Below are positions 1-33,809 of a stretch of 33,809 nucleotides of DNA, in pieces (the stretch's first letter is position 1; each line of letters opens with the position of its first letter). The DNA lies in IMG/VR virus record IMGVR_UViG_3300027973_000136, positions 1-33,809 of that record. The stretch is one strand, 5' to 3'. This DNA comes from a virus. Position numbers and translations under genes: made by a program. The notes below the pieces were generated by a model that was not told the origin of the DNA, made no database searches, and was given only the letters and a program-made list of their open reading frames with translations.

Positions 1-4
1 AAGC

Positions 5-235
5 ATGAGATGTAAAGCCTGCAATGGAATGATGGCAGTCCAATGGAACAGAGGGCGTATGGAGGATCTATGCGCCCGCTGCCGCACGTATGTTTACTAC
101 GACCTAGCTTCTCGTTATGATAGCCAGTCAAGCGGCCCGGATCTTACCCAGTTTGAAAATCTTTCCGATACATGGGACGATCCTGCGCTGGACAGGAACA
201 AAGAAAACTTAGGTTTTCTGGATGAAATAGACTAG
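5..235 (+). CDS. Small zinc-ribbon-like protein, unknown function
   Basis: This 76-residue protein carries two CxxC pairs, Cys3/Cys6 and Cys23/Cys26, spaced as in a small zinc ribbon. The C-terminal half is acidic and polar. The ATG lies four bases from the window edge, so its ribosome site cannot be seen and a start further upstream cannot be excluded, although the first CxxC sits right after this ATG. It leads the rightward replication operon, nine bases ahead of another tiny ORF. I do not recognise a named family. A structural zinc site and a regulatory or nucleic-acid-binding role are inference. Confidence 0.65.
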   Translation: MRCKACNGMMAVQWNRGRMEDLCARCRTYVYYDLASRYDSQSSGPDLTQFENLSDTWDDPALDRNKENLGFLDEID

Positions 236-244
236 GGGAAAATC

Positions 245-394
245 ATGGAAGACTATGAGTTCGATGTGTCCTTCGATTGGAAGGATAAGCAACACAAGAT
301 ATTCTTGGATCTAGGCGAGCAAAGCGTAACTCTGAGCAGACAGGAGTTAGAGTATATGCTTGATGCTCTAAATGAGGCTGACCTATCTATGTAG
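245..394 (+). CDS. Small acidic hypothetical protein (49 aa)
   Basis: An uninterrupted 49-codon frame runs from ATG at 245 to TAG at 392-394. A purine-rich GGGGAAAATC stretch precedes the start. The protein is acidic (begins MEDYEFDVSF) and alternates hydrophobic and charged residues, suggesting a small beta-alpha fold with a C-terminal helix. Its stop codon is embedded in the strong AGGAGG ribosome site of the primase-helicase gene, and it fills an otherwise empty gap between genes, both of which favour a real gene. The function is unknown. Confidence 0.5.
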   Translation: MEDYEFDVSFDWKDKQHKIFLDLGEQSVTLSRQELEYMLDALNEADLSM

Positions 395-402
395 GAGGTT
401 AC

Positions 403-2118
403 ATGGTAACCAAGACTTCTTGCCCTAAGTGCAAGGAAGAGGGACGGGATTCCAAGGGAGATAATCTATGGATCTATGAAGATGGCAAAGCCTTTTGTCA
501 TGCTGGTCACGGTAAAGTTTACCTAAAGGGTGCGCCAACGATGGAATCTAAATTGTCTGTATCGGACTGCATGGATCATACTGTAGGGCACGACCCTGCA
601 AGAATGATCTCCAATGAGATCGTAGAACTGTACGATGTTCGTGCAGAGTACGATGTTCACAGCGGCAAAGTTAAGCGCATTTATTATCCTTACAAGGATG
701 ATGCAGGCAATACTTGCGGCATAAAAATTCGCACCATGCCGAAGGGTTTCATGGTTGCGGGTAAACTTACTACGGTTTTTGGGCGGAATCTTGTGAGCAA
801 AACTCCCAAGTCCGCTCTTTTTATTACTGAGGGTGAAGAGGATTGCCTTGCACTGAAGGAAATCTTCCGAACCACAATCAAGAAGGACTCTCCTGTTGTG
901 TCCCTCCCCAATGGAGCAAGTACAGGAGAGATTGATTCAGTAATCAAGGCCGATCAGGATTTCTTTTGTAAGTTTAAACGTATATACATTTGTTTAGATA
1001 ATGATGTACCCGGACAGAATACAGCCAAGAAGCTAGGTGATTGGCTTATCTCTCTGGGTGTTGAAGTCTACATTGTTAAAGCGGATCTCAAGGATGCTAG
1101 CGAGTACCTCATGGAGTCCCGAGGATCCGAGTACTACGCAAAGATATCTGAAACACAGAGATACAAACCAGAAGGGATTATCCACGGCAGTGAGATATCC
1201 GTAGCGGATCTTATTGCAAGCATTCCTGAAGGCTTTGACACTCCCTTTCCTGAACTCAACAACAAACTTCACGGGGTACGCAAAGGTGAACTCATCACGG
1301 TCTGTGCTGGGTCTGGTATTGGTAAGTCCACTCTTGTTAGGGAGATTGGTTACGATCTTGTGGTACGACATGGCCTTACGGTTTGCCATATCGCGCTTGA
1401 GGATCGTGTCCAAACTACCGCAGCAAGTTACGTTGCGATGGATAACAACGTACCAACTCCAAGATTTAGAAGTGACCCGACTTGCATACCTTCTGGAGCT
1501 ATCGAAAATTCGATGGATAGAACTGTACGCAGGATGTACTTTTTCAATCACTTTGGAAGTATCGACACCGCCGAATTCAAATCAAAATTGATGTACTACG
1601 CTCGTAGTGGTGTGGATTTTATTATTCTTGACCACTTGAGTATGGTCATCAGTGGCAGTGACGTTCAGAACGAACGCAAAGAAATTGATAAAATCATGAC
1701 CGATCTTGCTAGTATGGTTGTGAACACTGGTGTTGGTTTTATTAACGTAGTTCACTTGAAGCGCAGGGAATCCCGAGAGGCAGGTAAGTCCTTAAACGAA
1801 GGTGGCAACGTATCACTTACTGATCTCCGAGGCAGTGCTGCACTTGAGCAGTTGTCTTGGGCTGTTATTGCAATGGAAAGAGATCAGCAAGCACTGGATG
1901 GTAGCGAGGATTACGCATTCTTGCGTGTTCTTAAGAATCGTACTTGGGGTTTTACTGGCAGAGCAGGTAGAGTTAAGTACGTGCATTCAACTGGAAGACT
2001 TCTGCATGCTCCAGAAGAACCCGAAGTACCTCTTCCCCACGATATAGACAAGGAATTGCCAGAGGAGAAAGAAACATCTGTGCTTTCAGAGTTAGAAGAA
2101 ATCCTTAGTTCTATCTGA
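403..2118 (+). CDS. Bifunctional DNA primase-helicase (T7 gp4-like)
   Basis: This 571-residue protein is close in length to full-length T7 gp4. It should synthesise RNA primers and unwind the replication fork as a hexamer. The N-terminal zinc-binding region has Cys7, Cys10 and Cys32 with His33/His36 where T7 has a second CxxC. A TOPRIM primase domain follows: ITEGEED around 141-147 (Glu143 and Glu145) and the acidic LDND at 198-201. The RecA-like helicase domain has a Walker A motif GSGIGKST at 303-310 and a Walker B motif ending in Asp410-His411. The C-terminus is acidic, as in gp4, where the tail contacts the polymerase. The start is set by AGGAGG at 393-398. DNA polymerase follows 12 bases downstream. 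Confidence 0.95.
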   Translation: MVTKTSCPKCKEEGRDSKGDNLWIYEDGKAFCHAGHGKVYLKGAPTMESKLSVSDCMDHTVGHDPARMISNEIVELYDVRAEYDVHSGKVKRIYYPYKDDAGNTCGIKIRTMPKGFMVAGKLTTVFGRNLVSKTPKSALFITEGEEDCLALKEIFRTTIKKDSPVVSLPNGASTGEIDSVIKADQDFFCKFKRIYICLDNDVPGQNTAKKLGDWLISLGVEVYIVKADLKDASEYLMESRGSEYYAKISETQRYKPEGIIHGSEISVADLIASIPEGFDTPFPELNNKLHGVRKGELITVCAGSGIGKSTLVREIGYDLVVRHGLTVCHIALEDRVQTTAASYVAMDNNVPTPRFRSDPTCIPSGAIENSMDRTVRRMYFFNHFGSIDTAEFKSKLMYYARSGVDFIILDHLSMVISGSDVQNERKEIDKIMTDLASMVVNTGVGFINVVHLKRRESREAGKSLNEGGNVSLTDLRGSAALEQLSWAVIAMERDQQALDGSEDYAFLRVLKNRTWGFTGRAGRVKYVHSTGRLLHAPEEPEVPLPHDIDKELPEEKETSVLSELEEILSSI

Positions 2119-2130
2119 CGGAGATTCGTC

Positions 2131-4017
2131 ATGAGCACTTTCTTACCGGATCCTGATGATTGCGTGTACTTGGATATTGAAACTGATATGCCAAGCAATC
2201 AAACCTTTTCCGACATGGGTCAACTCGCCATGAAGGAAATTACTTGTGTGTGCGTAAGGAAAAAAGGAATTACCCTTACTTTTCTTAACAAGAGCCATGC
2301 AAAGGATCTTATATCCTTTACCGCAGGCGTTCCTGTTGTTGGTCACAACATTATTAGATTCGATGCCCCAATCCTAAAAAGATTGTGGGGTGTCGATTTG
2401 ATTGCTGACAGTGAAGTTATAGACACGCTTATGATGTCTAAGATTTCAGAGATAAATAGGAAGTCGCATTCTTTGGATTCTTATTCTGAGGAACTCGGCA
2501 TAGAGAAACCGCCTCTTTCGGATCAAGTATCCGACATGATTGTTCGCTGTGATGCGGATATAAAACTGACCGAAGCATTGTACAGGAAACTCATTCAATC
2601 CAAGATTAACAAGAACATTCCGGATAATCCATACAAACTGGAGTTCAGGGTAGCCGAGATCATTGCACGGCAGCACTCGCACGGCATTTCCTTTAACAAG
2701 AGTAATGCAACGGATCTTGTTAAAAAGATTGAATGCGAAATGGCTTTCATTGAAGAGGCTGTTAAAGATGCAGTCCCCCTTGTGGACTCCAAACCCAAAG
2801 CACCTCCCAAGATACAGTTTCTTAAATCCGGCGAACCCAACGCAGCAATTAAGAAATACATTGATGAACGCAAGGGTACGTTGTACAAAAAGGATACGGA
2901 ATGGCTTGTATCAATGAAAGTAAAAGGCATTCTCCATATCTTCAAGTTGCCTCTTACGGACTCGTATTCAATTCGTGTACCCTTGGATATCAATAGTCCC
3001 GCTGCTGTTAAAGATTGGCTTCTGGGTCAGGGTTGGGTTCCTACAATGTGGAATTACAATTCCGATAAAGTAAAAACATCCCCTAAACTGTGGGACGATA
3101 ACAAGGAACTGTGCCCCAACATTGTTAAAATCCCAACAGCTAGGAATATTGCTGAGAAAATTTCTGAGTACTTAACTCTCAGAAACAGAGTTAACGTAGT
3201 ACTTGGCTGGCTGGAGAATTACAGAGTTCAAGATGAAGATACTATTTGCTCTGATGCCGACACTATGGGAGCTGTTACTTCTCGGTTTACCCATAAGATT
3301 GTTGCTAATGTTCCTCGTAGCAAAAGCAAATTCGGTAAGGAGATGCGCGGACTCTTCCAAGCAAGGCAAGGGAAGAACATGGTAGGTTGGGATGCCTCAT
3401 CCCTTGAGGCTCGTATGGAAGCGCACTATACTGCTGCTTACGATGGTGGCGAGTACGCAAGAGAACTCCTTGAAGGGGATATCCATACGAAGAACCAACT
3501 AGCTCTGGGTTTGTCTACACGCGACAAAGCCAAGACGTACAAGTACGCAATTACGTACGGTGCAAGTCCTAAGAAACTTGCGTCTACGTTTAACTGGTCT
3601 ATGGCCGAAGCTCAACAAAGTTTTGATAAATACTGGGAGGCTAACCCTGCACTTAAAAAATTAGTTAACGAAGTTCAATACCGTTCTGATAAGGGCTGGA
3701 TACGGGCTATCGATGGCCGCCGAATTCCAGTAGATTCCAAACACAGCGCACTAAATCGTCTGCTTCAAAGTGCAGGAGCAATTGTTATGAAGTACGCAAT
3801 GGTAATTGCTGACAGAAATATTCGTAAATTAGGTATTGATGCCCACGGACTGATTCGTTATCATGACGAAGAGCAGTGGGAGTGCAATCCAATGTACGCA
3901 GAAATGGTTGGCACGATGGGTGTTGAGAGTATTAAGGCTGCTGGTCGGTATCTCAAACTTAAAATACCACTTGACGGCGAGTTTAAAATAGGTTCTGATT
4001 GGTCTGAAACTCACTAG
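2131..4017 (+). CDS. Family A DNA polymerase with 3'-5' exonuclease (T7 gp5-like)
   Basis: This 628-residue replicative polymerase is shorter than T7 gp5 (about 700). The N-terminal proofreading domain shows Exo I LDIETD (Asp15, Glu17), Exo II GHNIIRFD (Asn73, Asp78) and an Exo III-like DADIKLTEAL near 141-150. Polymerase motif A is GWDASSLEARMEAH (Asp421). Motif B is RDKAKTYKYAITYGAS starting at Arg464. Motif C is YHDE (His578, Asp579, Glu580). All metal-binding carboxylates are therefore present. CGGAG upstream supports the ATG. It lies between the primase-helicase and a probable ssDNA-binding protein, giving a compact replisome operon. The reduced length may mean the thumb insertion that binds thioredoxin in T7 is absent or altered; that is inference. 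Confidence 0.95.
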   Translation: MSTFLPDPDDCVYLDIETDMPSNQTFSDMGQLAMKEITCVCVRKKGITLTFLNKSHAKDLISFTAGVPVVGHNIIRFDAPILKRLWGVDLIADSEVIDTLMMSKISEINRKSHSLDSYSEELGIEKPPLSDQVSDMIVRCDADIKLTEALYRKLIQSKINKNIPDNPYKLEFRVAEIIARQHSHGISFNKSNATDLVKKIECEMAFIEEAVKDAVPLVDSKPKAPPKIQFLKSGEPNAAIKKYIDERKGTLYKKDTEWLVSMKVKGILHIFKLPLTDSYSIRVPLDINSPAAVKDWLLGQGWVPTMWNYNSDKVKTSPKLWDDNKELCPNIVKIPTARNIAEKISEYLTLRNRVNVVLGWLENYRVQDEDTICSDADTMGAVTSRFTHKIVANVPRSKSKFGKEMRGLFQARQGKNMVGWDASSLEARMEAHYTAAYDGGEYARELLEGDIHTKNQLALGLSTRDKAKTYKYAITYGASPKKLASTFNWSMAEAQQSFDKYWEANPALKKLVNEVQYRSDKGWIRAIDGRRIPVDSKHSALNRLLQSAGAIVMKYAMVIADRNIRKLGIDAHGLIRYHDEEQWECNPMYAEMVGTMGVESIKAAGRYLKLKIPLDGEFKIGSDWSETH

Positions 4018-4026
4018 GAGAATGCT

Positions 4027-4542
4027 ATGAACATCGTAAAAGGAACTGTAGAGAAAGTTGCACGCAATGGCGGCATCATGGTTAATGGCGATTGGTATTC
4101 ATCCTTCAAAGGTAAGGATACTACTGTAAAGGGCATTGCTATCGGCAATGCAGTAACCTTTGAGTGGACTCCGGATACCAAGGGTCTTGGCTACAAGAAT
4201 ATCAAGAGCCTTACCATCACTGGCGGTGCTCCTGCGGATCCGTTGGGTACGATGGCTGCTACTGCTACCCCCATGCGGATTTCTACTCTGGGTGTAGAAC
4301 TGGGTCACGCTAGTAAACTCGCTATGGATATGTCCATTGCTTATTTCACTACCTATGAGGGTAGTGCCGAGATTGGTAGCGAGGACTTCTACAAGTTCTG
4401 GATTCAGAATACCGACAAGGTATTCAAAGCAATGTCCGCTCTCCGTAAGGCAAAGGATAAGCCCGAAGTAACTGTAGCTGTGGCTGAAGCTCCTAAGAAA
4501 GTGGATCCTATTCTTGCTTCTGCTGAAGATGAGCCCTTCTAA
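4027..4542 (+). CDS. Probable single-stranded DNA-binding protein
   Basis: This 171-residue protein follows DNA polymerase by nine bases. The first 70 residues look like a beta-rich, OB-type domain (alternating Val, Gly, Lys and aromatic residues). The middle is helical. The protein ends in a disordered Ala/Pro/acidic tail terminating in AEDEPF. A terminal acidic tail closing with Pro-Phe is the hallmark of bacterial SSB (DDDIPF), and T7 gp2.5 also ends in an acidic tail with a final Phe. Position plus tail support an SSB role. No sequence family was recognised directly. Its stop overlaps the ATG of the exonuclease (TAATG), implying coupled expression. A different replication accessory protein remains possible. 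Confidence 0.6.
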   Translation: MNIVKGTVEKVARNGGIMVNGDWYSSFKGKDTTVKGIAIGNAVTFEWTPDTKGLGYKNIKSLTITGGAPADPLGTMAATATPMRISTLGVELGHASKLAMDMSIAYFTTYEGSAEIGSEDFYKFWIQNTDKVFKAMSALRKAKDKPEVTVAVAEAPKKVDPILASAEDEPF

Positions 4543-5351
4543 TGATTACCAAGATTCTCCTTGATGCTGACTCCTTGTTGTACCGCTGCGGCTTTGCAGC
4601 GGACTCCGAGGATGTAGCTAATGCTCTTCAAAATCTGAAATCTCAGATTCAGAAGATCAAGGAGGCTCTTTCCTGTGAAGATATGGATATCTTCATTAAA
4701 GGGAAAGGTAACTTTAGGGATGAGATATCACAGACTACTGTGTACAAAGGAACTCGTGTTTCGACGGTGCCCACTCATTACCGTGCTTTAAGGGAATACA
4801 TTATCAATGTCCATAAAGCGAAGGAAGTGGATGGCATGGAAGCCGATGATGCTGCATCCGTAGAACTCTGGAAAAACAGAGATCCTGACTCCGGTGTGAT
4901 TCTCGCTGCAATGGATAAGGATCTTTGGAATACTCCCGGCTGGCATTTCAATTACGATCCTCGTAAGTGGAGAGCCGACTACGTGAGTCTCTTCGATGCT
5001 AATCGTAACTTTATAAAGCAACTCTTGTCCGGGGATAGAACGGATAATGTCCCCGGCCTTCCGTACTTTGCAGAGAGTATTACTCTCACGTACGGGGATG
5101 CTTTTAAAGGAAGAGTAGGAGAGAAGAAGGCGCAAGCATTTGTTGATGCTTGTGAAACAAATCGGGAAGCTCTTACCCGCACTTGGAATGCTTACAAATG
5201 GTACGGCGAACAAGAAAGTTGGACGTTCGACACAAGCCTAGAGTACTTCGTAGAGCAAGGAAGGCTTCTGTGGATGACAAGAGAACTGAACCCAGATGGA
5301 ACCCCAGTACTCTGGGAGGCACCCGAGTTCATCTTCTTTCAAGGGACATAA
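4542..5351 (+). CDS. 5'-3' exonuclease (FEN/PIN family)
   Basis: This 269-residue protein has the FEN-type metal-site signature. It begins with LLDADSLLYR (Asp8, Asp10), continues with MEADDAAS (Glu100, Asp102, Asp103) and AAMDKDLW (Asp125, Asp127), and then has the GDRTDNVPG motif near 164-172, typical of the helix-three-turn-helix region. In T7 the equivalent activity (gp6) degrades host DNA, removes primers and takes part in recombination. Its ATG overlaps the stop of the SSB-like gene by one base. The last 82 bases overlap the endonuclease VII gene in another frame. Confidence 0.9.
   Translation: MITKILLDADSLLYRCGFAADSEDVANALQNLKSQIQKIKEALSCEDMDIFIKGKGNFRDEISQTTVYKGTRVSTVPTHYRALREYIINVHKAKEVDGMEADDAASVELWKNRDPDSGVILAAMDKDLWNTPGWHFNYDPRKWRADYVSLFDANRNFIKQLLSGDRTDNVPGLPYFAESITLTYGDAFKGRVGEKKAQAFVDACETNREALTRTWNAYKWYGEQESWTFDTSLEYFVEQGRLLWMTRELNPDGTPVLWEAPEFIFFQGT
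5256..5264 (+). promoter_or_regulatory. Ribosome binding site deciding the endonuclease VII start
   Basis: CAAGGAAGG lies five bases before the GTG at 5270. The earlier in-frame candidates, TTG at 5183 and ATG at 5198, have no purine-rich site at a suitable distance. This favours GTG 5270 as the initiation codon inside the exonuclease gene. Confidence 0.4.
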
Positions 5352-5638
5352 AGGAATACCGTGAAAGAGAATTACTTGCACAAGCCTATGTATGTCCTCT
5401 TTGTTTAAGGCCAATATCGTATGAAGAAGCGGCTCTTGACCACTGCCATAAAACTGGGAATGTCCGCAGAGTCCTTCATCGTTGGTGTAATTCTGTTCTT
5501 GGTCGTGTGGAAAATTGGGCAACTAGGAGCGGGACTGATAAAATAGCCTTTCTAAAAGCTGTTGTTCAGTACTTGGAGCACCCGCAGACTAGTGTACAGC
5601 ACCCTTCTCATGGGAAGAAACGAAGGAGAAAGCGATGA
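5270..5638 (+). CDS. Recombination endonuclease VII family nuclease
   Basis: The C-terminal 100 residues hold the family signature: CPLC, then LDHCHKTGNVRRVLH, then a CN pair followed by LG. This is the ββα-metal zinc nuclease core (four zinc cysteines, catalytic Asp-His). The family resolves Holliday junctions and branched DNA before packaging, a role filled in T7 by the unrelated gp3. The tail is very basic (ends KKRRRKR), consistent with DNA binding. The start is uncertain: GTG 5270 has a ribosome site, while the frame is open back to TTG 5183. It overlaps the exonuclease out of frame and ends in an ATGA overlap with the next ORF. Confidence 0.8.
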   Translation: MDDKRTEPRWNPSTLGGTRVHLLSRDIKEYRERELLAQAYVCPLCLRPISYEEAALDHCHKTGNVRRVLHRWCNSVLGRVENWATRSGTDKIAFLKAVVQYLEHPQTSVQHPSHGKKRRRKR

Positions 5639-5838
5639 AAGTTTATACCGTTGAAACTAAGGATACTATCTTCTGGTCAGAAAGGAAGATGGATGCAACG
5701 TACAAGCACGTTGAATTCTTGTACGGCCAAGCAAAGTTTGGCGAGATAAACAAAGTTGACCTTCTGAAGAAAGGTAAGAAGGTTATCCAAATTCAATTGG
5801 AAGGTGTTTACAATGGATCGTATGGTGTTGGGTACTGA
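5635..5838 (+). CDS. Small basic hypothetical protein (67 aa)
   Basis: The ATG overlaps the stop of the endonuclease VII gene (ATGA) and is preceded by GAAGGAGAAA, a good ribosome site. The 67-residue product is lysine-rich with alternating aromatic and hydrophobic residues, suggesting a small beta sheet around one helix, and has no membrane segment. I do not recognise a family. It opens a run of six tiny genes (5635-6446) between the nuclease and metallophosphoesterase genes, the usual position of accessory or host-takeover genes in such phages. That role is inference. Confidence 0.6.
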   Translation: MKVYTVETKDTIFWSERKMDATYKHVEFLYGQAKFGEINKVDLLKKGKKVIQIQLEGVYNGSYGVGY

Positions 5839-5887
5839 TGATGTACTAGCTAAATTCAAGGAACTATTTGGAGATAAGTATGCCTGA
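5813..5887 (+). CDS. Possible 24-residue microprotein
   Basis: ATG 5813 opens a 24-codon frame ending at TGA 5885-5887. GGAAGG lies eight bases upstream. It overlaps the gene before it by 26 bases and the gene after it by 8, bridging an otherwise untranslated 41-base gap in an operon where every other junction is coupled. The peptide looks like a single short amphipathic helix. It may only maintain translational coupling. Length alone makes this uncertain. Confidence 0.3.
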   Translation: MDRMVLGTDDVLAKFKELFGDKYA

Positions 5888-6062
5888 TATTTCAATGTGC
5901 TGGGGTAAAGAATGTCCTTTCAAGGAAAGTTGCTATAGGCACGTAGCAAAACCTAATGAATACAGACAGTCGTACTTTATTGAACCGCCTTACAGGGTAG
6001 TTGAGGAGTTTTGCGAATTCTTTATGTATGCATCACAAGAGGAAAAACTCAATGCGCGTTAA
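5880..6062 (+). CDS. Small Cys-rich protein, possible metal binding
   Basis: This 60-residue protein starts at ATG 5880, with GGAG seven bases upstream; a TTG at 5868 is in frame but less likely. Near the N-terminus Cys7, Cys12 and Cys18 sit in the pattern CWGKECPFKESCYRH, with His21 and a further Cys around residue 47 that could complete a zinc or iron-sulfur site. Proteins with this Cys-x4-Cys-P-x4-Cys-Y-R pattern followed by a Q-x-Y-F segment recur in phage accessory regions from memory, without an assigned function. It overlaps the next ORF by 11 bases. Confidence 0.6.
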   Translation: MPDISMCWGKECPFKESCYRHVAKPNEYRQSYFIEPPYRVVEEFCEFFMYASQEEKLNAR

Positions 6063-6261
6063 TGAATGGAAAGTTCTTCAGATGGCTATTGAAGATGGTG
6101 TACGCTACGGTGTACTCAAAGCGTACAAGCATTCGGATTCAAATCCTCCGGATGATGATCAAGTTGATACCATTGTTGAGTACACACTTAATTCTGTGTC
6201 CGAGTGGTTCGCAACTTTCTCTTTGGCAGATATCGAAGAACTGGAAGGAAGTTTTAGATGA
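6052..6261 (+). CDS. Small acidic hypothetical protein (69 aa)
   Basis: ATG 6052 follows GAGG with suitable spacing; the frame is open further upstream but lacks an initiation site. The 69-residue product is helix-rich and acidic (begins MRVNEWKVLQMAIEDGVRYG), with no cysteine cluster or membrane segment. It overlaps the stop of the Cys-rich gene and ends in an ATGA overlap with the coiled-coil gene. No family was recognised. Confidence 0.55.
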   Translation: MRVNEWKVLQMAIEDGVRYGVLKAYKHSDSNPPDDDQVDTIVEYTLNSVSEWFATFSLADIEELEGSFR

Positions 6262-6446
6262 GAGTAGTCCCCACGTATGAGCAATTAGAGGCTGAAGTTC
6301 TAACTCTCCGAGATAGACTTTCTTCTGTTCAAGAAGCTCTACATAGGCTTGACTATCACTATACTCGTTTGTGCGACAAAATAAGAAGCCGAGAAAAGCA
6401 TATTGAGTACTTGGAATACGTAGTTGAAGATTTAAAAGCTGGGTAA
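6258..6446 (+). CDS. Small coiled-coil protein (62 aa)
   Basis: The start overlaps the preceding stop (ATGA), with GGAAGG upstream. Almost the whole 62-residue product is a predicted coiled coil. Leucines recur at heptad spacing from residue 10 through LEAEVLTLRDRL to the C-terminal LEYVVEDLK. It resembles the short coiled-coil ORFs often found in phage early and middle regions. It probably acts by dimerising or by binding a partner protein; the partner is unknown. Confidence 0.55.
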   Translation: MRVVPTYEQLEAEVLTLRDRLSSVQEALHRLDYHYTRLCDKIRSREKHIEYLEYVVEDLKAG

Positions 6447-6451
6447 ACTAA

Positions 6452-7216
6452 ATGCGAATCATTGTCATTCCTGATACTCAAGTAAAGCAAGGTGTTCCTA
6501 TGGAACATCTTTCTGCAATTGGGAACTACATCACGGACAAGAGGCCCGATGCTGTGGTACATATAGGGGATCATTTTGATATGCCAGCCTTGGGGCAGCA
6601 CAACTCCAAAGGTCATATTGTATATGAGGGCGCAAGGATGCTCTCTGACCTAGAAGCAGGTTGGCAGGGCATGGACTGTATTCTTTTTCCGTTGAATACT
6701 CTGAATTCTCAGAGAAAGAAAAATAAAAAACTAGGCTACAATCCAAGGCTAATCTTTTGTTATGGGAATCACGAGTACCGCCGCAACCGTCTTGTGTCAC
6801 AAGAACCCTTCCTCCAAGGGGCATTGCCGGATTACGATTTGGAAAAATTTGGATGGGAAGTCCATCCTTTTCTGTCCCCAGTGCGCGTGGAAGGAATCAA
6901 TTTCTGCCACTACGCACAAGGCGGTAGCATGGGGAGACCTATCTCTAGAGCGCACTTAATCGCTACCAAGAAGCACGAGTCGTGGATCGTAGGTCACCAG
7001 CAGACCTTCGATTACTATATTTCTCCGCATGTAAAGACGGATGGCTCTCGAGTACAGTGCATTATTGCTGGGGCGTTCTACCAGCATGAAGAGGACTACA
7101 TGCAGTACCAAGGGAACCAGCACTGGCGTGGAGCACTAATGCTTACAGAAGTTAAGAATGGTTCCTACGATGTCGTAACCCTTAGTGTGGATTACCTTAA
7201 AAGGAATTGGCTATGA
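6452..7216 (+). CDS. Calcineurin-like metallophosphoesterase
   Basis: This 254-residue protein has the metallophosphoesterase signature blocks in order: IPDTQ at 6-10 (Asp8), GDHFD at 39-43, GNHEYR at 105-110, an FCHY histidine at 153 and GHQQ at 181-184. It resembles phage-encoded phosphoesterases that start with the PDTQ variant of the D-x-H motif. The substrate could be nucleotides, DNA ends or a phosphoprotein; the sequence does not decide. It sits just before the DUF3310 and ribonucleotide reductase genes, which suggests nucleotide metabolism (inference). Its stop overlaps the next ATG. Confidence 0.85.
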   Translation: MRIIVIPDTQVKQGVPMEHLSAIGNYITDKRPDAVVHIGDHFDMPALGQHNSKGHIVYEGARMLSDLEAGWQGMDCILFPLNTLNSQRKKNKKLGYNPRLIFCYGNHEYRRNRLVSQEPFLQGALPDYDLEKFGWEVHPFLSPVRVEGINFCHYAQGGSMGRPISRAHLIATKKHESWIVGHQQTFDYYISPHVKTDGSRVQCIIAGAFYQHEEDYMQYQGNQHWRGALMLTEVKNGSYDVVTLSVDYLKRNWL

Positions 7217-7434
7217 GCGACCCAGTTAATCATCCTCTGCATTATCAGAAATCCCCTTCTGGTATTGAGTGCATTCAAGTTACAGAGCACTTGAATTTTT
7301 GCATTGGTAATGCAATGAAATACCTCTGGAGAGCCGAACTCAAGAAGGATACTATTGAGGACTTGCTTAAGGCCAAGTGGTACATAGATCGGGAAATTCA
7401 ACGCATCATGCTTATGAGGGGGCAAAATGTCTGA
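7213..7434 (+). CDS. DUF3310 family protein (T7 gp1.7-related)
   Basis: The 73 residues fit the DUF3310 pattern: an N-terminal NHPLHYQ, a middle section rising to GNAMKYLWRA, and KDTIEDLLKAKWYID at the C-terminus. In T7, gp1.7 contains this domain and has been described as a nucleotide kinase, but most phage versions are this short and unstudied. The start is ATG 7213 with AAGGA upstream, overlapping the phosphoesterase stop (ATGA). Its own end overlaps the ribonucleotide reductase start. Clustering with that enzyme fits a nucleotide-metabolism role. Confidence 0.8.
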   Translation: MSDPVNHPLHYQKSPSGIECIQVTEHLNFCIGNAMKYLWRAELKKDTIEDLLKAKWYIDREIQRIMLMRGQNV

Positions 7435-9055
7435 GTTTAGGAATTCTTTTGGTGAGAACGTCTTCAAAAACAAGTATGCTCTTTTTCCTGAACAAACATG
7501 GGCAGAGAAAGCGCATGACATTGTTAAGGATGTTACGACTAACCTGTTTGTTAAGGATCATCAAGATCAGTTAGAAAAGTTTATTTCTGATTTCAAATTC
7601 ATTCCGGGAGGACGATATGTCTACTACGCTGGCCGACAAGCTCGCTTCTACAACAACTGCTACCTCCTCAAAGGAGAAGAAGACACCCGCGAAGAATGGG
7701 GGCGGCTCCTTAAAAGAGCTAGCGATTGCCTTATGTCTGGGGGCGGCATTGGCGTGGATTATTCTGTCTTCCGTCCTAATGGGACATCTCTTGGGCGTAC
7801 TGGAGGCAGGGCGTCGGGGCCTATCCCTCTCATGTATTCTCTCAACGAAGTCGGACGAAATGTTATGCAGGGTGGATCTCGGCGTTCAGCGATATACGCC
7901 TCGCTTAACTGGCGACACGGAGACGCCGAAACCTTCCTCGGAGTAAAGAATTGGAAGGATATGCCTGTACACGAAGGGTACTCTTTGCATGATGCCAAGA
8001 ATGGCAACTTTAACTTTCCTGCTCCTTTGGACATGACCAACATAAGTCTTAATTATGATGATGCATTCTTGGATGCAGTCCAGCAGGGATACTTGCCTTC
8101 TACCTTCATTGAGAATTGCAGGCAGGCTATGTCTTCTGGTGAGCCGGGATTCTCCTTCAACTTCGGAGACAAAGAGAATGAAACGCTACGCAATGCGTGT
8201 ACTGAAGTTACTTCCGCTGATGATTCTGATGTGTGCAATCTTGGTAGCATTAACATTGGCCGCATTGATACCATCACGGAGTTTCGAGAAGTGGTTCGAC
8301 TTGCGTCTGGGTTCTTGGTATGCGGTACTATTACGGCCGACCTCCCCTACAAAAAAGTTTACGAAGTTCGCAAAAAGAATCGGCGTCTGGGTCTTGGACT
8401 CATGGGTATACATGAATGGCTACTAAAGAGAGGCTACAAATATGAAATGGGCCCCGAACTTCGCCAGTGGATGGAGGTGTATCGTGAAGAGTCCGAACGT
8501 GCAGCGAATAGCCTCTGCGACCGCCTTAGCATCAGCCGTCCTGTTGCCTACCGTGCTATCGCGCCCACAGGGTCTATCGGCATACTGGCTGGGACTACTA
8601 CTGGTATTGAGCCTCTGTTTGCTGTTGCTTACAAGCGACGATACCTAGTGGATGGTACGAAGTGGAAGTACGAGTACGTAGTGGATGCAACTGCGGATGC
8701 TCTGATTAAAGAAGGGATCGATCCTACCAAGATCGAAACTGCCATTGACCTAGTTCCCGATTGGGAACGCCGAGTGAGGTTCCAAGCTGATGTACAAGAT
8801 TATGTGGATATGTCTATATCTAGCACTATCAATCTGCCTAGTTGGGGTACTGACCTCAACAATAATGATCGTGTCAGGGAGTTCGCTGGAATTCTGGCTA
8901 AGTATGCTGGTAGGCTGCGCGGTTTTACCTGTTATCCTGACGGCGCTCGTGGAGGCCAGCCACTGGAGGCTATCCCGTACAAAGAAGCTGTAAAGCACAG
9001 GGGCGTTGTCTTTGAAGAAAACGATGCCTGCAAAGGAGGTGTCTGTGGACTCTAA
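7427..9055 (+). CDS. nrdJ: Class II (adenosylcobalamin-dependent) ribonucleotide reductase
   Basis: This 542-residue enzyme should reduce ribonucleotides to deoxyribonucleotides for phage replication. The core motifs are complete. The first active-site cysteine is Cys78 (NNCYLL). The catalytic N-A-C-T-E is Asn256/Cys258/Glu260, and the partner cysteine is Cys270 (CNLGSINI). The APTGSIG loop follows near 379-385. The terminal redox pair is Cys535/Cys540 in CKGGVC. The YPDGARGGQPL segment near 503-513 is typical of class II rather than class I. There is no ATP-cone and no small subunit gene nearby, which also points to class II. Codons 60-64 (the PGGR motif) create a ribosome-site-like GGGAGG. 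The start overlaps the DUF3310 gene, and GAGGGGG precedes it. Confidence 0.9.
   Translation: MSEFRNSFGENVFKNKYALFPEQTWAEKAHDIVKDVTTNLFVKDHQDQLEKFISDFKFIPGGRYVYYAGRQARFYNNCYLLKGEEDTREEWGRLLKRASDCLMSGGGIGVDYSVFRPNGTSLGRTGGRASGPIPLMYSLNEVGRNVMQGGSRRSAIYASLNWRHGDAETFLGVKNWKDMPVHEGYSLHDAKNGNFNFPAPLDMTNISLNYDDAFLDAVQQGYLPSTFIENCRQAMSSGEPGFSFNFGDKENETLRNACTEVTSADDSDVCNLGSINIGRIDTITEFREVVRLASGFLVCGTITADLPYKKVYEVRKKNRRLGLGLMGIHEWLLKRGYKYEMGPELRQWMEVYREESERAANSLCDRLSISRPVAYRAIAPTGSIGILAGTTTGIEPLFAVAYKRRYLVDGTKWKYEYVVDATADALIKEGIDPTKIETAIDLVPDWERRVRFQADVQDYVDMSISSTINLPSWGTDLNNNDRVREFAGILAKYAGRLRGFTCYPDGARGGQPLEAIPYKEAVKHRGVVFEENDACKGGVCGL
9032..9039 (+). promoter_or_regulatory. Strong ribosome binding site for the GTG-started last rightward gene
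   Basis: AAAGGAGG ends five bases before GTG 9045 and lies inside the codons for the redox-active C-terminus of the ribonucleotide reductase. It favours GTG 9045 over the in-frame TTG 9006 and ATG 9024. Confidence 0.5.
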
Positions 9056-9260
9056 GATAACGAACTTCCCGAAAGCAAAGAGGCAGACTCCGGAGGATCT
9101 GGATGCTGTGCCTTTAGCTCACATATGCTGTGCGGACGATAACATCCAGTCATTCAAGTGGGCCATCCACATGAAAGGAGATGGTCTGTGGTTCATCTGC
9201 TCTAACTGCGGATTGGGTCTGGATATACAGACTGTACTGGACTGTGTCAAGGGAGAGTGA
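9045..9260 (+). CDS. Small Cys-containing protein, possible zinc ribbon
   Basis: This is the last gene of the rightward unit, 71 residues from GTG 9045. It has a CC pair in HICCADDN near residue 28 and a CSNC pair near residue 56, which could form a C4 zinc ribbon around a WAIHMKGDGLWFIC beta hairpin. No named family was recognised. It overlaps the ribonucleotide reductase by 11 bases. Its TGA at 9258-9260 abuts the stop of the oppositely oriented endolysin gene with no base between. Confidence 0.6.
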   Translation: MDSKITNFPKAKRQTPEDLDAVPLAHICCADDNIQSFKWAIHMKGDGLWFICSNCGLGLDIQTVLDCVKGE

Positions 9261-9596
9261 TTACTTAGACCCGTCATGCTCAAGGGAGTAATGGTTGCCG
9301 TCTTGGAATCTCCCTCCCCAAGACCCACCCATTGACTCCCACACCTCTCCCAGAGGCTTATGATCCTCTGTTCCTTGCAAAAATATCCCATCCTTAAAAA
9401 GGTTAAGGTCAACAGCTAGTCGAATCTTGTGAGTTGATTTAGAGTGGCCGTAACCCATCTTCATTCCCAATGCTCCGTGTAATCGCGGATCCCTGTACGC
9501 ATCCCCAAAGGTCAGTTCGTATCCATTGGCGTACGCCCACTGGATAAGATCAGCCACCATCTTTACAAACTTCCTTTGCTTCTGCCCTAGTGTCAT
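9261..9596 (-). CDS. M15-family peptidase, putative endolysin
   Basis: This 111-residue zinc peptidase is of the VanY / L-alanyl-D-glutamate peptidase type and probably cleaves the peptidoglycan peptide stem at lysis. The zinc motif SKSTHKIRLAVDLNLF supplies His56 and Asp63. The C-terminal DGNHYSLEH supplies Asp99, His102 and the Glu106/His107 pair. It has no signal peptide or transmembrane segment, so it would need a holin or other export route; no clear holin was found. It is the last gene of the leftward unit, overlapping the 605-residue internal protein by four bases. It could instead be a virion-associated wall hydrolase, because it follows ejection-protein genes. Confidence 0.8.
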   Translation of the reverse strand: MTLGQKQRKFVKMVADLIQWAYANGYELTFGDAYRDPRLHGALGMKMGYGHSKSTHKIRLAVDLNLFKDGIFLQGTEDHKPLGEVWESMGGSWGGRFQDGNHYSLEHDGSK

Positions 9597-11410
9597 TGTT
9601 GCGGCTCCTGCGGGTTAATGCTAATTCCGAAGTACTTATCAAGGAAGTACAGACGAGCTTGCGTGTCATCCGAGGGTGCTCGTCTGTCTCCTACCTTGGA
9701 TGCGACCAATGAATCCAAGAAGTTATTCAAACGAATTTCCATTGGCTTGTCCGGGATAACAAAATATCCGGATTCTGGATTCAGTTGTACTGCGGAATCT
9801 CCGAACTTCTCTTGAATTTTCCTTGCGTACGATTGAGCAATCTCTTCTGCTTTCGAGTGCAATCCGCTAGCAATTAGGGCAGCCTTACCGGGGCTTTCTT
9901 GTTCAGCAGCTCGGAAATTAGTAGGAAAGTTCGTACGTTCCAATGCTTCCATAAAACGCTTACGGTCTTCTCCGCTAAATACAATATTATCCACACCGTA
10001 GGTAGCTGTAAGCCATGTATCCCCAAATACCTTTGTATTGCTGGGCACAACAGAAGTAGGATTCCTATCCGTAAGAGAAGACAAAGCTACGTTTCTCTGC
10101 GCGTTCTGGCGCTCTTCTCCAAGTTGCTCCATAGTGATACTTCCTGAGTACAGATTAGCAGCATCCCTTAATGCTGTTTCTACGCCACCAGTAAGTTTTG
10201 CAACAAGAGGCCCATTCAATGCAAAACTTCTTCCTATCCCCTCTAGTAGTGCTGGCGATATATTCTTAAGCACTGCCATTTCTGGCATTGTCTTGTACAA
10301 GTTAACTTGTGCATTTTGTTCAAAACTCTTAAGCGCATCCGCGTTTCTCTGCATTTCAGACAAATCCCCTTTGAAATAATCCGAAATGGATTTCCGGATT
10401 CTCTCAACTTCTGCAAAAGCAGCTTGGCGTTGTGAATTGAATTCAGCACTAGTGCCGCCTGCACTCATTGCAAGATTGTTAAAATCAGTGCCCATCTGAG
10501 CAGTCGTTGTAGCAAAGGCTGTATTAAGTTGGCTTTGGAGTTGTTCCGGAGTAACCTCTCCCCTTCGCATAGAATCCAAAGAACTAATAAACAAATAATT
10601 CAAACCATTTGTGTACTTATCAGTAACAATTGTAGCACCCTTCCTTTCAAGACCTATTCTTGTTTTCTCTTCAAATGCAATATTCGCCCCTAAACTAGCC
10701 GCCGCTGCTCCTTGTTCAGAAGCTATTGTCCTTCTAAGACTGCGTTCATCAGACATCATTTGCCTAGTCATGTTGTACTCATCCGTGAGCCTCTTATGAT
10801 CGGATGCAAACAAAGAATAACTCATAAGTTGCTGGTCATTCATCATTTCAAACGGCATATCAAAAGGCGCTCCGGTATTCTTGAACATACCGTACGCACT
10901 GCTAATAAGTTTTTCTCTGCTTGTTTTTTCCGCTTTTGCAGCTTCGGAAGCAGCAGCTTCAGCCATATCCATGAACTGAAGTGTAGCATCGTACCCTCCG
11001 AGAACTTCTTGGGCTACTTGCTTGTATATAGAAGCAAACATGGGGTTAGCTCCTGCTTTTTCCCGAGTCAACTTCTCTGCAAGAAGATTAGTACGCGTGC
11101 GGGCACCAACACCCCCTTGTGCAGTAACTTGTTTTGCTCGTTCAATTGCGTCCTTGAACTCTTGGGTATCCGCAGGCTGGGCTTCAACTTTGCTGGCAAA
11201 TTGTTTGCCAATCTCTTGTTGGACAGCTTGGTCTATTTCGCCTCGAAATTCTCTACCTTTAAAGGCAGCAGCAAGGCCGTAGCCTTGTTCTGTCGCACTT
11301 CCTGCAACTCGCAACAGGGTTTCTCCTGAACGATCCGATGCTCCCTCTTGGGGGTTAATAAAATTCTGCGTGTTGTACGTTCCAGTTGCATTTGAGCCAA
11401 ATTCAGCCAT
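9593..11410 (-). CDS. Internal virion / ejection protein (605 aa)
   Basis: This large soluble protein is rich in Ala, Gln, Glu and Ser, mostly helical, and has no recognisable enzyme motif. The N-terminal 25 residues are Asn/Gly/Thr-rich, with GSNATGTYNTQNFINP. Long helical stretches follow (for example an Ala/Glu-rich segment near 150-165). Composition and position, just after the giant ejection protein, match T7 gp15-type internal core proteins, but the order is swapped relative to T7 (gp15 before gp16). GGAGAA six bases before ATG supports the start. The gene begins two bases after the 1549-codon gene ends, so the two products are probably made together. Confidence 0.6.
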   Translation of the reverse strand: MAEFGSNATGTYNTQNFINPQEGASDRSGETLLRVAGSATEQGYGLAAAFKGREFRGEIDQAVQQEIGKQFASKVEAQPADTQEFKDAIERAKQVTAQGGVGARTRTNLLAEKLTREKAGANPMFASIYKQVAQEVLGGYDATLQFMDMAEAAASEAAKAEKTSREKLISSAYGMFKNTGAPFDMPFEMMNDQQLMSYSLFASDHKRLTDEYNMTRQMMSDERSLRRTIASEQGAAAASLGANIAFEEKTRIGLERKGATIVTDKYTNGLNYLFISSLDSMRRGEVTPEQLQSQLNTAFATTTAQMGTDFNNLAMSAGGTSAEFNSQRQAAFAEVERIRKSISDYFKGDLSEMQRNADALKSFEQNAQVNLYKTMPEMAVLKNISPALLEGIGRSFALNGPLVAKLTGGVETALRDAANLYSGSITMEQLGEERQNAQRNVALSSLTDRNPTSVVPSNTKVFGDTWLTATYGVDNIVFSGEDRKRFMEALERTNFPTNFRAAEQESPGKAALIASGLHSKAEEIAQSYARKIQEKFGDSAVQLNPESGYFVIPDKPMEIRLNNFLDSLVASKVGDRRAPSDDTQARLYFLDKYFGISINPQEPQQ

Positions 11411-11412
11411 GT

Positions 11413-14400
11413 TTATTCTCCACCGTAAACAGTTGTGCCTTTCATTTCGAGCTTCTGAGTTTGTTCCTCAAAAGAGGACAGACTGCGGAATCTGCTTTGC
11501 TCTATGATGTACAGCCGATCTTCACCTTCAAAAGCAGAAACAAGAGCATTAGCCATCTCGTATTTCTTTCCCATTGTTTCTGGATCTTTATCCCGATGAA
11601 AAGCAAGATCACCCTGTATTTGAAGTTTTGTCACAATCTCTACGACATTATTCAAGCGGTTAGTCTTGCTTTCTTGAGTCTCTCTCCCATCCCAGAACTT
11701 GAACTCGGATGCACTCCTAATACCCATTGCTGCTAGTAGGGCACTGTACCGAGAATCCATCTCAACAAAACCTCCCCTGTTGTCCAACAGAGCACCGTAC
11801 TTGTGCAGGTAGTACGCTTTGTTCGCGTTGTTCATTGAACGCACAATGGATCCAAGTTCGGACATTGTTAAGTCTGTTGCTTCAGAGATAAGTTCAGGAC
11901 TTGCGTTGTACAAGCCTTCATTAAAAGCTACTGCTGACCATACCTTTGCAATGTCCGTTCCTGCATCCCAGAACTTAGCAAGCGAAGCTATGGAAACACC
12001 GCCAGCTAGACCAATAGCTGTGTTATCGCCGTAAAGATCCTTAATGAATTCGCCAATGAAGTTACCCGAGCCGAATGTAGTACTAAGTGCGGTATCGGAT
12101 CCCAGCATCTTTTGCGAGAATTCATCCATCAAACCAAGCATCATTCGCTGGTACGTTTCTTCATTCATCTTCTCCCCGGTCATTTGTTCGTAGCCGGGAG
12201 CAAGAACTCCTTTTGAGAATTCCGGCCCCATAGGAACACCGTACGCTCCGTACAAAAACATATGCCCAAGAATGAATCGCATCCTCTCGCTCTTGGTGAA
12301 CTCCTTATTCATACCAAGGAATACTTCCATGTACTTAAAAGGATACTGAAAGAATTGCAACGGTAACTGAGTGAGCTGGTTACGCTGCCACCAAGTTTCC
12401 ATACCGCTCATCATGTTCAGTGTGTACTTGTTTGAGAGTTTCTGAATGAGTTGGTAGTACTCAGCACTTTCTTCAGCAAATCTCCCAGCCTTTACTGCAT
12501 CCAGAGCTTCCCTCCGAGCAATACCAAAGGACACAATGCGTCCAATGCGCTCACCTTCGTACAGAGGCATACGCAAGGCTTCTCGTACGCTATCGTACGT
12601 ACTGGATACTTTTCCTCCAGCTACAGCCCCTGCTCCAATCCTATCCAGAGTGGCATCCGTTCTTCCAACAAGATGCATTCCGGATCTGCGATAATCCTCA
12701 ATAACTTTTGCGAACTCTCCTTTTTTGAATCCAAAGAACTTGGATTGAGCAAGTCGCTTATCCATAACGGCAATAATTTGTGGATTGTAGTCCGCAGCAG
12801 CCATAGCTCTGATAAGTCCATAATCCTTTATAGCTGCCGCGCCATGCAAAGGATGCAGGATCGTTGCTGTAATAGCTGCGGAACCCTGCACAGCAAGCTG
12901 ACCTATGTTAAAGAAACCTAGAGCAAGATCGTAAGCAAGTGTACGCAATCCGCGTACAGCGGAGGCTTCAGTAACTATTCGACCAGTGCGTACGGATTCT
13001 GGAGCACCTTTGAAATCCCCAAGACTAGTAGCTAGTTTTTGAGCCAATCGGGATTTAGCTTCTGAAATAAAAATATCAGAGGATCCCGGCTGCAAAAGTA
13101 CGCGCTTAATGTACATACGCTGGGATTCAGCAAGGTTGCGGATACGATTAAATTCCGGAGTATTCGGGCCGCGCCATACTCCGTACTTTACGAGTTCATC
13201 CGCACTTGGGTAAACTAGTCCCGGCACTTCGTACCATTCGCTTTTACCAAAAGCAGCTTTCCATTCACCAACTTCACGAATAGCAAAATTCCTGTACGCA
13301 TTGGAATGGATCATACTTCCAACTTGGTTGGAAAGAGCTACATAAGGATCAAGCAAAGGCGCGGGTTCTCCATCCTCAAGAAGATGCTCACCACGATCCG
13401 AGTAGTACAACTTACCGCTACGCTGATAATTCTTTAGGCGTTCCCAGTTAGGGGCATCGAAGCCGGATACTCTTTCTCTATCGTACACAACTTCCAAGGG
13501 ATTCTTGAGATCCAACTGCCCAGCCTCTACCATTTCTTCTATTTTAGAAATGGACATACTGGGATCAATCTCTTGGATCAATCTCTCCGCATCCCCTGTA
13601 ACTTGCAACTGAGTCTTAGAAAGAGTTCCTTTCTGGACTTTCAATAAGTCTGAGACGTACGAGTTATACACCCGAACAGTCTCATTGAGATTGTTGGTGT
13701 ACTCTATAGCTTTCTGCTTGGTAGCAAATACGCCATGCGTAAGAGGATTGCGAGCTACTTCTTTTCCTCCGAGATTCATCACAGCACGCTGCTTTACGAA
13801 CCAGACATTTGCGTAGTTACGAGTACCACCTTCTGTGTACCCGAGAACATTCTTTTGAAGACCCGCAGTAAAGGCGGAGTTCTTCTCTACGAGAAGGTGC
13901 GTGAAACGATTTCCATTGTGTTCGGCTTGTCCGTACGCTTCAATGATCTCGTACTTCTTGAGTTCATCAGCACTGAGTTCCGCACGAGTAATTACGGATC
14001 CCTCTGGAGTAAGAAGAGTGAATTCCGGATCAATGTTATTCGGATTGACTTTTCTACCAATTACGTTAGGGAAAGGATGCCCTTTAATGCTGAAGGATTC
14101 AGCACCAGCAGCAAGCAACTTACTGCGTTCCGTTTCATTTCCTACTAACCATGCAAAATCCGAAACTTCTTTATAAGCATAATATCCAGTAGCTTCTTCG
14201 TTTGTAATCCCTCTTCCGAACTTAGTTCTGTAGAACCTATCCAATTCTCCATAATCAAGCCACCTACCTGTCGCAGCAGGATCCATCCGAGAGGGTTGCA
14301 ATTTGCCGTACTGAATAGCTTCCCTGAGATTGTTTTGTTTTGAACTGGACAATTTCTCAAGAGGCGTCAGCATTCTTTCTACAACTGCTGTGAGTTTTGC

Positions 14401-16062
14401 TTTCTCAAAAGCAGCACTTGTTGCTTCCTTCGTAGTACGGAAAATAGCAGTTACAGCGGGCGACCAGATGTATCGACCAAAATCTGTTTCAGCACCTAAG
14501 TTTGTACGCAACTTTCTAGAAAGCCAGCCCGCATTTACTTTGGTGTTGGCTCCCATTTCTGCAACTTGCGTAGTTCTTTTAAGGAAACCTTCCTCATCTA
14601 CGCTTCTGGATGCTTTAAGGAAGTACCCAGTAAGTCCAAGTTCTTTCCCATCAACCACTTCGTAGACGTTGTTGGACTTAACATTAGCTTTAGTTGCAGA
14701 GGTTCTACTAGCAAATCCTTTTCCTTTTTGTGTACCCACGTAAACATCAAGGAGAGTATCCCCGGTATCCGTAGTGACAAACTTGGAACTAATTAGCCTA
14801 TTTCCGTATTCTCCTTTTGTTCGATTCAGAATTTTTTCTGCAACTTTCCCTGTAGGAAGAACACGCTGCGAGATAACTCTGTCATTCAGAGCAGTTGTGC
14901 CAATAGCGCGGATCTTCTCGATCTCTGTTTGCACTTCGGGGATAATGTCCAGAGTAGAAGGAACAAGACTTAAGTTGGATCGCAGGGCTGCACTACCAGT
15001 ATTCCCAGCAGCAGCTTCTTCTGCTGCCCTAGCCGCTATTTGAGCAGCAGCTTTGTTGCCCATTATCTTCATAGTAAGGCGGGGCAATGCGCGGGCTACT
15101 TGCCCAGCACCCGCAAGATCCAAAAGGTTAAGAGAGTTCATGACCCATTCGTCGTACAGAACAGAGTCAAACTCTAAATCCAGAATAGAGTCCGGTGCCC
15201 AAACCTCTGGAAGGATGCTAGGAATCGTTTGACCGTTTACTACTAGGTCTCTTTTCCCGAAAACTTTAACAGCAGTGGCATTCTCCGATTGAGAAGTAAC
15301 CAAGGACTCCATAATGTACGACACGAACATCGCGGGGTTGTTAGGAAACTTTTCTTTAACCTGTCCAATCCGCTGATTGATTGTGTTGTTTATTTCTTCA
15401 GAGGATTTCGCATCCCTAATGGATTTCCAGAAAACATCGGATTCCTCCTTCCTTGCTGATCCGGGAAGCAGTACCTCCCCAAAGCTGTCCGCAGCGCCAA
15501 TTGAGTACCGAAGAGGTACGAGCATTTCAGCTATGTACGCTGTCCACAGTCCTACTGCTTTGGCATTTTTCAGAACTTTATCTGTATCCGCATCCCCTGC
15601 GAATTGAGGAAGTCGAGAAAAAGATTCTGCCAATATATTATTTAGAGCAAGTGCAGCGGTATTGATTTTGATGTCTTCATTTTCAAAAGGAAACTCTGGA
15701 CTCTCAGAGTTGTTGATTGCTGCACCGCGCTCTGCTGCAAGCGTCTCTGTTACAATTCCTTCCGGAATATCCGGAATGTTACTCGCAACTAAAGCTGCTC
15801 CAAAAGAAACATCCCCTTTGTTTATGGCATTGGAGAGCATATCTTTTCGGATTGCATTGGATTCCTGAAGTTCTTTGAGGTACAACTCTCTCCGCATTTG
15901 CAACTCTTCGCCCATACGAAGGCGATAAGAATGCATGTCCACTGCCTCTTTCCTAGTATCCCCAAAAGCAAGGGTGTACTGCGGAAGATACGAGTTAGCT
16001 AGGTCGCTAGAAACAGGTTCCGGCGGATCGTCAGGAATAGTTGGTACAGGAGTTACAGCCAT
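11413..16062 (-). CDS. Giant internal virion / ejection protein (1549 aa, gp16-like)
   Basis: This is the largest gene in the window. The N-terminus is Pro-rich (TPVPTIPDDPPEP) and the rest is largely helical. A C-terminal region near residue 1230 (WWQRNQLTQLPLQFFQYPFK, then MEVFLGMNKEF) resembles the segment that ends phage polyvalent and gp16-type ejection proteins. A hydrophobic Gly/Ala-rich patch lies near 1345-1365 (GLAGGVSIASLAKF). No soluble lytic transglycosylase signature, such as sits at the T7 gp16 N-terminus, is visible. In T7-like phages this protein is ejected into the cell and helps form the DNA conduit. Position after the gp14-like gene supports the call. Confidence 0.7.
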   Translation of the reverse strand: MAVTPVPTIPDDPPEPVSSDLANSYLPQYTLAFGDTRKEAVDMHSYRLRMGEELQMRRELYLKELQESNAIRKDMLSNAINKGDVSFGAALVASNIPDIPEGIVTETLAAERGAAINNSESPEFPFENEDIKINTAALALNNILAESFSRLPQFAGDADTDKVLKNAKAVGLWTAYIAEMLVPLRYSIGAADSFGEVLLPGSARKEESDVFWKSIRDAKSSEEINNTINQRIGQVKEKFPNNPAMFVSYIMESLVTSQSENATAVKVFGKRDLVVNGQTIPSILPEVWAPDSILDLEFDSVLYDEWVMNSLNLLDLAGAGQVARALPRLTMKIMGNKAAAQIAARAAEEAAAGNTGSAALRSNLSLVPSTLDIIPEVQTEIEKIRAIGTTALNDRVISQRVLPTGKVAEKILNRTKGEYGNRLISSKFVTTDTGDTLLDVYVGTQKGKGFASRTSATKANVKSNNVYEVVDGKELGLTGYFLKASRSVDEEGFLKRTTQVAEMGANTKVNAGWLSRKLRTNLGAETDFGRYIWSPAVTAIFRTTKEATSAAFEKAKLTAVVERMLTPLEKLSSSKQNNLREAIQYGKLQPSRMDPAATGRWLDYGELDRFYRTKFGRGITNEEATGYYAYKEVSDFAWLVGNETERSKLLAAGAESFSIKGHPFPNVIGRKVNPNNIDPEFTLLTPEGSVITRAELSADELKKYEIIEAYGQAEHNGNRFTHLLVEKNSAFTAGLQKNVLGYTEGGTRNYANVWFVKQRAVMNLGGKEVARNPLTHGVFATKQKAIEYTNNLNETVRVYNSYVSDLLKVQKGTLSKTQLQVTGDAERLIQEIDPSMSISKIEEMVEAGQLDLKNPLEVVYDRERVSGFDAPNWERLKNYQRSGKLYYSDRGEHLLEDGEPAPLLDPYVALSNQVGSMIHSNAYRNFAIREVGEWKAAFGKSEWYEVPGLVYPSADELVKYGVWRGPNTPEFNRIRNLAESQRMYIKRVLLQPGSSDIFISEAKSRLAQKLATSLGDFKGAPESVRTGRIVTEASAVRGLRTLAYDLALGFFNIGQLAVQGSAAITATILHPLHGAAAIKDYGLIRAMAAADYNPQIIAVMDKRLAQSKFFGFKKGEFAKVIEDYRRSGMHLVGRTDATLDRIGAGAVAGGKVSSTYDSVREALRMPLYEGERIGRIVSFGIARREALDAVKAGRFAEESAEYYQLIQKLSNKYTLNMMSGMETWWQRNQLTQLPLQFFQYPFKYMEVFLGMNKEFTKSERMRFILGHMFLYGAYGVPMGPEFSKGVLAPGYEQMTGEKMNEETYQRMMLGLMDEFSQKMLGSDTALSTTFGSGNFIGEFIKDLYGDNTAIGLAGGVSIASLAKFWDAGTDIAKVWSAVAFNEGLYNASPELISEATDLTMSELGSIVRSMNNANKAYYLHKYGALLDNRGGFVEMDSRYSALLAAMGIRSASEFKFWDGRETQESKTNRLNNVVEIVTKLQIQGDLAFHRDKDPETMGKKYEMANALVSAFEGEDRLYIIEQSRFRSLSSFEEQTQKLEMKGTTVYGGE

Positions 16063-16067
16063 TATTG

Positions 16068-16508
16068 TTACCGAAGAGTTTGATTAAAGATTCCCTGCGA
16101 GAAGAATCCAGTGCCTTTCGAGAATAGTTCGCTAGCTGTGCCAAGCGTGGCTGCTCGGCCCTGCGAGTTCATGGCGTTCTGATTGAACTGCGAGATATTC
16201 TTAGCAGTTTGTGCCTGCATATTTTGAGAACCAATAGAGCTTCCTGCCATAGTGCGGATACTCCCCATTGCTCCGGAAGCACCAGAACCCATTGCTCCTG
16301 TGTTCTGAGCGGAGGCAGCAACCATTGCGCTACGAATACGAGCTTCACGGAGAGTCTGCATTGCGGACTTCCTGTTCTGTTCTTGCTGCATAGCAGTCTC
16401 CGCTCGCATGGCTTTCTTTTGCTCACGCGCAGCGTCCTTCTGTTCCATTGCCGAAGCAACCCCGCTTCCTACGGAACTAATAAAAGAAGCAATAGCTAGA
16501 CCTTCCAT
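16068..16508 (-). CDS. Internal virion protein, T7 gp14-like
   Basis: This 146-residue protein has a hydrophobic/small-residue N-terminus (ASFISSVGSGVASAM) followed by a long charged helix rich in Gln, Lys and Ala. A Gly/Ser/Met-rich central segment (GAMGSGASGAMGS) and a polar C-terminus complete it. This layout is characteristic of gp14-type core proteins that insert in the outer membrane during DNA ejection. GAGGTG precedes the ATG. The gene sits between the gp13-like and giant ejection protein genes, exactly the T7 order. Confidence 0.75.
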   Translation of the reverse strand: MEGLAIASFISSVGSGVASAMEQKDAAREQKKAMRAETAMQQEQNRKSAMQTLREARIRSAMVAASAQNTGAMGSGASGAMGSIRTMAGSSIGSQNMQAQTAKNISQFNQNAMNSQGRAATLGTASELFSKGTGFFSQGIFNQTLR

Positions 16509-16799
16509 TTAATGCACCTCAAATTTAGATAGGGGATAGCATTCGCCATCCCGAGTGTAGATAGCTTTATCTACTGGATAAAAACCCATCATTGACAAAA
16601 ACTTTTTTTGTTTTGCATTCATACAAGGAGCGTACAAAGGCTCCTTTAGATCCTGCTGGATGCGGCAAATAGCACCAAGAAGATGCTTATAAATAGTGTG
16701 CGTCCACTTTTTTACTGTACAGTGAATAATAACTTCCTGAGTAGGAACCCTATCCGCAACTATGCGCCAGTACAGATTCTCATCCAGCACAGTCATCAT
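16509..16799 (-). CDS. gp13-like protein, acetyltransferase-like fold
   Basis: This 96-residue protein lies between tail and core genes, where T7 has gp13. The C-terminal half (CMNAKQKKFLSMMGFYPVD, then YTRDGECYPL) follows the GNAT motif-B pattern, an Asn followed by a helix, then F-L-x-x-x-G-F and an edge strand. T7 gp13 has a comparable fragment in which a Phe-Leu helix precedes Gly and a YTRDG-like strand. Catalysis is not implied, since the acetyl-CoA loop is not obvious. It probably acts in virion assembly. The start overlaps the stop of the tail fragment gene (ATGATG; either ATG could serve). Confidence 0.55.
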   Translation of the reverse strand: MMTVLDENLYWRIVADRVPTQEVIIHCTVKKWTHTIYKHLLGAICRIQQDLKEPLYAPCMNAKQKKFLSMMGFYPVDKAIYTRDGECYPLSKFEVH

Positions 16800-17083
16800 A
16801 CTTCACGATTCCATCCGAGTTCTACGCTCCAGCCAAGTAGCTTGCAGTCCTTTCCGGGTTCTGTCCTAAATCTGAAAGACAGAGCGCGGCCCTTACCACG
16901 TATTTTGTTACGGGTAGTGATTACGGACATACCATCACTGAGACTAGTATTAGTTTCTTCAATGAACAAAGGTTGCCTAAAACGGTAGCCTTGGAACTCA
17001 TCTCCCCAACGACCAGAGTCCTCAAGGGTTGTCCATTCCCACCGAGCTTGTACAAGGCATGATGATTCGTTTTGTAGTGCCAT
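16796..17083 (-). CDS. Detached C-terminal domain of tail tube B / nozzle protein
   Basis: This 95-residue protein starts at ATG 17083, one base after the LamG gene's stop; an in-frame TTG at 17098 is less likely. It has the order NESSCLVQARWEW, then GRWGDEFQGYRFRQP, then VITTRNKIRGKGRALSFRF and EPGKDCKLLGW. From memory this is how the C-terminus of podophage gp12-like/stabilisation proteins reads. Here that domain is a separate gene. The body of the protein (19629-21494) lies 2.5 kb upstream, with two LamG genes between. No ribosome site precedes it, so it probably relies on coupling or, possibly, recoding. Confidence 0.6.
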   Translation of the reverse strand: MALQNESSCLVQARWEWTTLEDSGRWGDEFQGYRFRQPLFIEETNTSLSDGMSVITTRNKIRGKGRALSFRFRTEPGKDCKLLGWSVELGWNREV

Positions 17084-17084
17084 A

Positions 17085-17996
17085 TTAAGGATTTTCAAAC
17101 CTTGTAGTTATTGGAGCAAAATTACTTTTGTACCTAGCGATATTCTTTGTAAAGCGGACTTCATCAATTGCGCCATTCCATATCTTACGCCTCAGTGTAC
17201 CGTTTCTCTGACCACCAATTACAATTCTTCCGAGATCGCCAGTAATTAGTCCTGCTTGTAGGAGAGTATTCGTTTCTTTTATTCCATTTACAAACAGACT
17301 TATTGTCCCGCTTATTTCTCGAACACAAGCTAAATGCGTCCAAAGGCTTGTACTCAATGTGGTAGCTGTATTCAGAGTAAAATATTGGGTTGAAAACTCA
17401 TTAGCAACGATTGCTTGCGCTTGTCCTTCGGAATTCATTCCCACTTCAACGTAAAAACCAGTTACAGTAACCTTCTCAGAAAAGCCAAAAGCTACTGCTT
17501 TTTTGTACCCATCGGGTTTAACAAAACCTTCCATAGTAAATTCTGTATTAGCGTCAAATTGAGCATAGACACCCGAGTTTGGGCCAAGATCGTTTGGAAC
17601 AACTACGATCATTCCCCCTTCTCCGTATGAATCAGCATGTCCTGTGCATTGGAAATAACCCGTAGCAAATAGTTCACTAGAAAATTTACCAGAGGATCCG
17701 CCAACTGTTACTGTTGCTGTCAAGGATGTCTCGGTTATCCATTGAATTCCAAAAAGTCTCCTATACAAGGATGCATCAGAAAGTTGTTTTGAATAAATTC
17801 CGTTAGCCATGCTGACACTGATATCTTCATCGAAGTGCGCTAGAAGAATTACTTCTCCTCCGTATGAATCCTCTTCCGGAATAACTGGAAGAGGGCTCCA
17901 CGGATCTATTGCAGGCTCAGGGCTAGTAGTCTCGGTTCTCCCGAAATGAATAATAAGCCAAGGGGAATACTTTTGTCTGGATGCACCTATTCTCAT
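17085..17996 (-). CDS. LamG/concanavalin-like tail adhesin (303 aa)
   Basis: After a 47-residue N-terminal extension, a single LamG-type jelly-roll domain spans about 48-300. It shows VILLAHFDE, FTMEGFVKP, WTHLACVREISGTISLFVNG and the closing GAIDEVRFTKNIARYKSNF. Such domains bind glycans and are common in receptor-binding phage appendages. Residues 11-23 (SPWLIIHFGRTET) closely match a segment at the start of the other LamG gene. GAGAG ten bases ahead gives a weak ribosome site. The gene starts ten bases after the previous stop. Likely role: a tail-attached adhesin. Confidence 0.75.
   Translation of the reverse strand: MRIGASRQKYSPWLIIHFGRTETTSPEPAIDPWSPLPVIPEEDSYGGEVILLAHFDEDISVSMANGIYSKQLSDASLYRRLFGIQWITETSLTATVTVGGSSGKFSSELFATGYFQCTGHADSYGEGGMIVVVPNDLGPNSGVYAQFDANTEFTMEGFVKPDGYKKAVAFGFSEKVTVTGFYVEVGMNSEGQAQAIVANEFSTQYFTLNTATTLSTSLWTHLACVREISGTISLFVNGIKETNTLLQAGLITGDLGRIVIGGQRNGTLRRKIWNGAIDEVRFTKNIARYKSNFAPITTRFENP
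17928..17966 (-). repeat. Second copy of the SP-L-I-F-RTET segment
   Basis: This stretch encodes SPWLIIHFGRTET, residues 11-23 of the 303-residue LamG protein. It matches SPYLTIYFTRTET of the upstream LamG protein at 9 of 13 positions, and in both cases it directly precedes a LamG domain. It is probably a duplicated tail-nozzle-derived anchor strand. Confidence 0.6.
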
Positions 17997-18006
17997 ATTA
18001 CTCTCG

Positions 18007-19632
18007 TTAACTCAAAGGGAAACTGGCTGTAGGCGGAGTAAAGTTAGCTGTGTACCTAGCTACTCCAGTAGTGACCCTGAAATCATTTATGTTTCCGTTG
18101 AATGTATACCCTGATCCGTAATACAACCCGACGTTAATTCCGTTACCGCCATAGTTGGTTGTGTCAGTTAAAGAGGCACCTTGTGCTACTCCATTTACAT
18201 ACAGCGTTAACAAACTACTATTGCGAACTAAAGCAACGTGGTACCAAGTATTCGTTGTTGGCGTATAGCTTCTAGTATAATTAGCGTTTCCAGAATAAAT
18301 CTGAAAATCCGTTCCATCGTACCCAACTGCTACTCCTGCGGTAGTGTTAGGCGGTGTTCCCGGATAGACTTGGAACAAACCTCCGTTGGTTAGAGATGCC
18401 CAATTAAACCACCCTTCTATAGTAAAATTTCCAGTACCAAAATTGACAGAACCAACAGGGGCGTACAGCCAATCCGTAGTACCATCAAATAATCCACTGG
18501 AGCCTCCCCACTTATACTTAGCAGGAGAAATAGACGAGTTTCCATTAACAGTTATTGAATTGGATAGTGAGCTATAATCAATAAAGTTAGTAGATCCACT
18601 TACCCCATTCATAGGCATTAACAAAGATACGCTACTAAAATACGTATCTGATTCGCAAGCTACATCAGGGTATTCTACTACAGGGACAGTGAAGTTGCTT
18701 GTGTACCTAGCGACATTTGTAGTGATTCGTAAGTCATCTATGTATCCAATGTACTGCGAGTTAATCGCGTTCCCGCTATCGGAATCTCCTGCTCCCACTA
18801 TTAAGCCGTAATTAGTTTTTGTTGTAGTTAAGCCAATAAGGCTACTTGCGTAAATAGCACTTGGTGTTTGAAAGGAAGAAGCCTGTTCTGTACCATTAAC
18901 AAAGATTTTTGGAACTCCGCTACTAATGACAATAGCAATATGGTACCAAACGGATGTCGATGTTAATACAGCAGAGTTAGTTTGGAACTGTGCAAACCAT
19001 GCAGTTCCCGCACTGCTATTTTTAGATGCAGTAAAGCCTATGTACCCACTATTTTGAGTGTATACATTCCAACCTCCTATACCATCTCCTCCACTTCCCG
19101 GTAGGGCATGTCCTGCAAAAACCATATACGTTGAATTTATGGCAGACTTTTTAGTGTAGAACTCTATAGTAAAATCAGTCGAAGAAGAGATTGTCCCTAA
19201 ATCGTATGTAGGATTTCTTCCACTAGGATAATTGGGTTTTACGTACCCAGAGCCATCTAAATACAAGGATGCTGTGCCAAAGTATTTTTCTGCCGTAACC
19301 AACTTAGCAGTACTGAAGGTTGATATTATAGTATCGCCTGCTGCATTGTCAGTGTACGGCCCTGTTTGATTATTAGTGCCATTGAAGTGGCACAAGAAAA
19401 CTGTGTTATTCCAGTATTGGTCACAACTTGCTGATGCCGTTGCCGTAGTAGTAGCCGTCACCGTTACAGTAGCAGTTGAAGAGCCTTCGTCACTTATAGT
19501 CTCTGTTCTAGTAAAATAGATAGTCAAGTACGGCGACATCTTGTACCGAGAAGGAGAGATATAGCTGGATTGGTTCTCTTCCTGATCTTTAGAACCTTTA
19601 TTCCAAGACTTTACTCTTTGAACAGGCTTCAC
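18007..19632 (-). CDS. Two-domain LamG tail adhesin (541 aa)
   Basis: The frame starts at GTG 19632, overlapping the tail tube B stop (GTGA), and is open 16 codons further up without a better start. The N-terminus carries SPYLTIYFTRTET at 33-45, then a Thr/Ala-rich linker (TATVTVTATTTATAS). Two LamG domains follow, about 77-315 and 334-537. Each has the F-x-G start, W-Y-H-x-A-x-V core strand, VNG hairpin and closing ARYTSNF/ARYTANF. A CES motif lies between them. Probably a carbohydrate-binding appendage attached to the tail nozzle. The ribosome site is weak, so coupling to the upstream gene is likely. Confidence 0.75.
   Translation of the reverse strand: MKPVQRVKSWNKGSKDQEENQSSYISPSRYKMSPYLTIYFTRTETISDEGSSTATVTVTATTTATASASCDQYWNNTVFLCHFNGTNNQTGPYTDNAAGDTIISTFSTAKLVTAEKYFGTASLYLDGSGYVKPNYPSGRNPTYDLGTISSSTDFTIEFYTKKSAINSTYMVFAGHALPGSGGDGIGGWNVYTQNSGYIGFTASKNSSAGTAWFAQFQTNSAVLTSTSVWYHIAIVISSGVPKIFVNGTEQASSFQTPSAIYASSLIGLTTTKTNYGLIVGAGDSDSGNAINSQYIGYIDDLRITTNVARYTSNFTVPVVEYPDVACESDTYFSSVSLLMPMNGVSGSTNFIDYSSLSNSITVNGNSSISPAKYKWGGSSGLFDGTTDWLYAPVGSVNFGTGNFTIEGWFNWASLTNGGLFQVYPGTPPNTTAGVAVGYDGTDFQIYSGNANYTRSYTPTTNTWYHVALVRNSSLLTLYVNGVAQGASLTDTTNYGGNGINVGLYYGSGYTFNGNINDFRVTTGVARYTANFTPPTASFPLS
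19498..19536 (-). repeat. First copy of the SP-L-I-F-RTET segment
   Basis: This stretch encodes SPYLTIYFTRTET near the N-terminus of the two-domain LamG protein, just downstream of the tail tube B body. A related copy lies at 17928-17966. The two are similar in protein but differ in bases, so the duplication is not recent. Confidence 0.6.
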
Positions 19633-21494
19633 AGAATGTACCCAGTGATCAAGTAAGCTGCTGCATCCACAGAAGACCAATCTTCAAAGTTGGTATTGTT
19701 ATAGTAGTACAGGGACATTGTGTACGTATGCGAAGCAGCTTCAGCTAGTCCTGTGTACCTGAAGTCTGAATTAACAGAGTTACGGTACGCCACAGGAGTG
19801 TTCAAGTACCCTGTCAGTCGAGGAGTCGCAGTAGAACTAGCCGAGAGATCATAGAACTTAAAGCGGCTCCACGCAGGCATGGAGAGATCCAGAATCAGTT
19901 CGTGCGTGAACTTCTGCGGAGCTTGATCGTTGTACTCTCTTTGATACAACCAACGGCAGCGGTACGCTGCATCGTCATAGATACCCACTGCATTATTCTT
20001 GCAGTTGTACGGAATGGAGTTATACAGTCTTTGTATCGTGTACTCAGTCAAGGATTGGAATTCAATACCCGTCTGACCCACACCCAAGGCAAAGATTCCG
20101 TTTCGACTCCAGTAGATAACCGCATCTGGAGTTACGACAATACTGTCTACAGAAAGAGCGCCATTGTTCGTAAGGAATTTAGATTGGTACTCCGTAGCCG
20201 TAAAGCCACGATCACCGCCGGCAATAGCCCATACACCGTTGTCTGCAAAGACAAGAAGCTCGCTCTTGAAAGGAACAAGTGCTTTGATATTGACAGCATC
20301 CGGAAGCTGAATGTAGCCACCATCGGTATCAATCAGATCAGAAATATCTTCAGCGGTAGGATCCGCTTCTTGGTAGCACTTCCCTAAGTCTTGCACTGAG
20401 TCCACTAGTTTGGAGAACAGCACGAACGTACCAACGTGCGGACTCTTAGAATCCCCTCCAGTCTCCCCAGCAGAACACGCATAAAAGATGCGACCAGCAT
20501 AGGCTGCAATGCTCTTAATGCCTCCTGTGGATTGATCCGTGGGAATAGAAGTCTTGTAGTTCCTGCGAGCAGACCAACCGGAAGCAAGATCCTCATCGTA
20601 AGTATCCTTACGGCCTTGACTGCGATCAAAGAGATCAATGATGTAGTGCCCGTTAGCAGCAGGCGTGTTACCGGATGCAATATTCTTTAGGGCATGAGGA
20701 TAGAACGCTCTACGGCCATTGGTGAGCATTGTGAGAGCGGTGTACAGAATATCCGCATTGCTGGGGTACACACCAAGGGATGTCTTGGTGCGCTCAACAG
20801 GATCCTCTACAGCGCCATTATTCATGGTGTTAGGATTGTCCGGATCAGAAGAACAGAAGAATTCTGGCATCCATCCTTGGTTATACAGATTGTATGCGTG
20901 CAAATCCGTCAATGTACTGGTGCGTTCATCCGTAGCAAAGCCATCATCCACTCCCCAAAAATCTCTGACTTCCAGACGTACTTGCGAAAGAGAGTACGAA
21001 ACAGAGGATACGTACTCAACAACTCGGAGTTGCTGATCCCCTACTGCAACAATCAAGTTGCCTTGAATACTGGAAAAAGAAAACTTACTTACCACTGTTG
21101 CTGTAAGAGTAATAGCAGTTCCGAAATACGGATTGCTAACACTATCCGAAGAGTTAGCATTAAAAAAGTGCAGCCTATTACCGTACTGGTAAACAAAAAT
21201 ATTCCTACTAGGATTCTCTCCAGCATTGCTCCAAAGATAACTCATCGAAGCGTAGCAAGTGTTGGATACAGTGCTGCTGCCGGATACGCTTACGGATACG
21301 TGCCCGAGTTCCCGGATTCCTGCTCCCGTCTTGCCAAGACCTAGCCTACGGCCACGGGAACCATCTCTATCAAGAACAAAGTTCTCTTCATCAACGGAAG
21401 CTCCTTCCGGAAAATTAACAGGAGAAGCTTCAGTAATGAGGCCCGCTACCCAGTTAGTTGCTTCAACTGTTGTTTTTTGACGAAGTGGCCGCAC
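19629..21494 (-). CDS. Tail tube protein B / tail nozzle body (T7 gp12-like)
   Basis: This 621-residue protein is beta-rich. Its N-terminus (NWVAGLITEASPVNFPEGAS, then DRDGSRGRRLGLG) is typical of gp12/stabilisation proteins that continue the portal channel through the tail. A central propeller-like region includes ELLVFADNGVWAIAGG and YWSRNGIFALGVGQTG. It ends abruptly at AYLITGYIL, without the RG-G-A-L / EPGKD-LLGW C-terminal domain expected from memory; that domain occurs as a separate gene at 16796-17083. The start is GTG 21494, overlapping the preceding gene by 32 bases, with a weak purine site. The stop overlaps the LamG gene's GTG. Confidence 0.8.
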   Translation of the reverse strand: MRPLRQKTTVEATNWVAGLITEASPVNFPEGASVDEENFVLDRDGSRGRRLGLGKTGAGIRELGHVSVSVSGSSTVSNTCYASMSYLWSNAGENPSRNIFVYQYGNRLHFFNANSSDSVSNPYFGTAITLTATVVSKFSFSSIQGNLIVAVGDQQLRVVEYVSSVSYSLSQVRLEVRDFWGVDDGFATDERTSTLTDLHAYNLYNQGWMPEFFCSSDPDNPNTMNNGAVEDPVERTKTSLGVYPSNADILYTALTMLTNGRRAFYPHALKNIASGNTPAANGHYIIDLFDRSQGRKDTYDEDLASGWSARRNYKTSIPTDQSTGGIKSIAAYAGRIFYACSAGETGGDSKSPHVGTFVLFSKLVDSVQDLGKCYQEADPTAEDISDLIDTDGGYIQLPDAVNIKALVPFKSELLVFADNGVWAIAGGDRGFTATEYQSKFLTNNGALSVDSIVVTPDAVIYWSRNGIFALGVGQTGIEFQSLTEYTIQRLYNSIPYNCKNNAVGIYDDAAYRCRWLYQREYNDQAPQKFTHELILDLSMPAWSRFKFYDLSASSTATPRLTGYLNTPVAYRNSVNSDFRYTGLAEAASHTYTMSLYYYNNTNFEDWSSVDAAAYLITGYIL

Positions 21495-21675
21495 GTTCTT
21501 TTCGCTCTCTGTTGCGTTGACTTACATTAACAGTTCGACTGCGTACTAGCTGTTGAAACATATCAAGAGCTTCTTCCGCTTTTACTTTAGAAACCCAATC
21601 CCCTTTTAGCGAATTAGGCACGTTGCCGTGTTTATTGAGAATCTTCCAGTACCGTCCTTCCTGATAAACTTCCAT
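21463..21675 (-). CDS. Small basic hypothetical protein (70 aa)
   Basis: ATG 21675 has AAGGAGT four bases upstream, which favours it over an in-frame GTG at 21696. The N-terminal half reads as a short beta structure (MEVYQEGRYWKILNK). The C-terminal half is a basic helix rich in Arg, Lys and Ser. It lies between tail tubes A and B and overlaps the latter by 32 bases. I do not recognise a family. Confidence 0.6.
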   Translation of the reverse strand: MEVYQEGRYWKILNKHGNVPNSLKGDWVSKVKAEEALDMFQQLVRSRTVNVSQRNRERKERAATSSKNNS

Positions 21676-21683
21676 GCTACTCC

Positions 21684-21947
21684 TTAGCAGTTCCACGCTC
21701 TCAAAGATTTATTGATCCTGCTATTAGGATCATTCTTTGTTTTCTCGCTAGTCAGTTTCTCTTTCATTCCTTGCATACGAGAACAGAATGATTTACGCCT
21801 GCCAGCATCCTTCTTCGTCTTAGGGTTAGGAGCAGGAGCTTTTAGATTCCCTCCCGTCTCCCTGTTGTAAGCTGCGCGGCCCTTAGCATTAAGTCCGCCT
21901 TTCGGATTCTTACCTTCTTTTCGTTGCCATGCAGGTGATTTAGCCAT
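21684..21947 (-). CDS. DUF6321-like small basic protein
   Basis: This 87-residue protein opens with AWQRKEGKNPKGGLNAKGRAA and later has GRRKSFCSRMQGM and a terminal LRAWNC. From memory this arrangement (W-x-R-K-E-G-K-N-P-x-G-G-L-N, then R-R-K-S-F-C-x-R-M, then L-R-x-W-x-C) defines a small phage family, DUF6321, found next to structural genes. It is strongly basic, with two conserved cysteines. The function is not known; DNA binding or a virion role is possible. Its ATG overlaps the stop of tail tube A (TAATG). Confidence 0.7.
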   Translation of the reverse strand: MAKSPAWQRKEGKNPKGGLNAKGRAAYNRETGGNLKAPAPNPKTKKDAGRRKSFCSRMQGMKEKLTSEKTKNDPNSRINKSLRAWNC

Positions 21948-22735
21948 TAGCCTTTATCCAAGAGAGGGTTCTTTTCGTAACCAGAGAAAGCCTTGCGCCT
22001 ACCGTAGTTAGGCAGACGAATACCGCCTTTAGCCCTCCATGCTTTACGAGAAAGCCATCGATTTTGTCTACTAGCCTTCTGCTCAGCTTTCTCGTTTGCC
22101 ACTTGCCGAAGAGTATAGAAAGCAGTGCTCTTAGCTTCTTCAACAAGTGCAGGAAATGCTTCGGCAGGGAGATCAGGAATGCTGCTATCCAAGCTAGTCC
22201 ATTCAGGGTTTTTAACGCCCCAACAAGAATTCTTTCCTGCTTGTAGCACTGTATCCATTGTGCTATCGAAAGAATCCATAATGAGTACGGAGTCATCAAA
22301 TGAAGTCCAGTATTGAGGTGCTTGATCCTTACGGATGTTTAGACGAATGCCGTTGAAGTTCACAACTTGCATATTGCTAGCAGAGGAATCCCTGTGCGAG
22401 CAATGGTCAAAGAAATCTTCCGGCTGAAGGTACGTTACTTCCTCGTACTTATCCTTAGTGTCCGTGCTAGTTCGCTTGTTGTACCGAATCCATTTAACTT
22501 CTTTGATATTGTCTGGAATCGACAGATTTGTTGGGTAGTTGATATTTGCCAGTGAATTGCAATTAAAAGGTGAATGCATATGCGGCCAATTCCGATTAGC
22601 CAGCATTTCCAAATACGTGGTTTTTACAATCTGTGCAACTTGTTGGGATTCAATTGTATCGTTGATGGAGTTAACATTGTCTCCATCCATATCGTTCATG
22701 ATGTCCTGAACAATTTCAAGTAGAGTTAGTTTCAT
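21947..22735 (-). CDS. Tail tube protein A / head-tail adaptor (T7 gp11-like)
   Basis: This 262-residue protein has the usual gp11 layout. A helical N-terminus reads LTLLEIVQDIMNDMDGDNVN. A YLEMLANRNWPHM segment follows, then beta regions with LSIPDNIKEVKWIRYN and QYWTSFDDSVLIMDSFDS. A PDLPAEAFPALVEEAKSTAF helix precedes a very basic C-terminus. In T7-like and P22-like virions this ring protein binds the portal and the nozzle. It is the first gene after the terminator at 22753-22790. GAGG lies about eight bases before the ATG. Confidence 0.8.
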   Translation of the reverse strand: MKLTLLEIVQDIMNDMDGDNVNSINDTIESQQVAQIVKTTYLEMLANRNWPHMHSPFNCNSLANINYPTNLSIPDNIKEVKWIRYNKRTSTDTKDKYEEVTYLQPEDFFDHCSHRDSSASNMQVVNFNGIRLNIRKDQAPQYWTSFDDSVLIMDSFDSTMDTVLQAGKNSCWGVKNPEWTSLDSSIPDLPAEAFPALVEEAKSTAFYTLRQVANEKAEQKASRQNRWLSRKAWRAKGGIRLPNYGRRKAFSGYEKNPLLDKG

Positions 22736-22752
22736 CTCTGAACCTCAGAAAT

Positions 22753-22790
22753 AAAAAAAAGGGGAGCGGGGTTATCCGCCCCAACTCCCC
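22753..22790 (-). terminator. Rho-independent terminator after capsid genes
   Basis: Read on the minus strand, GGGGAG pairs with CTCCCC around an inner GGGG/CCCC stem with loop CGGATAA, followed by eight consecutive T bases. It lies in the only sizeable untranslated gap (22736-22819), downstream of capsid and decoration genes and before tail tube A. This is the relative position of T7 T-phi. It would lower expression of tail genes relative to capsid. A competing hairpin (CAACTC/GAGTTG, arms 22795-22800 and 22782-22787) overlaps its 5' arm. Confidence 0.85.
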
Positions 22791-22819
22791 TCAAGAGTTG
22801 TCGTCGTCGTAGTTATCGG

Positions 22820-23275
22820 TTAAGCCTTGAGGATTTCGAGGATAAGACGACCAGCACCACCTTCGATGGCACCAGAAGCCATACCTACGACAACCGTCGT
22901 AGTAGCCGTGATCCCGGTGGAGAAAGTCCCCTTAAGACCAAGAGCTTTGAAACCTACACCTACAGCCGAACCCGAGAGATCCGCACTATCCGTACCCAGA
23001 CCGCCTTGGCGACCAATGGATACAGCAGCACCAGCAGCACTCAGAGTAACAGCCGTTTCTACTTCGGCCCAACCACGAAGCACCAGAGTTCCCGGAAAGA
23101 GAACCGTTACCGCCTGACCGATAGAATCGGAGTTGATAAGGTTCGCCGAGAAGTCAGCAGCGAGCGTGTAGATACCGTTTTCACTTCGACCGAGTTCACC
23201 GCGAGCACCATCCGGAAGAGCGATGGGGCCATAGCGGGTACTTACGTTAAGACCTGAACTATTTTCACGAGCCAT
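22820..23275 (-). CDS. Probable capsid decoration / minor capsid protein
   Basis: This 151-residue, Gly/Ala/Thr/Val-rich, beta-type protein has few charges and no cysteines. It lies 13 bases after the major capsid gene and before a strong terminator, so it is co-expressed with capsid at high level. Its codons are GC-rich and biased like those of the capsid gene, also suggesting abundance. AAGGAGT precedes the ATG. It resembles small head decoration or cement proteins in size, composition and position, but no family motif was recognised. Confidence 0.55.
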   Translation of the reverse strand: MARENSSGLNVSTRYGPIALPDGARGELGRSENGIYTLAADFSANLINSDSIGQAVTVLFPGTLVLRGWAEVETAVTLSAAGAAVSIGRQGGLGTDSADLSGSAVGVGFKALGLKGTFSTGITATTTVVVGMASGAIEGGAGRLILEILKA

Positions 23276-23288
23276 GATTATTTACTCC

Positions 23289-24257
23289 TTATTCCGTTGC
23301 CGTAGCAGAGGTTACAACTACGCCAAGAGTATCGCGGCGCTGTACGCCCATACCCCAACGAGCAGTGGTCAGGAACTCGTCACGCTGGCGATCCTTGTTC
23401 CGCTCACCCTCAACCTTCGGGGGCTGACGCCATGCCGACATAACCGGCTTGGTGTTATCATCCGCGATGGACATAAAGAGGTTAACAATACAAGTGGTGC
23501 TAGCGGACTGAGTAGAAGTACCGTCTACGCTCGTGCCAGCGGCAAACGTCGGCAGGAGGTTAGAAGTCCAGATATCCCAACCGTGGATTCGCATAACGAA
23601 CTGGTGCTCGTTGTTGAAACCGTTCTCCAGAATTGCCTGATAGGCCGGATGACGATCAAGTTGCGAAGTCATAACAACCTTCTTCTGGAAGGTAGCTGCT
23701 ACAACCGGATCAACAATTGCGACACGACCGAACTGTGGTACATTAGCCTTATCGAATGCAAGGCGCATTGCGATCAGGTCATCCTCGTCCATCGTCCAGT
23801 TAGCTCCCGTGCCACGGAAGCGGTGCGAGAAACCGTTTACGTTGTTCGGGTTAGCAGCCGTTTGACCACCGTAAGCTACTTGGTAGAAGCGGCTCTCGAA
23901 ACGCTGCTGGATTGCACGAGTCGCTTCTTGAGCGCGTGCAGCCATCAGAGCCTCAATTTGCGAGCCATCCTGACGAAGTACATCAGTGACGTACCAAGCA
24001 TCACCAACGTAGTCCGTAATGGACAGCGTGATATTGCCAGTTTCAATCGGGTTATAGATAAGAGGAGTATCCTCTTCTACTTCCTGAATGGTAGCGGTAC
24101 CAATGGTTTTGATGTTGAGAGTCGAACCTGCGCCAAAATCCGATACATCCCGATAGAAAGAAGCGGGAAGGATCGCAGTCGGCAGGGTGCGAAGGATGAA
24201 CTGCGAATACTGTTGTGCTTCGATAAACGAAGGAGTATTCAGAGTGATATTGGACAT
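23289..24257 (-). CDS. Major capsid protein
   Basis: This 322-residue protein lies between the scaffold and decoration-like genes. It has features of phage coat proteins with the HK97 fold. The N-terminal arm reads SFIEAQQYSQFILRTLPTAI. An E-loop-like beta stretch follows (STLNIKTIGTATIQEV). The spine helix region is around AARAQEATRAIQQRFESRFY. The P-domain strands include GRVAIVDPVVAATFQKK. Codons are strongly biased toward C-ending forms compared with neighbours, as expected for the most abundant protein. CAGGAG precedes the ATG. Confidence 0.85.
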   Translation of the reverse strand: MSNITLNTPSFIEAQQYSQFILRTLPTAILPASFYRDVSDFGAGSTLNIKTIGTATIQEVEEDTPLIYNPIETGNITLSITDYVGDAWYVTDVLRQDGSQIEALMAARAQEATRAIQQRFESRFYQVAYGGQTAANPNNVNGFSHRFRGTGANWTMDEDDLIAMRLAFDKANVPQFGRVAIVDPVVAATFQKKVVMTSQLDRHPAYQAILENGFNNEHQFVMRIHGWDIWTSNLLPTFAAGTSVDGTSTQSASTTCIVNLFMSIADDNTKPVMSAWRQPPKVEGERNKDRQRDEFLTTARWGMGVQRRDTLGVVVTSATATE

Positions 24258-24269
24258 ATTGGTCTCCTG

Positions 24270-24983
24270 TTATGCCAGTCCAAGTTCCTTGTTAACTTCC
24301 TCTTTGACTTGACGGAAGAACCCTACAACATCTTTGTTGCTTGCGCCCCACATGATATTGTCCGGTGCCTTCACCTCAGTAGTCCTTGGAGAAAGAGCCT
24401 GCGTGTTTACTGTACTTTGTACAGAAGGAGAAACCTGTTTAGTGTCGAAGTAACCCAGAACAGCTTTCGGAGAACGAGCGGCAAGTGCTCCCAATTCCAT
24501 TACTGACAAACCAAGGTCATTGGCTTTAGTGGACAGTACTTCATCGGTCTTATCTCCAAACTTTTCCCGAAGAGTATTCAGGACAGTTTGACGATTAGCT
24601 TGTTCACGCTCCATTGCCCTTTGCTTTTCAAGCACTGACAAAACGAGTTTTTCCTGATCCTCGACTTTCGGACTCGGAGATTGGTCGGATCCCTTACCTA
24701 CTTCAAGGCGTTGAAGAAGTTGCTCCATCGTATCGACCTTCTTGGCTACAGTGCGAAGCTCGGAGTTCTCGGATTCAATTCGCTGGATATGCTCCTGCGC
24801 TTTAGCCGCCCCGATCAATGCATCCGCCACAGTCTTGTACTTAGGCTTCCCTTCTTGGTTGGTAATAGCTTGCAAAAACTCTGAGTAATCAGATTTTGCA
24901 GCTTCTACCCTTGGCGCTTCGACTGCTGGTTGGCTAGTCTCTGCTGTTTGGGTATTTGTCGTACCCATGAATTCGTCAGACAT
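24270..24983 (-). CDS. Scaffolding / capsid assembly protein
   Basis: This 237-residue acidic, highly charged, mostly helical protein sits immediately upstream of the capsid gene. The N-terminus is disordered (Thr/Gln/Ala/Pro-rich). A coiled coil spans about 65-100 (AQEHIQRIESENSELRTVAK). The C-terminus is a helix-turn-helix-like basic/acidic segment (NKDVVGFFRQVKEEVNKELG), the usual capsid-binding end of scaffolds. This matches T7 gp9 in position and character. AGGAG precedes the ATG, which abuts the previous stop. Confidence 0.8.
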   Translation of the reverse strand: MSDEFMGTTNTQTAETSQPAVEAPRVEAAKSDYSEFLQAITNQEGKPKYKTVADALIGAAKAQEHIQRIESENSELRTVAKKVDTMEQLLQRLEVGKGSDQSPSPKVEDQEKLVLSVLEKQRAMEREQANRQTVLNTLREKFGDKTDEVLSTKANDLGLSVMELGALAARSPKAVLGYFDTKQVSPSVQSTVNTQALSPRTTEVKAPDNIMWGASNKDVVGFFRQVKEEVNKELGLA

Positions 24984-25238
24984 TTATGGCTCCTTTAAAT
25001 CGATAATGCTTTGAACTTCCCGGAGCGCACGGATGTACCCGCACGCATCTGCTTGAAAGTACGCGAACCCTGCGAGTTCGTAGCATTTCGGCAGATTCCT
25101 TTCTGACTCTTTTTCCTTAATCTTTTCCTCAAGGATTCCGGTCAGAATCTCTAGGGCTTTGGCTGCTGAAACGATCTGGGACTTTCTGTCCGCTTTACCT
25201 TGATCGTCCCTAGCACCCTTAAACCAAACTGTTTTCAC
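24984..25238 (-). CDS. Small helical hypothetical protein (84 aa)
   Basis: The frame starts at GTG 25238, overlapping the TGA of the Lys/Met-rich ORF (GTGA), and ends directly against the scaffold start. The product is largely helical and charged (SAAKALEILTGILEEKIKEKE), with two cysteines, Cys52 and Cys66. No family was recognised. Its position at the end of a run of tiny genes between portal and scaffold suggests a virion-assembly role (inference). Confidence 0.6.
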   Translation of the reverse strand: MKTVWFKGARDDQGKADRKSQIVSAAKALEILTGILEEKIKEKESERNLPKCYELAGFAYFQADACGYIRALREVQSIIDLKEP

Positions 25239-25354
25239 TTCTTGGTTTTCTTAGGCTTCTTCTTCATAGCAGATTTTTTAGCAGCAGGCTTAGAGCCATA
25301 CATTCCGCCCATCTTGTCCATGCCTTTCTTGTCTTTCATCATGCCTTTCATCAT
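25235..25354 (-). CDS. Lys/Met-rich microprotein (39 aa)
   Basis: The 39-residue product contains 15 lysines and 8 methionines (begins MMKGMMKDKKGMDKM and ends KKKPKKTKK). AAAGGA lies six bases before ATG 25354. The ATG overlaps the preceding stop (ATGA) and the stop overlaps the next GTG (GTGA), so the frame fits the coupled operon exactly. Very short Lys/Met-rich ORFs occur in capsid regions of some phages from memory. Nucleic-acid or portal binding is only a guess. Confidence 0.6.
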   Translation of the reverse strand: MMKGMMKDKKGMDKMGGMYGSKPAAKKSAMKKKPKKTKK

Positions 25355-25584
25355 TTGTTCCTTTGTTTTCCGCTCGCAGTTACAGGCCAATTTTGTCTCC
25401 TTGGCCCAGTCTTCTTTGCTGCCATAGCAGCTTTTTGTTTGGGCGACATTTTTTGTGCAACATCTTTTGGACTACAAGCGGGATAACCCCTCTTATCATT
25501 AGCCCCGGATCTGCCGCATTCTTTTCCGGTTTTTACGTCAGTCCACTTTTCAGAGAACCATTTGCCTAGTCCGCCTTTAGCCAC
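25351..25584 (-). CDS. DUF5872-like small basic protein
   Basis: This 77-residue basic protein has GGLGKWFSEKWTDVKTGKECG near the N-terminus, then GYPACSPKDVAQKMSPKQ and a Lys/Arg-rich tail. The GGLGKWF-x-EKW-x-D block with later K-Y-P-A-C is a pattern I recall from a phage-associated family, DUF5872, of unknown function. Two or three cysteines could bind metal. The start is GTG 25584, within the end of the preceding ORF, without a strong ribosome site, so coupling is likely. Confidence 0.6.
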   Translation of the reverse strand: MAKGGLGKWFSEKWTDVKTGKECGRSGANDKRGYPACSPKDVAQKMSPKQKAAMAAKKTGPRRQNWPVTASGKQRNK

Positions 25585-25750
25585 GTTTCTTTACCCGATT
25601 ATCGGGCCCAGACCATGTACCTCCGCGTTTCTTGTACTCCTTGGATGCCCAAGCATTAGAGTACGCGCTAGGGTGAATGTCAAACTTTGACTTGGCTTGC
25701 GCCTGAACTTTTGACCAAAGCGAAGGATTCGTAGGCTTAGGCGATACCAT
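25577..25750 (-). CDS. Small basic protein (57 aa), DUF5872-type motif
   Basis: The 57-codon frame from ATG 25750 to TAA 25577-25579 encodes a protein with VQAQAKSKFDIHPSAYSNAW followed by ASKEYKKRGGTW. This F-D-x-x-P-S-A-Y-x-N-A-W ... Y-K-K-R-G-G block is recurrent in phage structural regions and is sometimes grouped with the gene downstream. The ribosome site is weak (AGAAAAAG), and the gene begins one base after the preceding stop. The function is unknown. Conserved Trp and Tyr suggest a folded domain rather than a chance frame. Confidence 0.6.
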   Translation of the reverse strand: MVSPKPTNPSLWSKVQAQAKSKFDIHPSAYSNAWASKEYKKRGGTWSGPDNRVKKRG

Positions 25751-25751
25751 A

Positions 25752-25883
25752 TTACTTTTTCTTTTTCTTCTTAGGCATCTTGCCAGCTTTTTTCAAAGTG
25801 GCAGTAGCAATAGCATAAGCAGAAGATTCGCTCTTGCCCTGTTTTTTAAGAGCATTAACTACTTTTTCTAGAGCTTTAGGCAC
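25752..25883 (-). CDS. Small Lys-rich protein, DUF6496-like (43 aa)
   Basis: The frame starts at GTG 25883, sharing one base with the preceding TAG, and encodes 43 residues. They read PKALEKVVNALKKQGKSESS, then AYAIATATLKKAG and a run of six lysines. The pattern (K-x-L-x-K-x-x-x-A-x-x-A-Y-A-x-A-T-x-x-K-x-G) resembles the short DUF6496 proteins recurrent in phages, from memory. It is strongly basic. Function unknown; possibly a DNA-associated head component (inference). Confidence 0.55.
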   Translation of the reverse strand: MPKALEKVVNALKKQGKSESSAYAIATATLKKAGKMPKKKKKK

Positions 25884-26368
25884 TACTTCTTACTTTTAGT
25901 TTTAGCTACAGCACGCTCCATTGCACGCTGACGAAGACGTTTCATAACTGCGTTATCTTCCGACAAACCGCCTTTCCCTCCAAGCATTCTGGCCGCTGCA
26001 AGACCCTTATCCGGGGAACTCTTTGCAGGAGCTTTACTTGCAGTCTTTTTAGGAGCAGCTTTTTTAGCGGGTGCCTTTTTGGGAGACGATTTTTGAACAT
26101 CCTTCTTTTTAGGGGATACAATTTTTTCGTCAAGGCTCATACGATCCATAGCAGACCTCTCGGCCATCTGCATTGCAGAGGGGCTACCTTTCCTGCTGGC
26201 AGTATTCGATCGAATATCGCTTTTACTAAAACTTTGTTTTGGCTTTGCAGCAAGACGGCTTTTCTGCGCTTTACGAGCTTGCATGCTACCGAAAGTACCA
26301 GAGATCGACATACGGGGATCCCTGCTGCTTGCAGGGCCAAAAAGTTTTTTAAATGTATCCATTGACAT
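25883..26368 (-). CDS. Lys/Ala-rich histone-H1-like basic protein (161 aa)
   Basis: The N-terminal half is Ser/Arg-rich and probably disordered. The centre and C-terminal half (about 85-118) is a Lys/Ala/Pro repeat such as SSPKKAPAKKAAPKKTASKA, like the tail of histone H1 or bacterial Hc1-type proteins. A short basic helix ends the protein. TAGGAG precedes ATG 26368. The composition predicts strong, non-specific nucleic-acid binding. With its position just after the portal gene, a DNA-condensing or packaged internal head protein is a reasonable guess but unproven. Confidence 0.6.
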   Translation of the reverse strand: MSMDTFKKLFGPASSRDPRMSISGTFGSMQARKAQKSRLAAKPKQSFSKSDIRSNTASRKGSPSAMQMAERSAMDRMSLDEKIVSPKKKDVQKSSPKKAPAKKAAPKKTASKAPAKSSPDKGLAAARMLGGKGGLSEDNAVMKRLRQRAMERAVAKTKSKK

Positions 26369-26377
26369 GGTATTCTC

Positions 26378-26671
26378 CTATTTACCTTTAGCCGCTTTTC
26401 TAGTACCACCAATTTTACCTCCAGCCCGCCTATTCGGGCTTTTGGATAATACTCGCGTATTGGAAGCACTTTTTGATCCACCCTGAGATAGAGGTGTTTT
26501 ATGATCTATTTCTTTATTATCTCCCTTAGAAACCTTGCCGGATCTAAGAGCTTCTCGTCTAGCTTTATTCCGAGCTACCCTGTTTTTCTTTTGTTCGGGT
26601 TGAGCTTGATAACTTCTTTGTCTTTTAGATCGATGATTAGCATCACCATCGTATTCGCCTTTCTTCGCCAT
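26378..26671 (-). CDS. Small basic HNH-like protein
   Basis: This 97-residue basic protein has PEQKKNRVARNKARREALRS, then KGDNKEIDHKTPLSQGGSKSASNTRVLSKS and NRRAG. The D-H ... N-x-R-V-x-x-K-x-x-N-R order is an HNH/endonuclease-VII-like core without a clear zinc CxxC. Similar small proteins next to portals are sometimes annotated as HNH nucleases. It could process DNA at packaging, or be an inactive DNA-binding relative. The ATG overlaps the portal stop (TAATG). Confidence 0.6.
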   Translation of the reverse strand: MAKKGEYDGDANHRSKRQRSYQAQPEQKKNRVARNKARREALRSGKVSKGDNKEIDHKTPLSQGGSKSASNTRVLSKSPNRRAGGKIGGTRKAAKGK

Positions 26672-28464
26672 TATACCATTCCCTTTGGATTAGTGTCAAT
26701 ATTCTGTTGATCTGCTCCCATCATAGCAACATCTTCACCCACAGCCTGTTCTTGAAGAACTGCCATAAGTCTCTGCTGGTCTGCGGATTCAATCAAAGCA
26801 ATATTGTCGGAGATCAGTTGGTACCGCTCTACGCCAAAGAGATCCTCTGCGAGTTTAGCCAATTGTTTGCTAGAAACATGAGGAGCAATCATCTGTCCCA
26901 CTGGGCTGTTAAACAATCCCGTCAAGTTCTGGATTAGTTGTTGCTGGCTAAAGAAATGCCGCGCTCCTACGGGCCGGACTTTCCCGTTAGCCGTAATGTG
27001 CTCTTTAGTTACCGTAGAAAAGATTTGAGCGCCAAGATCGTCGTCAAAGACTCGTACTACATCCGCTGCATCCATGTTCCTGCGGGAAACTTCCAGCATG
27101 GCATTCAGAATTGGCTCCAGCAGTTCTACTTCAAAGTTCTGGATCTTCTCTTGGAAGATACGACCCGCTGCGCTCTCTAGTGTCTGAACCTCGTAAGCAG
27201 TTTTCTCTCCGGGAGTACGGATACCCATAGCCTGCTTGGGTGCGCCTGCGTAATCCTCCATTCGCTGTTCGAGAATAGCGATTTGTGTATCCGCTGCTAG
27301 TGCCGTAGTGTCAGGCACAAGCATGGTGACATCGCCTTCGACATCCATATGGATCTCGGCTCCCGGTGCCCAATCGAATTCCTCAATCTCGCCCTTGATC
27401 TTGAGCGGAGGGAATGCAATCAAGTCGAATACGTCAGCCTTGATGTTCTCCAAGTGGTCAATGCGGTACTGCATTCCTACAAGGTTATGCAGTGGCCCCA
27501 TTGCGTACATATTGTCTGGACGAAGCCTCCAGCCTACGTGCGCTTTATTTCCTTTGGGTTGCCAGCTAGGCATTTGTTCCTTGCGGATAATACGAGTGCG
27601 ATCAATAACTGTAATGATATGGTTCCGCAACAGCGTATCGGTATAGGGATCATACATATCACCTTCAAACTCGATGAGTTCTACGTAAGGCGATTGATAG
27701 TACTCGTACAAGTTCCCGAAACCATCAATAGTGTATCCGCCAGCTTTGTCAAAGTCCTCAATACTGTACTGCCCATTAGCAATGTCGTGCCTAAATTTCA
27801 TAGCTTTTGATAGAGCTTCCCGTACCCATTTTTCTTCAGGGAAATCTTCAGCCATTGCTTTAAGTTCACCAAGATTCATTACCTTCCTAACCATTTTAGG
27901 AGTATTTCTAAAACTACTAGCAACAGGGTTGATAAGAATATCAAAAGGAGAAATACGAGTTACTCGGGGGCCAACGTAACCGGGAATTATTTCACCCGTC
28001 AAAGGATCCTCTTTCTTTTCGTTTACCCACTCGACATCAGCAAAAGCATTACCATAATCAATGTAATCATACAGAAGTTGAGAGATAACAGTACGAAATC
28101 CACCAAGTCGAGTTTTGTTTTGCATATACGATTCAATCGCTTCGCGCTTGGCTTTAGTAGCATCGTCAAGCGAGAATCCTTCCCATTTGAGCCACTGATC
28201 GTTAGGAAAGAGCGCAGCCATATAATTAGCATGAAGATTGTCCCTGATTTGTGTGAGTTTAGGTGTAGTGGTGCTGTTCCGCCAAGGCAATGTCCTGTTG
28301 CTAGTCTTGCTAGTATCCGTAGCAAACAGGTAGTTCCTGAGTTCTTTTTGTTCTTCTACCCAAGGCTTACGCTGGTTATAGAAATCATTCCACATCATGT
28401 AAATCTGACCGGCCAGAGTTTCCGGCTTAAGCTGCTCTTTAAGCTGCGCTACATTACCTGCCAT
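26671..28464 (-). CDS. Portal (head-tail connector) protein
   Basis: This 597-residue protein has the size and layout of podophage portals. A helical N-terminus leads to PWRNSTTTPKLTQIRDNLHA and ALFPNDQWLKWEG. A DYGNAFADVEWV strand, an RISPFDILINP block and the wing region follow. The stem/crown helices include AIPYEV-like GIRTPGEKTAYEVQTLESAA, and the C-terminus is Gln-rich. It forms the dodecameric packaging channel and docks the large terminase, whose gene it overlaps by 11 bases. GGCGGAA precedes the ATG. Confidence 0.9.
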   Translation of the reverse strand: MAGNVAQLKEQLKPETLAGQIYMMWNDFYNQRKPWVEEQKELRNYLFATDTSKTSNRTLPWRNSTTTPKLTQIRDNLHANYMAALFPNDQWLKWEGFSLDDATKAKREAIESYMQNKTRLGGFRTVISQLLYDYIDYGNAFADVEWVNEKKEDPLTGEIIPGYVGPRVTRISPFDILINPVASSFRNTPKMVRKVMNLGELKAMAEDFPEEKWVREALSKAMKFRHDIANGQYSIEDFDKAGGYTIDGFGNLYEYYQSPYVELIEFEGDMYDPYTDTLLRNHIITVIDRTRIIRKEQMPSWQPKGNKAHVGWRLRPDNMYAMGPLHNLVGMQYRIDHLENIKADVFDLIAFPPLKIKGEIEEFDWAPGAEIHMDVEGDVTMLVPDTTALAADTQIAILEQRMEDYAGAPKQAMGIRTPGEKTAYEVQTLESAAGRIFQEKIQNFEVELLEPILNAMLEVSRRNMDAADVVRVFDDDLGAQIFSTVTKEHITANGKVRPVGARHFFSQQQLIQNLTGLFNSPVGQMIAPHVSSKQLAKLAEDLFGVERYQLISDNIALIESADQQRLMAVLQEQAVGEDVAMMGADQQNIDTNPKGMV

Positions 28465-30010
28465 ATGCTATTCCGCCCATAGTTGTTCCGAACCCCCCAA
28501 ATCGCTTATTAAAAGAAGCTGATATAGGAGTATTTGTTGTTTTTTCGATCCGCTCTCGCGGTTTCTGTGCAATCTCTACAATGCTTGCTAGAGTGTCTAC
28601 AATATCGTCATGCGGAGGCCGTGCTAGAAGCATCTCATCCTCCAGCACTGGAGTGTATCCTCCACGATAGTGCCAAATAGCTTGTTGCTGGTATCTGGGT
28701 TCAAGCACAGCAGCAATCCTTTCTTCTTTGCTGCCTTGGACACGGTTCGGTCTGAATTCATCAATCTTGAGAGATATCCCACCTTCTTTAAACTTTTGCT
28801 TTAGATCATTAACAATAATCTGTTGAGCAGTCGTAACCTCTGCTCTGAGCTTTCTAAAACCCCATTTGTTGTACATTCCCAGCAATCTTTCGTAGTAATC
28901 GCTGATCTTGTCCGTCTTAAATCGATCAATATCCAGTACGTAGATATCGTTAGTAGAATCCACACCAATTACTACGATTGCAGTGTAGTCGGATTTCTTA
29001 GACAGAGAAAATGCGAAGTCCACACCCGCGTACACGTTTAAACGTGCATCTTTAAAGTACCAGTATCCGTTTTCCTGTCGAAGAAACTTTTGATCGTAAT
29101 ATTGAAATCTAGAACGATCAACCCGGTTAGACTCAGGATCGTTGGGGTTATTATAATACTGAGCATAGAATTGAGTTTTATCAGTGTACTCAGCAAAAAT
29201 ACGGGAAAGAATTTTCCTATCAAAGCCGAAACGCTTCCCATCTGGGCGGGATTCACGAGGCCAAGTAAATGCGCCATCAATCTCAACTACTTCCTCCATG
29301 ATTTCCCAGACAGGGATGTACCTAACGATTTCGTCTTTATCGTTGTATATTGCTTCTTCCTGATTCAACCAAATACTGTACTGATCCGAAGGATGGTACC
29401 GAGTACCCGCTGCCTTAACCATTCCGCCAGCGTTTTTAATGGAGGACATTTGGGACATGGAAGCAGCAGTTTTCCTACGGCCTTCTTCAGTGTAAGCATT
29501 GTCAGGGACTACTACGTCATCAGCTATAACTACATCAGCATGCCAGCCTGTAGTGTTTGTAGTCAGACCAGCAGTACGGATTGTGTTATCCCGTATCATC
29601 TCTTTAGCCCGAGCAGGATGGTCTACGTTAATCGCTGTAGTGCTCCACTTGCTTCTGCGTCCCTCGTCTTTATCCAGCATCTCGGGCCAGTACCTTTGGT
29701 ACACTGGCGAATCAATGATGCACTTAATGGCATACAATTGATCCTCTGCCAACTGTGCAGTAGCCGAGATGTACAAGATCGTAGCTTCAGGATGCTTCGT
29801 TATCCACCAAGCGCACCATACTGCTAGGCAGTGGGACTTCTGGTGTCCCCGAGGAAGCATAATGAGTTGGTTCAGGTTATTGCCTGAATGCTGCAAGAAC
29901 TTGAATACCCTCTCATGGATCTCGCCATAGATCCGCATAGGGTTAACAAGTTTAGCAAAGGTGCAGAGATCGTTCTCTGCCGCTTCTCGGAGTTCGTTCT
30001 TAGTTGTCAT
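28454..30010 (-). CDS. terL: Large terminase subunit (packaging ATPase-nuclease)
   Basis: This 518-residue DNA packaging motor has an N-terminal ATPase domain with Walker-A-like LPRGHQKS at 52-59 (an RGHQKS variant, as in T7-type terminases). The Walker B motif is VVIADDVV at 160-167 (Asp164, Asp165). The C-terminal RNase-H-type nuclease domain has YAGVDFAFS (Asp331) and HDDIVDTLA at 467-475 (Asp468/Asp469 and Asp472). It acts at the portal, whose gene follows. The start overlaps the membrane-protein gene by 11 bases. Confidence 0.93.
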   Translation of the reverse strand: MTTKNELREAAENDLCTFAKLVNPMRIYGEIHERVFKFLQHSGNNLNQLIMLPRGHQKSHCLAVWCAWWITKHPEATILYISATAQLAEDQLYAIKCIIDSPVYQRYWPEMLDKDEGRRSKWSTTAINVDHPARAKEMIRDNTIRTAGLTTNTTGWHADVVIADDVVVPDNAYTEEGRRKTAASMSQMSSIKNAGGMVKAAGTRYHPSDQYSIWLNQEEAIYNDKDEIVRYIPVWEIMEEVVEIDGAFTWPRESRPDGKRFGFDRKILSRIFAEYTDKTQFYAQYYNNPNDPESNRVDRSRFQYYDQKFLRQENGYWYFKDARLNVYAGVDFAFSLSKKSDYTAIVVIGVDSTNDIYVLDIDRFKTDKISDYYERLLGMYNKWGFRKLRAEVTTAQQIIVNDLKQKFKEGGISLKIDEFRPNRVQGSKEERIAAVLEPRYQQQAIWHYRGGYTPVLEDEMLLARPPHDDIVDTLASIVEIAQKPRERIEKTTNTPISASFNKRFGGFGTTMGGIAYGR

Positions 30011-30257
30011 GCAACCTTATATCGCCTTTGTCTACTTTATTGTCCATCTTGGCATTGATAAGCATGAGTATTTCTTTAATCTCGCGGATATCTTGCTTGT
30101 AGTCTTCTCGACGAACGTAATGATTTGAGACAGTTCTCTCTAACTCTGTTATATCCTGTTTCATTGCCATTGTAGCGTCATAGGCTAAACGCACAAACCA
30201 TCCAAGCAAGAACACGATAAAAGAAGCTGCGATATTAAATAGGTTCTGCCATTCCAT
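30000..30257 (-). CDS. One-helix membrane protein with coiled coil, possible lysis or packaging accessory
   Basis: This 85-residue protein has one transmembrane helix at about 6-26 (LFNIAASFIVFLLGWFVRLA). A cytoplasm- or periplasm-facing helix follows, containing HYVRREDYKQDIREIKEI and a charged end. The layout is common for small phage proteins next to the large terminase that are variously labelled holin, spanin-like or unknown. T7 likewise places lysis genes 17.5 and 18.5 near its terminase genes. There is no lipobox. AGGATAA precedes the ATG. A holin role is plausible but unproven. Confidence 0.6.
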   Translation of the reverse strand: MEWQNLFNIAASFIVFLLGWFVRLAYDATMAMKQDITELERTVSNHYVRREDYKQDIREIKEILMLINAKMDNKVDKGDIRLHDN

Positions 30258-30262
30258 TTTTA

Positions 30263-31171
30263 TTATCCTAATGAAGTCCAGCCAGTGTTGCCTGTTCCTG
30301 TTTTCTTTACGAACAAGGAATCCGTTGCTCCACTTGTTGTATTAGAATACAGGCATCCTACTGTTGCAGTTACTACTCCCTCTGGCGAACCAGTTCCCGA
30401 GTACCAAGTAAGGGTACTTGGCAATCCCATTATTGTTTTTGCTGCACCTACGGATTGATTTTCCCAACGGGAATTACCTGAGCTGTATACGATAAAATCG
30501 TTACTGCCCAGCGTTCCGAATTGGACATTTCCGTTAATGTCCCCTAATTGAAGACCGTGAGTAAGCCGTACAAAAATAGATCCATTTGTTGATCTATTGA
30601 GCACCATCGCCATAAGGACATGAGGATTAGGTGCTATTGGCTTTGTAGAAGTGAATTTACCGCTTGTTCCTGCTTTGTAATAAAGAATAGTACCATTAGA
30701 CCAACTTTCACTGGATTCGTTTCCAGTTGTGTCTACTTTGTGTGTTGTTCCGAAACAAGTAACGTATCCAAAAGAATTAGTTGGTATCGTTTCAGTAGCT
30801 ACTCCAATAATATAAATCCCAAGATTGGGATCAGTAATGTTAGCTGGCGCAGCTTTTAACTTTCCGCTATTTCCCAATGTTCCTGTAGCCATCACAACTT
30901 GGCCGCAGCTAATTGTAGAGTCCGCTTTTACATGGAAATACGTTTCAAGTCCCAAGGACATGATGACGTTTCCGCCAGCCATACCGAGATCGACAGTTCC
31001 GTTATCCACGTTCCAAGCAAATTGCCCTACTGAAGCAGAGTACGTTGCGGATACATTGAATTGAAAGTAATCCTCAATCCTCCTATGGTGAGGAGAAGGA
31101 ACAAACTGTGCACTAATTAGTTCTGATCGTCTAAAAGCTCTACTGCGTTGATTGTTGCTACGGCTTGACAA
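30263..31171 (-). CDS. Fibre-like structural protein (302 aa)
   Basis: After an Arg/Ser-rich N-terminus (NNQRSRAFRRSE), the protein is beta-rich, with a Gly/Ala/Thr-rich central barrel-like section (GLETYFHVKADSTISCGQVV, then KLKAAPANITDPNLGIYIIG). The C-terminus (GSPEGVVTATVGCLYSN, then a final TGTGNTGWTSLG) is typical of phage tail- or head-fibre ends. The only usable start is TTG 31171, overlapping the upstream gene by 14 bases. It sits between the putative small and large terminase genes, an unusual place for a fibre gene. Confidence 0.6.
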   Translation of the reverse strand: MSSRSNNQRSRAFRRSELISAQFVPSPHHRRIEDYFQFNVSATYSASVGQFAWNVDNGTVDLGMAGGNVIMSLGLETYFHVKADSTISCGQVVMATGTLGNSGKLKAAPANITDPNLGIYIIGVATETIPTNSFGYVTCFGTTHKVDTTGNESSESWSNGTILYYKAGTSGKFTSTKPIAPNPHVLMAMVLNRSTNGSIFVRLTHGLQLGDINGNVQFGTLGSNDFIVYSSGNSRWENQSVGAAKTIMGLPSTLTWYSGTGSPEGVVTATVGCLYSNTTSGATDSLFVKKTGTGNTGWTSLG

Positions 31172-31568
31172 GTTTCAACCCCAACCTTTCCATATCTGCT
31201 TGGACTTCCTCGTGCGCTTTTGCAGAGGCTTTCTTAGCTTCTTTGGTGCGCTTATCGGATTTCTCTACCCAACCGCGATCAGCAAGCCACTTAAGAGCTT
31301 GGAAAGAATCCCGTTGCGTAGCAATCTGAGTAATTGCTGCTGCTTGCAACTTAACTGCAAGCGTCTCTTGCCATTCTTTTACTTCTTCGCGCACACCTAC
31401 GCTGTGAATGAAAGTAGTCCACTTGCGGTAACCATCCTCAAGCCACTTCTCTGCAAAGATGAATCCCGTGGGATCCGCAATCTCAAGGAAATCCTTTCGG
31501 TAGATATCCCTTTGTTCTCGGGACATACCACGAAAGTGATAAGAGCCAGCAATTTTTTCCGTCGTCAT
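31158..31568 (-). CDS. Putative small terminase subunit
   Basis: This 136-residue helical, charged protein starts at ATG 31568, overlapping the preceding stop (ATGA). The C-terminal third (SFQALKWLADRGWVEKSDKR, then TKEAKKASAKAHEEV) matches, from memory, the W-L-A-D-R-G-W ... K/R-rich end of small terminases in this phage group. The N-terminal half could be the DNA-recognition helices. It lies two genes ahead of the large terminase. No direct DNA-binding motif is certain, so another packaging accessory is possible. Confidence 0.5.
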   Translation of the reverse strand: MTTEKIAGSYHFRGMSREQRDIYRKDFLEIADPTGFIFAEKWLEDGYRKWTTFIHSVGVREEVKEWQETLAVKLQAAAITQIATQRDSFQALKWLADRGWVEKSDKRTKEAKKASAKAHEEVQADMERLGLKLVKP

Positions 31569-32110
31569 ACGGATACATCCCCATCCAAGTACCACACATC
31601 ACTACCTCTGTATTTCAGAGTTACAGTTCCGTACTGTCTGCGTGTTCCTTTGACTGTAGCGGAACAGTTAATAGTGACCCCAGCATCCGAAGAAATAAGT
31701 ACTTTCCCTGCACCTTTTTGTAACAGAGAAATCCATTGCCCGCCTACCCAGCCAGCAATGGAAGCCGTCGTTAGAAACATTACCGCAGTCACAGAAGAAC
31801 TAGCGGACACTTCTACCGTTCGGTAGATATCGCCAGCACTGAGACTGTGAGTGCCTGTACCGTTCCGTTGAGTACCCCAAAGAATAGTCTGTACGCTGCT
31901 TGCAGAAGCAACAACCGTTGCGTTCCCGAGATTAAGGATGTTGTAACCATTCATATCCAGATCATTATCCATCTGGTTTGGCTCACCAGTAGGATTAGTC
32001 CTGTAAAGTACTTTGTTCTGGAGTTCGTATTCTAGTTGAGCAAAGTTATTATTTAATGTACTTACACTTTGAAAGCCAGAAGCAATATCGCTGAAGGTTA
32101 TTTTAGCCAT
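31565..32110 (-). CDS. Tail-fibre-like protein (181 aa)
   Basis: The N-terminal 65 residues (STLNNNFAQLEYELQNKVLY, then PTGEPNQMDNDLDMNGYNIL) follow a pattern I know from phage fibre attachment regions: paired N-N-F helices, then E-P-N-x-M-x-x-D-L-D-M-N-G. A beta-rich region with Ser/Thr/Val/Gly repeats follows, like a short fibre shaft or head. AGGAAA precedes the ATG. It probably forms a trimeric fibre or an adaptor for one. The start is supported by the first residues (MAKITFSDI). Confidence 0.65.
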   Translation of the reverse strand: MAKITFSDIASGFQSVSTLNNNFAQLEYELQNKVLYRTNPTGEPNQMDNDLDMNGYNILNLGNATVVASASSVQTILWGTQRNGTGTHSLSAGDIYRTVEVSASSSVTAVMFLTTASIAGWVGGQWISLLQKGAGKVLISSDAGVTINCSATVKGTRRQYGTVTLKYRGSDVWYLDGDVSV

Positions 32111-32127
32111 TTATTTTTCCTGAGTAC

Positions 32128-32661
32128 TTATGATGGGCCGTATCTATTTGTGAAAGTTCGTTCAAATTTAGAAATCATTTGAGGCAGAGAGCCAGAGTAT
32201 CCTTGAGCCCTAAGAAATTTAAATATCATGCTATTAGAGTTCCCTCTATAGCCAAGAGAATTCAAGTATTCTTTGAGCCTATCAAGTTTTGATCCCTGCA
32301 CACTGGGTTGTTTTTCAAACCATTCAAAGATATTATCTCCTACCACGACTAGTTGCCCCTTAATGTAGATACTGAATTGCCCAAACTCTGTGTACGCTTT
32401 ACCTGCGAGTTCTACGTATTGGTCAAAAGTAAGAAGCAATACTCCTGTTGCGAAATTAGAATTAAGGCTGTTTACATTTATAATATAAACTATACCAAAA
32501 GTCGGTTGTCCGAAAAATTCTAATTGAACGTAACTAGCAGGATATATGTACCCAACTGTACTAAATTGAGGTACCCCAAATGCCGCATTGCTTGATAATC
32601 CATTTGGATAAACTGCACTTGCGTTTGAAGTTTGGGAATTAAATAGTAGCAGTAAAGACAT
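32128..32661 (-). CDS. Structural protein with C-terminal tandem LGY-G repeat (177 aa)
   Basis: The N-terminus begins MSLLLLFN, an opening I often see in phage appendage proteins, followed by an Asn/Ser/Tyr-rich beta region. The C-terminus holds two related 18-residue units: EYLNSLGYRGNSNSMIFK (131-148) and KFLRAQGYSGSLPQMISK (148-165). Such L-x-x-x-G-Y-x-G-x-x-x-x-M units recur in phage tail and capsid accessory proteins from memory. The ATG lies three bases after the preceding stop. Exact role unknown. Confidence 0.55.
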   Translation of the reverse strand: MSLLLLFNSQTSNASAVYPNGLSSNAAFGVPQFSTVGYIYPASYVQLEFFGQPTFGIVYIINVNSLNSNFATGVLLLTFDQYVELAGKAYTEFGQFSIYIKGQLVVVGDNIFEWFEKQPSVQGSKLDRLKEYLNSLGYRGNSNSMIFKFLRAQGYSGSLPQMISKFERTFTNRYGPS

Positions 32662-32664
32662 GGA

Positions 32665-32814
32665 TTAGTTCAGTCTTGTCCACCAGATGCGCCACGGGTG
32701 TTCGGAATCACCGTCCTCCCAAATAGCAAGTTCTGCTGATGGTTCAAAACGCAATGCCATTATCTCTGTGGCTTCTTGTAGCGTTGCGTACGCTCCTAAA
32801 CAAACATCACCCAT
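32665..32814 (-). CDS. Small acidic hypothetical protein (49 aa)
   Basis: The best start is ATG 32814, with GGAGG upstream inside the end of the preceding gene; the frame is open further up without a site. The 49 residues include ATLQEATEIMALRF and an acidic, Trp-rich end (AIWEDGDSEHPWRIWWTRLN). It overlaps the preceding structural gene by eight bases and ends three bases before the next gene. No family was recognised. Confidence 0.5.
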   Translation of the reverse strand: MGDVCLGAYATLQEATEIMALRFEPSAELAIWEDGDSEHPWRIWWTRLN

Positions 32815-33427
32815 AGAAACCGCCTCCCCAAACGCTTGCGTTGTCGCCTTCGTTAATCTGATCAGTGCGGAAGTCTTCCGTAAACTGCACCCATGAGTCG
32901 CCAACCGTTGCCGTGTCAGCGTTTTGTCCGTAGTAAAAATCCGCTTGGCCTGCCGCCATTGTGCCTACGTTACGCACCGATACCGTGACCTTAATCCTTT
33001 CTCCTATTGCCATGCTGGTGCTGGTTGGCGTGTAGGTTCCGTTTTTTGCTGCGGGTGCTGCGCGGAGCGGCCACTCGGTAATTGTGGAAGGCACACCCGT
33101 CACTGCAACAATTGACGATTGCACCGCACCAGCATTATTTGTTCTTTCAATTAAAATTCCTGCACCAGAATTGACAGTGTTTGCGCTCTCTGCACCCCAT
33201 AAGTTGACCGTAATTGTGCCGGATATTGTCACCGCGGCGGTGAAAGGTTCTGAGTACCAAATTAGCGCCGTGCCGCCAGCCGTTGCGGTTATAGGAATGT
33301 TGGTTCCACTTGCAGTTGTAGTAGTAATTGCTGTTACTGAAGCTCTTCCGCCATTGGTGGACATTGATCTATTCCCAGAACCGGATATGGTGCTGGATAG
33401 TTCGCGGAATCTAAGGCGAGTAGCCAT
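32807..33427 (-). CDS. Beta-rich virion/appendage protein (206 aa)
   Basis: After a short basic N-terminus (MATRLRFRELSS), the protein is Thr/Ala/Ser/Gly-rich and looks like one or two beta-sandwich domains, with PFTAAVTISGTITVNLWGAE and RIKVTVSVRNVGTM strands. The style, without cysteines and dominated by small polar residues, fits a virion surface protein. Its ATG overlaps the preceding stop (TAATG). Exact role unknown. Confidence 0.55.
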   Translation of the reverse strand: MATRLRFRELSSTISGSGNRSMSTNGGRASVTAITTTTASGTNIPITATAGGTALIWYSEPFTAAVTISGTITVNLWGAESANTVNSGAGILIERTNNAGAVQSSIVAVTGVPSTITEWPLRAAPAAKNGTYTPTSTSMAIGERIKVTVSVRNVGTMAAGQADFYYGQNADTATVGDSWVQFTEDFRTDQINEGDNASVWGGGFYG

Positions 33428-33809
33428 TAGATTTCATAGCCCCAGACGTTCACCGTGATTGACTGAGCGTTTGTTGTAGTTACGCGAAGCACATAATCAG
33501 CAGTCCCACGAACAGGCGTGGGGAACGGCATTACAACGCCAGGTTTGTTTGTTGCAGAAGGCGCAAATTCGCCATCAAAGACAGCGGCATCAGTTCCGCG
33601 AGTGAATGTTGTGTCAGCAGAAGCACCAAACCAAAGCGTTGCGGTTCCAGCAGTTGTGCCATACGACTGGATCTGCACCGAGGTAATGACTGCCGCCTTT
33701 CCTGCTGCTGGAGTCCAGATAGCAGTTCCAGTTTGGGCTGAAGTATAGGTTGCGTTTTTGTTTACGCTTACAGTGGCGCGGATATTGTCAAATGTTCCCG
33801 CGTTATTTA
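33427..33809 (-). CDS. Beta-rich virion/appendage protein, cut by the window edge
   Basis: The frame stays open from the stop at 33427-33429 to the right edge, so the 5' end lies outside the window. A GTG at 33678 is an internal codon rather than the start, because reading continues with plausible residues (…FDNIRATVSVNKNATYTSAQ then GTAIWTPAAGKAAVITSVQI). The visible 126 residues are Thr/Ala/Val/Gly-rich, end in VNVWGYEI and look like a beta-sandwich C-terminal domain of a tail or capsid appendage protein. Confidence 0.65.
   Translation of the reverse strand, partial: NNAGTFDNIRATVSVNKNATYTSAQTGTAIWTPAAGKAAVITSVQIQSYGTTAGTATLWFGASADTTFTRGTDAAVFDGEFAPSATNKPGVVMPFPTPVRGTADYVLRVTTTNAQSITVNVWGYEI

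Follow-up and report, generated by a model that had tools for sequence, protein, structure and literature searches.

The locus analyzed here raises the question of why the tail-nozzle gene of a Zobellviridae-like podovirus is cut into two pieces separated by two LamG genes, and how the products of such genes could come together in one virion. The window (the whole stretch of DNA analyzed, IMG/VR record IMGVR_UViG_3300027973_000136) was 33,809 nucleotides in length.

Gene layout and intact relatives of the split nozzle

The nozzle genes were located in a late operon, between the adaptor and the internal virion genes. The coordinates, strand, and junctions of four ORFs reported in the initial annotation were all reproduced; two short segments, which we call tether strands, were added to them:

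19629..21494, minus strand: nozzle body, 621 aa, GTG start; phrog_8094 profile positions 3–644 of 769
18007..19632, minus strand: LamG gene 1, putative adhesin, 541 aa, GTG start; PF13385, two copies
19501..19554, minus strand: putative tether strand of gene 1, PSRYKMSPYLTIYFTRTE; 37.4 bits with a profile of 57 intact nozzles
17085..17996, minus strand: LamG gene 2, putative adhesin, 303 aa; PF13385, one domain
17931..17984, minus strand: putative tether strand of gene 2, ASRQKYSPWLIIHFGRTE; 32.0 bits with the same profile of 57 intact nozzles
16796..17083, minus strand: C-terminal platform piece of the nozzle as an ORF of its own, 95 aa; phrog_8094 profile positions 676–765 of 769

The body comprised the N-terminal platform strands, the beta-propeller, and the fiber-dock region; its last residues were AYLITGYIL, and it stopped just ahead of a platform strand that is missing from it. 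Gene 1 encoded an N-terminal nozzle-strand tether followed by two LamG domains, and gene 2 encoded such a tether followed by one LamG domain; PF13385 (Laminin_G_3) scored 83 and 60 bits, at a curated cut-off of 27.6. The GTG start of gene 1 lay within a GTGA overlap with the body stop, the gap between genes 1 and 2 was 10 bases, and that between gene 2 and the C-terminal ORF was 1 base. The G+C content of the adhesin genes (34–45%) was lower than that of the body and the C-terminal piece (44–49%), which suggests their acquisition.

Both the body (E 5.7e-137) and the 95-aa ORF (E 1.4e-29) matched PHROG 8094, “tail appendage”, and covered consecutive parts of one 769-column profile. The 95-aa ORF, initially recognized by eye as the C-terminal domain of the family, thus matches the same profile as the body, next part along. 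The alignment of the two proteins with full-length homologues, which had been proposed as a check, gave consecutive profile parts with a hole of about 20 residues between them.

Since the contig is metagenome-derived, we also considered whether the split reflects an error of sequencing or assembly, or the remains of a dead gene. The probability of this is negligible, and we excluded it: six contigs from different metagenomes agreed and all their ORFs were intact, and an analogous split was found in isolated, plaque-forming vibriophages. An independent contig (L011) matched the window at 99.98% identity over 5.1 kb; together with four further distinct lineages, it rules out the sequencing error that the initial annotation had named as a way in which its reading could fail.

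All seven contigs of the sister clade (IMG/VR; 68–69% identical to the window body) carried one intact nozzle of about 739–748 aa, and in 78 of the 80 further loci collected with the C-terminal domain, this domain and the body were encoded by one ORF. Among the intact isolates inspected, the one-gene members of the family (CW02, MEP402, Klebsiella VR7901, SIO1, and others) had nozzles of 715–896 aa. A one-piece nozzle was present in every close outgroup and in nearly all relatives, so that the other condition named at the outset, homologues ending naturally at the last residue of the body, proved false for the close relatives. Unusually long nozzles, of about 1110 and 1169 aa, were observed in L048 (L048:5953-9291) and L108; in the former, the fiber-dock/platform part of the body profile matched a second time.

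In the sister contig L016, the nozzle had the same neighbours on both sides and in the same order as in the window, with nothing between the nozzle and the next gene. The gene order of the sister is the same and only the LamG genes are absent, which indicates a clean insertion into the nozzle gene, as had been suggested from the window. No LamG domain was found in the sister records L016 and L017 (47 kb each); LamG was found in every split-clade genome searched. A search of genome contigs gave one intact homologue and no prophage. In a tree, the split clade nested inside the intact relatives. Judged from these sequence comparisons, it is almost certain that the nozzle is split and that its two pieces derive from an ancestral fusion, as the initial annotation had assumed from the layout of the family.

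Two other genes of the window deserve mention. A DUF6321 gene (21684-21947, minus strand) lay directly upstream of the nozzle gene in the window, as it did in L012 and L019; it was near the portal gene in L016 and L024, and has thus moved between close relatives. A 605-aa protein with no PHROG match (9593-11410, minus strand) resembled, over its first ~80 residues, the L016 protein in the corresponding position, which lies at the edge of the L016 locus (30%). It is perhaps another receptor-binding protein with a conserved anchor.

A platform strand carried by the LamG proteins

About 20 residues, corresponding to one beta-strand, were missing from both nozzle pieces. The window body aligned with residues 1–614 of the intact sister nozzle, and the missing segment corresponded to about residues 615–638 of that protein. 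Intact homologues read YLVTGYITGGDSARKKYAPYLTVHCNRTET (TGYITGGDSARKKYAPYLTVHCNRTETNW), a loop, and then PSSCLIQ. Aligning the N-termini of the LamG proteins with intact nozzles first revealed a copy of this strand at the start of both of them: SRYKMSPYLTIYFTRTE / SPSRYKMSPYLTIYFTRTET in gene 1 and SRQKYSPWLIIHFGRTE / GASRQKYSPWLIIHFGRTET in gene 2. A PHROGs scan of the isolated tether peptides gave no match, as expected for 20 residues; a position-specific profile was therefore needed and was built from 57 distinct intact nozzles, none of them from the split clade. In a six-frame scan of the window (34,413 windows), the tethers of gene 1 and gene 2 scored highest, and the third score was 8.6 bits. 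The 64 relative loci gave 637,002 six-frame windows, and no score above 12 bits came from anything but an intact nozzle strand or a gene-1 or gene-2 tether. In a MAFFT alignment run without guidance, the strand slices of intact nozzles likewise fell on the starts of gene 2. In gene 1, the strand was preceded by a conserved extension of 23–26 aa (VKP..R.V.SWN), which was absent from gene 2. LamG matches in proteins of cyanophages, Rhizobium phages, and other phages started at or after residue 71 of gene 1, excluding the tether; hence, these matches show no more than the common occurrence of LamG as a module in phages.

The fold was considered on an AlphaFold model of the intact sister nozzle L016 (739 aa, pLDDT 85.9, pTM 0.83), which stands in for the split chains of the window. 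In this model, the duplicated segment formed the beta-strand 626–632, and both breaks, the first after residue 614 and the second between about 639 and 650, fell in loops. Compared with solved podovirus nozzles, the model gave Z values of 24.6 (SU10), 22.4 (VP1), and 18.9 (T7 gp12); the matches with SU10 and T7 gp12 spanned 490–500 residues. The predicted fold of this 69%-identical intact sister is the propeller-plus-platform fold of nozzles. Gene 2 modelled alone gave a poor model (pLDDT 50), with about 36 and no strand in the tether region. Taken together, the sequence and the strand position in the sister model point to an acceptor fold that lacks one strand and to other chains that carry this strand at their N-termini. 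The platform jelly roll of T7 corresponds to the C-terminal part; it is reached from the fiber dock and is in contact with the adaptor (PMC6702177); short tail fibers of SU10 bind a nozzle loop (PMC9509320). A study on V. parahaemolyticus refers in its title to a “novel bacterial receptor that binds tail tubular proteins” (PMC7241545), a title in keeping with a role of this tail region in receptor binding.

The split clade consisted of five distinct lineages: the window, equal to L011 (99.98%); L012; L013; L019, equal to L020; and L024. Three scans (strand pattern, A1, and A2) gave no split-clade contigs beyond those already known. The order of body, gene 1, gene 2, and C-terminal piece was common to the five lineages as far as the contigs reach (that of L013 ends inside gene 2). 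The adhesin parts differed between lineages in domain number and type: gene 1 had two LamG domains in the window and one in L012 and L024, and gave no Pfam match in L019. In L013, gene 1 consisted of a 60-aa tether ORF only, without an adhesin and still coupled to gene 2; such a bare tether is expected if the strand itself is needed. The tether region was 35–96% identical across lineages, and the adhesin parts were down to 22–30% identical in many pairs. Codon changes in the tether of gene 2 between L011 and L012 were all synonymous (6 versus 0 non-synonymous), and those in the tether of gene 1 between L012 and L019 were mostly so (11 versus 3); in comparisons with L024, replacements were about as many as synonymous changes. 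The mostly synonymous changes between close relatives indicate that the tether is held as a protein.

These data bear on an alternative in which the strand copies are recombination landing sites or insertion scars with no role as protein, and the LamG proteins attach elsewhere. Adhesin parts have clearly been exchanged beside a conserved segment, as such sites would require; however, conservation at the amino acid level with many synonymous changes is poorly suited to homologous recombination, the 60-aa tether-only gene of L013 persists intact and coupled, and the segment coincides exactly with the stretch missing from the two nozzle pieces. We consider this alternative improbable. Because the strand missing from the nozzle is found on the adhesins, strand donation is the simplest tether, and comparison of the sequences with the sister model makes it likely that donation of this strand anchors the adhesins. 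The tethering of adhesins between separately made nozzle pieces, suggested by the initial annotation, thereby takes a sharper form: both LamG proteins begin with a strand absent from the two pieces, by which they would dock. The exchange of adhesin domains next to a constant strand is evident from the lineages and lets the tether be read as an exchangeable plug, through which the adhesins, as interchangeable units, probably clip into the tip of the tail.

Proposed assembly of the nozzle from separate chains

The explanation that we favour with reasonable confidence combines a split nozzle with strand-bearing adhesins completing its platform. As seen by comparison with relatives, a one-piece nozzle gene was opened at two loops flanking one platform strand, and this strand was duplicated and fused ahead of two LamG genes lying between the nozzle pieces. 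The four genes are probably made as separate chains via termination-reinitiation, as the conserved GTGA at the junction of the body and gene 1 suggests. The platform of the virion nozzle would be rebuilt from six copies of the body and six of the C-terminal piece, and the protein of gene 1 or gene 2 would donate the strand completing each platform. The donated strand would anchor a LamG adhesin beside the fiber-dock region, where related phages hang their fibers. Separate chains would in this way assemble into one nozzle with the adhesins attached.

The very tight junctions, the invariable GTGA overlap of the body and gene 1, and the open upstream −1 frame would also suit the joining of the pieces during translation by programmed frameshifting or readthrough, in which case the virion nozzle would be a single chain with LamG loops. 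Across the five lineages, however, genes 1 and 2 were spaced by 10, 4, −1, 0, and 1 bases; gene 2 and the C-terminal piece were spaced by 1, 1, 9, and −1 bases in the four lineages reaching this piece. These spacings differ modulo 3 between members, which makes a programmed fusion unlikely. Moreover, every gene had its own ATG or GTG, inspection of the sequence revealed no slippery heptamer in the region of the body stop, and two copies of the strand would be needless in a single chain. Joining in translation is therefore regarded as very improbable.

One finding that stands against assembly by strand donation as set out above is that there are two tethers for one slot per subunit. A platform built from three kinds of chains, with two adhesins competing for one strand slot and one virion bearing both, is a possibility that we put forward tentatively, somewhat short of an even chance; mixed occupancy of the six slots by the proteins of genes 1 and 2 is proposed with slightly more reserve still. 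In a variant within the favoured explanation, rather than an alternative to it, one tether (perhaps that of gene 2) fills every platform slot and the other binds elsewhere, with no mixing. The extension ahead of the strand in gene 1, which gene 2 lacks, is in line with this variant; on the other hand, both copies scored as the same strand, and the bare gene 1 tether of L013 beside an adhesin-bearing gene 2 fits shared use equally well. Occupancy by one tether is accordingly rated as rather unlikely.

Recurrence of nozzle splitting and comparison with known systems

A separate C-terminal gene of 95–99 aa was found in V. breoganii phages 1.139.A and 1.015.O, in VpV262, and in Enterovibrio phage 1.077.O, with C-terminal profile E values, obtained in very small searches, of 7e-19, 5e-18, 6e-22, and 5e-22, respectively. 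Phages 1.034.O and 1.209.O, near-identical to 1.139.A, were also split, and in Enterovibrio phage 1.070.O the C-terminal piece was likewise a separate gene, of 99 aa. The splitting of the nozzle gene itself is already on record for VpV262: in GenBank entry AY095314, ORFP is labelled “similar to Roseophage SIO1 gp27 C-terminal region”. The literature searched contained no account of nozzle-strand tethers.

VpV262 (ORFN, ORFO, and ORFP) and V. breoganii phages 1.139.A, 1.034.O, 1.209.O, and 1.015.O resemble the window in having a separate C-terminal gene with unrelated genes between the pieces, but they have one break only, versus two in the window, and the alignment places their strand on the body. 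Enterovibrio phages 1.077.O and 1.070.O share the separate C-terminal gene with the window; nothing lies between the nozzle genes, as seen in 1.077.O. Judging by alignment, the split bodies of the vibriophages and Enterovibrio phages appear to keep the strand and to be broken at the second loop; the strand profile gave only 2–3 bits in the two V. breoganii body types. With the strand apparently kept on the body, its duplication is no general requirement for splitting, a point that also weighs against the favoured explanation. The genes between the vibriophage nozzle pieces were unrelated and encoded proteins of 250, 359, or 867 aa; these proteins gave no Pfam match where tested and no LamG match, and no duplicated strand was found. 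The VpV262 body (ORFN, L182:180-2915) had an extension of ~200 aa past the strand position, one stretch of which resembles a carbohydrate-binding module by eye.

In an IMG/VR contig (L045:6380-7560), the nozzle gene was split by two genes, one of them encoding LamG (PF13385, E 1.5e-10). As in the window, a LamG gene interrupts the nozzle, but the break lies in another loop (about residues 510–523) and there is no strand duplication; in L045, a nozzle gene has independently come to hold a LamG gene. In Vibrio phages 1.253.O and 1.235.O (L005:3995-6750), the annotation gives the nozzle as two neighbouring genes; the split is close to profile position 187, a site at which the relative L008 carries a large insertion.

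A maximum-likelihood tree was computed for 52 nozzle bodies; four changes are needed to account for the split on it, and the starred branches force at least three of them to be independent. The window clade was one starred clade (100/99), adjoining the intact clade of L014 and L016. Placing of VpV262 and 1.077.O is uncertain because of long branches. By this tree of sequences, the vibriophage split is independent in origin from that of the window clade.

The window pieces belong to the same sequence family as the podovirus nozzles (T7 gp12, P22 gp10, and SU10 gp17; PHROG 8094 in Zobellviridae), and the predicted propeller and C-terminal platform, seen in the sister clade model, are shared with them. 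The nozzles of T7, P22, and SU10 are single chains, whereas the platform of the window would consist of at least three chains if our reading is right. In chaperone-usher pili, donor-strand complementation supplies a chain that lacks a strand with the N-terminal strand of another subunit. Strand donation would be similar here, with no homology between the two systems; in the window, it would serve to anchor adhesins to the tail. The receptor-binding proteins of SU10 join the nozzle by short N-terminal segments, as we propose for the window, but there a loop with three tryptophans is clamped and no strand of the nozzle fold is donated (PMC9509320).

The usual view is that receptor-binding proteins attach to tail parts that are already complete. 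The nozzle of the window, by contrast, appears to have been opened up in such a way that its fold is completed by adhesins. If this is true, an anchor of ~20 residues would be a minimal swappable one, and new adhesins could be adopted by fusion to that plug. It would provide a route for a conserved channel protein to take up receptor-binding modules and, possibly, would give virions with mixed adhesins, i.e., two receptor-binding proteins around a six-fold nozzle. Strand donation also suggests why nozzle genes have split repeatedly, with at least three origins, in this phage family.
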